Assembly (NCBI GenBank): GCA_026388275.1
Contig: JAPLKB010000004.1
Location: 1 to 55,162, forward strand
Direction of reading: 5' to 3'
DNA: 55,162 nt
DNA from: Pseudomonadota bacterium
Lineage (GTDB): Bacteria; Desulfobacterota; Syntrophorhabdia; Syntrophorhabdales; Syntrophorhabdaceae
Both the position numbers and the translations under genes were made by a program. The notes beneath the pieces were generated by a model. That model was not told where the DNA came from. It worked only from the letters and a program-made list of their open reading frames with translations, and made no database searches. Shown here piece after piece: positions 1 to 55,162 of the stretch. The number at the start of each line of letters is the position of its first letter. The first letter of the stretch is position 1.

Positions 1-213
1 CTTAACCACTTGTTCTTTCAGGCCTTCGGGGAATGTCTCATCGTGCTTGTAAAAGTAAACACATGCCTCTGTGGTTATAGTAAAACCAGGAGGAACAGGT
101 ATCCCGAGATTTACCATCCCTGCAAGTCCTGCGCCTTTTCCGCCCAACAGATTTTTAAAGTCATCTCCGCCTTCCGCCTTATTTCCACCAAAAAAATACA
201 CATATTTTTCCAT
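1..213 (-). CDS. ppdK: Pyruvate, phosphate dikinase, N-terminal fragment (cut by window edge)
   Basis: The first 71 codons are visible; the rest lies left of the window. The start is [16 protein letters not shown], followed by [13 protein letters not shown] and [15 protein letters not shown], the highly conserved opening of the PPDK nucleotide-binding domain. PPDK interconverts pyruvate, ATP and phosphate with PEP, AMP and PPi in the cytoplasm; in anaerobes it often serves gluconeogenesis or PPi-linked glycolysis. The ATG at 211-213 has a GGGGGA ribosome-binding site about six bases upstream. It runs in the same direction as the dodecin gene, 131 bp downstream of it. Identification is secure; intactness cannot be judged. 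Confidence 0.93.
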
Positions 214-344
214 AATATCCCCCTTACTTGAAATGAATTTTAGCCAGACTTACAATAAATGTGTTATGTCTTTCATAACCATTTGCATTTATTCGCATGG
301 CTTTTTTAAACCCCATCTTTTTTAACATTTTTGTTTAAGCAAGC

Positions 345-572
345 TTATTTGTCCCCATGATACTTGAATGAGATACTAAGTTTTGCGCGGTATCTTGTCG
401 GTTTGCCCTCTTCTATTACGATATCCTGCTCAAGTACCTTAGCAATACGTAAATCATGAATTGATTTGCTGGTGGTTCTAATGGCGTTCGTCGCAGCATC
501 TTCCCATGAAGTTGAGCTTACACCTACCACTTCGATCATTTTATAAACACTTCCCTCTTCTGTACCTATCAT
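345..572 (-). CDS. Dodecin-family small flavin/cofactor-binding protein
   Basis: A 75-residue protein matching the dodecin (DUF1458) fold: short strand VYKMIEVVGVSS, helix SWEDAATNAIRTTSKSI, then two strands ending in LSISFKY. Dodecins form hollow dodecamers that store flavin or, in some groups, other cofactors. The ATG at 570-572 is preceded by AAAGGAGG with six-base spacing, so the open frame extending a further 30 codons upstream is not the real N-terminus. The position holding the flavin-stacking Trp in classical dodecins (xLRWxEV) is Ile43 here (LRIAKV), so tight flavin sandwiching is doubtful. Confidence 0.88.
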   Translation of the reverse strand: MIGTEEGSVYKMIEVVGVSSTSWEDAATNAIRTTSKSIHDLRIAKVLEQDIVIEEGKPTRYRAKLSISFKYHGDK

Positions 573-844
573 CTTTGCCTCCTTTATTGGTTTTTGATAA
601 CATCTATATAGAACTAACAACATAGCTATACGACATGTCAGGATCGTATATGCGTGTTTCACGTTTTAAGGGCAACACCTGCAAGCAAATAATCATACCC
701 CTTTCATAAATGCGAATCGACGTCCACCCGTATGTTATCACGGGTTGGTTTTTTACAGAATAAATTGAAACGGATTGCCACATATCCTCCAAAACAATTG
801 TTTGTGTTGACTAATATTTGAATTCTACTTCCAAACATCCCCGG

Positions 845-988
845 CTATATCCCGATGACCTTTTGAATCTCTTCCGTGCTCTTTATGCCGGTCTTATTAA
901 TTCTCATGATATCGCTCGTTTCTGCAACAACCTCCATGTCAGCTTCTTTTTCAATGATAGATGTAACCCTTAAAAGGGGTAACCCCAA
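845..988 (-). pseudogene. Possible remnant of a thioredoxin-like small redox protein
   Basis: The 525 bp between the dodecin and etfA genes contains no convincing intact gene. On the minus strand a 47-codon stretch without a good start or ribosome-binding site reads DMEVVAETSDIMRINKTGIKST then EEIQKVIGI. This resembles the C-terminal half of the small thioredoxin-fold proteins (valVxKVTDxxEIMxxGVMSTPALVVDG...PSxEEIKK) with the segment between ST and EEI deleted and the CxxC half missing. The similarity is recalled by eye and the call is tentative. Confidence 0.27.
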
Positions 989-1028
989 TCAGGGCCAAAT
1001 TATACAATTTGTAATCAATAGCTGTTTT

Positions 1029-1067
1029 GGGCTGCACCAACAAACCCACTCAAAGTTGGTACAGCCC
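1029..1067. other. Inverted repeat downstream of etfA
   Basis: GGGCTGCACCAAC (1029-1041) and GTTGGTACAGCCC (1055-1067) form a 13-bp stem with one mismatch around a 13-base loop. It starts about 30 bp after the etfA stop codon. There is no T-run on either strand, so it is a 3' hairpin or mRNA-stability element rather than a clear intrinsic terminator. Confidence 0.5.
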
Positions 1068-1097
1068 AAGGGAAAAAGGCAAATGCGAAAACATTAA

Positions 1098-2090
1098 CTA
1101 CAACTTACCTATTTCCTCAACTATTTTCGGTATCACTTCATAAAGATCACCTACAATACCATAGTCGGCTATTTTGAAAATAGGAGCACTTTTATCTTTA
1201 TTGATCGCCACAATTATTTTAGAATCGCGGATACCTACCGTATGCTGGATTTGCCCCGATATTCCAACAGAGAAGCACAGGTTGGGTTTGCATTTTTTAC
1301 CGGATAACCCGACTTCTCGGTTCTCAGGCAACCACCGTATATCGTGTGACAGAGGCCTTGTACATCCTATTTCTCCTTTCAGGGCTTTAGCCAGATCCTT
1401 AATGATAGAGATATCTTCTTTCTTGTCCAAACCCCTACCCACGCAGACCAATGTCTGTGCATCTTCCAGATTGACGGATTCCCCTACCTTTTCCTTTCGT
1501 TCTAGCAGCGTGTACTTCGAGTCCTTCACCTTGAGATCGGGTTCGATAATTTTATTACCATCGACAGGCTGTTTTTCTCCCAGCGCAAATGCCTTGGGCA
1601 TAACTGCAAAAACCTTCTTTGGTGTTTTAATCAACTCAGAAGTTACCGTGTTGCCACCGAGCATGTAACGATGCAGTAGGACATCTTTGCCTTTTAATTC
1701 GATATCGATTATATCCGTCGCGCAGCCGGCTTCCATCTTCTGGGCAACCCTCCCGGCCAGATCCTTCCCTCTGCGGGTCGATCCTATCACGACAATATTA
1801 AACCCATAGGTGTCTGCTATTTGGCAGATAGCATCTGCATAAACATCCGCATAAAAGACATTAAACGCATCCGCTTCAGAAATGTACACATCCTGGGCGC
1901 CATAGGCAAAGTACTCCGTTGCTCTCTCTCTCGCCCCTTTTCCCAGGATTGCCGCGGCCAACGGGAAACGGGAGCCCCTTGGATAGTCTTCCTTTCTCGG
2001 TTGATAAAGGGCAGCTTTTATCTCTTTCCCTTTGGAAAGCAGCTCGTAGGCTGCCTGATCCTTATCGCTAAATATTAATATCCCTGACAT
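1098..2090 (-). CDS. etfA: Electron transfer flavoprotein, alpha subunit (FixB/EtfA)
   Basis: 330 residues, the usual EtfA length. The N-terminal half has the adenine-nucleotide-hydrolase-like fold (IVVIGSTRRGKDLAGRVA, residues 99-116). The C-terminal FAD domain carries VGRG (218-221), VGISGQIQHTVG (275-286) and INKDKSAPIFKIADYGIVGD (296-315), the standard FAD-binding signatures. With EtfB it forms the heterodimer that takes electrons from acyl-CoA dehydrogenase and passes them to the FixC/FixX module encoded upstream. It starts 2 bp after etfB, behind GGAGG with 5-base spacing, and is the last gene of the operon. Confidence 0.96.
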   Translation of the reverse strand: MSGILIFSDKDQAAYELLSKGKEIKAALYQPRKEDYPRGSRFPLAAAILGKGARERATEYFAYGAQDVYISEADAFNVFYADVYADAICQIADTYGFNIVVIGSTRRGKDLAGRVAQKMEAGCATDIIDIELKGKDVLLHRYMLGGNTVTSELIKTPKKVFAVMPKAFALGEKQPVDGNKIIEPDLKVKDSKYTLLERKEKVGESVNLEDAQTLVCVGRGLDKKEDISIIKDLAKALKGEIGCTRPLSHDIRWLPENREVGLSGKKCKPNLCFSVGISGQIQHTVGIRDSKIIVAINKDKSAPIFKIADYGIVGDLYEVIPKIVEEIGKL

Positions 2091-2092
2091 AG

Positions 2093-2872
2093 TTACCTCC
2101 CTAATACTCCTTCTTTAATAAGCGAATCAACAACGCTGGCTGCAACATCTTTCGCCTCTCCCTCAAATATCAACATCTTCCTTTGTTCTGCCGGCGCAAT
2201 GTTGCTTACAAGTTCAACCTCTTTCGCAAGTTTATCGGCCGGGACATTAAGATCAACGCCCTTCCACAACTGTACCGGTTTCTTACCGGCTTTCACAATC
2301 TGCATCAGAGATGGTATCCTGGGCGAATTGATTTCGCTGGTGAAAGTAAGCATTGCCGGCAATGATGACTCTACAACCTCATAACAGTCATCCATACTCC
2401 GGGTAGCTCTCGCCTTTCCATTGGTGAATTCCAGCTTGCTGACATAACTAATCTCCGGTATATCCAGCAGTTCCGCAAGTCTACCGCATGTCTGGCCCGA
2501 ATAACTATCAGCAGAACCTTCACCCATGAATATGGCATCATAGTGACCCATTTTCTGGATGGATGTTGCCAGAACCTCTGCTTTCCCCCTGGAATCGAGA
2601 TTATCGAAGACAGGATCAATGATCAACACAGCTTCATCCGCACCACGTGCCAGGGCATCTTTTATGGTATCGTTCAGTTTTGTATTACCGATACACAAGG
2701 CAATTACTTTTCCGCCATCTTTTTCTCTTATTCCTACTGCGGCCTCCAGCGCATTCATATCCATGTCACTGAATAAAAACGGCAAACCTTCCAATACTGC
2801 TTCTCTCGTATCCTTCTTAATTCTGACCTGCTGAAGGTCAACAATCTGTTTTAAACAAACAATGAAATTCAT
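2093..2872 (-). CDS. etfB: Electron transfer flavoprotein, beta subunit (FixA/EtfB)
   Basis: About 259 residues with the EtfB pattern: MNFIVCLKQIVD at the start, DMNALEAAVGIREKDGGKV in the family signature region, ALARGADEAVLI, and the AMP/FAD-binding segment GEGSADSYSGQTCGRLAELL. Two ATGs are adjacent; the second (2870-2872) lies five bases from AAGGAG and is preferred over the first at 2875. It sits between fixX (20 bp upstream) and etfA (2 bp downstream). In FixABCX-type complexes this subunit carries the bifurcating flavin; sequence alone does not prove bifurcation here. Confidence 0.95.
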   Translation of the reverse strand: MNFIVCLKQIVDLQQVRIKKDTREAVLEGLPFLFSDMDMNALEAAVGIREKDGGKVIALCIGNTKLNDTIKDALARGADEAVLIIDPVFDNLDSRGKAEVLATSIQKMGHYDAIFMGEGSADSYSGQTCGRLAELLDIPEISYVSKLEFTNGKARATRSMDDCYEVVESSLPAMLTFTSEINSPRIPSLMQIVKAGKKPVQLWKGVDLNVPADKLAKEVELVSNIAPAEQRKMLIFEGEAKDVAASVVDSLIKEGVLGR

Positions 2873-2895
2873 CATTACTCCTTTTCTGCTTTATT

Positions 2896-3180
2896 CTATC
2901 CACATTTGAACTGAACACCAAAACCGCCGCGGGGGTACTCCCAGCTTATAGACTTTGGAGTACAGGCAATTAGGCATGTACCGCATTCGAGACAACCATC
3001 CAAATCAAGCACCACTAAGTTTTCCTTGTTCAGCGTATACACCTGTGCCGGACAAACATGGAGGCAGTATCTTCCCTTACAACTCTTGCAAACCATCTGA
3101 TCCACAGAGATATGTTTTTCCTCGTGGATTTTAATGGTATCCAATCCCAATTTTTCTTTAACATTTATTTGTGTTTTCAT
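2896..3180 (-). CDS. fixX: FixX-like ferredoxin subunit
   Basis: 94 residues with two cysteine clusters, CKSCKGRYCLHVCP and CLECGTCLIACTP, typical of the FixX/ETF-QO ferredoxin partner that carries electrons between the FixC flavin and quinone or another acceptor. Its ATG overlaps the fixC stop in an ATGA arrangement (3177-3180), implying translational coupling and equal expression. Order in the operon is acd-fixC-fixX-etfB-etfA. Confidence 0.93.
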   Translation of the reverse strand: MKTQINVKEKLGLDTIKIHEEKHISVDQMVCKSCKGRYCLHVCPAQVYTLNKENLVVLDLDGCLECGTCLIACTPKSISWEYPRGGFGVQFKCG

Positions 3181-4463
3181 AGCTTGAACACCCCAAAAAC
3201 ATCCTTGATCATTGAAAATCTGAACTTACTCCTCATTTCCCGGACTGCCGTAGCAGATAGTTTGCGTTTTGGGTCGGCCCCGATGAACATAACCTTCTCC
3301 AGTACGTCGCTCACTATATTCGGGTAAACATTATATAGCCTTGGATTGTCGAGAAACATCGGAGCATTTTTGAACGTAGCCAGGTCTTTCAAAACAAAAC
3401 TATCCTCAAGCAGTTTTTTGTAATAAGAAAGTGATTGCTTTGAAAAATCATTATTTTCCCTGGCGTTTTTGATAGCTTTTGCTGCCAGCACTCCTGAAGC
3501 AACAGCAAACTCCATCCCCCTGACAGTAAGACCGGCATTTAGCGCAAATCCGGCTGCATCGCCTGAGACGAGTATGCCATCACCAAAAAGTTGAGGTACG
3601 CCCTCCATCCCACCTTCGGGAATCACATGCGCCGAATATTCGATGGAATCTCCCCCTTGGATCAGGGTATTGATTTCAGGACGGTTTTTAAAATCCTCAA
3701 AAAGCTGGGGCATATCAATCGCCGGTTCTTTGTGCAACAAGTCCGATATTTTTACTACCAATCCAAGAGATACGCTGTTTCTGTTAGTGTAAAGGAATCC
3801 TCCTCCGAACATGCCCTTACTGATTGATCCCATAAACACATTGGCAGCGCCTTCCCCATCATTCAGGTTAAACCTGTCCTCAATAATCCGGGGCGCCAGC
3901 TCAATGACTTCCTTAATAGCCACGGCAAACCCCTGGGGTACGTGCGGCTTTCTCAGACCTGCTTTTTCTGCAATGACCGACATTACTCCATCGGCAGCAA
4001 GTACTACATCGGCGCCAAGTTCATCCTCTCCTGCTTTTATTCCTATAACCTTACCGTTTTCCATGATAAGATCATCCACTTTATTCTTAGTGATGATAAC
4101 GCCGCCTGCCTCGCTTACCTTGTCAGCAAACCAGTTATCAAAGTTCGCCCTTAGAATCGTATAACTATGATAAGGTTTTTCCCTGAACGCTTGTGTGGCA
4201 AACGTCATAGTAGTCGATGAAGTATCTGTCATCATCGTGATTTTCTCCTGGCAGACATGCCTCTCCAGAGGAGCTTCCTCCCATATATCGGGCAATAGCT
4301 GTCTGATGGGATTGAGATATAACCTGCCGCCAGTGACGTTCTTGGCGCCACAGTAATCTCCCCTCTCCACGATCAGCACTTCGAGCCCATCAGAAGCCAG
4401 GGTATATGCAGCCGCTAAACCAGCTAATCCACCACCCACTATAATAACTTCAAATTTATCCAT
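3177..4463 (-). CDS. fixC: FixC-like electron transfer flavoprotein:quinone oxidoreductase
   Basis: About 428 residues. The N-terminus has the dinucleotide-binding GxGxxG form (VIIVGGGLAGLAAAYTLASD) followed by the acidic end of strand 2 (VLIVERGDYCGAKN). GDGILVSGDAAGFALNAG is the second FAD motif. The family (FixC/ETF-QO/geranylgeranyl-reductase-like) is a membrane-associated flavoprotein that exchanges electrons with EtfAB and quinone. Two ATGs are possible (4469, 4463); the second has better spacing to GAGG. It overlaps fixX by 4 bp. A 187-bp gap with a strong inverted repeat separates it from acd. Confidence 0.94.
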   Translation of the reverse strand: MDKFEVIIVGGGLAGLAAAYTLASDGLEVLIVERGDYCGAKNVTGGRLYLNPIRQLLPDIWEEAPLERHVCQEKITMMTDTSSTTMTFATQAFREKPYHSYTILRANFDNWFADKVSEAGGVIITKNKVDDLIMENGKVIGIKAGEDELGADVVLAADGVMSVIAEKAGLRKPHVPQGFAVAIKEVIELAPRIIEDRFNLNDGEGAANVFMGSISKGMFGGGFLYTNRNSVSLGLVVKISDLLHKEPAIDMPQLFEDFKNRPEINTLIQGGDSIEYSAHVIPEGGMEGVPQLFGDGILVSGDAAGFALNAGLTVRGMEFAVASGVLAAKAIKNARENNDFSKQSLSYYKKLLEDSFVLKDLATFKNAPMFLDNPRLYNVYPNIVSDVLEKVMFIGADPKRKLSATAVREMRSKFRFSMIKDVFGVFKL

Positions 4464-4563
4464 TTGCATTTCCTCATATCATTCTTTACCTGCACAATAA
4501 CCTTACACCGTTTCCGGTAAGCAACAAACCGGGTCTCGTGGACTGAGTTTTCACCCTGCCCAC

Positions 4564-4612
4564 GGTAAGGGACGAAAAGCTCCGCCCATCCAATTTTGAA
4601 CTGTCCCTTACC
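4564..4612. other. Perfect inverted repeat between acd and fixC
   Basis: GGTAAGGGAC (4564-4573) and GTCCCTTACC (4603-4612) are perfect inverted copies separated by 29 bases, inside the gap between acd and fixC, both on the minus strand. No T-run follows, so it could be an mRNA processing or stability hairpin, or an operator. Function is not shown by the sequence. Confidence 0.5.
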
Positions 4613-4650
4613 CTTAGTTCGAGGTTTGTAAAATAAGTTACATAATCCCG

Positions 4651-5874
4651 CTACTTGTCGACAAATTCAGGGCCGAAAGCATCCCTGGCAATAATCGTCT
4701 TCATGATGTTGTATGCTCCTTCAGCACCGGATACGTACGACATGAGGCCTCTCATCGCCATCTCAAGAGGAGACTCTTTAGTGTAGCCAAAGGCACCCAG
4801 AACCATAATCGCATGTTTTGCAATCTCAACCGAAAGAAGAGGCGCTTCCAGCTTACACTGGGCAATAACAATATTGATGTCTTTCTGAGTAAAACTGCCC
4901 GGTTCGGAATAGTATGTATCAATCATCCAACAGCCCTTTTGCAGCATCAGTTTTGCCATTTCCAGTTTGTGGTAATCCTCTGCCAGATCAAAGGATATGC
5001 CTTGGAATCTGCTGATCGGGCGTCCGAATGCATATCTCTGCTTGGCGTAATCAACTGCGATTTCAAGACATTTTTCCGCGCCGCCGAGACATGCCGCAGC
5101 TACCAGCGCTCTGGCAGGATTGAACCCTTCCATGGCCAGATAGAAACCTTTACCTTCCTCTCCAATCAGATACTTTTTGTCCAATTCCGAATTCTTGTAG
5201 ACAAAGCCACCGGTGGAAAGCCCCATACGGCCCATATCCTTGTAAACGTGGGATGTCATGCCTTTCAACTGGTTCGGAATAATGGCAAACATCGACATGC
5301 CGCCCTTGAGGCCCTTTGCAGGATCGGTGACGAGAAGGCTGCTGTGTCCGCCGCCCTTGGTCTGGCTTTCATTGGTCAGACTGATATATGCTTTTTCACC
5401 ATTGAGGATGTACTTGTCGTCTTTCCTGATAGCTTGACATTTGACAGCAGCAACATCGGAGCCACCACCCGGCTCGGTCACATTGATACCCCAGGGCCAT
5501 TCACCTGAGGCAATCTTCGGTAAAATCTCCTGTTTCAGTTCCTTACTGGCAGCAACATTAAGGAAATATCCGCCCCAGCCAATTGTCAGCAATGCATAAA
5601 CCGGCAGAGACATGCTCAGTTCGGCTCTTGCCAATTCATGAATCGCTATGTTGGCATATTGGAGGCCCTGGCCAGGCACGGCGCAGCCGTCATATTCTTC
5701 CGGAATGCAACAGCCAAATGCACCCAGATCGGAAAGCCCCTGGATGATATCTTCGGGAATACCGGCTTCTTTCTCATCAATCTCTCTTGCGCGAGGAAAG
5801 ATGTTTTTTTCGCTATATTCACGAATACTTCGTTTGAACATCTCCTGTTCTTTGGTTAATCTGAATTCCATCAT
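4651..5874 (-). CDS. acd: Acyl-CoA dehydrogenase
   Basis: 407 residues, full length for the family. The N-terminal helical domain opens MMEFRLTKEQEMFKRSIREY. The central FAD/substrate segment has WGINVTEPGGGSDVAAVKC, and the C-terminal domain has QRYAFGRPISRFQGI and HAIMVLGAFGYTKESPLE. The usual catalytic-Glu region is SGAEGAYNIMKTI. It introduces a double bond into an acyl-CoA and hands electrons to EtfAB, whose genes lie in the same operon. AAGGAG sits seven bases before the first ATG. The substrate (straight-chain, cyclic or aryl-acyl) cannot be told. Confidence 0.94.
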   Translation of the reverse strand: MMEFRLTKEQEMFKRSIREYSEKNIFPRAREIDEKEAGIPEDIIQGLSDLGAFGCCIPEEYDGCAVPGQGLQYANIAIHELARAELSMSLPVYALLTIGWGGYFLNVAASKELKQEILPKIASGEWPWGINVTEPGGGSDVAAVKCQAIRKDDKYILNGEKAYISLTNESQTKGGGHSSLLVTDPAKGLKGGMSMFAIIPNQLKGMTSHVYKDMGRMGLSTGGFVYKNSELDKKYLIGEEGKGFYLAMEGFNPARALVAAACLGGAEKCLEIAVDYAKQRYAFGRPISRFQGISFDLAEDYHKLEMAKLMLQKGCWMIDTYYSEPGSFTQKDINIVIAQCKLEAPLLSVEIAKHAIMVLGAFGYTKESPLEMAMRGLMSYVSGAEGAYNIMKTIIARDAFGPEFVDK

Positions 5875-6025
5875 TTCTTTTCTCCTTCTATATAGTTTTA
5901 TTTAGTTCTTCATTCAGTTGCCGTGGTAAACCCGGCTATGTTGATAACCGAGGATATTACGATAAACTAACCCTGAATGTAACACTGCTCTTTAATTGTG
6001 ATTTTTGTGAGTTTTTTACTTGTTG

Positions 6026-6358
6026 TTAAATTTGTGGAGGTGCTCTGTTAGTGTGTGAAGCAATAATGCAGGTGAGAACTTGCAACCCGGCTTCTCTTTT
6101 GAGCAAATGTTCTGACGATAATTGAGGTTCGGGAATGTCAGCAAACATCTCGGCGTTGATGTCTGTACATGCACCGCCCTCATCAAGACCCGGATCATCA
6201 TCCTGGTCATCTGAACTCAGATATTGTGACCACGGAAAATACAAGCCATCGTCATTACCCTGAACATCGAAAACTGAAATTGAAAAAATAAGGATAATGA
6301 AAATAGCAGCAAGTGGAAGAATTCGTCTTAGTACTTTAAAAAGGTTTGGTGTTTTCAT
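6026..6358 (-). CDS. Hypothetical exported or membrane-anchored small protein
   Basis: 110 codons. Residues 1-12 are basic (MKTPNLFKVLRR), followed by a hydrophobic stretch (ILPLAAIFIILIFSISVF) that reads as a signal peptide or anchor, then an acidic segment (SSDDQDDDPGLDEGG). I do not recognise a family. No good ribosome-binding site precedes the ATG and an overlapping alternative frame exists, so the gene is uncertain. It is upstream of, and co-directional with, acd. Confidence 0.42.
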   Translation of the reverse strand: MKTPNLFKVLRRILPLAAIFIILIFSISVFDVQGNDDGLYFPWSQYLSSDDQDDDPGLDEGGACTDINAEMFADIPEPQLSSEHLLKREAGLQVLTCIIASHTNRAPPQI

Positions 6359-6730
6359 GGCATCATTTTCTTATGCTGCATTCTATCTCTTTCTGACCAA
6401 CCAGTAAATAGGGAAATACCTGATTCTGAGGTTCTGAAAACCTTAGTTGACAAAAGAGATTGATTGTATCGGTGATTACTCATGGATTTATCCTCACGTG
6501 TGAGAACAATCTTTTCAGTGTATTACGAGTTGTAACGTTGTATTTCAAAGAAAATCTTTTGGTATCTGTTTACAGGAAGACAGCCGTGTTTTCCAGGGAC
6601 AGAAAACAATCCGCCAGGCATTTGCACATTTCATTCGGTATTCAATAGACTCCCTCGAATGCGTATAGAGCAGCTTTGTATTTGGAAGCAAGTATCTCTC
6701 TCATTTTATCAAATCCGTTGATAACAGAAA

Positions 6731-6820
6731 GGAGCTTGTACCTCAGGAAAAAGCCACGCAGTGTGCATTTCGGTAAGAAAGCAGCGTCTTTGGCAAAAAC
6801 CACGCAGTATCAACTTAGGA
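6731..6820. repeat. Dispersed repeat A, copy 1 (CCACGCAGTGTG family)
   Basis: GGAGCTTGTACCTCAGG, AAAGCCACGCAGTGTGCA, CGGTAAGAAA and AAACCACGCAGTATCAACTT recur, diverged, at 8600-8692 (AAAGCCACGCAGTGTGAACT, then AAACCGCGTAGTGTGAACTT). Each copy carries the CCACGCAGT core twice, about 46 bases apart. There is no coding support. The whole stretch 6359-7302 holds no gene I can support. Confidence 0.65.
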
Positions 6821-6920
6821 AAGCAGCTGATAAAATTCTTACTTCTATTTTTTCAAAATTAAGATAGCAAAATTACTTGCTGCACCTACTTTTCCGTAAT
6901 TCGAGTATTGTGCCAACTCA

Positions 6921-7135
6921 TACCAATTCGGTTTCATGCATAGAACGAGGCGACGACGACGAGCCGACGCAGGCATTAGCTCACACAGTGAGCGAGAAGG
7001 GGAGGCCGGGGTACCCGCTTGCGGGTCGTTCTTTGCTTGTGGAGGGGGCGACCGGGTACCCGCTTGCGGGTGTCCCAGAAATAGAGGAGCGCGAAGAGGA
7101 GGCAACGAAGTTATATGATTGAAGGCGAATTGGTA
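6921..7135. mobile_element. MITE-like element with perfect 10-bp terminal inverted repeats
   Basis: TACCAATTCG (6921-6930) and CGAATTGGTA (7126-7135) bound a 215-bp GC-rich non-coding segment. The match continues imperfectly inward (TTCAT.CATA / TTCAATCATATAA). The interior holds GCTCACACAGTGAGC and two GGGTACCCGCTTGCGGG hairpins. The right end (about 46 bp) recurs inverted at 23775-23820. No transposase is present, so any movement would need one in trans. Open frames across it on both strands are by-products of GC-rich repeats. Confidence 0.6.
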
Positions 7136-7302
7136 TCAAAACCCCTGTAAACCTTTTCTGATAAACATAATAGGCTGAAGGTCCTTTGAAAAAGCCTCGA
7201 CGAGTCGTTTTCCAAGGACCTTCAAAATGACATTCGAGACTTTTTGTGCAACACCGCATATAATGATTCAGTGTTGCACAAAAAGTATAACCATGATACC
7301 TC

Positions 7303-7620
7303 CTAAAAGATTCGCAATATTATTGGTTCAGAACTTGCGGTGACCTCATATGAATTCATGGTTGGGTCCTCGGCGAGCAGTGACCGAAATTTTGAAAGAA
7401 TTTTCTGGTAATCCCCACTTTTCTGATAGGTTTCAAGATCACCCTTGGTATCCCATGCTGTCACAGAAATGCCCACATCCTTCGAATCAAGTGCTTCCAT
7501 TAAATGTACAAAACGAACTTTGTGTTCCTTATGGGCTGGAATTACCTCATTAACATAGACATTACGCAATTCATCCATTGTGCCCGGTTTAACCTTGAAA
7601 AAAGTCATTCTTATATACAT
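7303..7620 (-). CDS. Antibiotic-biosynthesis-monooxygenase-like (ABM, dimeric alpha/beta barrel) protein
   Basis: 105 residues beginning MYIRMTFFKVKPGTMDELRN, then a mid-protein helix, the strand VRFVHLMEALDSKDVGISVTA, WDTKGDLETYQKSG, and a terminal helix. This order (strand, PGTxxELxxxY helix, strand, WxSxxDLxxY) is typical of ABM-fold proteins, a group of small monooxygenases and heme- or quinone-related enzymes; the substrate is unknown. GGAGG with six-base spacing precedes the ATG. The gene at 7742-8188 lies 121 bp upstream in the same direction, so they may be cotranscribed. Confidence 0.65.
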   Translation of the reverse strand: MYIRMTFFKVKPGTMDELRNVYVNEVIPAHKEHKVRFVHLMEALDSKDVGISVTAWDTKGDLETYQKSGDYQKILSKFRSLLAEDPTMNSYEVTASSEPIILRIF

Positions 7621-7741
7621 TTCAAACCTCCTAATTTCTAAATATTTGCAGCATAAGGTCTATACCACATACTCCTCATCCCGTGTCTCTCCGGTTCGAT
7701 TGAATCTAAAGCCGGCTAATCCAGATTTTCCGTCCCTTGGA

Positions 7742-8188
7742 TTACCCGGAAAGTAGGGTGTAGGTCATGGTGCCCTGAACAATCCAATCACTTCTTGTCT
7801 CCTTGGATATAGGGGTAACCTGTTTACCCTTCCAGAATGAGCCACCCTTGATTCCTGTGAACCGGTCTGTGTCCATAACAAACTCTCTTTTGCTCTCCTC
7901 ATAAAGGCCGGTTTTCAATTCAGAACTCCACATGGAGGTATATTGAGTCTTGGAAATAATTGTTGAAGTATCCTCATGAACGTACCGCGTATATCCTCGC
8001 ATAGGACCGCTTCCTTTTATAAGGTCACCTTGAACCCATGATGTTACCACTGCAACCTCGTTGTCTACTTGCCCCAGATCTCTGCGCTCAAATATGGCTA
8101 ATGAATACCCTTCTACATCGCCGACCGGTATCATGTCCACATTTGCAACTTGGCCCATTACCAAATAATTCTTAGCAACTATGTTCAT
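7742..8188 (-). CDS. Conserved-looking hypothetical protein, probably beta-rich
   Basis: About 148 residues with alternating hydrophobic stretches (GYSLAIFERRD, VAVVTSWVQGD, YTRYVHEDTSTIISKTQYT) and a C-terminal GSFWKG...WIVQGTMTYTLLSG. The pattern suggests a lipocalin/AOC-type beta barrel, but I do not recognise the family. The start is odd: a full anti-SD match, AGGAGGTGAT (8195-8186), overlaps the GTG (8191) and ATG (8188), leaving almost no spacing. The first codon at normal spacing would be ATA (8182), or the ATG at residue 11. Confidence 0.6.
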   Translation of the reverse strand: MNIVAKNYLVMGQVANVDMIPVGDVEGYSLAIFERRDLGQVDNEVAVVTSWVQGDLIKGSGPMRGYTRYVHEDTSTIISKTQYTSMWSSELKTGLYEESKREFVMDTDRFTGIKGGSFWKGKQVTPISKETRSDWIVQGTMTYTLLSG

Positions 8189-8221
8189 CACCTCCTCTCT
8201 TATGATTTGAAAGACTCAAAT

Positions 8222-8264
8222 CAAAAAAGCCTCTGCACAGTTCCGAGAATCACCTTGGAGGCTT
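8222..8264 (-). terminator. Terminator-like hairpin in the 5' leader of the 7742-8188 gene
   Basis: On the minus strand AAGCCTC (8264-8258) pairs with GAGGCTT (8234-8228) across a 23-base loop and is followed by TTTTTGA. It lies 35-75 bp upstream of the gene start at 8188, so it could attenuate that gene or end a leader transcript. The stem is short and the loop long, so confidence is modest. Confidence 0.4.
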
Positions 8265-8599
8265 CATAGTGGCATTTTAGATGTATCCTCTACAAAGCTC
8301 GACTCCGTTACTGTCTCCTTAGAACATAGAAAGCCGAACACAATAAAAGCCGGTATACGTTTTGCCGTTCGGTCATTTCCCTCTACTCCATCCCATCCCA
8401 GCGTAATATACACAGGGCGCTAAAGTTGCGGGTGCCTAATACTGTTATAGCAGCCAAAACTATTATGTCAACCGGAACATAGCGATACGCTAATAGAGCT
8501 ACACAGGATCTTCTCGCACAGCAAAGGGTGGAGCATACTGTTATTACCACTTCAAATACAGCACTACAAGGTAGCCTTTGAGGATCATTAGCTCAGGCA

Positions 8600-8692
8600 G
8601 GAGCTTTGTGCCTCAGGCAAAAGCCACGCAGTGTGAACTTCGGGAAGAAATATTTAGCTTTAAGCAGAAACCGCGTAGTGTGAACTTTCAGG
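8600..8692. repeat. Dispersed repeat A, copy 2
   Basis: Second copy of the element at 6731-6820: GGAGCTTTGTGCCTCAGG, AAAAGCCACGCAGTGTGAAC, CGGGAAGAAA, then AAACCGCGTAGTGTGAACTT. Both copies are in the same orientation and lie in the two large gene-free gaps that flank the 7303-8188 gene pair. I see no gene in 8192-9085. Confidence 0.6.
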
Positions 8693-8875
8693 GCTTTAGA
8701 TGTGGATGTTAAGGACCATGGGAATATTATTGATTGTGCCAGGTGGTTTTGTTATATTAAAAACTCATAAAATTATGAACATATGCAAAGAGTTTATTCA
8801 GCTTGTATGGTAAGTGAGAAGGGGTGGCTCCCATTTAACCGAGAGAAGAAGGACGTTCAGTCGCTATACTCCTTC

Positions 8876-8908
8876 GGACGCAGGACGTAAATGCATTTAC
8901 TTGCGTCC
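8876..8908. repeat. Extended palindrome
   Basis: A perfect 14-base palindrome GTAAATGCATTTAC (8887-8900) is nested inside GGACGCA (8876-8882) and TGCGTCC (8902-8908), giving a hairpin with a small asymmetric bulge. It lies in the gene-free stretch before the glycosyltransferase. No T-run follows. Confidence 0.6.
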
Positions 8909-8937
8909 CGGCGTGAGCGGACATCCTTCGTGCATAC

Positions 8938-9082
8938 GGAAAGGAGAGGGGGCGACCGGGTACCCGCTTGCGGGTGTCCCGGTTTAAATGAAGGTCAGTG
9001 TGATAAATAGCTCACAAGGTGAGCGAGAGGGGGTGGCTCCGACGGCTATGCCGGTGGAGGGGGCGACGTTAGCCCCGGTAAC
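8938..9082. repeat. GC-rich hairpin repeat B, solitary copy before the glycosyltransferase
   Basis: 8938-8980 carries GGGCGACCGGGTACCCGCTTG, the same module as at 7045-7078 inside the MITE-like element. 8981-9079 (ATAAATAGCTCACAAGGTGA ... GGTGGAGGGGGCGACG) is, in inverse orientation and with about six differences, the 96-bp unit repeated at 26165-26448. It contains nested stems (GCTCAC/GTGAGC, CGGC/GCCG) and abuts the start of the gene at 9086. Confidence 0.75.
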
Positions 9083-9085
9083 TTA

Positions 9086-10051
9086 ATGAAAATACTCTTT
9101 TTTACCCACAATATATTTAACAGTGAAAATCCGAAAGGCTACAGAATTCATCAATATTTCCCGTATCTTGAAAAAAAGGGGTTTGAAATTGAGCTACTTA
9201 CCACCAGAACCAATTTTTCAAAGATACTAAAACATGCAAGCCAGGCTGATGTGGTCTATCTGCAAAGACTGCTTTTAAACCCCCTGAAACTCTTTGCCTT
9301 AAGGCAGTGTGCAAAAAAGATCGTATACGATTATGATGATGCAGTCATGTACGGCACAAGGAAAGAGAGCACAACCAGAAGGTCCCGCTTTAAAATGACT
9401 GTGAAATGTGCTGATGCGGTATTTTGCGGAAACCCCTTTCTCTTAAGTGAAGCAAAAAAGTACAAAAACGCAGGTACATATTACGTACCTACAGTTGTCG
9501 ATACTGACGAATACCCGGTGAAAGTACATGAAGAACATGGCCCCCTTGTAGTCGGCTGGATGGGAAGCAGTTCCACATTAAAATATATATCTGATATTAG
9601 AGAACTTTTTCTTTCTTTTCGTCACAACGGGAATGTAATATTTAAATTTGTGGCAGATAAGCCTTCCGGCATGGAGAGCGAAGGGATAGTATTTGAAAAG
9701 TGGGAGAAAGACAAAGAAAAATCATTACTCTTGAGCTTTGATGCAGGGATCATGCCTGCAAGGGACGATATATGGTCACAGGGCAAGTGCGGGCTCAAGC
9801 TCATTCAGTATATGGCAACAGGACTTCCGTCTATAGCTCATCCCGTTGGTGTTGCAAATGATATAATAAAAGACGGGGTAAATGGTTTTTTACGGAATGA
9901 TCTGCCCGGCTGGAAAGATGCTGTTGAGATGCTCTCAAATAATGCAGCTTTAAGAAACAATATGGGAAAGGCAGCGAGGGAGTTTGCTGAAACAAAGTAT
10001 TCTTTGAAGCTCTGGGGTTCTAAAGTAGCTGAAATAATAGGCAGCATATGA
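9086..10051 (+). CDS. Glycosyltransferase, GT4-like (family 1 fold GT-B)
   Basis: 321 residues. The N-terminal Rossmann half opens MKILFFTHNIFNSENPKGYR. The C-terminal half has VVGWMGSSSTLKYI, FDAGIMPARDDIWSQGKCGL and KLIQYMATGLPSIAHPVGVA, the nucleotide-sugar-binding region of GT4-type enzymes. It likely adds a sugar to a lipid-linked or LPS-core acceptor at the inner membrane face. The downstream kinase gene overlaps it by 4 bp (ATGA). It has no strong ribosome-binding site and begins just after repeat B. Acceptor and donor are unknown. Confidence 0.85.
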   Translation: MKILFFTHNIFNSENPKGYRIHQYFPYLEKKGFEIELLTTRTNFSKILKHASQADVVYLQRLLLNPLKLFALRQCAKKIVYDYDDAVMYGTRKESTTRRSRFKMTVKCADAVFCGNPFLLSEAKKYKNAGTYYVPTVVDTDEYPVKVHEEHGPLVVGWMGSSSTLKYISDIRELFLSFRHNGNVIFKFVADKPSGMESEGIVFEKWEKDKEKSLLLSFDAGIMPARDDIWSQGKCGLKLIQYMATGLPSIAHPVGVANDIIKDGVNGFLRNDLPGWKDAVEMLSNNAALRNNMGKAAREFAETKYSLKLWGSKVAEIIGSI

Positions 10052-11451
10052 AATCTCAAACAACCGACAGCATAAAGTGGTTTTTAGATGAAAACGGGCT
10101 GATTGTCGCATTGAGCGATCTTCCCTTTCAAGAAGAAATGAAAAGAGGTTATTTTGCCTGCGATTATAAGGGCAAAGGAATATTTATAAAATTCTTCAAG
10201 GAAAAGAACGTTTCCGGTTATATAAGGAATAAGGTATCGCCAAGGGGCAAGAAAGAATACAAAGCAGGGAAAAGGCTGCTTGCACTCTCTGTTATGACCC
10301 CTGAACCGCTCGGGTACGGCATTTCAGACAAAGGTTCATATATAGTCCAGGAACGGATAGAGGGAGACACCTTTGTCAACGTATTCTTTGAAAGCAAAGA
10401 TCGGTCAGGGCTCCTGTTGAAGCTTGCAGATCTTCTCAGGACGTTAAAGGCACAAGGGGTAGTGCATAATGATCTCCATCTGAACAATATTATTGTTTAC
10501 AGTGATAATCTATATCTTATTGATTTGCATAAAATGCAATTTAAAGGGCATATCGGTTTGAAAGACGAGGTGTCAAGTCTGTCCCATGCGATTACCATGC
10601 TGTACGACGATATGACGGAAGATGAAAAATATCTTTTTTTCAGCAAATACGGCGGGCAGAATATAAGAGCGTACGTTGAAGAAGAAATGGGAAGGCTGTG
10701 GGAAAGGTGGATCAGAAAAAAACAGAAAAGGGCCTTTGAAAATACCTCAAAAATAATCGTCAGAGGAGATTATTTCTGTATGGCAGAGACGGAAATCCCT
10801 GTGGACGGCCAGCCTGTTAGGTTAATCAAGAAAGATAAAAAGATCGTCGTTGAGAGGCACATTAATCATATACGGAAATATTATCGTAACAGAAGAAGAC
10901 TTGAACTGGCATGGAAAAACCATGTTGCATTAAAATACTTAGATCTTCGTGTAACGCCCGAACCGTATTGCTTGAAACGTCCTTCTCTTTCTTCCTGGGG
11001 GTACATTGCCATGGAAGACCTTGCCGGTTCAGGTGTTGAGTTTGACAGGTATCTTGATAAGACCTACGACCTTATGGACAGAGACAGGAAAGCAGCCTTT
11101 ATTGAAGAATTCTCCCAATTTCTTGCGTTGCTCTTCAAGAAAAAAATCGCCCACAGAGACCTGAAGGGGTGCAATATATTTGTACTGAATGACTGCAGCT
11201 TTGTCCTCCTGGACGTGGAAGATATCCTCTTCGTTGTCATAGAAGAAGAAAGGCTGAAACGGATGCTGGTACAATTGAATACTACAATTCCAAGGCGAAT
11301 AAGCATGAACGACAGGATGCGTTTATTCCTGAAGGCAACAAAGGGCATAAATCTTGATAAGAAAAAGGTCTTCAGAGATGTACAGAAAGAATCATTGAAA
11401 GAAGAAATTGTCTATGAAGGAGTATCCGGCCTTCAACGCGAATCCTGGTAA
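10048..11451 (+). CDS. Tandem two-domain LPS-core-kinase-like (WaaP/Kdo kinase) protein
   Basis: 467 residues containing two kinase-like domains in one chain. Domain 1 (about 30-215) has a lysine in GIFIKFFKEK, the catalytic loop HNDLHLNNI (about 147-155) and LIDLH in place of DFG. Domain 2 (about 250-440) has VRLIKKDKK, the hinge AMEDLAGSG, catalytic loop HRDLKGCNIF and LLDVED. Both keep the catalytic Asp and the following Asn, so both may be active. The family phosphorylates heptose or Kdo in LPS core. Overlap with the upstream glycosyltransferase (ATGA) supports a shared envelope-glycan role. A single polypeptide with both domains is unusual. Confidence 0.78.
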   Translation: MKSQTTDSIKWFLDENGLIVALSDLPFQEEMKRGYFACDYKGKGIFIKFFKEKNVSGYIRNKVSPRGKKEYKAGKRLLALSVMTPEPLGYGISDKGSYIVQERIEGDTFVNVFFESKDRSGLLLKLADLLRTLKAQGVVHNDLHLNNIIVYSDNLYLIDLHKMQFKGHIGLKDEVSSLSHAITMLYDDMTEDEKYLFFSKYGGQNIRAYVEEEMGRLWERWIRKKQKRAFENTSKIIVRGDYFCMAETEIPVDGQPVRLIKKDKKIVVERHINHIRKYYRNRRRLELAWKNHVALKYLDLRVTPEPYCLKRPSLSSWGYIAMEDLAGSGVEFDRYLDKTYDLMDRDRKAAFIEEFSQFLALLFKKKIAHRDLKGCNIFVLNDCSFVLLDVEDILFVVIEEERLKRMLVQLNTTIPRRISMNDRMRLFLKATKGINLDKKKVFRDVQKESLKEEIVYEGVSGLQRESW

Positions 11452-11513
11452 AGTTTTTAAGCAGACTCTGTTTGTCAATACAACGAAAATTTGTTAGAAT
11501 CAGGAACATATTT

Positions 11514-12215
11514 ATGCATAAAAACAACAACATTCTTAAGCTTTCTGTGAAAGGAGGGGTTTTAGCAATATCGTTGGTTCTTGCGATTTGTTATCCCCAT
11601 ATCCTTGTAAAATCATTTACTTATGATTTTTCTTTATTTAAGGTTTACCATGTTCTATGGCTTCTTGCGGTCTTGATATTGATAAAACGTTTTATCCCCC
11701 GGATGAACCCGAAGATTAACCTTGGCAAAATTTACGGAAGAAATTATGTTCAGGCCGGTGAGGATAGCAGCGCAAAGCAACAAAGGCTCGCAGATTATAT
11801 AAAAAAGATGAATTTCGGGGCAATGCGCTCTGCAATTTACTGGACGCTGCTTGTTCTTGATATAGGCTTCTGGTGGGTTGCCGGATTGCTTGATCCGATG
11901 TGGCTCATTATTATTGTTATCTTCTTCATATTCATGGATCAGTTCTGTATTACCGTGTGGTGTCCTTTTAAGACAATCATTCAGAATAAGTGTTGTAATA
12001 CCTGCAGGATAAACAACTGGGGATATCTTATGGCCTTTTCGCCTTTAATATTTATTCCTTCTTTCTGGACATATTCAATCCTGTTTTTATCTGTTATTAT
12101 TATTATCCAGTGGGAATATCTTTATTATAAGCACCCTGAAAGATTTTATGAGCTTTATAATGCGAAGCTTATGTGTAAAAACTGCGTAAACAGGTGCAAA
12201 AAGATTCGGGATTAA
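11514..12215 (+). CDS. Cysteine-rich multi-pass membrane protein of unknown function
   Basis: About 233 residues from the ATG at 11514, which has AGGA eight bases upstream; an in-frame TTG at 11472 lacks one. Hydrophobic segments: GGVLAISLVLAICYPHILV, VLWLLAVLILI, SAIYWTLLVLDIGFWWVAGL, WLIIIVIFFIFM and ILFLSVIIIIQW. Cysteines cluster in two soluble segments: WCPFKTIIQNKCCNTCR between helices and LMCKNCVNRCKKIRD at the C-terminus, suggesting a metal or Fe-S site. I do not recognise the family. It follows the kinase gene by 62 bp and may belong to the same envelope operon. Confidence 0.72.
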   Translation: MHKNNNILKLSVKGGVLAISLVLAICYPHILVKSFTYDFSLFKVYHVLWLLAVLILIKRFIPRMNPKINLGKIYGRNYVQAGEDSSAKQQRLADYIKKMNFGAMRSAIYWTLLVLDIGFWWVAGLLDPMWLIIIVIFFIFMDQFCITVWCPFKTIIQNKCCNTCRINNWGYLMAFSPLIFIPSFWTYSILFLSVIIIIQWEYLYYKHPERFYELYNAKLMCKNCVNRCKKIRD

Positions 12216-12290
12216 GCGTTTAAAACCATTGGCCTGATCGGGGGTAATAAACTATAATTATAAATAAGACGCAGCATGTCCCCTATTTTC

Positions 12291-12587
12291 TCAGGGCGAT
12301 GTCTTTACGTCTTCCTTTTCTCCAGCAGCTTCCTCTTCCGCCGCGTTCTCCTGCTCCTCAGCAACTTCCTGCCCTTCTATCAACTCTCCTTCCTGTCCCT
12401 CTATCAACTCTCCTTCCTGTCCCTCTATCAACTCTCCTTCCTGTCCCTCTATCAACTCTCCTTCCTGTCCCTCGGAAACATCTTCTGCTTTTTGCCCGAA
12501 TCGGCGCTGTCGCTTTTCTTCCTGTTTTTTCAGCCTGGCACTTTCTTTCTTTCTTTTTTCGCTTTTAAAGCCTCCGTATTTTCCCAT
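12291..12587 (-). CDS. Small charged protein with internal GQEGELIE repeats
   Basis: 98 residues. The N-terminus MGKYGGFKSEKRKKESARLK is strongly basic and resembles small uncharacterised proteins I recall from deltaproteobacteria. The middle is four perfect copies of an eight-residue acidic unit (GELIEGQE) and the C-terminus is Glu/Ala-rich. AAGGAGG with six-base spacing precedes the ATG, which supports a real gene. The charge split (basic head, acidic tail) suggests a nucleic-acid- or ribosome-associated role, but no function can be assigned. Confidence 0.72.
   Translation of the reverse strand: MGKYGGFKSEKRKKESARLKKQEEKRQRRFGQKAEDVSEGQEGELIEGQEGELIEGQEGELIEGQEGELIEGQEVAEEQENAAEEEAAGEKEDVKTSP
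12376..12471. repeat. Four perfect 24-bp tandem repeats (in-frame minisatellite)
   Basis: TCTATCAACTCTCCTTCCTG plus TCCC, four identical copies at 12376, 12400, 12424 and 12448, encode the eight-residue acidic repeat of the minus-strand small protein. Because 24 is a multiple of three, copy-number change would alter protein length without a frameshift. The partial preceding unit (CTTCCTGCCC) suggests past slippage. Confidence 0.95.
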
Positions 12588-12813
12588 TTAAAGCCTCCTT
12601 AAGTTTTAGTACATAACAGTGCCACACTCCATTGCAGGTTATTCTTTTTGTTCCGGACTCAACAAATGCCCCTCTTCGGGATTATCAAAGAACTGAAGCC
12701 CGTCAGAATGAACATGTAAAATAACAGTGAAAATATATCAAATAGTACCACTAAAATCATAGAAAGGATAGTCTAAGCATGAAAAAACTTATAATTTTTT
12801 GAAATGTCAGGAT

Positions 12814-13245
12814 TTAATACTCAGCAGGATCTTCAGCATCAAAAGCCCTGGATTGTTTTTTTCTCGACTGAATATGCTTTAATTCGAGCACCTTCTCCTT
12901 TGCGCGTTTAGAGCGTCTACGTTTCTGTCTTCGTATTTTTTCAATCGCCTGTTCCCTCATGCTCCTTTTGCCAAGTATCATGTTTTCTATTTTTTCAATA
13001 AGAATCCTGCGTGCAAAAAACCTGTTCAGTGATTGAGAACGTTCCTGCTGACATTTTACCTCAATCCCTGTGGGCAGATGTTTCAAATATACACAGGTTG
13101 AAACTTTATTTACATTCTGGCCGCCGTGGCCGCTTGAATGCACAAATTTTTCTATAATATCCACCTCTTTGATGCCAAGCTCCTCCATCTTTTCTTCAAG
13201 CATTTTTTCTTTTTCAGAGCTTACTCCATATTTTAAGAAAGACAT
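12814..13245 (-). CDS. Release-factor-like peptidyl-tRNA hydrolase (RF-1 domain, GGQ), stalled-ribosome rescue type
   Basis: 143 residues with the catalytic GGQ loop in [20 protein letters not shown], then [19 protein letters not shown], and a very basic C-terminal tail ([15 protein letters not shown]). It lacks the codon-recognition domains of RF1/RF2, so it resembles the short RF-1-domain proteins (ArfB/YaeJ, C12orf65 type) that hydrolyse peptidyl-tRNA on stalled ribosomes; the basic tail would occupy the mRNA channel. Start region has only a weak GGGA. Downstream of the hydrolase gene by 40 bp, same strand. Confidence 0.86.
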
Positions 13246-13285
13246 ATATTATTATCCCTGGGTTACAGTTTCCCGTACCCTGCTT

Positions 13286-14020
13286 TTAGCGCGACGCGAT
13301 CCAATCATGGATCGCTCTGTTTACTTCATCCGATTTTTCAAGCGTCGGCATATGGCCTGCATCTTCTATTGTCACAAGCCGTGACCCTTCTAACTGCTCA
13401 TGAAGATACTCAGAATATTTTGGTGGTGTAAGAACATCATCATTCCCGCAGATGATCAATGCAGGTATTTTTATTTTATTTACCGAATCCATTAAGTCAA
13501 AACCTTCACAGGCAAAAAAATCACCGTATATTACCTCTGCTTTGCAAGTCATCATGTCTTTAACACCGCTTTCTTTTAAGCTTGCCGGAGCCTTTTTTGA
13601 GAAGGCATAATTCATTATATTCCTTACAGCGCTCTCTTTATCCTTTTTTAATCCTTCAAGGATTTCAGGAAAAACTCTGAGCTTTGCCCCTGTTGTAATA
13701 AGTACGATACCCTTTAAAATATGGGGAAAGGAGAGTGCAAAAGACATGGTTATTGCTCCACCCATTGAATGTCCCACCATATAACATTTATCTATGCCCA
13801 GTTCGAGAATTACTTCTTTCAAATAATCTATGTACCCTGCCAATGTATTGAGCCCTGAGCCGTCTGCATCCACGCCATGCCCAGGTAAATCTATTAAAAT
13901 TACTTCCATTGAAGCTTTCAGATATTCTTTCTGAAAGTACCATGACCTGGCATTACCACCTGCCCCGTGAATAAAAATTACTTTTTCTCCTTTCCCGTAC
14001 CTCACTGCATGAATATTCAT
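13286..14020 (-). CDS. Alpha/beta-hydrolase fold protein
   Basis: About 244 residues from the ATG at 14020, which has GGAGG just upstream; an open frame continues 8 codons further. Oxyanion loop HGAGGNARSW, nucleophile elbow GHSMGGA (Ser), acid in CGNDDVLTPP and catalytic His in DAGHMPTLEKSDEV form a complete triad. The cap region is about 60 residues. Likely a cytoplasmic esterase, C-C bond hydrolase or haloperoxidase-like enzyme; the substrate is not evident. Pairs with the downstream rescue-factor gene on the same strand. Confidence 0.86.
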   Translation of the reverse strand: MNIHAVRYGKGEKVIFIHGAGGNARSWYFQKEYLKASMEVILIDLPGHGVDADGSGLNTLAGYIDYLKEVILELGIDKCYMVGHSMGGAITMSFALSFPHILKGIVLITTGAKLRVFPEILEGLKKDKESAVRNIMNYAFSKKAPASLKESGVKDMMTCKAEVIYGDFFACEGFDLMDSVNKIKIPALIICGNDDVLTPPKYSEYLHEQLEGSRLVTIEDAGHMPTLEKSDEVNRAIHDWIASR

Positions 14021-14074
14021 ATAACCTCCAGAATTGTATTGCAATAAATCATGGAGAAATTATATCATGAGGTT

Positions 14075-14347
14075 ATGAGATTCCTCATGATTTTTTTACT
14101 TATTTTTTTGCTTATTTCCTGCAGCAAAGGAACAGATGTTACATTAAAGCAAAATGTTGCAGATGAAAAAAGCAATGAAGTCCAATACAAAAAAGAGATG
14201 GATGAACTTAAGAAAAACATGAAAGGTGAAGTAAAGATCAAGCTTAAAAAAGACGGAAAAGGTGTGTATAGCTGGGAGATTGCCGGCAAAGATGCACATG
14301 AAATTCTGAAAACAAACGATATTCTGAGAAAAAAGCTTAATGAATAA
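14075..14347 (+). CDS. Small putative lipoprotein
   Basis: About 90 residues from the ATG at 14075. MRFLMIFLLIFLLISCSKG is a lipoprotein signal with lipobox LISC, so Cys16 would be lipidated. The mature part is Lys/Glu-rich with a predicted coiled segment (KKEMDELKKNMKGEVKIKLK) and ends in a helix. An alternative ATG eight codons upstream (14051) would put charged residues first; neither has a good Shine-Dalgarno. No family recognised. Divergent from the hydrolase gene. Confidence 0.6.
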   Translation: MRFLMIFLLIFLLISCSKGTDVTLKQNVADEKSNEVQYKKEMDELKKNMKGEVKIKLKKDGKGVYSWEIAGKDAHEILKTNDILRKKLNE

Positions 14348-14391
14348 AATGGATGAATAGGTCTCATAACCCCTTTAAAAAACAGATACGG

Positions 14392-14416
14392 TGCATTATT
14401 ATTTATTAATAATGCA
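14392..14416. other. AT-rich perfect hairpin after the lipoprotein gene
   Basis: TGCATTATTA (14392-14401) and TAATAATGCA (14407-14416) form a perfect 10-bp stem with a 5-base loop, 45 bp after the lipoprotein stop codon. No T-run follows on the plus strand, so it is a poor intrinsic terminator but may stabilise the 3' end. Confidence 0.45.
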
Positions 14417-14524
14417 AATAAAACATTCCATTTCAAGCAGCATATTTCTGAAGCTGAAAAACAAAAAGTCTTCAACAGTAAGCGTGAATGTATTTATACA
14501 GATTAAAAAACGGGGTAAACTAAG

Positions 14525-14797
14525 ATGAAATATGAATATTTGGTAAAGATATTTTCTATGGAAGACTTAAGTAAAGAAGGCGTTGTTATTGACCCGGAAA
14601 ATAATATTGTATATGCATGTCGTCCTGATGGTGAGTGCGAGGTTCATAAAGTAGGCATGGAGCAGCTTGACAATCTGTCGAGTTTATTCAACAAAATGGG
14701 CGAAGAAGAATGGGAGATGGTTCAACTTTTTTTCCGTCCCCTGGGTATCGTAAGTTTTTGGAAGAAATCTTTAATGGAAAGTAATATAAATAAATAG
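14525..14797 (+). CDS. Small DUF4177-like protein
   Basis: 90 residues. The opening MKYEYLVKIFSME and the later segment LSSLFNKMGEEEWEMVQLF match the DUF4177 pattern (MKWEYKVV ... LNELGxEGWELVxV), a small alpha/beta domain of unknown function. The gene lies 20 bp before hsp20 on the same strand, so it may be cotranscribed with the small heat-shock gene. Confidence 0.6.
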   Translation: MKYEYLVKIFSMEDLSKEGVVIDPENNIVYACRPDGECEVHKVGMEQLDNLSSLFNKMGEEEWEMVQLFFRPLGIVSFWKKSLMESNINK

Positions 14798-14817
14798 AAT
14801 ATACGGAGGTAACCATT

Positions 14818-15267
14818 ATGACGTTAGTGCCAGGAAGAGGTTTATGGGAGCTGAGATTTCCGACATTAAAAGATGAAATGGATAAACTTTTTGAAGACTT
14901 TTTCGGGAGAACAGGCTTTCCGTCGATACAGGAGGGTGGTTGGCTTCCTGCTGTGGATGTGAATGAGACCAAAAAGGATGTTGTGGTAACGCTTGACCTG
15001 CCTGCTATAAACCCGAAGGAAGTCTCCATATCTATTGTTGATGGCAAGCTTACAATTAAGGGAGAGAGAAAAAGAGAGGAAGAAACAAAAGAGGAAAATT
15101 ATTACAGATCTGAAAGGATGCATGGTACATTTCAGAGGGTTTTACAGCTTCCCACCGAAGTGGTAGGAGATAAAGCGAAAGCAACATATAAAGATGGTGT
15201 TCTTAAGATAACTGTTCCAAAGTCCCAAAAAGCAGTGCCAAAGGAGATAAAAATAGAAGTTGAATAA
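14818..15267 (+). CDS. hsp20: Hsp20/alpha-crystallin small heat-shock protein
   Basis: 149 residues. The N-terminal arm (LWELRFPTLKDEMDKLFEDF) precedes the alpha-crystallin domain (about 45-140) with WLPAVDVNETKKDVVVTLDL, GKLTIKGERKREEE, RMHGTFQRVLQLPTEV and the signature AxYKDGVLKITVPK. It is an ATP-independent holdase in the cytoplasm that keeps unfolding proteins soluble. GGAGG with seven-base spacing precedes the ATG. No heat-shock (CIRCE or sigma-32) site is obvious upstream. Confidence 0.95.
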   Translation: MTLVPGRGLWELRFPTLKDEMDKLFEDFFGRTGFPSIQEGGWLPAVDVNETKKDVVVTLDLPAINPKEVSISIVDGKLTIKGERKREEETKEENYYRSERMHGTFQRVLQLPTEVVGDKAKATYKDGVLKITVPKSQKAVPKEIKIEVE

Positions 15268-15440
15268 AATCCCTCCTCATTTTGAGGAAGCATTAAGCTT
15301 TAAATATAAACATAAAGTCCGGAAAAACCTGTTCCTGCGTGGATTCAAAGTTTATACAAATAGGAAATATTTATAAAGCCTTTTAAAATTATAATCAAAA
15401 AATCCTTACATAGGGTTTAATAACAAAACAGGAGGTCACA

Positions 15441-15659
15441 ATGAAAGAAAAAGTTGAGAAAGCAATAGAGAAAATAAGGCCGTTTTTACAGAGAGACGGG
15501 GGAGACATAGAGCTTATTGATGTGGTTGACGGTGTAGTAAAGGTTAAGCTTCGGGGAGCATGCGGCAGTTGCCCCATGAGTGCGATGACTTTAAAAATGG
15601 GAGTAGAAAAACAGCTTAAAGATGAAATACCTGAAGTTAAAGAAGTCATTTCTATATAA
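15441..15659 (+). CDS. nfu: NifU-like C-terminal-domain protein (Nfu-type Fe-S carrier)
   Basis: 72 residues, a stand-alone Nfu domain: VEKAIEKIRPFLQRDGGDIE then GVVKVKLRGACGSCPMSAMT. The CGSC motif ligates a labile [4Fe-4S] cluster across a dimer for delivery to apo-proteins. AGGAGG with six-base spacing fixes the start. It is 14 kb from the iscS-like/iscU pair, so it is a separate transcription unit. Confidence 0.93.
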   Translation: MKEKVEKAIEKIRPFLQRDGGDIELIDVVDGVVKVKLRGACGSCPMSAMTLKMGVEKQLKDEIPEVKEVISI

Positions 15660-15662
15660 TTA

Positions 15663-15691
15663 TTGACAAAATATTTTAATTAAAATATCAT
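15663..15691 (+). promoter_or_regulatory. Sigma-70-type promoter for the 30-residue protein gene
   Basis: TTGACA (15663-15668), 17-bp AT-rich spacer, TATCAT (15686-15691). It begins 4 bp after the nfu stop and precedes the AGGAGGT ribosome-binding site (15701-15707) of the small gene at 15715. Spacing and hexamers are near consensus. Confidence 0.7.
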
Positions 15692-15714
15692 TTTTTAAAA
15701 AGGAGGTGGTTATT

Positions 15715-15807
15715 GTGGCAACGTGTGGAATGAAGGGAGATAAGGCGACACCGAAAAAAGCTACAAAAAAGACAACTTCGAAAAAGGAAAAGAAAACTAA
15801 GAAGTAA
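15715..15807 (+). CDS. 30-residue lysine/threonine-rich small protein
   Basis: A GTG-initiated 30-codon gene with its own near-consensus promoter, an AGGAGGT ribosome-binding site at seven-base spacing and a strong intrinsic terminator 9 bp after the TAA. It starts MATCGMKGDKATPKKATKKT and continues with Lys/Thr/Glu to the end: about half the residues are lysine and there is a single cysteine. The composition resembles a histone-H1 tail, so nucleic-acid binding is possible, but this is inference. The complete transcription unit of about 150 bp argues strongly that it is expressed. Confidence 0.8.
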   Translation: MATCGMKGDKATPKKATKKTTSKKEKKTKK

Positions 15808-15815
15808 CAAAAAGC

Positions 15816-15846
15816 AAGGGGGGATATGTCCCCCCTTCTTTTTTTA
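15816..15846 (+). terminator. Intrinsic terminator
   Basis: AAGGGGGG (15816-15823), loop ATATGT, CCCCCCTT (15830-15837), then CTTTTTTT: a perfect 8-bp GC-rich stem with a T-run. It ends the 30-residue gene 4 bp before the ATG of the diguanylate cyclase gene. Confidence 0.92.
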
Positions 15847-15850
15847 TAAT

Positions 15851-17260
15851 ATGAAAAACAAACGAATATTAATTATTGACGACGATGATGATCTGAATAT
15901 TGTTTTAAAAGAGTATTTTAGCGACTACGGAGTAACCTCCTATACATACAGTACGCCACCTGACATAGAGAAGGAATTAAAAGAAAAAAACCCATTTGCA
16001 GTCCTTCTTGATATTCGTTTACCTAAAATCTCCGGGATTGATCTTTTAGAACAGATAAAAAAGTTAAGACCGAATTTGCCTGTTATCATGATGACAGGAT
16101 ATGCTGATAAAGAGAAGAATCTTGAGTCTTTAAGGAGGGGAGCTTATTCTTTTTTAACAAAGCCCTTTAACAGCTTGGAGGAATTGTATCATATCGTAAA
16201 TAACGCAATAATTTATTACAGTGAGTTCCTTAAGGCATCCGAGTTGATGCAGGAAGTAAATAAACAGCGTGAAACTGAAAAGTTAAATTTAATTGAGCTC
16301 GATTTTTTAAAAAACCTTCATCATATGATCGGGGAGACTGAAGATCCGGTATTTGTGATGGAGAACTTTTATACTCTCATCAAAACGTTTATTTCTTTTG
16401 ATGTATTTGCGTCATTAATGCAGAAGGATGACGCAGTCGTTATGCAGATATCTCCGAACATTGAGGCAAGCAAGCAGCTTTTGGATTTTGTATCAAATAC
16501 TTTTTTAAAACAAATAATCGAATTATCATCTGTGGAAACACGGGCAAAAGTAATTATTGATATTGACAAATCAGTTCCCGATTCCGACGAAAAAGATTTT
16601 GTATATATTGTATCCGACTTTTCATCAAAGAACCGGGTATATGGCTATGCGGGGTTGTTCAGGGCTCTGCCTTTTACTTCTGATGAACAGGTCATATTCA
16701 ACAGGTTTTGTTCTCATGTCTCCTTAACACTTGAAAAGATAAGGCTTTTTAATGAAATTAAAGATCTTTCTATTTATGACGGTCTTACAGGTGTTTATAA
16801 CCATGCTTTTATTGTTAATGCCCTGGAAGATGAGATTGAAAGATCAACAAGGTACGGTTCCCAGCTCACAATTGCACTTTTTGACATAGATGATTTTAAG
16901 AAGGTTAATGATACGTTCGGACATCTTGCAGGAGACTACGTATTGAAGAGAGTTGCAGAGATATTAAAAAATGGCTTGAGAGTCATTGATATGGTTGGAA
17001 GATATGGCGGGGAAGAATTTCTGGTAATCATGCCGGAGACATTTTTAGTGCAGGGAGTTAAGGTTAGCGAACGTTTAAGAAAAGATATAGAAAATGAAAA
17101 TTTTTTATACGAAGATAAAAGTATAAAGATTACTATTAGCGGCGGGGCGGCCCCTTTTTCTCAGGGGTTGGACGTAAATAAAATTATAACGATTGTTGAT
17201 GAAAATATGTACAAATCAAAAAATACAGGGAAAAACAGGGTTTGTTATGATAAAAATTGA
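15851..17260 (+). CDS. Response regulator diguanylate cyclase (REC - sensor-like linker - GGDEF)
   Basis: 469 residues. An N-terminal receiver domain (1-120) has the acidic patch IIDDDDD, phospho-acceptor Asp54 (LLDIRLPK) and Lys104 (FLTKPF). The middle (about 145-300) is GAF-like. The C-terminal GGDEF domain (about 310-465) has the GGEEF active site at 386-390 and an RxxD inhibitory site (RVID) five residues before it. It should make cyclic di-GMP when phosphorylated, with product inhibition. The ATG follows the preceding terminator directly and has no visible Shine-Dalgarno. The cognate kinase is not adjacent. Confidence 0.93.
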   Translation: MKNKRILIIDDDDDLNIVLKEYFSDYGVTSYTYSTPPDIEKELKEKNPFAVLLDIRLPKISGIDLLEQIKKLRPNLPVIMMTGYADKEKNLESLRRGAYSFLTKPFNSLEELYHIVNNAIIYYSEFLKASELMQEVNKQRETEKLNLIELDFLKNLHHMIGETEDPVFVMENFYTLIKTFISFDVFASLMQKDDAVVMQISPNIEASKQLLDFVSNTFLKQIIELSSVETRAKVIIDIDKSVPDSDEKDFVYIVSDFSSKNRVYGYAGLFRALPFTSDEQVIFNRFCSHVSLTLEKIRLFNEIKDLSIYDGLTGVYNHAFIVNALEDEIERSTRYGSQLTIALFDIDDFKKVNDTFGHLAGDYVLKRVAEILKNGLRVIDMVGRYGGEEFLVIMPETFLVQGVKVSERLRKDIENENFLYEDKSIKITISGGAAPFSQGLDVNKIITIVDENMYKSKNTGKNRVCYDKN

Positions 17261-18560
17261 TATTGCAACAGAAATATTAAGAGAATTTATAAAAATTGAC
17301 ACTTCAAATCCCCCGGGTAATGAAGAAAAGGCCATCCTCTTCCTTGAAAATATCCTTCAAAAAGAAGGTCTAAGCACAGAAATCTATTTGCCTGTCCCTA
17401 AAAGAGCAAATATTATTTCACGTATTGAAGGGAAAAAGAAAGGCAAGCCTGTCATATTGCTTGGCCATGTTGATGTTGTGCCGGCAATAGCCGACGAGTG
17501 GGAAGCAGACCCCTTTGGTGCGGAGATAAAAGATGGGTTTATGTACGGAAGAGGCGCAATTGACATGAAGGCGCAGATCGTGTGCCAGCTTCTCTCATTC
17601 ATCGAATTATATAAAAAAGGCATTATACCGGAAAGAGATATAATTTTCCTTGCTACCTGCGATGAGGAAGTGGGCGGGAAATACGGATTAGAATATATGC
17701 TGCATCAGGTCAGGGAGCTTAGCGACGCCTCTTTTGTACTGAGTGAAGGTGGATGTATTATAAGCGATGGTGGTTTTCAACATGCCCAGATTGCCGTGGA
17801 TGAAAAAAAATTAAGTCAGTTTATGATTAAGGCAACAGGAATAGGCGGCCATGGGTCTAAACCGCACAGAAACAATGCAAACGAAAAAATTGTAAATGCT
17901 GCAAAAGCAATATTGTCGTATGATTGGCCTTTTAAGCCAACCAGCATTGTAAATGCGTATATGAACGGTATTTTAAAGGGCAAAAAAGGCAAGGGTTTTG
18001 TATATACCAACTTAAAAGAGATGCTTAAAAATGAGCATTTCATGAACTTTCTGGAGGATGATCCTTCGTATAATGCATTATTACGAAATACGGTTACCCT
18101 TACAATACTGAAAGGCGGCGACAAGGTTAATGTAATTCCTGCTGCATCACAGGCATATTTTGACGCAAGGCTCCTGCCGACAGAAAGTCATGATGCGTTT
18201 TTTAAGAAAATCAAGAAACTATGCGGAGATGATGTTGAAATTGAGCAGATCGGGTCCGGGACAAGCAAATCAGTCCCATCAGGATATAATAACAACTATT
18301 TCAGCGGTATCCGGCAGATTGTAAAAAAGTTGAAAGGGCCTATTCCTGTCCTTCCATTTTTAATGACCGGTGCTTCAGATTTGCGTTATTTCAGGAACCT
18401 TGGAGCTCTGTCATATGGTTTTTTCCCGGCAACATTCACAAACGATGAGTTTCTCAGGATGCATGGCAAAAATGAGAGAATATCCATTGAAGCGCTTAAA
18501 GAAGGCTTGGAAGGTACTTACGAAATTGTGAAGTTTCTTGCCTCATATTCCGACATTTAA
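17247..18560 (+). CDS. M20-family metallopeptidase (ArgE/DapE/carboxypeptidase-G2 type)
   Basis: About 437 residues from the ATG at 17247, which overlaps the cyclase gene by 14 bp. Metal-site motifs: GHVDVVP (His74, Asp76), YGRGAIDMKAQ (bridging Asp107), CDEEVGG (catalytic Glu140, metal Glu141) and a C-terminal His (RMHGKNERISIEAL). The dimerisation/lid domain lies about 190-310 (GIGGHGSKPHRNN). It hydrolyses an N-acyl amino acid or peptide bond in the cytoplasm; substrate unknown. Translational coupling to the cyclase is likely from the overlap. Confidence 0.9.
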   Translation: MIKIDIATEILREFIKIDTSNPPGNEEKAILFLENILQKEGLSTEIYLPVPKRANIISRIEGKKKGKPVILLGHVDVVPAIADEWEADPFGAEIKDGFMYGRGAIDMKAQIVCQLLSFIELYKKGIIPERDIIFLATCDEEVGGKYGLEYMLHQVRELSDASFVLSEGGCIISDGGFQHAQIAVDEKKLSQFMIKATGIGGHGSKPHRNNANEKIVNAAKAILSYDWPFKPTSIVNAYMNGILKGKKGKGFVYTNLKEMLKNEHFMNFLEDDPSYNALLRNTVTLTILKGGDKVNVIPAASQAYFDARLLPTESHDAFFKKIKKLCGDDVEIEQIGSGTSKSVPSGYNNNYFSGIRQIVKKLKGPIPVLPFLMTGASDLRYFRNLGALSYGFFPATFTNDEFLRMHGKNERISIEALKEGLEGTYEIVKFLASYSDI

Positions 18561-18661
18561 GACATGACATCATCCGTAAGAGTGATAACATGGGAATTCA
18601 TATAAAACATCCAATCTGAAATTCCGTATACAAATTATGAATCTGAATTTGCGTTATATTC

Positions 18662-18691
18662 TTGACAAAAGCCATTTTTTCTGTTGAAAAT
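18662..18691 (+). promoter_or_regulatory. Possible promoter upstream of iorAB
   Basis: TTGACA (18662-18667) is perfect, but the best -10 at 18-bp spacing is GAAAAT (18686-18691), a poor match. Downstream, AAAGGAGGTGA (about 18744) is a full ribosome-binding site with no sensible gene behind it, about 50 bp before the iorA start. Confidence 0.35.
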
Positions 18692-18802
18692 AATAATGAA
18701 ATAGTCATTTAATGCAAATAATTTTGATATAAAAAGATGATAAAGGAGGTGAAAAGTTACTGTAAATAAAATTTTTTGGCTGAAAAGCCGAATGGGGGCA
18801 AT

Positions 18803-20614
18803 ATGAAAAAAGAGATAAAAGTGCTGCAAGGAAACAGTGCAATTGCAAGAGGCGCCTGGGAAGCAGGCGTAAAGTTCGCATCTGCATATCCGGGAACACC
18901 GAGCAGTGAAATATTACAGGAAATTGCCGACAATTATCCCGATATTTATGCTGAATGGTCTCCCAACGAAAAAGTGGCGGTTGAAGTTGCAAGTGGAGCG
19001 TCAATAGCAGGTGCAAGAGTTATGGCTTCAATGAAGCATGTCGGATTGAACGTTGCCTCAGACCCTTTCATGACGCTTGCCTATACAGGGATTAAAGGCG
19101 GTATGGTAATTGTTGTAGCTGATGATCCTAATGTCCACAGCTCGCAGAACGAACAGGACAGTCGCAACTGGGCAAGATTTGCAAAGGTTCCCATGCTGGA
19201 ACCAGGCGATGCTCAGGAGTGCAAAGATTTTACAAAGATTGCCTTTGATATCAGCGAAGAGTTTGATACACCTGTATTGCTGCGCGGCGAAACAAGAGTA
19301 TCGCATTCCGATTCTCCTGTAGTGCTTGAAGACAGGAAAGAATCCAAGATACCGATAGGGCTTGATCCGAAGAATGCAACTAAATATGTCATGGTGCCGG
19401 CATATGTCCGTGTAAGACGTAAATTTATTGAAGAAAGAATGAGAAAACTTGAAGCCTATGCAGATGGATTTAAATTTAACAAGATGGAGATTAATGATCC
19501 AAGTATAGGCATTATTGCAAGCGGTGTAAGCTACCTCTATGCAAAAGAGGTTTTTCCGGAATACTCTTTCCTGAAGCTTGGCATGATATGGCCGCTTCCA
19601 AAAAAGATGATTGCAGAATTTTATAAGAAGGTAAAGAGGGTTATCATCGTCGAAGAACTTGATCCGTTCTTTGAAACAGAGATAAAAGCTATGGGTTACA
19701 AGGTATTCCATGGAAAGGATCTGATACCTAATATGTACGAACTGTCCCCGGAGATTATTGAGCAGGCTTTGAAGGGCAAGAAGTACAAAGCACCGAAAAT
19801 CAAGATAAAACCAGAAGACTTGCCAAGAAGACCGCCAAATTTATGTGCAGGCTGCTCACACAGAGCCTTGTTTTATGCATTGAAGAAGCTTGGCACTTTT
19901 GTCTTCGGTGATATTGGTTGTTATACCCTTACAGCAGCACCCCCGCTTCAGGCGCTCCACACTTGTATATGTATGGGCGCAGGTATTGGAGGAGCACACG
20001 GTGCAATGAAGGTATTCGGGAAAGAAGGGCTTGGAAAGATGTGTGCTGTTCTCGGTGATTCCACTTTCCTGCACAGCGGTGTAGCGCCTCTAATGGATGT
20101 TGTGTATAATAAGGGAAATTCCACCACTATCATCCTTGACAACAGAATAACGGGCATGACAGGCCATCAGGAACATGCAGGCACAGGTTTTACTGTAAGG
20201 CAGGAATCTACCAATATGGTCGATTATGAAGTACTTGTAAAGGCTCTGGGCGTTAAAAGCATAAAAAAGGTTGATCCTTACAAATTAGAAGAGACCACGA
20301 AAATAATAAAAGAAGAGCTGGCAAAGGATGAGCCTTCAGTAATCATCACAGTAAACAGCCCCTGTATTATGCTGAAGCGGGCAAACAGGAAATTCAAAAA
20401 CCCGTTCTTTGTAATCAATGAAGATAATTGCAGAGGCTGCAAAATGTGTCTTGAGATAGGATGTCCTGCAATCAGTTGGAGAGAAGGGGCAGGGGCAACA
20501 AAGGATGGCCACAAGAGAAAAGGAACTGTGTTTATTGACAAGGGAGTCTGCGTAGGTTGTGATATCTGTACTCAGATTTGTAAATACGAAGCCATTGTTC
20601 CCGGTAAAAGGTGA
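18803..20614 (+). CDS. iorA: Indolepyruvate:ferredoxin oxidoreductase, alpha subunit
   Basis: About 603 residues from the ATG at 18803 (GGGGG upstream; an in-frame TTG at 18776 is less likely). The N-terminal pyruvate-oxidoreductase domain has NSAIARGAWEAGVKFASAYP and SPNEKVAVEVASGASIAGAR. The TPP-binding domain has CAGCSHRALFYAL, GDIGCYTL and LGDSTFLHSGVAPLMD. The C-terminus has two [4Fe-4S] motifs, CRGCKMCLEIGCP and CVGCDICTQICK. It oxidatively decarboxylates aryl-pyruvates to aryl-acetyl-CoA with reduction of ferredoxin. It is cotranscribed with iorB and gives the cell low-potential ferredoxin. Confidence 0.96.
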   Translation: MKKEIKVLQGNSAIARGAWEAGVKFASAYPGTPSSEILQEIADNYPDIYAEWSPNEKVAVEVASGASIAGARVMASMKHVGLNVASDPFMTLAYTGIKGGMVIVVADDPNVHSSQNEQDSRNWARFAKVPMLEPGDAQECKDFTKIAFDISEEFDTPVLLRGETRVSHSDSPVVLEDRKESKIPIGLDPKNATKYVMVPAYVRVRRKFIEERMRKLEAYADGFKFNKMEINDPSIGIIASGVSYLYAKEVFPEYSFLKLGMIWPLPKKMIAEFYKKVKRVIIVEELDPFFETEIKAMGYKVFHGKDLIPNMYELSPEIIEQALKGKKYKAPKIKIKPEDLPRRPPNLCAGCSHRALFYALKKLGTFVFGDIGCYTLTAAPPLQALHTCICMGAGIGGAHGAMKVFGKEGLGKMCAVLGDSTFLHSGVAPLMDVVYNKGNSTTIILDNRITGMTGHQEHAGTGFTVRQESTNMVDYEVLVKALGVKSIKKVDPYKLEETTKIIKEELAKDEPSVIITVNSPCIMLKRANRKFKNPFFVINEDNCRGCKMCLEIGCPAISWREGAGATKDGHKRKGTVFIDKGVCVGCDICTQICKYEAIVPGKR

Positions 20615-20625
20615 GGAGGTGGATG

Positions 20626-21219
20626 ATGAAAAAAAATGATAAAGTTACGAATATATTTCTTTCAGGTGTCGGTGGTCAAGGCACAATCCTCGCAAGCAAT
20701 ATTTTGACCGAGGTATTTCTTAACGCCGGCTACGATGTAAAGAAGAGCGAAGTCCACGGAATGGCACAAAGGGGCGGAGATGTTACCACCCATTTCAGAT
20801 TCGGGAAAAAGGTGTACTCACCTCTTATCAAATATGGAGATGTTGATTTTCTTCTTTCCTTTGAACTCCTTGAGTCCCTCAGATATATAAACTGGGTAAA
20901 AGCAGACGGAAAGATTTTAATCAATAAGCAGGAAGTTTTTCCACCAGCAGTAAACCTTGGTCTGGCAAAGTATCCTCAAGGTGTTGAGGAAGTATTCAAA
21001 AAATACTTTAAAGAGAATGTTAATGTGATAAACGGACAGGAAATTGCAGGCAAACTCGGGAACGTGCAAGCTGCAAATGTGGTTCTCATCGGCGCCTTCT
21101 CCAAATTTTTTCCTGAAATAAAGGAAGCGGCATGGATAAATGCAATTAAGGGATTGATGAAAGAAAAGCTTCATGAGCTAAATATCAAAGCCTTCAATGA
21201 AGGGAGAAAGGCCCTTTAA
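20626..21219 (+). CDS. iorB: Indolepyruvate:ferredoxin oxidoreductase, beta subunit
   Basis: About 197 residues. The gamma-domain pattern is clear: IFLSGVGGQGTILASNILTE, KKSEVHGMAQRGGDVTTHFR and LLSFELLESLRY. It partners IorA in CoA-dependent aryl-pyruvate oxidation. Candidate starts are a GTG at 20611 and ATGs at 20623 and 20626; AGGAGG (20615-20620) makes 20626 the best spaced. It begins 11 bp after iorA. Its TAA stop lies in the loop of a terminator-like hairpin. Confidence 0.95.
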   Translation: MKKNDKVTNIFLSGVGGQGTILASNILTEVFLNAGYDVKKSEVHGMAQRGGDVTTHFRFGKKVYSPLIKYGDVDFLLSFELLESLRYINWVKADGKILINKQEVFPPAVNLGLAKYPQGVEEVFKKYFKENVNVINGQEIAGKLGNVQAANVVLIGAFSKFFPEIKEAAWINAIKGLMKEKLHELNIKAFNEGRKAL

Positions 21220-23764
21220 GGGCCTTTTTTTTATTTTGTGTAAAGTTATCTTCCTTGCTTGTATCTTTTGCATATCACTCTTTAGCGGGACGGTGCATTC
21301 TATGAATATATTTTCATTGGATAACGGGTTGCAATATATCCTTGAACAGCAAAAAAACACTGGTGTCATAGCGGTTCAGGTCTGGGTGAAAACAGGCAGC
21401 ATATATGAGGAACAAAAAATTGCGGGCATCACCCATTTTATTGAGCACCTTATATTTAAAGGCACGGATAAGGTGAAGGCCAATGAGATGGCTTCAAAAA
21501 TAGAATCGCTGGGTGGCAATATTAATGCGTTTACTTCTCATGATAATACTGTCTATCATGTTGTGATACCAAAAAATGCCTTTGAAGAAGGCTTTACGAT
21601 ACTTGTTGATGCAGTAAAGAACCCGGCCTTTCCGGAAGATGAGATTGCTAAAGAGAAAAAGGTTGTCCTTGAAGAAATCAAAATGGGAGAAGATGATCCT
21701 CAACGGAAGCTTTTTAAAGAGCTGTTTTCCCTGAGCTATGAGGACAATCCCTATGGCAGACCTATCATAGGATACGAAGATACTGTTAAAGATATAAGCA
21801 GGGATGATATACGTCAATATTTTAAAACGCATTATACACCTGACAATATGGTTCTTGTCATAACCGGCGATTTTGAAGAGGCAAAGGCCGATGAATTGAT
21901 AAAAAAACATTTTGCAGGAGATAACAGCAGAGACAAAGCAACCCTTGAAAACAAAAAGGATAATGATGTAACTGGAAACAGGGAAAAGATCAAAATTATT
22001 GAGAAAAATATAAAAGAGAGCTATCTTGCTTTTTCGTATAATGTTCCTTCTATAACACATGAAGATATACCTGCATTGGAGGTCTTGGGGACAATCCTCG
22101 GTGAAGGTGAAAGCTCTCGTCTTCAGAAACAACTAAAAAACAAAAAAGGGATTGTTACTGACAGTTCTACATACTTGTTTAACCCTAAAGGAGAAGGCTT
22201 GTTCGTTTTTTATGCAACTTTTAAAGGCAAGGATTATCCTTTGATAATTGCAGAGATAGAAAAAGAGGTTTCAGTGTTGCGAAAGGAAGGGCCAACGCCA
22301 TCGGAAATACAGAAAGCGAAAAACATGATTAAGGCGTCATATGTATATTCAATAGAGACAGTTCAGGGAAAAGCAAGACAGGTAGGTAATTTTCAGACTT
22401 TAACAGGCGATCCGTACTTTGTTGACAAATTTTTGGCAAAAATAGACCAGGTTAACAGGGACGATATAATAATGGTAATGGACAAGTATATTAGTGGGAA
22501 ATACAAAGCCCTTGCTGCATTGCTGCCGAAAAGTGCATCCAATCCCTATACATTCCAGCTAAAAAACGGATTAAAATGCGTCGTAAACAAAGAACAGGCA
22601 TCGCCGACTTTTGCCTTTCGGGCAGGTTTCATTGGCGGAGTAAAAGAAGAAGCTCCGGGAAAGAACGGCATATTTAACGTTCTCTCCAAAATGTTGTTAA
22701 AAGGCACAAAAGACAAGGATGCAACAAAAATTGCACAGGAAATAGACTTCCTTGCCGGTAACGTATCTGCATTCAGCGGGAAAAACACTTTCGGACTTTC
22801 CGGAAAATTTCTTAGCAAGGATATTGAGGAAGTTTTCGGTCTTCTTAAGGATTTGCTTACTTCGACCAGTTTAAAGGAAGATGAACTGAAAAAAGTCAAG
22901 GAAGATGTCCTTTCTGAGATCAGGCAGCAGGATGATGACCCGGTAGGTTATACATTTATACGGTTCAATGAAATTTTGTACAAAGGGCATCCATATAGTA
23001 GAGACCCTGTCGGCAGAGAACCTGATATAGGGTCCATAAAACTTGATGAGCTTGAAGGAGTCTATAAAAAATTTATAACCCCTTCAAATGCAGTACTGGC
23101 TATATCAGGTGATGTTGATGAGAAAAAGATCGAAAGTCTTTTTCGAAAGATGTTTTCAGACTGGTCGGGCGAGGCCAGTTTTCTGCAGAATAAACCGGTT
23201 TCGGCAGTGCAGAAGAGCATACAGCATATAGATAAAGAAATAGTGCAGACACATCTTGTTTTCGGTTTTTTAGGCCCGGGCGTGCTCAGTGAAGACAGAT
23301 ATGCCGTAGAGGTAATGGATTCAGTCCTATCCGGTATGGGAGGAAGAATACACAAGATATTGAGAGAAGAAAAACCTTATGCCTATGCGCTGACATTTTT
23401 CAACCAGATGGCTTATGAAGTTGGCGGGATGGGCATATATATCGGGACAGATAAAAAACTGACTGAAGAAGTGCGGAAGATAGTGTATGCCGAAATAGAA
23501 AGGATTTTATCAGAAGGATTTACAGAAAAAGAAGTTGAGGATGCCAAAAGATATCTTATCGGAACACACTATATACATATGCAGGCCAACAGCGTAAAAG
23601 CTATGAGTATGTGTCTTGATACGATATACAGAGGGGAACCAGGGTATTTCAAGGTATGGCCGAAACACATTCAGGCAATAAAGAAAGAAGATGTGGATAA
23701 AGCGGCAAGGAAATATCTCTCTATTGATAAGATGGTTGATATTTCGGTAGGGGGCAGACCGTAG
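21197..23764 (+). CDS. M16 zinc metallopeptidase, two-domain (pitrilysin/processing-peptidase type), exported
   Basis: Up to 855 residues, holding two M16 modules. The first has the inverted zinc motif HFIEH (His80, Glu83, His84) and the distal Glu in VVLEEIKM; the second (from about residue 450) lacks HxxEH, as is usual for the inactive partner. A hydrophobic segment (CKVIFLACIFCISLFSG) reads as a signal peptide. The start is unclear: the ATG at 21197 overlaps iorB and the hairpin at 21207-21236; TTG at 21236 would keep the signal; ATG at 21302 would drop it. It probably degrades peptides in the periplasm. Confidence 0.88.
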   Translation: MKGERPFKGLFFILCKVIFLACIFCISLFSGTVHSMNIFSLDNGLQYILEQQKNTGVIAVQVWVKTGSIYEEQKIAGITHFIEHLIFKGTDKVKANEMASKIESLGGNINAFTSHDNTVYHVVIPKNAFEEGFTILVDAVKNPAFPEDEIAKEKKVVLEEIKMGEDDPQRKLFKELFSLSYEDNPYGRPIIGYEDTVKDISRDDIRQYFKTHYTPDNMVLVITGDFEEAKADELIKKHFAGDNSRDKATLENKKDNDVTGNREKIKIIEKNIKESYLAFSYNVPSITHEDIPALEVLGTILGEGESSRLQKQLKNKKGIVTDSSTYLFNPKGEGLFVFYATFKGKDYPLIIAEIEKEVSVLRKEGPTPSEIQKAKNMIKASYVYSIETVQGKARQVGNFQTLTGDPYFVDKFLAKIDQVNRDDIIMVMDKYISGKYKALAALLPKSASNPYTFQLKNGLKCVVNKEQASPTFAFRAGFIGGVKEEAPGKNGIFNVLSKMLLKGTKDKDATKIAQEIDFLAGNVSAFSGKNTFGLSGKFLSKDIEEVFGLLKDLLTSTSLKEDELKKVKEDVLSEIRQQDDDPVGYTFIRFNEILYKGHPYSRDPVGREPDIGSIKLDELEGVYKKFITPSNAVLAISGDVDEKKIESLFRKMFSDWSGEASFLQNKPVSAVQKSIQHIDKEIVQTHLVFGFLGPGVLSEDRYAVEVMDSVLSGMGGRIHKILREEKPYAYALTFFNQMAYEVGGMGIYIGTDKKLTEEVRKIVYAEIERILSEGFTEKEVEDAKRYLIGTHYIHMQANSVKAMSMCLDTIYRGEPGYFKVWPKHIQAIKKEDVDKAARKYLSIDKMVDISVGGRP
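21207..21236 (+). terminator. Intrinsic terminator overlapping iorB end and M16 start
   Basis: AAAGGCCC (21207-21214), loop TTTAA, GGGCCTTT (21220-21227), followed by a T-run: a canonical terminator. Unusually, the iorB stop codon is in the loop and the first possible M16 start (21197) is upstream of the stem. Readthrough or a start after the hairpin is needed for the M16 gene. Confidence 0.8.
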
Positions 23765-23774
23765 AGCCAGTTTA

Positions 23775-23820
23775 TACCAATTCGCCTTCAATCATATAAC
23801 TTTGTTGCCTCCTCCTCGCA
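23775..23820. repeat. Inverted half copy of the MITE-like element
   Basis: TACCAATTCGCCTTCAATCA and the following bases up to CCTCCTCCTCGC match, inverted, the right end of the element at 7090-7135 with one or two differences. Only about 46 bp are present, 10 bp after the M16 stop. The rest of 23765-23969 contains nothing I can assign. Confidence 0.75.
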
Positions 23821-23969
23821 ATCCTCGACGTATTATATAGTACGATCCATTTGTCTTGAAAGAAGCCTGTCTTTTAGAATGAAAAACTAATAATTCGAGT
23901 GCAATGAAAAATCTTCTCAGTAACATAGAAACTTGTGCAGGATAAAAGTACTTTTGTGATTTATCTTTT

Positions 23970-24215
23970 CTAATCTTTGAGAAACAATTGATGATATTCA
24001 GGCTCAGTTAGATATTTTTTCAACATTTTACCTGTAATCTCAAATATCTCAGTCAAATCGTCATCGGTCATCCGTTTTAAAATTGTTTTCATCAAATGGT
24101 CATCAGAAAACTTCTGCAGATACAATTGCACTGTATTCTCATCGGATTTCCTGTCCAGACCATATCCTGAAAAACCTTCAAAAGTTTCTACGAAACGATG
24201 GGAGTGTTTTGCCAT
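23970..24215 (-). CDS. Small conserved cytoplasmic protein, unknown function
   Basis: 81 residues, MAKHSHRFVETFEGFSGYGL followed by DRKSDENTVQLYLQKFSDD and LTEPEYHQLFLKD at the C-terminus. I recognise this pattern from small 'cytoplasmic protein' families in deltaproteobacteria; no function is known to me. AAGGAG with six-base spacing fixes the ATG at 24213-24215. A longer upstream extension would run through the tRNA gene and is not real. Predicted all-helical. Confidence 0.8.
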   Translation of the reverse strand: MAKHSHRFVETFEGFSGYGLDRKSDENTVQLYLQKFSDDHLMKTILKRMTDDDLTEIFEITGKMLKKYLTEPEYHQLFLKD

Positions 24216-24409
24216 AAAAAACTCCTTACTTAATATTTTTTTACACAAACTATCTCGCAGATGGCGACAAAATAAACATGGATTGAACTGGAGTCGCATA
24301 TATCCCACGACCTCAGGGCACACCTCAAAAGTTATACCTAAAATATATGTATTATCAGCCTCACAAAAAAAGAGACCATCAATAAGATGGCCTGAATATC
24401 TGAAAATAA

Positions 24410-24485
24410 TGGTGGAGCTGAAGGGGATTGAACCCTCGACACCTTGACTGCCAGTCAAGTACTCTCCCATCTGAGCTACAGCCCC
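24410..24485 (-). tRNA. tRNA-Ala (anticodon GGC), CCA encoded
   Basis: On the minus strand the sequence begins GGGGCTGTAGCTCAGATGGG. The anticodon arm CTTGA-CTGGCAG-TCAAG gives anticodon GGC. The T arm holds GGTTCAATCCCC, the acceptor closes with CAGCTCC (one G-U pair) and CCA is encoded (24412-24410). It lies 35 bp after the end of the acyl-CoA synthetase gene, same strand. Confidence 0.96.
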
Positions 24486-24520
24486 ACTGACCTGATTTAT
24501 AGCAATAACAGCCAGAAATG

Positions 24521-26086
24521 TCAATCAGTTTTGTTTTCAGTTTCCTTCAAAAGAAGCTTCTTTATTTTTCCTGATGCTGTTTTTGGCAATTTATCAACAA
24601 ATTCTATATATTTTGGAATTTTATATTTTGCGAGCTTATCCTTTAAAAACTGATAAATTTCGTCAGTTGTTATAGAATGCCCATTTCTGACCACAATAAA
24701 TGCCCTGCCTACCTCACCCCATTTTTCATCTGGCACACCTACAACTGCTATATCAACAATGGCCTGATGGCTGAGAAGCACTTTCTCTATCCCTGCCGGA
24801 TAAACATTCTCTCCACCGCTGATAAACATATCCTTTTTTCTGTCAACAATATAAACAAAACCATCCTCATCTATCCTTGCAAGGTCGCCTGTATAAAACC
24901 AGCCATCTTTTATTACCTCGTCAGTTAAATCATCCCTGTTCCAGTATCCGTTCATGACTATCGGCCCTTTTACAACAACCTCTCCTATCTCTCCTATTTT
25001 GACATGATTTCCATTTTCATCAAAAATACCTACCTCACTATGCATCACCGGTTGTCCTACAGAACCCATTTTCTCAATTGCATTTTCCATAGGCAGCCAG
25101 AAAAGAGTGGAAGCTTCCGTAAGTCCATATACCTGGGAAAGCGTGAGGCCTTTTTTAGCGTAAGCCTCTAAGAGAGATACAGGGACTCTTTCTCCGCCTG
25201 TAAAACAGCATTTTAGAGAACTGAGGTTGTAGTCCTCTATCCTGCATTCATTAAGTATAAAGCTATAAACAATTGCAGGCAATTCCAGGACCGTAACTCT
25301 GTATTTTTCTATAGTTTTAAGTATATCCTCAGGCTGGAATTTTCTTTGTATGACAATAGTACCGCCTCTGTAAATAACTGGCGCCATTTCAACAATAAGC
25401 CCGCCTGAATGAAAAAGTGGTCTTACTACAATTCCTATATCCGCTTTTGTCATGTCATAATATATGCCTGCATTAAGGACATTAAAAAATGTCTTCCTAT
25501 GCGAAAGCACTGCACCTTTAGGCGAACCCGTGGTACCGGAAGTATACATAAGTATATGCGGGTCATCGTCTCCTGCTGACCATGATAAATCAGGCTTGGT
25601 TTCAGGAAAACGCTGCAAATAATTTGCATAATCTATCGCCCAGGAAGGTGTTTCCTGTCCTTTTGAATCTTCGCCGGGCTCACAAGCAATATAGGTGTGC
25701 ACATGCAATATTCTCTTCAGCTTTTCTGCATTTCCCATGAACTCATAATCGAATATAACAATATCCGCACCGCTGTCCTGTACAATTAATGTAAGTTCGG
25801 GCAATGCAAGCCGCCAATTGAGGGGTACAAGAATAGCTCCGACCCTGGACAATGCAAAAAATATTTCTATATACTGTCTGCTATTACGCATCAAAAGAGC
25901 AACTCTGTCACTTTTTTTTATACCCAGTTGAAGAAATAAATTAGACAGCTTGTTGATATTTGAATTTAATTCACAGTATTTATATGGTTTTCCTTCAGAA
26001 ATTATTGCGATCTTTTCAGGTTGGATCTTCGCCCATTTTGTTATCCAATCCGCAACATTTATCAAGTTATTGCGTTCGTCTTTCAT
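24521..26086 (-). CDS. Acyl-CoA synthetase (AMP-forming, class I adenylate-forming)
   Basis: 521 residues with all core motifs of the ANL superfamily: MYTSGTTGSPKGAVLSH (P-loop-like, A3), YGLTEAST (A5), GWFYTGDLARIDEDGFVYI (A7), DRKKDMFISGGENVYP (A8) and KLPKTASGKIKK with the catalytic Lys (A10). It activates a fatty or aryl acid with ATP and CoA in the cytoplasm; sequence alone does not fix chain length. AAGGA precedes the ATG. It follows a repeat array (26165-26448) and stands alone. Confidence 0.93.
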   Translation of the reverse strand: MKDERNNLINVADWITKWAKIQPEKIAIISEGKPYKYCELNSNINKLSNLFLQLGIKKSDRVALLMRNSRQYIEIFFALSRVGAILVPLNWRLALPELTLIVQDSGADIVIFDYEFMGNAEKLKRILHVHTYIACEPGEDSKGQETPSWAIDYANYLQRFPETKPDLSWSAGDDDPHILMYTSGTTGSPKGAVLSHRKTFFNVLNAGIYYDMTKADIGIVVRPLFHSGGLIVEMAPVIYRGGTIVIQRKFQPEDILKTIEKYRVTVLELPAIVYSFILNECRIEDYNLSSLKCCFTGGERVPVSLLEAYAKKGLTLSQVYGLTEASTLFWLPMENAIEKMGSVGQPVMHSEVGIFDENGNHVKIGEIGEVVVKGPIVMNGYWNRDDLTDEVIKDGWFYTGDLARIDEDGFVYIVDRKKDMFISGGENVYPAGIEKVLLSHQAIVDIAVVGVPDEKWGEVGRAFIVVRNGHSITTDEIYQFLKDKLAKYKIPKYIEFVDKLPKTASGKIKKLLLKETENKTD

Positions 26087-26164
26087 GATTCCTTACAATA
26101 TATTGTATACATATTTCTTAAACGATGTCAGTAAATTATTTATGAAAGATGTTTATTTTCTATT

Positions 26165-26448
26165 ACCGGGGCTCACGTCGCCCCCTCCACCGGCAAAGCC
26201 GTTGGAGCCACCCCCTCTCGCTCACTTTGTGAGCTATTTATCACACTTACCTTCATTTACACCCTATTTATCACACTTACCTTCATTTACACCGGGGCTC
26301 ACGTCGCCCCCTCCACCGGCAAAGCCGTTGGAGCCACCCCCTCTCGCTCACTTTGTGAGCTATTTATCACACTTACCTTCATTTACACCGGGGCTCACGT
26401 CGCCCCCTCCACCGGCAAAGCCGTTGGAGCCACCCCCTCTCGCTCACA
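26165..26448. repeat. VNTR of GC-rich hairpin repeat B (three 96-bp units, with a nested 30-bp duplication)
   Basis: Units start at 26165, 26291 and 26387. Each reads ACCGGGGCTCACGTCGCCCC, then CACCGGCAAAGCCGTTGGAG, then CTCTCGCTCACTTTGTGAGC and TATTTATCACACTTACCTTC. The first-to-second step is 126 bp because a 30-bp segment (TATTTATCACACTTACCTTC ATTTACACCC) is doubled there; the second step is 96 bp. The third unit is cut short after CTCGCTCAC. A single inverted copy lies at 8981-9079. Internal stems (GCTCAC/GTGAGC, CGGC/GCCG) make it REP-like. The proline-rich frame across it is an artefact. Confidence 0.93.
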
Positions 26449-26468
26449 TGTTTGCCTGTATGGATCTA

Positions 26469-27128
26469 TTACGACTTAATGACTTCCAAATTGAGTATGT
26501 CCCTTATATCATCCATAATAAAGGTTGCGCCTATTTCTTCAAAATCTTCTCTTTGTGTCCTACCGGTAAGCACCCCCACAGTCATCATGCCTGCCCCTAT
26601 ACCGGCCATTACATCAGTGGGATGGTCACCCACCATCATCGATTCGTCAGGGAGAACGCCAAGCATACGGAGCGCTGCGAATGCGTGAATAGGATCGGGT
26701 TTGACATGTTTTGTGTCTTCCCTTGTTACAGTTACATCGATGTAATTATCTATATCAACAAAAACACGTCTTACAACATCAATGCAGGTTCTTGTAATAA
26801 TACCTGTCTTTACTCCTTTAACTTTCAGATTTTTTAGTACATCTCTTGTATAGGGATAAACATCTTTATTCATTGCTGATTCAAGTTCGAGGAATTTGAG
26901 CCGGTCAAAGGCCTTTTTTTGAAATTCTTCGGCTGCTGATGTCCCATCAAGCCTCTCCTCGATCTTGCGAATCATCTCAATGATAAAATTGCTTTCTATT
27001 TTTTTTATTATCTCTTCTGTCGTGTATCTTCTTGCAATGTTCGCTATTTCCCCCTTTAAAAAGGCAAAATCCAGGCTTAATGGTGTCAACGTACCATCAA
27101 AATCAAAAATTATTGCTTTAATCATCAT
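26469..27128 (-). CDS. HAD-superfamily phosphatase (phosphoglycolate phosphatase-like)
   Basis: 219 residues. Motif I DFDGTLTPL (nucleophile Asp9, acid Asp11), motif II GIITRT, motif III Lys in HVKPDPIHAF and motif IV VGDHPTDVMAG are all present, with a helical cap (about 17-90). It probably dephosphorylates a small metabolite such as phosphoglycolate. The ATG overlaps the aminotransferase stop by 4 bp; no strong ribosome-binding site is visible, consistent with translational coupling. The 26469 end abuts the repeat array. Confidence 0.87.
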   Translation of the reverse strand: MMIKAIIFDFDGTLTPLSLDFAFLKGEIANIARRYTTEEIIKKIESNFIIEMIRKIEERLDGTSAAEEFQKKAFDRLKFLELESAMNKDVYPYTRDVLKNLKVKGVKTGIITRTCIDVVRRVFVDIDNYIDVTVTREDTKHVKPDPIHAFAALRMLGVLPDESMMVGDHPTDVMAGIGAGMMTVGVLTGRTQREDFEEIGATFIMDDIRDILNLEVIKS

Positions 27129-28264
27129 AAGTCTTTTAAGCAGTCCATTGCCCTTGCAACGCCTGAACCCATCTGAAACTTATATCCCAGGTCTCTCAAT
27201 GTAAATTCAAGGGCAGCGATAGCAGTTATAACATCATATTTGTCTGCATAACCAAGGGTCGCAATCCTGAAAGCCTTGCCTTTTAACTGGCCCTGTCCTC
27301 CTGCTCCGGTAACTCCATACTTTTTCCAGAGCATTTTATAGATTTCCTGACCGTCAATCCCGTCAGGCGCACAAATGGCAGTTACAGCAGGGCTAGGGTC
27401 TTTTGCGAATATTTTTAAACCTATTGCTTCTGCCGCTTCACGAGTTGCCCGTGCAAGACCGTCGATCCTCTTGTAAGCATTTTCAAGTCCTTCCTCCCTT
27501 ATAATTCGCAAAGACTCCCTTAAACCAATAATAAGTGAAATTGCAGGAGTAAAATTGGTTTGATTTTTCTGCAAATTTGCAAGTTCTTTCGCCCAGTTAA
27601 AATAAAACTTTGGAATTTTTGATGTCTTATTAAATTCCCATGCCTTATCACTGACTCCTGCAAAGGCAAGGCCCGGAGGGAGCATGAGGGCTTTCTGGGA
27701 ACCGCCGATGAGAATATCAATATTCCAGGCATCCATGGGCAATTCAAATATGCCGACGCCGGTAATGCCGTCTGTAACCATCAGTGTGCCTGGGTATTTT
27801 TTTACAATAGCCGCAATTTCTTTGACAGGAAATCTTGCCCCTGTTGAAGTTTCAGTAGCCTGCATATATACAGCCTTTGCATCAGTGTTAGCTTCCAGAG
27901 TTTTTTCTACAACAGCAGGATCAAGGATATCTCCCCAAGGGATATCTATATTTATTGCTTCAACACCGTAGGCCTTACAAATATTGGTCCATCTTTCCCC
28001 GAATTTTCCGCTTCGTATACATATAGCTTTATCTCCCGGGGAGAGCATGTTTGTTACGGCACCCTCCATCGCGCCGGTGCCGGAGGATGTAAATATCAAG
28101 ACCTCATTCTTCGTTCCAAAGAGGTATTTAAGATTTAACCTTACATCTTCCACCACTGTCTCGAAAAGAGGATTTCTGTGGTGAATCATCGGCTCAGCCA
28201 TTTTCAGAAGCACTTCCGGCGGTATTGCAGTTGGTCCGGGTGCGAGCAGATATCTTTTTTGCAC
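27125..28264 (-). CDS. Class V aminotransferase (alanine/serine-glyoxylate aminotransferase-like)
   Basis: 379 residues. LLAPGPTAIPPEVL at the start, FTSSGTGAMEGAVTN, VTDGITGVGIFELPMDAW and the PLP lysine in IGGSQKALMLPPGLAF (Lys191) mark the SGAT/AGXT branch of class V. It moves an amino group between alanine or serine and glyoxylate. Pairing with a phosphoglycolate phosphatase-like HAD gene is consistent with glyoxylate or glycine metabolism. The start is GTG (28264) with AGGAGG upstream. Confidence 0.92.
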   Translation of the reverse strand: MQKRYLLAPGPTAIPPEVLLKMAEPMIHHRNPLFETVVEDVRLNLKYLFGTKNEVLIFTSSGTGAMEGAVTNMLSPGDKAICIRSGKFGERWTNICKAYGVEAINIDIPWGDILDPAVVEKTLEANTDAKAVYMQATETSTGARFPVKEIAAIVKKYPGTLMVTDGITGVGIFELPMDAWNIDILIGGSQKALMLPPGLAFAGVSDKAWEFNKTSKIPKFYFNWAKELANLQKNQTNFTPAISLIIGLRESLRIIREEGLENAYKRIDGLARATREAAEAIGLKIFAKDPSPAVTAICAPDGIDGQEIYKMLWKKYGVTGAGGQGQLKGKAFRIATLGYADKYDVITAIAALEFTLRDLGYKFQMGSGVARAMDCLKDL

Positions 28265-28433
28265 TGTTACCTCCTCAATTAATAAGTTATGCTAAAATAC
28301 TTAAAATAATTGTTATTTTTACCAAAATATCGTCAAAAACACAAGAAAAATGCTGTCTCCTCCATCTTAAAATTACATAGATTTTATGATACAGGAAGGA
28401 TTTACAGAGCTGCTGTGTGCAATTCAATTAAGG

Positions 28434-28461
28434 TTCACAAAATAATTTTATTGTGTTATAT
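28434..28461 (+). promoter_or_regulatory. Possible promoter giving a leaderless iscS-like mRNA
   Basis: TTCACA (28434-28439), 16-bp spacer, TTATAT (28456-28461). The ATG of the iscS-like gene begins 7 bp after the -10 box, so transcription would start at or next to the start codon. The gene has no ribosome-binding site, which fits a leaderless message. Hexamer matches are only moderate. Confidence 0.35.
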
Positions 28462-28468
28462 TTCCAAC

Positions 28469-29689
28469 ATGGATAGGATATATTTAGACCACGCATCAAC
28501 AACACCTGTAGACCGACAGGTGCTTGATGCAATGCTGCCTTATTTCATCGAACAATTTGGAAACCCTTCATCAGCCCTTATCGAGGAAGGCGGGATGCCG
28601 AATAAGGCCATAGATGAGGCGCGGAATAAAGTTGCAAAACTCGTGAATGCAGAAAAAGAAGAGATTATCTTTACCGGCTCAGCCACCGAATCGAATAACT
28701 TAGCCATAAAAGGATTGGCACTTGCCAACAAAGATAAGGGGAAGAAGATACTCATTTCGGATATTGAACATTATTCTGTTATGAATCAGGCAGATTTCCT
28801 AAGAAAATTTGGTTTTGAAGTTGATTTTATAAAGGTAGACAATTACGGCATAGTTGACCTCGAAGACTTAAAGAACAAGTTAACTGATAATACAATACTT
28901 GTATCAGTCATGCATGCCAATCTGGAAATAGGAACAATTGAGCCTATTGAAGAAATTGCTCTGTTTTTAATGGAACGCGGCGTATTACTACACTCAGATG
29001 GCACAGGAACTTGTGGCAGAATACCGGTTGATGTAAAAAACCTGGGCGTTGATACAATGACCATATCTCCTCATCAGTTTTACGGTCCTAAAGGAGTTGC
29101 GGCCCTATATATGAAAAGAGGTACAAAACTTATATCTTTTATACAGGGGGGATCTCAGGAAATGGGTTACAGAGCAGGTACAGAAAATGTTCCTGGAATT
29201 GTCGGTTTTGGCGAGGCTGCCCGTATCGCTATGGAAGAGATGGACGAAAGAGTGGAAGGATTAACAAGATTATCAAGGAGGCTATGGGATGGCCTTGCAT
29301 CATCCATAGAATATATACATTTCACAGGTCATCCGACTAAGAGATTGCCTGGTCATACAAGTTTCTGGATTGAATTTGTTGAAGGTGAATCCTTACTTTT
29401 ATGGCTCAATCTGAACGGAATTGCTTCAGCAAGCGGTAGCGCCTGTGCTTCAAACATGATGGCGGTTGACGAAACAGGCTTGAGGGCATCACATGTGCTC
29501 ACCGCAGTGGGTGTGCCACCGGAGATATGCAGCGGTTCTATTTCTTTTTCTCTTGGAAAGGACAACAAAACAGAAGAAGTGGAGCACGTCCTTTCTGTTA
29601 TACCGGGCATTGTAAAACGGCTGATGGGGATGTCGCCTCTTTACGAAAAAGCCAGAAAATCAGGAATAAGTATGGGAAAGGAGGTATAA
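28469..29689 (+). CDS. iscS: IscS/NifS-type cysteine desulfurase homologue lacking the PLP lysine
   Basis: 406 residues aligning along the IscS fold: YLDHASTTPVD, FTGSATESNNLAIKG, the His of SDIEHYSV (His101), the Asp of LHSDGTGTCGRIPVDV (Asp177) and the loop cysteine in ASGSACASNM (Cys326). Where IscS has GHKIYGPKG with the Schiff-base lysine, this protein has PHQFYGPKG (Gln203), and the Gln of DATQ is Gly180. PLP chemistry should therefore be lost or greatly weakened while the sulfur-carrying or cluster-ligating Cys remains. A degenerate IscS of this kind is known in Archaeoglobus fulgidus. iscU starts 1 bp after its stop. No Shine-Dalgarno precedes the ATG. Confidence 0.9.
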   Translation: MDRIYLDHASTTPVDRQVLDAMLPYFIEQFGNPSSALIEEGGMPNKAIDEARNKVAKLVNAEKEEIIFTGSATESNNLAIKGLALANKDKGKKILISDIEHYSVMNQADFLRKFGFEVDFIKVDNYGIVDLEDLKNKLTDNTILVSVMHANLEIGTIEPIEEIALFLMERGVLLHSDGTGTCGRIPVDVKNLGVDTMTISPHQFYGPKGVAALYMKRGTKLISFIQGGSQEMGYRAGTENVPGIVGFGEAARIAMEEMDERVEGLTRLSRRLWDGLASSIEYIHFTGHPTKRLPGHTSFWIEFVEGESLLLWLNLNGIASASGSACASNMMAVDETGLRASHVLTAVGVPPEICSGSISFSLGKDNKTEEVEHVLSVIPGIVKRLMGMSPLYEKARKSGISMGKEV

Positions 29690-29690
29690 A

Positions 29691-30077
29691 ATGGCAAAAG
29701 GGCCATATAGTGACAAAGTGATGGACCATTTTATGAACCCGAGAAATATGGGCGAGATAGAGGATGCTGACGGTGTAGGAGAGGTAGGAAATCCGGCCTG
29801 TGGTGATGTTATGAAGCTATATCTGAAGATCGAGGGCGATAAGATAGTAGATGCTAAATTCAAGACCTTCGGGTGCGGTGCAGCAATTGCATCAAGCAGT
29901 ATGACAACGGAACTTATAAAAGGCAAAACGATAGATGAGGCGCTCCGCATATCGAATGAAGCCGTCACAGAGGCACTGGGAGGCTTACCACCGGCAAAAC
30001 AGCACTGCTCGGTTCTTGCAGAAGAAGCTCTAAAAGTTGCCCTTGAGGATTACAAAAAGAAAAAAGAGCAGGGCTGA
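29691..30077 (+). CDS. iscU: IscU/NifU-type Fe-S scaffold protein
   Basis: 128 residues with all three scaffold cysteines: VGNPACGDVMKL, FGCGAAIASSSM and KQHCSVLAEEALK; the conserved Asp after the first cysteine (ACGD) is present. It assembles [2Fe-2S]/[4Fe-4S] clusters for transfer to apo-proteins. GGAGG lies nine bases before the ATG, inside the end of the iscS-like gene. No hscA, hscB, fdx or iscR gene lies in the window, so this is a minimal two-gene unit. Confidence 0.95.
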   Translation: MAKGPYSDKVMDHFMNPRNMGEIEDADGVGEVGNPACGDVMKLYLKIEGDKIVDAKFKTFGCGAAIASSSMTTELIKGKTIDEALRISNEAVTEALGGLPPAKQHCSVLAEEALKVALEDYKKKKEQG

Positions 30078-30107
30078 AGACAAACATATATTCAGTCGAC
30101 CCTTTTT

Positions 30108-30140
30108 CTTAAAACAGAAGGGTTATGAACCTGTTTTAAG
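30108..30140. other. Inverted repeat after iscU
   Basis: CTTAAAACAG (30108-30117) and CTGTTTTAAG (30131-30140) are perfect inverted copies with a 13-base loop, 30 bp after the iscU stop. A T-run lies before the stem (CCTTTTT), not after it, so it would only function as a terminator from the opposite strand. Confidence 0.45.
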
Positions 30141-30177
30141 CTGAGTCTAACAACCTGATATCATGGAGATAATATAT

Positions 30178-30639
30178 ATGAAAACTGTTAATGTTATATC
30201 TACAATATGTATTTGCATGCTCCTTGTTCTACTTGTTGTAGCTCCACTGTATGGAAAAGACGACAATATCAAACCTAAGGAGCCTGGCGTTTATATTAAA
30301 ACAGACGAATCCTTAATCAGGCTTTTGCCGAATATGGTTTTCAATGAACAAGGGTTACTTTTTATTGAAAGCAATAACCCTGCACATTTTTTCCTTAAGA
30401 ATATTGAATATTTCATCGTATTTGGCAAATATAACATAGATATACTAACTCTTAACCCCCTTCTCTTTTTCCAGGCATCTTCTGTAGGAAAGCCTCGTTT
30501 CGCTTTTGGAAAAGACATAGAGATTGACATTAAAAATAAAAGCAGTGATCTTTATATTTTAAAGCCTAAGGCGTTAATAGGTAGAGGCTACTATTGCATC
30601 TGGATTGAAGACACCGTGTGGGATTTTGTTATTGAATAA
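30178..30639 (+). CDS. Hypothetical exported protein
   Basis: About 153 residues from the ATG at 30178, which has GGAG seven bases upstream (an ATG five codons earlier does not). The start MKTVNVISTICICMLLVLLV is a signal peptide, with a likely cleavage after VAPLYG. The mature part is mostly beta, with IEYFIVFGKYNIDILTL and GRGYYCIWIEDTVWDFVIE at the C-terminus. I recognise no family. Confidence 0.7.
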   Translation: MKTVNVISTICICMLLVLLVVAPLYGKDDNIKPKEPGVYIKTDESLIRLLPNMVFNEQGLLFIESNNPAHFFLKNIEYFIVFGKYNIDILTLNPLLFFQASSVGKPRFAFGKDIEIDIKNKSSDLYILKPKALIGRGYYCIWIEDTVWDFVIE

Positions 30640-30759
30640 AGATTGATAAATTCTTCTGACTATATCTTTATGATTGCTGTTGTTTTCCCTGAAAATAGAT
30701 TTTCATTTCTTTTTGTTCCGGCAGATCGTCATAAGTGTTTGATTTGGGATTGGAATAAT

Positions 30760-30834
30760 TGGAGGCGGCATCCGGATTTGAACCGGAGAATAACGGTTTT
30801 GCAGACCGTCGCCTTACCGCTTGGCTATGCCGCC
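30760..30834 (-). tRNA. tRNA-Cys (anticodon GCA), CCA encoded
   Basis: Minus strand: acceptor GGCGGCA ... TGCCGCC, discriminator T, encoded CCA. The anticodon arm ACGGT-CTGCAAA-ACCGT gives GCA. The T arm has GGTTCAAATCC. It lies 145 bp downstream (in minus direction) of tRNA-Gly, so the two may be cotranscribed. Confidence 0.96.
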
Positions 30835-30863
30835 GCTTAACTTTAGTAAATAAGAATTAATTT

Positions 30864-30922
30864 AGTTATAGTGAATAGCTTAATCTTTTTGATAAGTTAC
30901 TAACGACTATTCACTAATAACT
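30864..30922. other. Imperfect inverted repeat between the two tRNA genes
   Basis: AGTTATAGTGAATAG (30864-30878) and CTATTCACTAATAACT (30907-30922) pair along 15 bp with one bulged base around a 28-base loop. It separates tRNA-Gly from tRNA-Cys; it could be a processing hairpin or a small mobile-element remnant. Confidence 0.5.
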
Positions 30923-30939
30923 ATCGACTGACTTTTCTC

Positions 30940-30965
30940 GAGCGGGCAATGCTTTAACCCGCGAC
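30940..30965 (-). pseudogene. Decayed partial duplication of the tRNA-Gly 3' end
   Basis: GAGCGGG ... TTTAACCCGCGAC (30940-30965) repeats, with a 3-bp deletion and substitutions, the tRNA-Gly 3' segment at 30981-31009 (GAGCGGG ... TTTGAACCCGCGAC). Only the acceptor end and T arm are represented, as in remnants of tandem tRNA duplication or of integration at a tRNA 3' end. Confidence 0.5.
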
Positions 30966-30978
30966 ATTTTATTTTTTT

Positions 30979-31053
<75 letters not shown>

Positions 31054-31227
31054 GTGTGTTTTATATAATATAAACCAAATCGTATGTCAATAAAAAGGAT
31101 AATGCCAAAAGCAGTTCCGACTCAATTTCCCCGATTAAAACACTTAAGATGAAAAGCTTTAGCATAGCAACGGTTTTGAGCTTTTTAAGAGTTCATCACC
31201 ATTTCTTAAAATATTTTAATTTTTTTC

Positions 31228-31256
31228 TTGACAAATATTTGCATCATTGCTATAAA
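31228..31256 (+). promoter_or_regulatory. Strong sigma-70-type promoter of the porin gene
   Basis: TTGACA (31228-31233), 17-bp spacer, TATAAA (31251-31256). The start codon at 31351 lies about 90 bp downstream, leaving an AT-rich leader that contains a second ribosome-binding site (AAAGGAGGTGAA, about 31275) before an in-frame GTG at 31285. Confidence 0.8.
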
Positions 31257-31350
31257 TTAAAAATATTTAATAAAAGGAGGTGAAGTGCTTATTTTCAATA
31301 GTTTTCCTAATAGTAAATTTAGTAAATTAAAAACAAAAACGGAGGTAGGA

Positions 31351-32658
31351 ATGAAGAAGATTATTATTATTATGCTTGCTTTATTTCTTGCAGTACCTGC
31401 AATTACCTATGCAGGAAGCGCAACAAGCAGGTGGGACGTAACGATTGGCGGTTATATAGAGTTTGAGACAGGCTACAACACTCAGAATATAGGTTCTGCT
31501 CTTCTCGCTGCCCAGAGGACTGGCTACATGTCAAATCAGAACATGCCCGACGAAACAGGCAATTTTTTCATGAGTGCCGCTCAGACAGAACTTAACTTCC
31601 TAATAAAAGGTCCGGATGCATGGGGCGCAAAGACAATGGCCTTTCTATCCGGTGATTTTACCGGGCAGTGGGCGGCCGTCAATGCTGGTTCATTTGACAT
31701 GAAATTTGCATTCATGAAACTCATGTGGCCGTCATCAAGCCTTACTATAGGTCAGCTCCCTTCGCCTACCAGTACGATGCCGACCTGGTCTGGCAATGCG
31801 TTTAACTTCTCTACAGTAACCGCATATAACAAGGGGACTCCGAATACACAGCAGATAATGTTCAATCAGATGTTCGGCAAGAATTGGGCCATAAATATTG
31901 GCGTGATAAACAGCGGTAATATGAATGGTGGTGGCCCAGGCGGAGCACCAGCCGGCGCTAATTTAAGCGGAATGCCCTTTTTAGCCGGTGATATCACATG
32001 GTCCACCGATTCCTGCGGAACTGTAGGTCCCTGGAAGATGCTCTTCAGCACCGGTGGATTTATCGGAAAAACAAGGACACAGTATATTTCACAGGCCAGT
32101 ACCGCTACTACTGTACAGAAAATTAGCGACAAAAACCTTACTTCCTGGTTATGGGAAGCAAAAGCTATAATCCCCGTAATTCCCCAGAAGAAAGAAAATA
32201 AGGCAGGTGCGTTTTTGGCAGCATTTAGTGTCTTTACTGGTCAGAACACGGGCAATCAGCTCAATTTTGCACCCAACAGTGGCGGCTTCGCTTATGCTTA
32301 TGGAAATGCTATTACCGCTGACATTGCCGCACCGACTATATCAGGCGGTTATGCACATCTTCAATATTACTTAACCAATAATGTCTTTGTAAACGGTTTC
32401 TACGGCTATATGGTTCAGAATTGGAGCCAGGCTCAGAGTCCTAGTGCTGCTGCTGCTGCTGGTCTTGCAGAAATACGGAACAACCAGCAGATTACTGCCA
32501 ACATCATGTACGATGTCAGTCCTGCACTCAGGGTAGGTTTTGAGTATATCAATGTTTACACACGCTATGCAAACCTAGCGAATATCGCCAACGCCAACTT
32601 TTATGACACGAAAGGCATAAACCACAGTTTCAGAATCGGCGCTATCTATTTCTTCTAA
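31351..32658 (+). CDS. Outer-membrane beta-barrel porin
   Basis: About 435 residues. MKKIIIIMLALFLAVPAITYA is a clear signal peptide, then a long beta-rich chain with alternating strands (WDVTIGGYIEFETGY, AFMKLMWPSSSLTIGQ, HLQYYLTNNVFVNGFYGY) ending in FRIGAIYFF, with the terminal Phe needed for BAM assembly. It probably lets small solutes through the outer membrane. GGAGG with five-base spacing supports the ATG at 31351; an in-frame GTG at 31285 also has a full ribosome-binding site but would add 22 residues ahead of the signal peptide. Strong promoter and terminator suggest high expression. Confidence 0.87.
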   Translation: MKKIIIIMLALFLAVPAITYAGSATSRWDVTIGGYIEFETGYNTQNIGSALLAAQRTGYMSNQNMPDETGNFFMSAAQTELNFLIKGPDAWGAKTMAFLSGDFTGQWAAVNAGSFDMKFAFMKLMWPSSSLTIGQLPSPTSTMPTWSGNAFNFSTVTAYNKGTPNTQQIMFNQMFGKNWAINIGVINSGNMNGGGPGGAPAGANLSGMPFLAGDITWSTDSCGTVGPWKMLFSTGGFIGKTRTQYISQASTATTVQKISDKNLTSWLWEAKAIIPVIPQKKENKAGAFLAAFSVFTGQNTGNQLNFAPNSGGFAYAYGNAITADIAAPTISGGYAHLQYYLTNNVFVNGFYGYMVQNWSQAQSPSAAAAAGLAEIRNNQQITANIMYDVSPALRVGFEYINVYTRYANLANIANANFYDTKGINHSFRIGAIYFF

Positions 32659-32680
32659 GAAGAAACAGCAAAAGCATTTA

Positions 32681-32711
32681 AATGGGGAGCTACAAGCTCC
32701 CCATTTTTTTA
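32681..32711 (+). terminator. Intrinsic terminator after the porin gene
   Basis: ATGGGGAGC (32682-32690), loop TACAA, GCTCCCCAT (32696-32704), then a T-run. Confidence 0.92.
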
Positions 32712-32976
32712 TTAATGTCTCTTGCACCCTATTATTGATGGTCTTTTTCCATATTCTTTCTTTTCAATCCATCATTCATAAAAACATATGATTGCCGTTC
32801 ACGCAGAACATCGAGAAAGATATAAGGAATACTTAATGAACTCCTCCCAATGTGCGATTCATTACCCATGTTAATCTAGTCTATACAGGAGAGTTTGACC
32901 GTTATTTTCTTCTAAACCTGAAGCACTTTAACACCTTCTCTAAAAAGCAGATTCAGTCTTTTAAGGTACACATATG

Positions 32977-33023
32977 AAAAAAACAACAGGGTTTCTCGAT
33001 TGAGAAACCCTGTTGTTTTTTTC
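32977..33023. terminator. Bidirectional intrinsic terminator
   Basis: AAAAAAACAACAGGGTTTCTC and its perfect inverse GAGAAACCCTGTTGTTTTTT pair around a 4-base loop. A- and T-runs on both sides let it end transcription from both strands; its main use is the minus-strand operon ending at 33043. The 265 bp between it and the porin terminator hold nothing I can assign. Confidence 0.92.
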
Positions 33024-33042
33024 ATACTTCTTGGAAAAGGTT

Positions 33043-33495
33043 TTATACTATTGCTTTTAACTTTTCCTGAAGGTTTTTTGTGAAATCCTTTTCGACATCT
33101 TTTGCCTTTGCTCTCATAATCCTGTCGCCGAACATGGCAAGTTTGCCAACAATACTTACATCAGACTTGTATGCAACTTCAACTTTGCCTGGTGATACTT
33201 CTTTAAGATCTACAGAGGTCTTGTTCTTGAAATGACCAAGCTTTGTTACATCTTCGCCTTCTCCTTCAATCTCAAGGTGCGTCGGTTTCTCAACTTTGGT
33301 CATCCTGTTTATGAACTTCAGTTTTGCTGTAATAATACCGACCTTCTGCTTTACAATGCATTCATAGGAATTATCGTCAATAATCCTGACTGATTCTGTT
33401 CCCGGTATGCATGTCATGATACTTTCCGGTTTCAGCATAAAATCAAACAACTTATCAATTGGTGCATCTACCGTAAAACTTCCCTCAATAACCAT
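33043..33495 (-). CDS. CoxG-like SRPBCC protein (molybdenum hydroxylase accessory)
   Basis: 150 residues of the CoxG/SRPBCC family: IEGSFTVDAPIDKLFDFML, then the CIPGTESV motif, the strand IITAKLKFINRMTKVEKP and VAYKSDVSIVGKLAMFGDRI. In CO dehydrogenase clusters CoxG is linked to membrane anchoring of the enzyme. It is the last gene of the operon with the three hydroxylase subunits. GGAGG with five-base spacing precedes the ATG. Confidence 0.87.
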   Translation of the reverse strand: MVIEGSFTVDAPIDKLFDFMLKPESIMTCIPGTESVRIIDDNSYECIVKQKVGIITAKLKFINRMTKVEKPTHLEIEGEGEDVTKLGHFKNKTSVDLKEVSPGKVEVAYKSDVSIVGKLAMFGDRIMRAKAKDVEKDFTKNLQEKLKAIV

Positions 33496-33548
33496 TAAAA
33501 CCTCCTTTTCATAGAAATAATCTTCATCGCTATCTTTCTGATTACCGT

Positions 33549-33788
33549 TTACTTTTTTGGACGTGTTTTTTCAATGACATCGGCCAAAATCTGATAGCTC
33601 GCGTTTCCAGGGGTTGTTGCCTGATCAATTAAAAGGTCTATGAATGACAGGCCCTGAGCATTAACCCACTCTCTGTGAGGCTTATCGCCTGTGCCGAACA
33701 TATGTCTGGCACAATCTATTGCACTGCCTGTTTTTGCTTTTTTACCGCATACAGGGCAAATTACGGGATCATTTGTCGGATCGCTCAT
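33549..33788 (-). CDS. Small zinc-ribbon-like protein in the molybdenum hydroxylase operon
   Basis: 79 residues. VICPVCGKKAKTG is a CxxC zinc knuckle; a second metal site could use Cys and His in AIDCARHMFGTGDKPH. The C-terminus is helical. Family not recognised. GGAGG with eight-base spacing precedes the ATG. Its position between the large subunit and CoxG suggests an accessory role in cofactor insertion or assembly, by context only. Confidence 0.72.
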   Translation of the reverse strand: MSDPTNDPVICPVCGKKAKTGSAIDCARHMFGTGDKPHREWVNAQGLSFIDLLIDQATTPGNASYQILADVIEKTRPKK

Positions 33789-33808
33789 GTTTTATTCCTC
33801 CTCGTTTA

Positions 33809-36118
33809 TTATTTCCCTTGTGCTTCTTTTTCTTTCTTTTCCTTTAAAGCATTGAGAATCATCTCAGGCCTTACAGGGCATTCCTTCATTTGTATGCCAA
33901 AACGATGGAAAAGCGCATTGCCTATTGCTGCGGCAGTCGGGTTGGTAAGACCTTCGCCGGCTTCTTTTGCACCGTATGGTCCTTCCGGCTCGTATGTGTC
34001 AATCTCTGCAATGTTTGCCGGGGGCATCTCTGTGGAACGGATCATCTTGTAATCCACCAGGTTCGGGTTCATTAACTTGCCGTCTTCGTAGGGCATGTAT
34101 TCAAGGTAACCATAGCCGGCAGCCATGGAGAATGCACCTTCAAGCTGACCGATAAGCCCGAGATGGTTGATTGGCTGACCGCAGTCATGAGCTGTCATAC
34201 TGTCGACAAGCGTGATCTTCCCTGTTTCCTCATCAACCTCAACCTCAACACCCTGAAGCATGTAACTGTATGCCGGGGAGATCATGCCTTTACGGTGAGG
34301 TGTATAGTAGCCTCTGCCGACAATCCTCTGACCGTCTTTACCGCGGAGCGCCTTCCTTACTAATTGAACGAATTCTTCACCTCTTTCCGGGCGGGCAATG
34401 GCATGTACCCATCCGTCTTTTATATCAAGGTCGTATACAATGTTTAATCCTGACTGCGCGTATGCGAACTCAAGAAGCTGTTTTTTTGCACTTTCTGCTG
34501 CCATCTTTGTAGCATTGCCTGTCATAAGGGTCTGTCTTGAACCCCATGCGCCGAGATCGGCAGGACAGTGATCGGTATCGCCCGAATGTACTTTAATATC
34601 TCCTACTTTAACACCCAGTGCCTCTGCGCAGATAATGGCCATTGTCGTATTTGAACCCTGGCCTATTTCCTGTGCGCCTATATGCAGTTCCACAGTTCCG
34701 TCCTGATTAATGGTAACTACTGCAGAGGAGAATGAGTAAGGGGTGTCAAACCAGTTGAAGATACCGCCTGACATAAAACCACAGGCAGAGAGGCCGATAG
34801 ATCTATTTGCCGGCAATTTGCCTTTTGATGCGATCCATTTTTTGATTTCATCGTAGCACTGATCAATGCCGCAACTGGCGATTGTTGCCTGGCCCGGTAC
34901 TTCGTAGCCTTCATAGTGGGAGTTTTTTCTTCTCATTTCTATAGGATCAAGCCCAAGATCAGCGGCGATCCATTCGATCTGCTGCTCCGAACACCACATA
35001 GCCTGAGGAGCGCCGAAACCGCGCATTGATGTAGATGGCAATGTATTGGTGTATACCCTGTAGCCATCATACCGGTAGCCCTTCCATCTGTAAGGGAAAG
35101 AGTGAAAAAAGCCTGTAAGGTAAAGCGCTGTTGCACCCATACCCGTGTATGCGCCGCCGTTAGTAAACACCTTGGCTTCACGGGCACAGAAGGTGCCGTC
35201 TTTTTTCACGCCGGTCCGCACATAGTAGAACATGGGGGTACGACGCTTTGTAGCAATGAAATCCTCTTCTCTTGTATAAATAATCTTAACAGGTCTGAAG
35301 AGCTTCATGGAAAGTATAGCGCTGCAGAAGATTGCGCCGTCGAGTTCAAATTTGCCGCCGAAACCGCCGCCGACATACTGAGCTATGACACGCACATCGC
35401 CCTCTCTCATCCCGAGTACACCGGCCATAAGTGCCTGCATATAGTAAGCAGACTGGTTGGATGAATAAATGGTCATTTTTTTCTCAGGAGTATAACTTGA
35501 TACGGCTGCGCGGGTTTCCATACACATATGTGCCTGGCCGCCGCACTTGAACCAGTCTTCTCTGACATACTCTGCTTCATCAAATGCTTCTTCCACTTCG
35601 CCCCACTCGATATGGCGGGTAACATTGATATTACGCTCGAATCCTTCATGTATTTCAGGTGCATCTTTCTTTATAGCGTCAAGCGGTTCATAAACTCCCT
35701 GGAGTACTTCATATTCGACATCAATATAGTCAAGAGCTTTTTCTGCAATTTCTTCGGTTATGGCAGCTACTGCTGCAACAGGCTCACCAATATAACGGAC
35801 TTTATCGACGGGCAGTATCTGCTCATCGCAAAGGTCTTTGTAACGCCGCCATATACCCTGTTTAATTCCCAAGGTATCCTTGCCTGTCACAACACCATAA
35901 ACACCTGGAATCTCCATCGCCCTGCTGTAATCAATATTCAGAATTTTTGCATGAGGGTGCGGGCTGCGTAGAATTTTACCATAGAGCATACCCGGCAGCT
36001 TAATGTCGAAGGTATATTCTGCCCTGCCGGTCACTTTTGCTACGCCGTCTATATTATGGACATGGGTATTTAGTACCGTGAATTTTGAGTGTGGGTTGAT
36101 TACGGTGTATTTGTTCAT
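33809..36118 (-). CDS. Molybdenum hydroxylase (xanthine dehydrogenase family), molybdopterin-binding large subunit
   Basis: 769 residues, full length for a stand-alone Mo subunit. The N-terminal a/b-hammerhead opens GVAKVTGRAEYTFDIKLPG. Mo-cofactor motifs: VGGGFGGKFELDG, STSMRGFGAPQAMWCSEQ, GAQEIGQGSNTTMA and the active-site Glu in YGAKEAGEGLTNP. It lacks the CO-dehydrogenase active-site loop (VAYRCSFR), so it is not CoxL. The partner FAD subunit lacks the extra [4Fe-4S] insertion of 4-hydroxybenzoyl-CoA reductase, so an aldehyde or N-heterocycle/aryl hydroxylase is more likely. It overlaps the 2Fe-2S subunit gene by 4 bp. Confidence 0.92.
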   Translation of the reverse strand: MNKYTVINPHSKFTVLNTHVHNIDGVAKVTGRAEYTFDIKLPGMLYGKILRSPHPHAKILNIDYSRAMEIPGVYGVVTGKDTLGIKQGIWRRYKDLCDEQILPVDKVRYIGEPVAAVAAITEEIAEKALDYIDVEYEVLQGVYEPLDAIKKDAPEIHEGFERNINVTRHIEWGEVEEAFDEAEYVREDWFKCGGQAHMCMETRAAVSSYTPEKKMTIYSSNQSAYYMQALMAGVLGMREGDVRVIAQYVGGGFGGKFELDGAIFCSAILSMKLFRPVKIIYTREEDFIATKRRTPMFYYVRTGVKKDGTFCAREAKVFTNGGAYTGMGATALYLTGFFHSFPYRWKGYRYDGYRVYTNTLPSTSMRGFGAPQAMWCSEQQIEWIAADLGLDPIEMRRKNSHYEGYEVPGQATIASCGIDQCYDEIKKWIASKGKLPANRSIGLSACGFMSGGIFNWFDTPYSFSSAVVTINQDGTVELHIGAQEIGQGSNTTMAIICAEALGVKVGDIKVHSGDTDHCPADLGAWGSRQTLMTGNATKMAAESAKKQLLEFAYAQSGLNIVYDLDIKDGWVHAIARPERGEEFVQLVRKALRGKDGQRIVGRGYYTPHRKGMISPAYSYMLQGVEVEVDEETGKITLVDSMTAHDCGQPINHLGLIGQLEGAFSMAAGYGYLEYMPYEDGKLMNPNLVDYKMIRSTEMPPANIAEIDTYEPEGPYGAKEAGEGLTNPTAAAIGNALFHRFGIQMKECPVRPEMILNALKEKKEKEAQGK

Positions 36119-36600
36119 GATTTTGCCTCCGTATATTTACCTTTTGCCGCTCCATCTATTGCCCGGACAATGCTATTATAGCCGGTGCAACGGCATATAT
36201 TTCCTTCAATGCCTTCTTTAATCTCCCGTTCGGTAAGACTCTTGCTCTCATTGAGCAATGCCTGTGCAGACATAATCATACCAGGAGCACAAAAACCGCA
36301 CTGGTAGGAACCGTTATCAATAAATGCCTTCTGGATAGGCGCCAGTTCTCCGTTTACTTCCAGCCCTTCAACAGTGGTTATCTGGTGACCCTCTGCCTGT
36401 ACTGCAAGTACCGAACATGACTTTATGGCCATACCATCGATCATTAATGTACATGCACCGCAGGATACCGTATCACATCCCCTTTTTGTTCCTGTTAAGC
36501 CTATATGATCTCTTATCGCTTCCACTAAAAGTGTTTTCGGGTTTATATATAGCTCATAATCCTGCCCGTTTACATTGAGCGTTAGTAATTTCTTTTCCAT
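36115..36600 (-). CDS. Molybdenum hydroxylase, [2Fe-2S] small subunit
   Basis: 161 residues with both [2Fe-2S] domains: GCDTVSCGACTLMIDG in the plant-ferredoxin part, and CGFCAPGMIMSAQALL with NICRCTGYNSIV in the helical part. It transfers electrons from the Mo site to the FAD subunit. GGAGG precedes the ATG. Gene order medium-small-large, with CoxG last, is common for such operons. Confidence 0.96.
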   Translation of the reverse strand: MEKKLLTLNVNGQDYELYINPKTLLVEAIRDHIGLTGTKRGCDTVSCGACTLMIDGMAIKSCSVLAVQAEGHQITTVEGLEVNGELAPIQKAFIDNGSYQCGFCAPGMIMSAQALLNESKSLTEREIKEGIEGNICRCTGYNSIVRAIDGAAKGKYTEAKS

Positions 36601-36620
36601 ATTCTATCCTCCTTTCTCGG

Positions 36621-37484
36621 TTAGCCTTTTGCTTGTTCCCAGGCCTGTTTCAGCATCCTCTTTGTCAGTACACCCAGTATATGCCTTCTATGCTCCTCTG
36701 AACCATGGATATCAGCAACAGGCTCACTGTCTTCGGATGCTATTGCGCCTGCTTCAGCAAACAGTTTTTCATCATATGCCTTTCCAATTAACAAATCTTC
36801 AATTCTCTTCACCCTTTTCGGTGTCGGGCCGGCATTGCCGAGAACAACACGTACATCTTTACATTTACCTTTGCCGTCAAGTGTAACAGCCGCAGCAGTT
36901 CCAACAATGCCCATATCGCTGTCAAGGAGGTTGAATTTCTGATAGGCTGCACCGGATTTCGGCTCAGGAGCAGGTACATGTACTTCCAATACCAGTTCAT
37001 GATCCATGACTGTTTCAAAATAGTCGACAAAGAACTCATCAAGCGGTACTGTTCTTTCGCCTTTTGCGTTTCCTATCTTTATATTTGCCTTTAATGCGAT
37101 CAGGACAGCTCCGGGGTCTCCTGCAGAATCTGCATGTGCAAGATTGCCGCCGATGGTACCCCAGTTTCTAACCTGGATTGAGGCAAGCTTGTTCTCCATT
37201 GAAACCAATACAGGATAGTGTTTCTTAACCACATCGGATTTTTCAATGGTACGGTGAGTTGTTGTAGCGCCGATTCTCAGCCCATCTTTAGCATTGAACT
37301 TGATATAATCGAGTTCCTTGACATGCTTGATATCAAGCATGTATTCCGGGGAAATCATTCCCTGCCTCATTACAATAAGTAATGACTGGCCGCCGCATAT
37401 CACCTTGCAATCTTCATGCTCAGCATACATGGCAAGCATTTCCTTAAGCGTACCAGGCTTTAGGTAATTAAAATCGTTAATCAT
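36621..37484 (-). CDS. Molybdenum hydroxylase, FAD-binding medium subunit
   Basis: 287 residues of the CoxM/HcrB fold: FNYLKPGTLKEMLAMYAEHE, the FAD motif CGGQSLLIVM, and TIGGNLAHADSAGDPGAVLI. Its length, and the absence of a cysteine-rich insertion, set it apart from the beta subunit of 4-hydroxybenzoyl-CoA reductase. It starts behind GGAGAGG and precedes the 2Fe-2S gene by 20 bp. Confidence 0.94.
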   Translation of the reverse strand: MINDFNYLKPGTLKEMLAMYAEHEDCKVICGGQSLLIVMRQGMISPEYMLDIKHVKELDYIKFNAKDGLRIGATTTHRTIEKSDVVKKHYPVLVSMENKLASIQVRNWGTIGGNLAHADSAGDPGAVLIALKANIKIGNAKGERTVPLDEFFVDYFETVMDHELVLEVHVPAPEPKSGAAYQKFNLLDSDMGIVGTAAAVTLDGKGKCKDVRVVLGNAGPTPKRVKRIEDLLIGKAYDEKLFAEAGAIASEDSEPVADIHGSEEHRRHILGVLTKRMLKQAWEQAKG

Positions 37485-37524
37485 AGTCCTCTCCTTTCTT
37501 TCATTATTGTCCTCTTCTGCTCTC

Positions 37525-37845
37525 TTATTGCTTCTCTTTTTTTTCTTTTCTTTGCCCTTCCCTCGTTTTCAGCTTTTTTCCCACTTCCGCTATCTCCCCC
37601 GTTATATCTTCAACATTTTGTATCCACTTCGGACTCATGTGGATATCATCCGGCATCCCGAATTTATTGTCCTGGACCTCATGCTCCTTTTTGTATTGAG
37701 CCTTTAAATCATCAATCTGGCTTGGTCCAAGGGACACACCACGATACTCCTTGGAAAAACACAGATAAAAATGTCTTCCCCTGTATATGGCACATTCAGT
37801 GCAAACCCCTTTTGAAATCGGACATGTCATCTTTATTTTTGCCAT
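37525..37845 (-). CDS. Small Cys-rich protein leading the molybdenum hydroxylase operon
   Basis: 106 residues. CPISKGVCTECAIYRGRHFY with LCFSKEYRG gives four cysteines (CxxxxxxCxxC...C), a plausible metal or Fe-S site in the first 35 residues. The rest is charged, ending in a Lys/Glu tail. I recognise no named family. GGAG with five-base spacing precedes the ATG, and an 11-bp tandem duplication (CATGAAAACTC twice, 37843-37864) covers the start and the leader. It is 40 bp ahead of the FAD subunit gene. Confidence 0.72.
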   Translation of the reverse strand: MAKIKMTCPISKGVCTECAIYRGRHFYLCFSKEYRGVSLGPSQIDDLKAQYKKEHEVQDNKFGMPDDIHMSPKWIQNVEDITGEIAEVGKKLKTREGQRKEKKEKQ

Positions 37846-37893
37846 GAAAACTCCATGAAAACTCTATTTTCGAAAAGATCAACTATAAGTGAA

Positions 37894-37922
37894 ATTATTT
37901 ACAATATTTATTAAAATGTCAA
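37894..37922 (-). promoter_or_regulatory. Promoter of the molybdenum hydroxylase operon
   Basis: Minus strand: TTGACA (37922-37917), 17-bp spacer, AATAAT (37899-37894), about 50 bp before the first gene (37845). The divergent TRAP promoter lies 170 bp away on the plus strand; the 311-bp gap is very AT-rich. Confidence 0.65.
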
Positions 37923-38090
37923 GATATTTTAATATTATATTTTTACCATAATAAACTAATCATTTACAACACACTGTAATTTTAACAGTTATTTAATACT
38001 TTATTTGTTTACTATAGTGAACACAATAATGATGACCCTAAATAATTCTTTATTGCAAAAAATAAATAATTATTGTATACAAATATTATG

Positions 38091-38118
38091 TTGACAAACA
38101 AGTTATAATTGCTATTAA
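38091..38118 (+). promoter_or_regulatory. Promoter of the TRAP binding-protein gene
   Basis: TTGACA (38091-38096), 16-bp spacer, TATTAA (38113-38118), about 40 bp upstream of the ATG. Confidence 0.65.
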
Positions 38119-38156
38119 TTTAGGGTAAGTAAGTAATTTAAGAGGAGGAGTTAACC

Positions 38157-39179
38157 ATGAAAGGCAACTTATTTTATCGTTTTTTTCTTTTAGTATTATT
38201 TGTATCTTTCTGTCTTGTCTCATTCCCTGATGGCGCAGCAGCACAAAAGGTAATTTCACTTAACTATTCCAACTTTTTTCAGGCAGGTCATAAAAACAGC
38301 ATTGTTTCAGAACAATGGTGCAAAGAGATCGAAAAAAGGACAAACGGCAGAGTTAAAATAACATATTTTCCTGGCGGCACACTGACACCGGCACCTCAAA
38401 CTTACGATAGCGTAGTAAAAGGCATTGCCGATATCGGTTTTAGTGTTCTCGGTTACTCAAGGGGAAAATTCCCTATGATGGCAATGATTGATCTGCCTCT
38501 TGGCTATAAGAGCGGGACAGTTGCAACTAAGCTTATAAATGAGTTCTATAAGAAATTTAAACCGAAAGAACTCGACGAGGTCCATGTTTTATACTTACAT
38601 GCCCATGGCCCCGGCATAGTGCATACCAAAAAGCCGGTATATAAGCTCGAAGACCTTAAAGGTATGAAAATAAGGGCTCAGGGAAGCGTAGTGCCTATCG
38701 TACAGAAATTAGGCGGCGCTCCGGTTGGCGCACCGATGCCTGAGACATACGACGCATTACGCACAGGCGTTGTTGAAGGATCTATGGCTCCATTTGAAGC
38801 CCTTGAAGGCTGGAAATGGGGTGAAATCATTAAATCCACGACCGAGTGTTACGGCTCAGCCTACACAGCAGGCATGTTTGTTGTAATGAATAAAGCTAAA
38901 TGGGATGCTCTACCTCCTGACATACAAAAAATATTTAACGAAGTTAGCGCTGAGTGGTTAGAAAAGCAGGGAAAAGTCTGGGATGAAATCGACAAATCAG
39001 GCAGAGAATTTACTTTGAAAAAAGGAAATAAGGTCATACCATTATCAAAAGAAGAGGATGCGAGATGGGCAGCAGCCGTAAGACCATTGCTCGATCAGTA
39101 TGCAAACGATATCAAGGCAAAAGGTCTTCCCGGCGACGAGGCATTGAAGTTCTGTCTTGACTTCCTGAAGAAGAACTGA
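38157..39179 (+). CDS. dctP: TRAP transporter solute-binding protein (DctP family), orphan
   Basis: 340 residues. A signal peptide (FYRFFLLVLFVSFCLVSFPD, cleavage near AAA-QK) precedes the DctP fold, with the family hallmark YKLEDLKGMKIRAQGSVVP and conserved ALRTGVVEGSMAPFEALEGW. It captures an organic acid in the periplasm for a DctQ/DctM permease. No permease gene is adjacent, so it must use one elsewhere. The divergent molybdenum hydroxylase operon suggests the ligand may be that enzyme's substrate or a related carboxylate. GGAGG lies seven bases before the ATG. Confidence 0.92.
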   Translation: MKGNLFYRFFLLVLFVSFCLVSFPDGAAAQKVISLNYSNFFQAGHKNSIVSEQWCKEIEKRTNGRVKITYFPGGTLTPAPQTYDSVVKGIADIGFSVLGYSRGKFPMMAMIDLPLGYKSGTVATKLINEFYKKFKPKELDEVHVLYLHAHGPGIVHTKKPVYKLEDLKGMKIRAQGSVVPIVQKLGGAPVGAPMPETYDALRTGVVEGSMAPFEALEGWKWGEIIKSTTECYGSAYTAGMFVVMNKAKWDALPPDIQKIFNEVSAEWLEKQGKVWDEIDKSGREFTLKKGNKVIPLSKEEDARWAAAVRPLLDQYANDIKAKGLPGDEALKFCLDFLKKN

Positions 39180-39200
39180 TTAACCCTGTAATTAAATTAA

Positions 39201-39230
39201 AGAGGGATGCCCAGCATCCCTCTTTTTTTA
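39201..39230 (+). terminator. Intrinsic terminator after dctP
   Basis: AGAGGGATGC (39201-39210), loop CCA, GCATCCCTCT (39214-39223), followed by a T-run. Confidence 0.93.
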
Positions 39231-39242
39231 TACACTAATTTA

Positions 39243-39271
39243 TTCGCAATATTTTGTTTTTTTGTTATTAA
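39243..39271 (+). promoter_or_regulatory. Promoter-like site for the candidate 6S RNA
   Basis: TTCGCA (39243-39248), 17-bp spacer, TATTAA (39266-39271). It would start transcription near 39278, at the base of the predicted long hairpin. Confidence 0.45.
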
Positions 39272-39277
39272 CCCGAA

Positions 39278-39430
39278 TATGTCACTGTCAACAGTGTTGG
39301 GTTGTCCTAAGCAAACCATCGTGAGGTGAGTAAGCCCGGTCTTTGTCGCTCAGCACTTCCCTCGCGATTAAACCCTTGCATAAGCAAAAGTTCCAAACAA
39401 CTCCATCAGGTTCACTATTGAAACAGCCTC
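39278..39430 (+). ncRNA. ssrS: Candidate 6S RNA (single long hairpin with asymmetric central bubble)
   Basis: Nested helices close one long hairpin: CTGT/ACAG (39285/39423), CAACAGTG/CACTATTG (39289/39413), GGGTTGT/ACAACTC (39299/39397), then a bubble with 12 bases on the 5' side (39306-39317) and 28 on the 3' side (39369-39396). The 3' side holds a small TTGC-ATAA-GCAA hairpin. Beyond it, ATCGTGAGG/CCTCGCGAT (39318/39360) and TGAG/CTCA lead to the terminal loop. This is 6S architecture, an RNA that mimics an open promoter and sequesters RNA polymerase. The gap encodes no protein. Identification rests on structure only. Confidence 0.5.
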
Positions 39431-39471
39431 CATGCCAGAGGACATATCCTGTGCCCTCTAATACTGATGGA

Positions 39472-39501
39472 TTACATAATTATTATCTTGTGTGCTATAA
39501 T
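39472..39501 (+). promoter_or_regulatory. Promoter of the hybrid histidine kinase gene
   Basis: TTACAT (39472-39477), 18-bp spacer, TATAAT (39496-39501), 35 bp before the ATG at 39537. Confidence 0.6.
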
Positions 39502-39536
39502 TAAATATATTTTTTGAAAGATTCAGGTAAATTGGC

Positions 39537-41549
39537 ATGAATGATGAAGAAAAAACCAGAGAAGAGCTTTTAAAGGAGTTGCAATGGCTGCGCTACTCTC
39601 TTAACACCATAAAAGCAAAAGAGGAAGAGTATAACAAATTAGAGGATGAACGAACAAAATATGAAGAGCTTGTGCATATTTTACTCAATTCAAACCCTGA
39701 GGCTGTTTTTTTAATAAATAATCAAGGGAAAATAACCCTTGGAAATGAAGCTGCCGGCAATAGACTAAACATGGGCAGAGACGAACTTATTGGCATGGAG
39801 CTTCTCAGCTTTTTTACACCGGAGGCTGCTAAAAAAATAAAAAAACACATTGATGAAGCATTTTTTACAGGTAAAATAGTCCATTTTGAAGATGCCTATA
39901 ATAGCAAATATTACGATAACTATCTTTACCCGGTTTTTAATCCTGAAGGACAGGTATCAAAAGTTGCAATGTTTTCCATGGATACCACCGAAAGAAAAAA
40001 TGCAGAAAAGGCATTAAAACAGCTTGAGAAAAAATATCGTATAACATATGAAAATGTCATAGAGGGAGTTTTTCAAACAACGCCTGAAGGTCGGTTCCTT
40101 AATGTAAATAATGCCCTTGCCCGCATATTGGGCTATAACTCGCCAGAGGATTTAATTGATACTGTTGTTGAAATAGCCTCGGAGTTTTTTGCAGATCCAA
40201 ACCGCCGCAGTGAATTTCTACGATTGTTGCGAGAGCGTAGTCTGATTTACAATTTTGAAGCCCAGATGCATAAAAAAGACAGAAGTATGAACTGGGTGTC
40301 TATAAACGCCCGGGCAATTCGTGATAAAAAAGGAAATATTCTTTATTATGAAGGTACTGTTGAAGATATAACAAAAAGAAAGAGGCTTGAAGTTCAACTC
40401 ATCCAATCACAAAAAATTGAAGCAGTTGGAAGGCTGGCTGGCGGAATGGCGCACGATTTCAGCAACCTCCTCACTACAATCATGGGAAATTTAGCACTTC
40501 TTATTTATAAAATTAAGCCGGACGATTCAGGCTATAAAGAAATTGTAAGCATACAGGAAACATCCGGGCGTGCCCTTAAGCTATGCCAACAGCTTCTCTC
40601 ATTAAGCCGTAGTCAGCTTCTAAAACTAAGCGACATCAATTTAAACGATATTGTCCTGAAAATGGAAAAGATGTTGAAACGACTCCTGGGTGAAGACATT
40701 CAATACGATCTTTTTCTTGATCCTGACATTAGCTTGATAAAAGCAGATCCATCACTGATAGAACAACTTGTTTTAAACCTCTCAGTAAATGCAAGGGATG
40801 CAATGCCTACAGGCGGAACTTTAAGCATTACAACCATTAATAGACATTTTGATGCCGATTATTGCCGTACAAACAAGGACATGCTCCCTGGAGAATATGT
40901 TCTCCTGACAATTGCCGACACTGGCACAGGAATACTCCCATCAATATTGGCACATATCTTTGAACCCTTTTATACTATCAGGCCGGATGGGATAGGGTTG
41001 GGACTTTCCGTTGTTTATAGTATTGTTAAGCAATTTGGCGGCAATATATCGGTGGACAGCGAGGAAGACAAGGGGAGTATTTTTACAATCTGTTTTCCTG
41101 CACTGGTGCCAGATAAAGAAACTGCGGATGCCTCTTTGCCTCCTGCGAACTCTTTAATTTTATCCGGAAAAGCAACAATACTGGTGGTAGAAGATGAATC
41201 GGGTATATTAAATATGGTAACAGATGTACTGGAAGGTTTGGACTATAACGTTATTGCCGGTATCAGCGTCGATGATGCAATTTCAAAAGTTGAAGCAAAT
41301 GAAGGCCCGATAGACCTACTTATAACAGATGTGGTTCTGCCGGGAAAGAAGGGTACGGTACTGGTGGATATGCTCAAAGCAAGATATCCACAAATGAAGG
41401 CCATACTCATGTCCGGATATACAGATGAGCGTATACCGCATGAAGAAATACTCAAAGGTAAGGTGCATTTTATCTCTAAGCCCTTTACCCCTTTTGTGCT
41501 TGTAATGAAAGTTCAGGAAGTTTTAGGAGATTCTCAGATAATACTCTGA
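39537..41549 (+). CDS. Hybrid PAS sensor histidine kinase with C-terminal receiver domain
   Basis: 670 residues, soluble. A coiled start is followed by two PAS domains (about 45-155 and 165-285, the second ending in YYEGTVEDITKRKRLEVQ). The HisKA dimerisation helix has the phospho-acceptor His in VGRLAGGMAHDFSNLLTTI. The ATPase domain has N-box LNLSVNARDAMPTGG, G1 IADTGTGI, F-box EPFYTI and G2 GLGLSVVYSIV. The C-terminal receiver (about 545-665) has Asp in LLITDVVLPG and Lys in ISKPF. No transmembrane segment is present, so the signal is cytoplasmic. No adjacent response regulator. Confidence 0.93.
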   Translation: MNDEEKTREELLKELQWLRYSLNTIKAKEEEYNKLEDERTKYEELVHILLNSNPEAVFLINNQGKITLGNEAAGNRLNMGRDELIGMELLSFFTPEAAKKIKKHIDEAFFTGKIVHFEDAYNSKYYDNYLYPVFNPEGQVSKVAMFSMDTTERKNAEKALKQLEKKYRITYENVIEGVFQTTPEGRFLNVNNALARILGYNSPEDLIDTVVEIASEFFADPNRRSEFLRLLRERSLIYNFEAQMHKKDRSMNWVSINARAIRDKKGNILYYEGTVEDITKRKRLEVQLIQSQKIEAVGRLAGGMAHDFSNLLTTIMGNLALLIYKIKPDDSGYKEIVSIQETSGRALKLCQQLLSLSRSQLLKLSDINLNDIVLKMEKMLKRLLGEDIQYDLFLDPDISLIKADPSLIEQLVLNLSVNARDAMPTGGTLSITTINRHFDADYCRTNKDMLPGEYVLLTIADTGTGILPSILAHIFEPFYTIRPDGIGLGLSVVYSIVKQFGGNISVDSEEDKGSIFTICFPALVPDKETADASLPPANSLILSGKATILVVEDESGILNMVTDVLEGLDYNVIAGISVDDAISKVEANEGPIDLLITDVVLPGKKGTVLVDMLKARYPQMKAILMSGYTDERIPHEEILKGKVHFISKPFTPFVLVMKVQEVLGDSQIIL

Positions 41550-41550
41550 T

Positions 41551-42588
41551 TCAACTCCCTCTCCTTGCAAGTTTACTTGCAAAGATACTTATGAGTCCGC
41601 CAAGCATAATATATCCTATCAAAACTTCTGCGATTGTTACAATTGCCGCAGTCGATGTATTCGGAAAGATATCACCCCCGAGCGTAGTAAAGGTTACTAC
41701 GCTGTAATAAATCATGGTTATAAAATTAAACTCGAGTTTTGGATTATAAAAGTGGTTAGAGCCCATAAAAAAGAATATGAAGGCAAATAACATTATCAAT
41801 AGGGATGACCAGACGGCCCATCTGGTAATAGATCTTCCGCAATTTGAGAGTATCCACCAGACAAAACATAAGAAACTTCCAAAACCGGTTTCCGTGAGTT
41901 CCTCTAAATAATCCTGATCCTGAATAAAAGCTCTGAATCTCTGGCTTCCATAACAGGCAACATAGGCACCTCTGCACCGCATGGTAGTATCCAGCATTAT
42001 ATCGAATCTTCTTTTCCAAAGGGCTGTTGGATTTAATCTCGTTTCCTTTAACAGCCTTAATAGGATTTTTTTATCATATGCAGCAGAGGTGACATTTGCT
42101 CCTTCCAGATTTGCAGCCTTCAAGTTGGCACCCTTCAAGTTGGCGTCCACCAAATATGCATTTTTAAAGTTTGCATAGGCAAGCATGGCATTTTCGAGGT
42201 GTGTGTGAGACAAATCAGCATTCTGCAGGTATGCATCCTCTAATGATGCATTATGCAGGTTTGCGCCGCGGAGGTCCGCTCCCTTCATATTGGCAAAGAG
42301 AAGTACTGTCTGTTCCAGATGTGCAAAGGCAAAATGTGCCTTTTTAAGCTGTGCATGGGAAAGGTTGGCACCTTTCAGATTTGCATGCGTAAAATCTGCA
42401 TTTTCAAGTTGTGCAAAGGAGAGGTTGGCACCCTCAAGTCTGGCATGGGAAAAGTTTATATCTTTTAAGCTCGCTTTCTCTAAATCTATACCCCTAAGAT
42501 CAATCTGTTTGTCATGGTTCTGTTCTCTCCATTTATTCCATGCTTCAGCACCCTGAAGCAATATTGCTATTTGTTGTTTGTTTGTCAT
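41551..42588 (-). CDS. Pentapeptide-repeat protein fused to a two-helix potassium-channel-like domain
   Basis: About 345 residues. Residues 30-170 are tandem A(D/N)LxX repeats (GANLSFAQLENADFTHANLK) forming a right-handed quadrilateral beta-helix. The C-terminal part has one helix (SSLLIMLFAFIFFFMG), a pore loop YYSVVTFTTLGGDIFPN and a second helix (IVTIAEVLIGYIMLGGLISI), the ion_trans_2 layout. The selectivity filter reads TTLGGD instead of TVGYGD. The cytosolic repeat region may gate or anchor the channel. GGAG is eight bases before the ATG at 42588. Convergent with the kinase gene, 1 bp apart. Confidence 0.88.
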   Translation of the reverse strand: MTNKQQIAILLQGAEAWNKWREQNHDKQIDLRGIDLEKASLKDINFSHARLEGANLSFAQLENADFTHANLKGANLSHAQLKKAHFAFAHLEQTVLLFANMKGADLRGANLHNASLEDAYLQNADLSHTHLENAMLAYANFKNAYLVDANLKGANLKAANLEGANVTSAAYDKKILLRLLKETRLNPTALWKRRFDIMLDTTMRCRGAYVACYGSQRFRAFIQDQDYLEELTETGFGSFLCFVWWILSNCGRSITRWAVWSSLLIMLFAFIFFFMGSNHFYNPKLEFNFITMIYYSVVTFTTLGGDIFPNTSTAAIVTIAEVLIGYIMLGGLISIFASKLARRGS

Positions 42589-42810
42589 TATCATTTCTCC
42601 AAAAAATGGTTAATTTTATTTACGCTTAATAAATTTACAAAGCAAGTATAAAATTTGAGATTACATAATTTATAAATTTATTTGCAAAACAATTTCAACA
42701 GTTTACTTACGGCACGGTCTATAAAGATATCGATGTTTTTAACTATATTAATATTTATAAATATATCGTTATTATATTGAGAAAGCATGGAAAATAAAGG
42801 TAAAATTTAC

Positions 42811-42839
42811 TTGACAATAACTTTGTTTATTTTTAAATT
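42811..42839 (+). promoter_or_regulatory. Promoter of the aryl-CoA ligase gene
   Basis: TTGACA (42811-42816), 17-bp spacer, TAAATT (42834-42839), 56 bp before the ATG at 42895. The rest of the 306-bp gap is AT-rich with no gene. Confidence 0.6.
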
Positions 42840-42894
42840 ATTTTAATATAATAGAAACACTGTTTCACAATATGAAACTAAAGGGGTGGTAATT

Positions 42895-44205
42895 ATGAAT
42901 GAATTCTGGAACAAGTATACCGAAACGTTACCCAGAGAAAAGTTGGATGCTGTTGAATTCTCATATTTCAAAACCTTGTTTTCCTATGGCAAAGCCAACT
43001 CAAATCTCTACAAAGAAAAATTGAAGGGAATAGATGTCGAAGATATCAAAACATTTGAAGATATCAAAAAGGTACCCTTCACTTACAAAGAAGAACTGAG
43101 AAAATGGCAGGAAGATGTCGAACCCTTTCCGTATGGAGGACTTCTTGGTATTAATATCGAAGAAGTTTCCAGCTTCAGGCAGACAAGCGGAACAACCGGA
43201 AGGCCTGTCTATGTTCCTGAGAGCTACGAAAGTTGGCAGTGGAGGATTGAGTCATGGTGCCATATACTCTGGATGGCAGGATTCAGACCCTGGCACAGGG
43301 TTTTTCTACCCTTCGGATACAACGTATATGTAGCATTCTGGGAAGCACATTACGCTGCAGAAAAGATAGGATGTGAAGTTGTGCCTGGTGGAGCCCTTGA
43401 TACAAAAGGAAGGGTTAACAAAATCGTAGAGCTCAAAGCAAATGCACTGGCAGGTACTCCAACATATCTTCTCAATATTGCCCAGGAAGCCATATCAATG
43501 GGCATTGACCCGAAGTCGCTCGGGATTGAGAGGGCTATAGGCGCAGGCGAACCTCTTCCTGAAGCAACACGCTTACGGATTGAGGCAACATATGGCTGCA
43601 AGATGTTTGATCATATCGGCAGCACTGAAACATGCGGTTTTGCAAGTATGTGTAAAGAACAGAAAGGGCTTCATATAATAGAACCTTTTTTCCTTCTTGA
43701 AATGCTTGATCGCGAAACCCTCTCAAAAGAGGTGGAAGTGGGTGAGCAGGGCGTAATAGTTATTACCCCTCTTGGCAGAAGGTCTTTCCCTGTAATTCGT
43801 TTTAATACAAATGATGTGGCAATCAAAGGTCCCGACTCCTGTGGATGCGGGAGAACATCTAAAAAGCTGATGGAGATTGTCGGCAGGGTAGATGATATCA
43901 GCAAGATTCGTGGTGTACTTTTCTCACCGAAAACAGTTGAACAGTTTATCAGAGCGGATTTTCCGGAAATTATTGAATACGAACTTGTTGTTACTCGTGA
44001 AGACATCATGGACAATATTCTTCTGAGGATTGAAGTTGATCAATCCCTCAGCAAGGAAGCAGCCGAAGATGTGGCCAAGAGAGCAGGTGAAGCACATAAA
44101 ATCAAAACAAATCTATCATGCAAAGTGAAAGTTGAGCCTCCAGGAGCTTTGCCACGGTATGACCTCAAGGCAAAACGATACAAAGATATGAGAGGAGGAC
44201 ACTAA
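42895..44205 (+). CDS. Phenylacetate-CoA ligase family (PaaK-like) AMP-forming acyl-CoA ligase
   Basis: About 436 residues of the PaaK branch: SFRQTSGTTGRPVYVPESY (ATP-binding), the PaaK-type YGCKMFDHIGSTETCGFAS, then DSCGCGRTSKKLMEIVGRVD, and a C-terminal DLKAKRYKDMRGGH. The cysteine pair in CGCGR is common in this branch. It activates an aryl or short-chain acid with CoA. GGGGTGG precedes the ATG at 42895. The following gene starts within its stop codon (TAATG), and a GcdA-like carboxyltransferase gene lies 380 bp downstream. Confidence 0.88.
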   Translation: MNEFWNKYTETLPREKLDAVEFSYFKTLFSYGKANSNLYKEKLKGIDVEDIKTFEDIKKVPFTYKEELRKWQEDVEPFPYGGLLGINIEEVSSFRQTSGTTGRPVYVPESYESWQWRIESWCHILWMAGFRPWHRVFLPFGYNVYVAFWEAHYAAEKIGCEVVPGGALDTKGRVNKIVELKANALAGTPTYLLNIAQEAISMGIDPKSLGIERAIGAGEPLPEATRLRIEATYGCKMFDHIGSTETCGFASMCKEQKGLHIIEPFFLLEMLDRETLSKEVEVGEQGVIVITPLGRRSFPVIRFNTNDVAIKGPDSCGCGRTSKKLMEIVGRVDDISKIRGVLFSPKTVEQFIRADFPEIIEYELVVTREDIMDNILLRIEVDQSLSKEAAEDVAKRAGEAHKIKTNLSCKVKVEPPGALPRYDLKAKRYKDMRGGH

Positions 44206-44357
44206 TGGACGAGATCAGAAACGAAATAAAGAAGATTGAAGAGAGCGCTGAAAAGTTGAGAGTTCTGGCAGGCGACAACAATGCCATTGCTAAAAACGCA
44301 AGCATAATCCTGAAGTTTATATACATCCTGAAATTTATAACGCCTGCAACAGATTAG
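44205..44357 (+). CDS. 50-residue small protein translationally coupled to the ligase
   Basis: 50 codons, ATG in the ligase stop (TAATG), with GAGGAGG six bases upstream. It starts MDEIRNEIKKIEESAEKLRV and ends in a hydrophobic stretch (ASIILKFIYILKFITPATD): a charged amphipathic helix and then a short membrane-prone helix. A strong terminator-like hairpin follows 13 bp after the stop. No family recognised; the coupling suggests a partner subunit or membrane tether of the ligase, which is inference. Confidence 0.75.
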   Translation: MDEIRNEIKKIEESAEKLRVLAGDNNAIAKNASIILKFIYILKFITPATD

Positions 44358-44370
44358 TAAAATCATATAT

Positions 44371-44412
44371 GATTTTGATTGCCCCGCAAAAAACTGCGGG
44401 GCAATCAAAATC
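44371..44412 (+). terminator. Long hairpin ending the ligase unit
   Basis: GATTTTGATTGCCCCGCA (44371-44388) pairs with TGCGGGGCAATCAAAATC (44395-44412) without mismatch around a 6-base loop. The stem is 18 bp; the trailing sequence TTCTATC has only a weak T-run. Confidence 0.75.
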
Positions 44413-44513
44413 TTCTATCAATCATAAGGAAATGAAAAATATCACATGGCAAACTCATTATACGTATCAATTGATTATTGTTATTATAATTTCCGTGTTT
44501 TTTGTATTTTATC

Positions 44514-44543
44514 TTGACAAATACATGGTATTAAAAATATAAT
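44514..44543 (+). promoter_or_regulatory. Consensus promoter of the carboxyltransferase gene
   Basis: TTGACA (44514-44519), 18-bp spacer, TATAAT (44538-44543): both hexamers are exact consensus. The ATG is at 44589. Confidence 0.8.
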
Positions 44544-44588
44544 TGTGAAAATAATTACAAATATTCAAAAACCCACTGGAGGCAATAC

Positions 44589-46307
44589 ATGAGACCATAT
44601 TTTGAAAAAATGCAGGACTGGGGCAAGCCAGTTAAGGTCAATGCAGCAAATGCGGAACAGATCAAAAAAGTAGAACAGGAAATAGCGGCACTTGTTGAAG
44701 AGAAGATGAAAGCTGGTCTTCCAAAGGAAACATTGAATAAAAGAGGTGAATGGACAGTTCATCAGAGACTTGAGTATATTCTTGATCCCGGTACATGGGC
44801 ACCTCTCCATATGTTGTATGATCCCATGGATGAAGAATCCGGAACAACAGGCGTAGTTGATGGTCTTGGAAGAATTAACGGAAGATGGTGTGTCATTATA
44901 GGTTTTGACAACAAAGTCATGGCTGGTGCATGGATTGCCGGTCAGGCTGACAACATACTCAGAGTAACGGATATTGCAAAAAGGCTTCATTGCCCTCTCG
45001 TATGGCTTGTCAACTGCAGCGGCGTTAAACTCACTGAGCAGGAAAAAGTCTATGCCAACAGGCGCGGTAACGGTACAACATTTTTCAGACATGCAGAACT
45101 CAATAAACTCGGTATCCCTGTCCTTGCTGTCATTTATGGAACCAACCCGGCAGGCGGCGGTTATCAGGGTATTTCTCCTACTTTGCTTCTTGCCCATAAA
45201 GACTGCAACATCGCAGTAGGCGGTGCAGGCATCGTCAGCGGTATGGCCCCTAAAGGATATTTTGATGAGGCAATGGCCGAGCAGTTAATTGAAGCAACAA
45301 GAAAATTTAAATCAATACCGCCCGGTAGGGTTGAGATTCACTATGATCATACAGGATTTTTCAGAGAAGTACATCCAACCGAAGAAAGTCTTCTTGACTC
45401 TCTCAAATCATGGGTAGTGAAACTTCCCGCCTACGACGCAAGTTTCTTCAGGGTAGCAGCACCGGCAGAACCAAAATTCCCGGCAGAAGATTTATATAGC
45501 ATATTAGCGTTTAATCAGAAGATGGTCTATGACGCAGAACAGTTCATGGCAAGGCTGGTTGATGGAAGCGAACATATGGAATTTAGACCTGATTTTGGTT
45601 TTGAGCTTTACACAGGCCTTGTGAAAATAGATGGATTCCTTATCGGTATTGTAGCAAACAGACAGGGTATGTTGCCGAAGGGCTATCCTAAGTATGCACC
45701 ATATCCCGGCATAGGCGGCAAGTTTTACCGCGAAGGACTTATCAAAATTAATGAGTTTGTTACTCTCTGTGGCAGAGACAGAATCCCCATGGTATGGCTC
45801 CAGGATACATCGGGAATTGACGTTGGAGATATCGCTGAAAAAGCAGAGCTCCTCGGTCTTGGTCAGGCTCTTATTTATTCTATCGAACAGAGCGGTCTTC
45901 CTATGATGACAGTTATATTAAGAAAAGGCACAGCAGCAGCTCACTATATCATGGCAGGTCCTCAGGCCAACAATAACAACGCTTTTACGCTCGGCGTTGC
46001 AACAACAGAGATCTATGTTATGCACGGTGAAACTGCAGCGGCTGCAAGCTTTGCAAGAAGGCTTGTGAAAGAAAAAGATGCAGGCAAACCTCTTGCACCG
46101 GTAATTGAATCAATGAATAAAACCGTACAGGAGTATGTTGATAAGTCAAGGCCGTCCTACTGTGCAAAAACAGGTATGGTTGACGAAGTAGTAGCACTGC
46201 CTGCATTGAGAACCTATCTTGTTGCATTTGCAAATTGCTGCTATCAGAATCCGGAATCTATTACACCACAGCACCAGATGATTTTACCAAGAATTATCAA
46301 AGGTTAA
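44589..46307 (+). CDS. gcdA: Glutaconyl-CoA decarboxylase alpha-subunit-like acyl-CoA carboxyltransferase
   Basis: 572 residues, the GcdA length, with both crotonase-like carboxyltransferase halves. N-half motifs: TTGVVDGLGRINGRWCVIIG, QADNILRVTDIAKRLHCPL and NPAGGGYQGISPTLLL. C-half motifs: GIVANRQGMLPKGYP, PMVWLQDTSGIDVGD and KGTAAAHYIMAGPQANNNN. In the decarboxylase this subunit moves the carboxylate from glutaconyl-CoA to biotin and yields crotonyl-CoA, the step after ring cleavage in anaerobic benzoate breakdown. Biotin-carrier and membrane pump subunits are absent here, so the native reaction may differ. GGAGG lies six bases before the ATG. Confidence 0.9.
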   Translation: MRPYFEKMQDWGKPVKVNAANAEQIKKVEQEIAALVEEKMKAGLPKETLNKRGEWTVHQRLEYILDPGTWAPLHMLYDPMDEESGTTGVVDGLGRINGRWCVIIGFDNKVMAGAWIAGQADNILRVTDIAKRLHCPLVWLVNCSGVKLTEQEKVYANRRGNGTTFFRHAELNKLGIPVLAVIYGTNPAGGGYQGISPTLLLAHKDCNIAVGGAGIVSGMAPKGYFDEAMAEQLIEATRKFKSIPPGRVEIHYDHTGFFREVHPTEESLLDSLKSWVVKLPAYDASFFRVAAPAEPKFPAEDLYSILAFNQKMVYDAEQFMARLVDGSEHMEFRPDFGFELYTGLVKIDGFLIGIVANRQGMLPKGYPKYAPYPGIGGKFYREGLIKINEFVTLCGRDRIPMVWLQDTSGIDVGDIAEKAELLGLGQALIYSIEQSGLPMMTVILRKGTAAAHYIMAGPQANNNNAFTLGVATTEIYVMHGETAAAASFARRLVKEKDAGKPLAPVIESMNKTVQEYVDKSRPSYCAKTGMVDEVVALPALRTYLVAFANCCYQNPESITPQHQMILPRIIKG

Positions 46308-46324
46308 ATCTTAACAATTTAAAT

Positions 46325-46362
46325 AAAAAACAGGGTGGATTTTTTATCCACCCTGTTTTTTT
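46325..46362 (+). terminator. Intrinsic terminator after the carboxyltransferase gene
   Basis: AAAAAACAGGGTGGAT and ATCCACCCTGTTTTTT pair around a five-T loop, followed by a T-run; the A-run on the 5' side makes it effective on both strands. Confidence 0.93.
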
Positions 46363-46382
46363 ATGAGCCAGTCAACCATTGT

Positions 46383-46423
46383 TGTCATACATGTTGACAG
46401 GCGCAGGCTGTTAGTGCTATAAA
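46383..46423 (+). promoter_or_regulatory. Promoter of bioFA with an overlapping inverted repeat
   Basis: TTGACA (46394-46399), 18-bp spacer, TATAAA (46418-46423). TGTCA-TACATGT-TGACA (46383-46399) is an inverted repeat that overlaps the -35 box, so it may be an operator. It does not match the BirA consensus (TTGTAAACC N15 GGTTTACAA). The start would leave a leader of about 240 bases before bioF. Confidence 0.55.
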
Positions 46424-46656
46424 CTTTTTCGATTATATATTATTTTTTTGGCGGAAACAGACATTGCCGCATTTGAATCAGGTTATAAAACTATTAAATG
46501 AGCCTTTTGCAAATGTATTTAAAGTCGTTTTTCTGTGCAGGCAAGAATCCGGGACGTGTTTAAAATCACAAGGTGTTGCTTTGCGAGTGGAGATTTCTTC
46601 TTCTGCCGGAATAATATAAAAGGACAATAAATACAAAATTTTGCAGGAAGCTCGAA

Positions 46657-46680
46657 ATGCAGGTACTATACAATGCGTAA
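46657..46680 (+). CDS. Seven-codon leader ORF overlapping the bioF start
   Basis: ATG CAG GTA CTA TAC AAT GCG TAA, preceded by AGGA at eight-base spacing. Its last two sense codons cover the bioF ATG (46673) in another frame. It could couple or modulate bioF translation. Too short for composition evidence, so confidence is low. Confidence 0.3.
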   Translation: MQVLYNA

Positions 46681-47842
46681 AAGAATCTATGAAATACTGG
46701 AATATTTTAAAGAAACAGGCAATTACAGGTCATTAAAATATGTAAAGCCCATCTCTGCCGTAAAGATACTTTACAATTCAAAGGAGTATCTCAACTTATG
46801 CTCAAATAGTTATCTTTCTTTACATGTTCACCCTGATGTCGTTGATGCTGCCAGAGATGCTATTGATAAATACGGCGCCGGTATATGTTCCTCCCGGAGT
46901 GTATCAGGCAGTATCGATCTGTGTAAGACGCTTGAACATGAAATTGCGGAATATAAAGGTTATGAAAGCGGACTTATTTTTTCAAACGGGTATATGGCTA
47001 ACATCGGGATAGTCTCTACAATCACACAGGAGGGGGATGTAATCTTCACAGATGAACTGAACCATTCAAGCCTTATAGACAGTACCCGGCTCTCCCGTGC
47101 AAAAAAAGTAATATACAAGCATAGCGATGCAAATGATCTTGAAAAAAAACTAAAAAAGGACAGGGCCCGTGGTAAAAAATTTATTCTTACAGAATCTGTT
47201 TTCAGCATGGACGGCGATATTGCCCCCCTGAAGGATTTGTATCAGCTTAAGGAAAAGTATGGGGCACACATGATGCTGGACGATGCACATGGAACAGGTA
47301 TTTTTGGCGAAAAGGGTACCGGCGTCGAAGAATCATTCGGTTTATCCGGAAAAATGGATACACATATGGCAACCTTCGGCAAAGCGCTTGGTTCATTCGG
47401 TGCTTTTGCATTAGCAGATCCAATAGTAATAGAATTTCTTATAAATAGAGCCCGGACATTTATGTATACGACGGCATTGCCTATGTCATCCCTGGCTGCA
47501 TCACTTGCAGCTTTAAGGCTTATTGAAAATAACACATCTTTTAAGGATGAATTATGGCAAAACATCGAATATGTAAGAACAAATCTCCTCAAGGCCGGTT
47601 TTGATTTAAAAAACAGTACAGGCCCTATTGTACCAATAGTTGTCGGAGAGGATAAAAAAACAGTGAAAATGCAGGACATTCTTTTGAAAAAGGGGCTCTT
47701 TCTGCAGGCCATACGTCCGCCTACCATACCGGAGGGGGCATCCAGGCTCAGGTTAACTATTGTGAGAGGCTTTACGAAGGAAGATATGGATTATGCCATA
47801 GAGACACTTATTGATGCCGGGAAAAAGATGGGGCTTATATAA
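46673..47842 (+). CDS. bioF: 8-amino-7-oxononanoate synthase (KAPA synthase, BioF/Kbl family)
   Basis: 389 residues, PLP-dependent alpha-oxoamine synthase: GAGICSSRSVSGS, DELNHSSLIDSTRLS, ESVFSMDGDIAPL, LDDAHGTGIFGEKG and the PLP lysine in ATFGKALGSFGAFAL. BioF condenses pimeloyl-ACP or pimeloyl-CoA with alanine; Kbl-type relatives use glycine. The adjacent bioA makes BioF the better call. It lies 67 bp before bioA. Confidence 0.87.
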   Translation: MRKRIYEILEYFKETGNYRSLKYVKPISAVKILYNSKEYLNLCSNSYLSLHVHPDVVDAARDAIDKYGAGICSSRSVSGSIDLCKTLEHEIAEYKGYESGLIFSNGYMANIGIVSTITQEGDVIFTDELNHSSLIDSTRLSRAKKVIYKHSDANDLEKKLKKDRARGKKFILTESVFSMDGDIAPLKDLYQLKEKYGAHMMLDDAHGTGIFGEKGTGVEESFGLSGKMDTHMATFGKALGSFGAFALADPIVIEFLINRARTFMYTTALPMSSLAASLAALRLIENNTSFKDELWQNIEYVRTNLLKAGFDLKNSTGPIVPIVVGEDKKTVKMQDILLKKGLFLQAIRPPTIPEGASRLRLTIVRGFTKEDMDYAIETLIDAGKKMGLI

Positions 47843-47909
47843 AAGTAGCGATGCGTTTAGTTAAACCAGGATTTTACTCTTGACCCCTGCAATTTTTAAT
47901 GGAGGAATC

Positions 47910-49262
47910 GTGTACGACAAAGAAAAACTGACTGAGTGGGACAAAACATACATCTGGCATCCTTTTACTCAGATGAAAGACTATATGGATATGCATCCGC
48001 TGGTAATAGAGAAGGGTGAAGGGTGCTACCTTGTTGACATTGATGGTAAAAGATACATTGATGGAATATCCTCTCTATGGGTAATTATCCATGGCCATGG
48101 GAAAAAGGAGTTGGTAGAAGCAATTAAAAAACAGGCAGAGGCCCTATGCCATTCAACCTTGCTCGGTATTGCCAATGTTCCATCCGTTGTTCTTGCTAAA
48201 ATGCTTATTGATATTTCTCCAAAAAGCCTGTCTAAAGTTTTTTACTCAGATAATGGTTCAACATCTGTTGAGATTGCCCTTAAGATGGCTTACCAGTACT
48301 GGCAGCAAAAGGGAGAAAAAAAGAGAAAACGTTTCATATCCTTTACAAACGGATATCACGGCGATACGATCGGCGCTGTAAGTGTAGGCGGCATTGATCT
48401 TTTTCACAAAGTCTACGGACCGTTGCTTTTCAAAACTTACAAGTCTCCCGCACCCTATTGTTACAGATGTCCTTTAAAGCTTGAAAAAGAATCGTGCGGC
48501 ATGGCTTGTATTCAACAGTTTGAAGAAGTTGTCAGAAAACACAGAGATGAAGTTTGCGCTGTAATCATCGAGCCTGTTGTCCAGGGAGCTGCCGGTATTA
48601 TCGTCCAACCCGAAGGTTTTCTCTCTGCAATATATAAAATAGCCAAAGACAACGGGCTGTTGTTCATTGCTGATGAAGTAGCTACCGGTTTTGGTAGAAC
48701 CGGCACAATGTTTGCCTGTGAAAAAGAAGGAGTTGAACCTGATTTTCTGTGTCTTGCTAAAGGCGTTACCGGCGGTTACCTCCCGCTTGCTGCAACTCTG
48801 GCAACTGATGAGATTTTCAAAGGCTTTCTCGGTCAATTCGAGGATTTCAAAACATTCTTCCATGGACATACATACACAGGGAATCCTGTCGCATGCAGCG
48901 TAGCAATAGAAAATCTTAACCTTTACAAAAAAGAGAGCACACTGGAAAACCTGCAAACAAAGATAGCTCTGCTAACCAGGGAATTACAGAAGTTTAACGG
49001 GCTCTCTCACGTCGGGGAGATACGTCAGGCAGGTTTTATGGTAGGCATAGAACTTGTAAAAAGCAAAAAGACAAAACATCCTTATCAGCCGAAAGAAAAA
49101 ATTGGCCAACAGGTAATCATGGAAGCAAGAAAAAGAGGCGTCATCATTCGCCCCCTCGGCGATGTAATCGTTCTTATGCCGCCTCTTGCCATAGAGGAAA
49201 GTACACTTCAGGAACTTGTAAATGTAACCTACGAGAGCATAAAGGCTGTAACGGGCACATAA
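47910..49262 (+). CDS. bioA: Adenosylmethionine-8-amino-7-oxononanoate aminotransferase
   Basis: About 450 residues starting at the GTG at 47910, with GGAGG at five-base spacing (an upstream in-frame TTG at 47880 lacks one). The opening WDKTYIWHPFTQMKDY is the BioA hallmark, followed by GYHGDTIGAVSVGG, FIADEVATGFGRTGTMFACE and the PLP lysine in CLAKGVTGGYLPLAATLA. It transaminates KAPA to DAPA using SAM (or lysine in some lineages). bioB, bioD and bioW/bioC/bioH are not in the window. Confidence 0.93.
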   Translation: MYDKEKLTEWDKTYIWHPFTQMKDYMDMHPLVIEKGEGCYLVDIDGKRYIDGISSLWVIIHGHGKKELVEAIKKQAEALCHSTLLGIANVPSVVLAKMLIDISPKSLSKVFYSDNGSTSVEIALKMAYQYWQQKGEKKRKRFISFTNGYHGDTIGAVSVGGIDLFHKVYGPLLFKTYKSPAPYCYRCPLKLEKESCGMACIQQFEEVVRKHRDEVCAVIIEPVVQGAAGIIVQPEGFLSAIYKIAKDNGLLFIADEVATGFGRTGTMFACEKEGVEPDFLCLAKGVTGGYLPLAATLATDEIFKGFLGQFEDFKTFFHGHTYTGNPVACSVAIENLNLYKKESTLENLQTKIALLTRELQKFNGLSHVGEIRQAGFMVGIELVKSKKTKHPYQPKEKIGQQVIMEARKRGVIIRPLGDVIVLMPPLAIEESTLQELVNVTYESIKAVTGT

Positions 49263-49309
49263 TTCCAATATATTCTTATGGAAAGCCACCGGCGTTAGCC
49301 GATGGCGAA

Positions 49310-50365
49310 TCAGTTCCCTGCCCTGATATTGAGTATATCCCCGTCCTGCACAATGTAGGTTTTGCCTTCAAGCCGCCAGACACCGGCTTTTTTGCATCCT
49401 GCAAAACCGTTGTAGCGCATGAAGTCGTCATAGGAAACCGTCTCTGCACGTATAAATTTCTGTGAAAGATCAGTGTGAATCGCCCCGGCAGCCTCCTGGG
49501 CATTCATCCCGTTTTTAATCGGCCAGGCACGGCATTCATCATCTCCAACAGTCAAGAATGAGATAAGGCCGAGCGTTTCAAAGGCAAGCCGTATAATGCG
49601 TCCGGCCACTGATTCTTTAATACCGTATTCTTCCATAAAAACAGCTTTTTCCTCAGGCTCCATAAGCGCAAATTCGGCTTCGAGTTTAGCGCAGGCAGTT
49701 ATTATCGGGATATGGGATGGAATAATTTTTCTGATGTCGTCAATCGCGGATTCGGAGGCAGCCAGCTTCTCTTCATCACAGTTTAAAACAGCCATCATGG
49801 GTTTTTGAGAGAGAAACTGAAAACCCCTTAGTTCTTTTCCGTGTTCTTTAAGGGATTCGAGGGTGGCAAGGGGTTTGTCGGTGTTCAAATGGTCGAGACA
49901 TTCGACAAGCAGGGCCTCTTCCTGGGCAAGAGCATTGCTTTCCTTTTTGCCCTGCTGCTTGCGCATCCTCTCCAGACGTGTTTCAATCTGCAGAATGTCT
50001 GCAAAGATGAACTCATTAAAGATCGTATAGAATTCACCTGAGATATCTACTGGATTCCCGTTGTCAAAGTTGCGCAGAACAAGTATGAATGCGTCGCTGT
50101 TGCGCATTTCCCGTAGGGTTTTAGCACTTATTGTTTCACTTCTTACGTTGCCTTCTTCAATTGCTACAGTATCGGATAATGCTATTCGTGCGTATATCGT
50201 CTTTTTAGGTTTAAAAATTTCCGTCAATTTATCAACGCGCTCGTCAGGGACGTCGATCACCGCGACAGCATCCGAGTTGGGCTTGCTTTCTGAGGCTATG
50301 CCGCTTAGTGCCTGAAAGAGCGTTGTTTTACCGCATCCTGTACTGCCTATGACTGAAATATTCAT
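49310..50365 (-). CDS. ychF: YchF/OBG-family P-loop NTPase
   Basis: 351 residues. The P-loop GSTGCGKTTLFQAL is present, with DVPDERVDKLTEIFKPKK as the switch region and LNCDEEKL in place of the guanine-specifying NKxD, which in YchF favours ATP. The C-terminal DUF933/TGS-like domain ends VQDGDILNIRAGN. It probably binds ribosomes as other YchF proteins do. The P-loop differs from the usual GLPNVGKSTLF, so it may be a diverged subfamily. AGGAG precedes the ATG. Convergent with bioA. Confidence 0.82.
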   Translation of the reverse strand: MNISVIGSTGCGKTTLFQALSGIASESKPNSDAVAVIDVPDERVDKLTEIFKPKKTIYARIALSDTVAIEEGNVRSETISAKTLREMRNSDAFILVLRNFDNGNPVDISGEFYTIFNEFIFADILQIETRLERMRKQQGKKESNALAQEEALLVECLDHLNTDKPLATLESLKEHGKELRGFQFLSQKPMMAVLNCDEEKLAASESAIDDIRKIIPSHIPIITACAKLEAEFALMEPEEKAVFMEEYGIKESVAGRIIRLAFETLGLISFLTVGDDECRAWPIKNGMNAQEAAGAIHTDLSQKFIRAETVSYDDFMRYNGFAGCKKAGVWRLEGKTYIVQDGDILNIRAGN

Positions 50366-50599
50366 CTTCTCCTCTCATTGCCAACCGGAACGGGCATTGA
50401 TGCCGGTGTGAGATTTGTTGCTTGGCTTTTTTTATTTACAACCGATATTATACCTGAATAAGGCATGCATGACAAGGATTTGTACTCCGGGGATTTCCTT
50501 CAGGGATTTTACCAAATTGTACTGCCGAATGATTTTGCTGAATATCCTACACAAAGATACGTACTTATCCTACATACAATATAAATATTTTGTAACAAT

Positions 50600-50686
50600 C
50601 AATAACGATAAGGCTAATCCATTCGCAAGGATGGGACAGAAAGTCACGGGCCTTGCAAGTGCAAGCTGGACTGCCGTGAGTTATTG
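50600..50686 (+). promoter_or_regulatory. GEMM-I (cyclic di-GMP class I) riboswitch
   Basis: P1 is CAATAAC (50600-50606) with GTTATTG (50680-50686). The conserved AAGGC core is at 50610-50614. P2 is CCATTC-GCAA-GGATGG (50619-50634) with a GNRA tetraloop. GGGACAGAAAGTCACGGG (50633-50650) stands for the canonical GGGACGCAAAGCCNCGGG. P3 is CACGG/CCGTG (50645/50673) holding CTTGC-AAGT-GCAAG. A TATAAA box at 50580-50585 would start transcription just before P1. It lies about 90 bases before the giant repeat-protein gene. Substitutions (GCAAAGCC to AGAAAGTC; an extra base before P2) mark a variant, so ligand preference needs testing. Confidence 0.85.
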
Positions 50687-50702
50687 AACAACAGGAGAGA
50701 TT

Positions 50703-50777
50703 ATGCCAGGCAGTTTCCATGCATCCGTTAACCCCGAGGCATCAAAATCATACATCGTAAAAAGGACAATCGTATGA
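50703..50777 (+). CDS. 24-codon leader ORF between riboswitch and giant repeat protein
   Basis: It has AGGAG at five-base spacing (a better Shine-Dalgarno than the main gene), reads MPGSFHASVNPEASKSYIVK then RTIV, and its TGA overlaps the next ATG (ATGA, 50774-50777). This is a layout for translational coupling or a regulatory leader peptide. ATGCC at its start and GGCAT near its middle could pair and hide the first codon. Confidence 0.55.
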   Translation: MPGSFHASVNPEASKSYIVKRTIV

Positions 50778-53700
50778 AAACAAAAAAGACCATTTTATCC
50801 ATATTCTTACTGGCATGTACAGTGTGCTTCATAACTCTGGCTGTGCCGGATCAGGCACGGGCGTGGAGAGAATGGCCTGCGGGAACATATCCCACATATG
50901 TTACGGATTCGACCTGGAGCGAATCTATGTACAACTATGCGAATTTGGAAAACTATGCCACAATGAACTTCTCACCGGACTGGTTGAACTGGATCTTGGG
51001 TAGCCCTGCCGGGCTGTACAATAACGCCACCTATACCAACAACGGCACTGTAAACATCATCCACTATGATTGGGCGATCGGTGACGGCAATGCCTTCCTC
51101 CGGAACGGCAATACTTTCTATAACAACGGCACTGTGAACAACTACGGGAATGTTACCAGTTATTACTACTTCTACCAGGGCAACTTGTTACCATCGGTAA
51201 GTTCGGGTGTTTTTAACAACTACAATAACACGGTCTTTGAGGGCATTTTAAAGAACTACAATCAGTCCGTAGTAAACAATTACGCCGGCGCTGTCTGGGC
51301 ATTTACAAGCACAGGAGGGATTCAAAACGAAGCCGTGGTGAATAACGCCGGTACTATGACCAACAACGGCACTTACCTATATAACCGCTACGGTACTTTT
51401 AACAATTCCGGTACGCTGATAAACAGCTCCGGTGCCAAGATACTTAACCAACTGGGTACCATCAACAACTCAGGCACCCTGACTAACTATGGTATACTGG
51501 ACAATGCATGGGGCGGCGGCGGCACCATCAACAACACCGGTACGCTGAACAACTACGGCACAATCGACAACAGCGACAGCAGAAGTACGCTGATCCTTGC
51601 CGCAGGAAGCTCCTATGACTTTACCGGCGGTACGCTGAATAATTCTGGTACACTTATATTCAGACGCGACTTCACTTTAGGCGAAACAAAGGCAGGCGCT
51701 GTTAATCTCAATGGGGGCACCCTGCAGAACTATGCAGTGCTCACTAACCTTGCAGGACATACCCAGGGCAACGCCGGTACACTAAACAATAACTCCGGCG
51801 GTATACTGAACAACTACGGTATACTAAACAACTCAGGTACATTGAATCTGGCCGCAGGCAGTTTCTACAACTTTACCGGCGGTACGCTGAACAACTCAGG
51901 CGCGCTGATATTCGGCCGCGACTTTACCTTCGGCGCAGCTAATGCAGGTGTCATTAACCTCAATACGGGAAGTACGCTCCATAACTATGCAGTACTGACG
52001 AACTCAGCAGGCTATACTTTAAACAGTCCCTCCACGACCAATTACTCCGGAGCCACGCTGAACAATTACGGTACGATGAACAACTCAGGTACTCTAACGA
52101 ATGCAGGCACACTGAACATTTACGGCAACTCCGGCTGGCTTGCCAACACAGGTACTCTCACCAACTCAGGTACGCTGAACAACTCCTGGGTACTGGAAAA
52201 CAAATCCGGCGCTGCACTGACCAGTTCCGGTATACTTAACAATAATTCCACCGGCACCTTTAACAACTCCGGTACACTGACAAACTCCGGTACACTGACA
52301 AACTCCGGATATATCATCGGTACCGGCACGTACAGACAGACAGCCGGTACAACTACCAACACAGGGAGCATGAGCCAGGCATCAATAAACATCCAGAGCG
52401 GCACCTTTAATCAGCAGGCAGGCAGTCTCACAGCGCCAGGAATAACCAACAGCGGCATCTTCAACTATTCCGGAGGATCGTTAACCTTTAGCACATTCAA
52501 CAATACCGGTACATTCGATCTCACCGCAAGCAGTTCCTATGATTTTACAGGCGGCACGCTGAGCAATTCAGGAACACTTTTATTCCATAATGATTTTACC
52601 TTCGGCGGAACAAAGTCAGGCATTGTGAACCTCAATGCAGGCGGTACGCTAAAAAATTATGCGGTGCTGACAAATACAGCAGGGTATACCCAGGACAATG
52701 CCGGCACACTGGTAAACTACAATACATTGTATAACAAAAACAGCGCCACGATGAATAACACCGGTACGCTGGAGCTTGCTGCAGGAAGCTTTTATGACTT
52801 TACCGGCGGTACGCTGAATAATTCCGGCACACTTATATTCAGACGTGACTTCACTTTCGGCGCAACAAAGGCAGGCATTGTGAATCTCACGGCAGGAAGC
52901 ACGCTCAAGAACTATGCAGTGCTGACCAATCCGGCAGGGCATACGCAGGCCAATCCCGGGACTCTGATAAACTATGGCACGCTCAACAACGTCGGCTCTG
53001 TGTTTAATAATACAGGCACTCTGGAACTTGCTGCAGGAAGCTTTTATGACTTTACCGGAGGTACGCTGAACAATTCCGGAACACTTATATTCAGACGTGA
53101 CTTCACTTTCGGCGCAACAAAGGCAGGCATTGTGAATCTCACAGCAGGCGGTAAATTGAACAACTATGCAATACTGACCGGTGCTGCAGGCTATACCCTC
53201 AGCAACCCCGGTACACTGAACAATATGTCCGGCGGTACGCTGATCCTTGCCCCAGGGAACTCTTATGATTTTACGGGCGGCACACTGAATAATTCAGGAA
53301 CTTTGGAATTCAACCGTGATTTCGCCTTCGGCGAGACCAAAGCAGGCACTGTTAACCTCAATGCAGGAAGCACGCTCAAGAATTATGCGGTACTGACTAA
53401 TCGGGATGGACATACACAGGACAACGCAGGCACTGTGGTAAACTACGGCACACTGAATAATAAAGACAGCGCTGTTCTTAATAACACTGGCACGATCGAA
53501 CTTGCCGCAGGAAGCTCATACGACTTTACCGGCGGCACACTGAATAATTCCGGCATCCTGAAATTCAGAACTGACTTTGCCTTCGGCGAAACCAGGGCGG
53601 GTACCATAAACATGAATGGCGGCACACTGACAAATTATGCAGTGCTTACTAATCTGGCAGAAAATTCGCTTAACAACTTCGGTATTCTGAATAACAACTC

Positions 53701-55162
53701 CGGCAGCACGCTGAATAACTCAGGTACACTGACGAGCTACGCTGCACTGAACAATGCCGGTGTTCTGAACAACAACAATGTAATGGAACTTGCCGCAGGC
53801 AGCTTCTACAACTTTACCGGCGGTACGCTGAATAACAACGGTACGCTCATATTCCGGACTGACTTCACCTTCGGCGCATCCAATGCCGGCACCATGAACA
53901 TGAGCACAGGGAGTACACTCCAGAACTATGCCGTGCTGACCAATACAGTAGGCTATACCCTGAACAACTCCGGTACGCTGAGTAATAACTCGGGGAGCAC
54001 GCTGAGAAACTACGGTACGCTGAATAATAACGGCACGATCGAACTTGCCGCAGGAAGCTCCTATGATTTTACCGGCGGTACACTGAATAATTCCGGCACA
54101 TTGATTTTCCGGACTGACTTAACCTTCGGCGAAGCAAGAACAGGCACCATAAACCTTAATGCAGGCGGCACGCTGCAGAGTTATTCAGCGCTGACGGTCA
54201 ATGGCTATTACTATGACTGGAATTACGGGTGGATATGCTCTACACTGAACAATTCAGGTACGCTGACAAGCCGCGGCACTTTGAACAACCACGGCAATAT
54301 TAACAACTACGGCACTCTGGAACTCGCAGCAGGAAGTTCCTATGATTTCACAGACGGCACACTGAATAACAACGGTACATTGATTTTACGGACTGATTTC
54401 ACCTTCGGCGAAACCAGGGCTGGGACCATAAACCTGAACGCAGGCGGCAATCTTCAGAACTATGCTGTCCTGTCCAATGTTGGTTATATGCAGAATGGTT
54501 CCTGGTTGGATAGCTCCGGCAGCACACTGACAAACTACGGCACTCTGAATAACTCGGGCTATCTGGCCAACTACTGGGGCACGATTACAAACTCCGGCAC
54601 GCTGAATAATTATGCTGGTGCCACTCTGGAAAATTATTACAGCACGCTGAACAATAACAGCGGAGCCATGCTTAATAACTACGGCTACCTTTACAACGAC
54701 ATGACCGTGCTAACTAACTCAGGTACTCTGAACAACTCCGGCTATCTGGGCAACTCCACAATAGTAAATAACTCCGGCACACTGAACAATAATGCCGGCG
54801 GCTGGCTGGACAACTATGGTACAATCACAAATTCCGGCACGGTAGTGAACCAGGGATCAATCACCGGTTCCGGCACCTACACCCAGACTGCAGGCACCAC
54901 CGCCAATACGGGCAGCATAACCCAGGCAATAGTTGACATCCAGGGCGGTACCTTCAACCAGCAGGCAGGGTCTCTGAGCGCAGCTGCTGTTATTAACACA
55001 GGTACTTTTAATTATTCAGGCGGTGATGTATATGCCAATATCTATAATAATACAGGCGGTACAGCAAATATATCAGGAGTTAATGCTCTTACTATTAACG
55101 GAAGCGTTACAAATGCAGGTACATTTAATGTCAACACGGATTTGACTGTTACAGGAGGTTTC
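50774..55162 (+). CDS. Giant secreted Asn/Gly/Thr-rich repeat protein (adhesin-like beta-solenoid), C-terminus beyond window
   Basis: 1463 codons without a stop, running off the right edge. MKTKKTILSIFLLACTVCFI opens a signal peptide (cleavage near ARA-WRE). The mature part is short NN(S/Y)GTL units and ten copies of a larger module (YDFTGGTLNNSGTLIFRRDF, then KAGxVNLNxGGTLxNYAVLT) at 51620, 51872, 52544, 52799, 53051, 53270, 53525, 53813, 54068 and 54347. A second block (QTAGTTANTGSITQA, FNQQAGSL) occurs at 52330 and 54880. This fits a beta-helical surface adhesin of the hemagglutinin or PEP-CTERM-associated type. The start has AAGGA seven bases upstream. The anchor or secretion domain is unseen. 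G+C looks higher than in neighbouring genes. Confidence 0.9.
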   Translation, partial: MKTKKTILSIFLLACTVCFITLAVPDQARAWREWPAGTYPTYVTDSTWSESMYNYANLENYATMNFSPDWLNWILGSPAGLYNNATYTNNGTVNIIHYDWAIGDGNAFLRNGNTFYNNGTVNNYGNVTSYYYFYQGNLLPSVSSGVFNNYNNTVFEGILKNYNQSVVNNYAGAVWAFTSTGGIQNEAVVNNAGTMTNNGTYLYNRYGTFNNSGTLINSSGAKILNQLGTINNSGTLTNYGILDNAWGGGGTINNTGTLNNYGTIDNSDSRSTLILAAGSSYDFTGGTLNNSGTLIFRRDFTLGETKAGAVNLNGGTLQNYAVLTNLAGHTQGNAGTLNNNSGGILNNYGILNNSGTLNLAAGSFYNFTGGTLNNSGALIFGRDFTFGAANAGVINLNTGSTLHNYAVLTNSAGYTLNSPSTTNYSGATLNNYGTMNNSGTLTNAGTLNIYGNSGWLANTGTLTNSGTLNNSWVLENKSGAALTSSGILNNNSTGTFNNSGTLTNSGTLTNSGYIIGTGTYRQTAGTTTNTGSMSQASINIQSGTFNQQAGSLTAPGITNSGIFNYSGGSLTFSTFNNTGTFDLTASSSYDFTGGTLSNSGTLLFHNDFTFGGTKSGIVNLNAGGTLKNYAVLTNTAGYTQDNAGTLVNYNTLYNKNSATMNNTGTLELAAGSFYDFTGGTLNNSGTLIFRRDFTFGATKAGIVNLTAGSTLKNYAVLTNPAGHTQANPGTLINYGTLNNVGSVFNNTGTLELAAGSFYDFTGGTLNNSGTLIFRRDFTFGATKAGIVNLTAGGKLNNYAILTGAAGYTLSNPGTLNNMSGGTLILAPGNSYDFTGGTLNNSGTLEFNRDFAFGETKAGTVNLNAGSTLKNYAVLTNRDGHTQDNAGTVVNYGTLNNKDSAVLNNTGTIELAAGSSYDFTGGTLNNSGILKFRTDFAFGETRAGTINMNGGTLTNYAVLTNLAENSLNNFGILNNNSGSTLNNSGTLTSYAALNNAGVLNNNNVMELAAGSFYNFTGGTLNNNGTLIFRTDFTFGASNAGTMNMSTGSTLQNYAVLTNTVGYTLNNSGTLSNNSGSTLRNYGTLNNNGTIELAAGSSYDFTGGTLNNSGTLIFRTDLTFGEARTGTINLNAGGTLQSYSALTVNGYYYDWNYGWICSTLNNSGTLTSRGTLNNHGNINNYGTLELAAGSSYDFTDGTLNNNGTLILRTDFTFGETRAGTINLNAGGNLQNYAVLSNVGYMQNGSWLDSSGSTLTNYGTLNNSGYLANYWGTITNSGTLNNYAGATLENYYSTLNNNSGAMLNNYGYLYNDMTVLTNSGTLNNSGYLGNSTIVNNSGTLNNNAGGWLDNYGTITNSGTVVNQGSITGSGTYTQTAGTTANTGSITQAIVDIQGGTFNQQAGSLSAAAVINTGTFNYSGGDVYANIYNNTGGTANISGVNALTINGSVTNAGTFNVNTDLTVTGGF
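51588..54420. repeat. Higher-order tandem DNA repeat inside the giant gene
   Basis: Ten modules whose TTTACCGGCGG anchors are spaced 252, 672, 255, 252, 219, 255, 288, 255 and 279 bp, every step a multiple of three. Modules at 52799 and 53051 are nearly identical over their first 100 bp (TTCAGACGTGACTTCACTTT), implying recent duplication. Copy number could change by in-frame recombination. Confidence 0.9.

Follow-up and report, generated by a model that had tools for sequence, protein, structure and literature searches.

The open reading frame at the end of this contig raises the question of what a very long, repeat-rich bacterial gene encodes, how its repeats arose, and how its product might be displayed and controlled. 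The window (the whole stretch of 55,162 nucleotides that was analysed) has its last base, 55162, at the end of contig C4, and the 5′ part of a putative surface protein gene (50774..55162, + strand) runs off the contig there as one uninterrupted frame of 1463 aa that is still open. Since the frame is open at the end of C4 and the assembly is a draft, both the copy number of its repeat modules and its total length are minimum values. The explanation that we consider probable is that the gene encodes a long beta-helix protein of the cell surface or matrix, which has a Sec signal peptide and a tail processed by the exosortase XrtD and is under c-di-GMP riboswitch control as part of a genome-wide set.

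Read by eye, the N-terminus carries a Sec-type signal peptide, MKTKKTILSIFLLACTVCFITLAVPDQARA, with a charged start, a hydrophobic core and an ARA cleavage-like site, and the protein as a whole is rich in asparagine (16%), threonine (14.5%) and glycine (14%). Searches of the protein against Pfam and against PDB sequences returned zero matches, and no NCBIfam family reached its cutoff; TIGR02588 was set aside as an identity since its 32 bits are far too low against a cutoff of 95. Phage and plasmid origins were rejected, as relatives are absent from the viral contigs and the plasmids searched. A complete paralogue on contig C19 aligns with the window protein at E 9e-134.

The module array and its age

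A profile search found ten in-frame copies of one module between 51596 and 54577, each at E ≤ 2.7e-34, which is far above chance; the profile was trained on these same ten copies, although it also finds matches on C19 and in other genomes. All copies lie on the + strand: module 1 at 51596..51847 (E 4e-41), module 2 at 51848..52096 (E 1e-38), module 3 at 52520..52774 (E 3e-37), module 4 at 52775..53026 (E 5e-41), module 5, short with 73 aa, at 53027..53245 (E 7e-37), module 6 at 53246..53500 (E 5e-39), module 7, long with 96 aa, at 53501..53788 (E 6e-36), module 8 at 53789..54043 (E 7e-41), module 9, with 93 aa, at 54044..54322 (E 3e-34) and module 10 at 54323..54577 (E 2e-37). The preliminary description had counted ten modules in frame at a spacing of mostly 252–255 bp. 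The number and the common frame hold, but an even spacing does not, as only five of the nine start-to-start distances (252, 672, 255, 252, 219, 255, 288, 255 and 279 bp) fall in that range. Copies 2 and 3 are separated by 423 bp of another repeat type (52097..52519, + strand), where short NSGTL-type repeats are followed by a GTYRQTAGTTTNTGS...FNQQAGSL block (52298-52594) that matches the C-terminal region of the C19 paralogue (E 4e-23).

The same description took neighbouring copies to be near-identical and the array to be recently duplicated, and neither idea agrees with the divergence of the copies. Whole-module identity is 57–83% in protein and 62–83% in DNA, and agreement at fourfold-degenerate sites, for which 26% is expected at unrelated sites, is 24–68% in all module pairs except 4/5 (74%). 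Modules 4 and 5 are the only close pair, with 92% DNA identity over their first 144 bp and exact common runs of 62 and 32 bp. Silent sites are thus mostly diverged, the only long recent stretch being in these two copies, and the array of ten modules is old. Copies found in related proteins and species range from 1 to 10, and two modules of the relative G032 are 94% identical in DNA; on these comparisons, change in array length between related proteins and species, over evolutionary time, is real. The same range, the same G032 pair and the exact runs shared by modules 4 and 5 could also be taken as signs of a length-variable adhesin, the view of the preliminary description, whose array grows and shrinks through recombination of near-identical copies and so tunes its reach within a population. 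We regard this as unlikely, because silent sites have diverged in every pair but 4/5 and little exact repeat beyond runs near 30 bp offers itself as a recombination substrate.

Predicted fold and surface role

An AlphaFold2 model of modules 3–6 (built on these four modules from a nine-row alignment that consists in part of the protein's own repeats) is a confident beta-solenoid, with pTM 0.77 and a pLDDT of 80.4 that nowhere falls below 50 over a stretch. The beta-solenoid first guessed from the letters alone is thereby borne out by prediction, and a disordered chain, the outcome that would have spoken against it, is rejected on this model. Each module would add about four coils to the rod, and the secreted protein would consist of a Sec signal peptide followed by at least 1,400 residues, mostly solenoid repeats. 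Among solved folds, the model comes closest to autotransporter passengers (EspC, Z 16.2; EspP, 15.7; UpaB, 14.8; pertactin, 14.3); the Foldseek matches of the model are weak, with a best E of 0.012, which we count against our favored explanation.

The fold-match lists also include other beta-helices, namely polysaccharide lyases, tailspikes and antifreeze proteins, and the PEP-CTERM/EpsH system has been linked to exopolysaccharide (Haft et al. 2006, PMC1569441). Both points would suit a soluble or matrix protein without adhesive function, e.g., an exopolysaccharide scaffold or an ice-binding or sugar-acting beta-helix. We give this reading little credence, since Pfam gives the protein no match, NCBIfam gives none that reaches the cutoff, and the Asn/Thr/Gly-rich repeat has no obvious catalytic set. 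A surface role, as proposed in the preliminary description, gains indirect support from the signal peptide, the tail of the paralogue, the presence of a VPLPA-specific exosortase and the existence of homologues that are carried on autotransporter barrels. It is reasonable to suppose that the protein would act in cell–cell or cell–surface attachment. The organism belongs to the same GTDB family as a MAG named 'Syntrophobacterales bacterium Delta_02', and by this analogy a syntrophic life is possible.

One module on two anchors

The C19 paralogue ends in VPVPPAVWLLGSGLLGLIGIRRKLKKQ, by eye a VPLPA/PEP-CTERM-type tail. In single-protein scans this tail scores below the PF07589 and TIGR03370 curated cutoffs, though the scan of the whole genome puts it at that of PF07589. 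The sole exosortase of the genome is XrtD, the VPLPA-specific type (584 bits vs a cutoff of 400), and one homology search found about 30 other tails of this type, and more of them follow riboswitches. At a contig end, C19:3-167 encodes an isolated C-terminus of this kind, which is probably the missing tail of the window gene and would join C4 to C19. The window gene would therefore end in a VPLPA/PEP-CTERM-type tail that lies off the contig and is probably processed by XrtD. A second GTYTQTAGTT...FNQQAGSL block (54848..55159, + strand) matches the C-terminal region of the C19 paralogue (E 2e-21), where such a block lies about 230 aa ahead of the C-terminus; judging by this placement, the 3′ part that is missing may be short.

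Three related genomes without an exosortase carry the same module on an autotransporter barrel. The presence of the module with a barrel in relatives and with a VPLPA/PEP-CTERM-type tail here points to one passenger family with two anchor systems. The module tree (66 columns, with good support for 4 of 22 branches) is too poorly resolved to place or orient the change of anchor. That the off-contig end of the window gene might itself be a beta-barrel, making the protein a type V autotransporter, is very improbable: module and barrel do share a single ORF in G030, G032, G034 and bin-4002, and the C19 paralogue retains the GTLAPGNS.GTLTITGNY region that precedes the barrel in those relatives, but the PF03797 barrel has zero matches anywhere in this 99.5% complete genome, XrtD is encoded in it, and the paralogue has a VPLPA/PEP-CTERM-type tail.

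Predicted riboswitch control and known systems

Turning to expression of the window gene, a predicted c-di-GMP-I riboswitch aptamer (RF01051; 50603..50678, + strand; 48.1 bits vs a gathering score of 35) lies 95 nt ahead of the adhesin start codon on the same strand, and in the folded leader an extra P1 helix (UCAAUAAC / GUUAUUGA) encloses it. Read off the alignment, RF01051 model position 11 is a G in this riboswitch; we take this position to be the ligand-contact position G20 of Vc2. From the G we infer a c-di-GMP type rather than a cGAMP type, which would have A. The cGAMP-bound G20A form of the riboswitch has been described (PMC6274999). Two features count against our explanation: the riboswitch of the window gene differs from most others in the genome (AAGGCUAAUCC vs AAAGCCAAACC), and a terminator-type expression platform was sought in the window leader and none was found. 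For an anti-aptamer pairing, the C19 leader gives a suggestive 9 bp (reached in 0.2% of shuffles), whereas the 6 bp of the window leader are not suggestive (29% of shuffles). Direct reading also gives a candidate 24-codon upstream frame (MPGSFHASVNPEASKSYIVKRTIV; 50703..50777, + strand), which is preceded by an AGGAGAG ribosome-binding-like site and whose stop overlaps the adhesin start (ATGA). The leader of the C19 paralogue likewise has an ATG and then codons for PGS.

The genome holds 22 RF01051 matches, and in 18 of them the product of the next gene on the strand has a VPxP motif together with a hydrophobic stretch and a basic terminus. These 18 cases are spread across 13 contigs, and one more riboswitch precedes the giant beta-helix gene. 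Eight GGDEF matches make c-di-GMP synthesis by this organism plausible. A genome of the same genus has zero RF01051 matches, and the adhesin is absent at the matching place. Judging from sequence, c-di-GMP would set expression of the window gene through the leader riboswitch, with more protein expected at high c-di-GMP, and the gene would belong to a group, spread over the genome, whose sorted surface products share this c-di-GMP control.

Environmental bacteria commonly have PEP-CTERM proteins, whose function and timing of production are poorly known. Most c-di-GMP-I riboswitches of this genome stand before PEP-CTERM-type genes, a direct and testable tie of the attach-or-swim signal to the sorting system, and one passenger on two anchors is a natural comparison of exosortase tail and autotransporter barrel displaying the same protein. 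We tentatively suggest, as a possibility short of our main explanation, that the beta-helix passenger family moved between the autotransporter barrel of relatives and the exosortase tail found here, tracking whichever machinery was kept, while a large set of c-di-GMP riboswitches spread before exosortase substrates to form a surface-coat switch run by one signal.

Among known systems, autotransporter passengers (Ag43, TibA, UpaB, pertactin, EspP) share the predicted beta-helix fold, and in relatives the module is itself such a passenger; they differ in that this genome has no barrel and in that identity to solved passengers is only about 11–16%. Substrates of the VPLPA-CTERM/XrtD branch of the PEP-CTERM/exosortase system (TIGR03370, TIGR04152) are alike in their signal peptide, long low-homology body and many tail-bearing genes per genome, with XrtD in the genome and the tail on the C19 paralogue. 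They are unlike in that, for PEP-CTERM genes, Haft et al. (2006, PMC1569441) described an upstream sigma-54 motif with PrsK/PrsR, whereas many members here follow a predicted c-di-GMP riboswitch, and any tail of the window gene itself would lie off the contig. In Methylophaga nitratireducenticrescens GP59, c-di-GMP-type riboswitches also adjoin genes with PEP-CTERM or VPLPA-CTERM tails (PeerJ 2025, PMC12530212); these are four cases in about 18 kb, vs 18 over 13 contigs here plus the one before the giant beta-helix gene. The C. difficile sortase-dependent adhesins CD630_28310 and CD630_32460 are under c-di-GMP riboswitches (reviewed in PMC6366702), so that there, too, a second messenger determines how much of a sorted surface adhesin is made, although by class II riboswitches and sortase in a Gram-positive organism rather than by class I riboswitches and an exosortase.

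The module array, its age and its fold

The predicted surface protein gene lies on the forward strand and runs from 50774 to the contig end at 55162, with its frame still open; the contig, C4, which is the entire window, belongs to a draft genome of 3.53 Mb in 71 contigs (99.5% complete). By eye, the N-terminus is a Sec-type signal peptide, and Asn, Thr and Gly are abundant in the protein. Profile matches place ten copies of an 84-residue-class module at 51596-54577 (+). The ten modules of the preliminary description are therefore present, but their lengths range from 73 to 96 residues and another repeat type (52097-52519, +) separates copies 2 and 3. The same description had them near-identical and recently duplicated, which does not hold: pairwise identities are 57-83% for protein and 62-83% for DNA, and agreement at fourfold-degenerate sites, where 26% is expected of unrelated sites, is 24-68% in all pairs except 4/5 (74%), which has exact runs of 62 and 32 bp in common. 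In the module tree the non-adjacent copies 2 and 8 are joined, so longer blocks have likely been duplicated. The block 52298-52594 is repeated at 54848-55159 and occurs again near the C-terminus of a paralogue on contig C19; given this recurrence and the C-terminal position in the paralogue, the window protein appears to comprise two unequal units in tandem. Fresh duplication does happen among proteins with this module, as indicated by two modules with 94% DNA identity in a relative (G032).

Other repeats occur on the contig. Tandem repeats of 30, 96 and 126 bp (26181-26447) lie where ORFs overlap, a 24-bp unit, CTTCCTGTCCCTCTATCAACTCTC, forms four and a half copies with 97% matches (12365-12473) within a small ORF, and a minus-strand ORF has 15- and 60-bp repeats (42101-42447) with a rhythm that may be pentapeptide-repeat-like.

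The proposed beta-solenoid is supported as a fold. The AlphaFold2 model of modules 3-6 (pLDDT 80.4, pTM 0.77), built on an alignment of nine rows that are in part the protein's own repeats, has strands of 3-4 residues throughout, mostly 6-8 residues apart; from the strand list we estimate that each module would form about four coils of three strands each. The best Foldseek matches against PDB were weak (TibA, E 0.012; HMW1; Ag43). Re-examined with VIA-align, the Foldseek list gave Z scores of 16.2 for EspC, 15.7 for EspP, 14.8 for UpaB and 14.3 for pertactin, with other beta-helices next at Z 10-14, and the structural matches therefore back the fold, not a function.

The probable 3′ end and alternative anchors

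Within the genome, the window protein is most similar to the paralogue on C19 (E 9e-134), a complete 970-aa protein with the C-terminus VPVPPAVWLLGSGLLGLIGIRRKLKKQ. At its very start, from base 3, contig C19 also encodes a comparable C-terminus, SGWKWDVAYLDLVGADGKIDTVRLTANAVPIPGALWLFGPGLIGLAAMRRRFRK; among further matches in the genome to the C-terminal region of the paralogue, C4 itself aside, it is the strongest. We infer a join of C4 to C19, in which this opening C-terminus is likely the 3′ end of the window gene.

The module is rare. A pattern-based scan of 84,980 species genomes, with the source genome left out, returned five loci: two in the Syntrophobacterales MAG Delta_02, one in the delta MAG bin-4002 and two in Aquabacterium MAGs. 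A wider search of relatives added G030, G032 and G034; taking G036 as Delta_02, on identical match positions, places Delta_02 and the window organism in one GTDB family. Module and PF03797 autotransporter barrel share a single ORF in G030, G032, G034 and bin-4002 (G060), and no such barrel was found across the source genome. Searches for an exosortase in G032, G034 and G060 found none; the G030 and G036 genomes have both barrel and exosortase. The Aquabacterium module proteins end in PEP-CTERM tails of VPEPSAVLL type, with four exosortases per genome. The C19 paralogue has a GTLAPGNS.GTLTITGNY region in common with the relatives that carry a barrel, so tail and barrel forms diverge downstream of it.

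The predicted riboswitch and its genome-wide setting

A c-di-GMP-I riboswitch (RF01051) is predicted at 50603-50678 (+; 48.1 bits, cutoff 35), 95 nt upstream of the start codon, and the folded leader contains the P1 helix. At the base that we take to be equivalent to Vc2 G20, the sequence has G; within this riboswitch class, cGAMP is the ligand of the G20A form (PMC6274999). No terminator was found in the window leader. A 24-codon upstream frame (50703-50777, +), with a good to strong ribosome-binding-like site, overlaps the start of the adhesin gene through ATGA. In the leader of the C19 paralogue, an ATG is likewise followed by PGS codons. A further weak match, to the GGC subtype (28.9 bits, cutoff 59), lies upstream of that paralogue, where the leader (L010:10763-10953, −) contains 9 bp fully complementary to the degenerate aptamer's 3′ part, seen in 0.2% of shuffles and possibly an expression platform.

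Gene order across 42886-50365 is kept in a same-genus genome (G001; protein identity 88-97%), and DNA similarity ends at about 50490. Past the break G001 has different genes, one of them aldo/keto-reductase-like by eye, and the adhesin is absent at that place. The break and this absence argue that the riboswitch was acquired or lost together with the gene, as a single stretch.

The source genome has 22 RF01051 matches at E ≤ 0.001, 17 of them above the curated cutoff. For 18 of the 22, the next same-strand gene has a tail that, as read by eye, combines a VPxP motif, a hydrophobic segment and a basic terminus; the window gene, any tail of its own lying beyond the contig, is the nineteenth gene so preceded, and the other three matches (C46, C8:85342 and C7) have neighbours of other kinds or no clear ones. 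The one exosortase found is of the XrtD type (TIGR04152, 584 bits, cutoff 400); its specificity for VPLPA agrees with the VPLP, VPIP and VPVP tails of this genome. Eight GGDEF matches, one inside the window, make c-di-GMP synthesis by this organism plausible.

The window's GGDEF protein, of the response-regulator type and the diguanylate cyclase family, is encoded at 15851-17260, about 34 kb upstream of the adhesin on the same contig. Further long ORFs with VPxP-type tails (828, 1346 and 1368 aa) occur at L072 (contig C67) and L054 (contig C27), the first with a weak c-di-GMP-I match upstream. Among 150 candidates scored per genome, so that zero counts are not absolute, RF01051 gave no match in G001 or in four module-carrying g4 genomes; two Aquabacterium MAGs had one and two matches.

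Comparison with known systems

Taken together, the window gene product is probably a c-di-GMP-controlled, exosortase-sorted beta-helix surface protein, novel as a variant. Coupling of riboswitch and tail at the scale of this genome was not found reported in open papers; in Methylophaga nitratireducenticrescens the same coupling is known at small scale, with four riboswitches (PMC12530212) versus 18 tail-linked matches here. Adhesion would be the most likely job of the protein, judging from Ag43-like passengers as an analogy and likewise from the sortase-dependent adhesins that c-di-GMP controls in C. difficile (PMC6366702).
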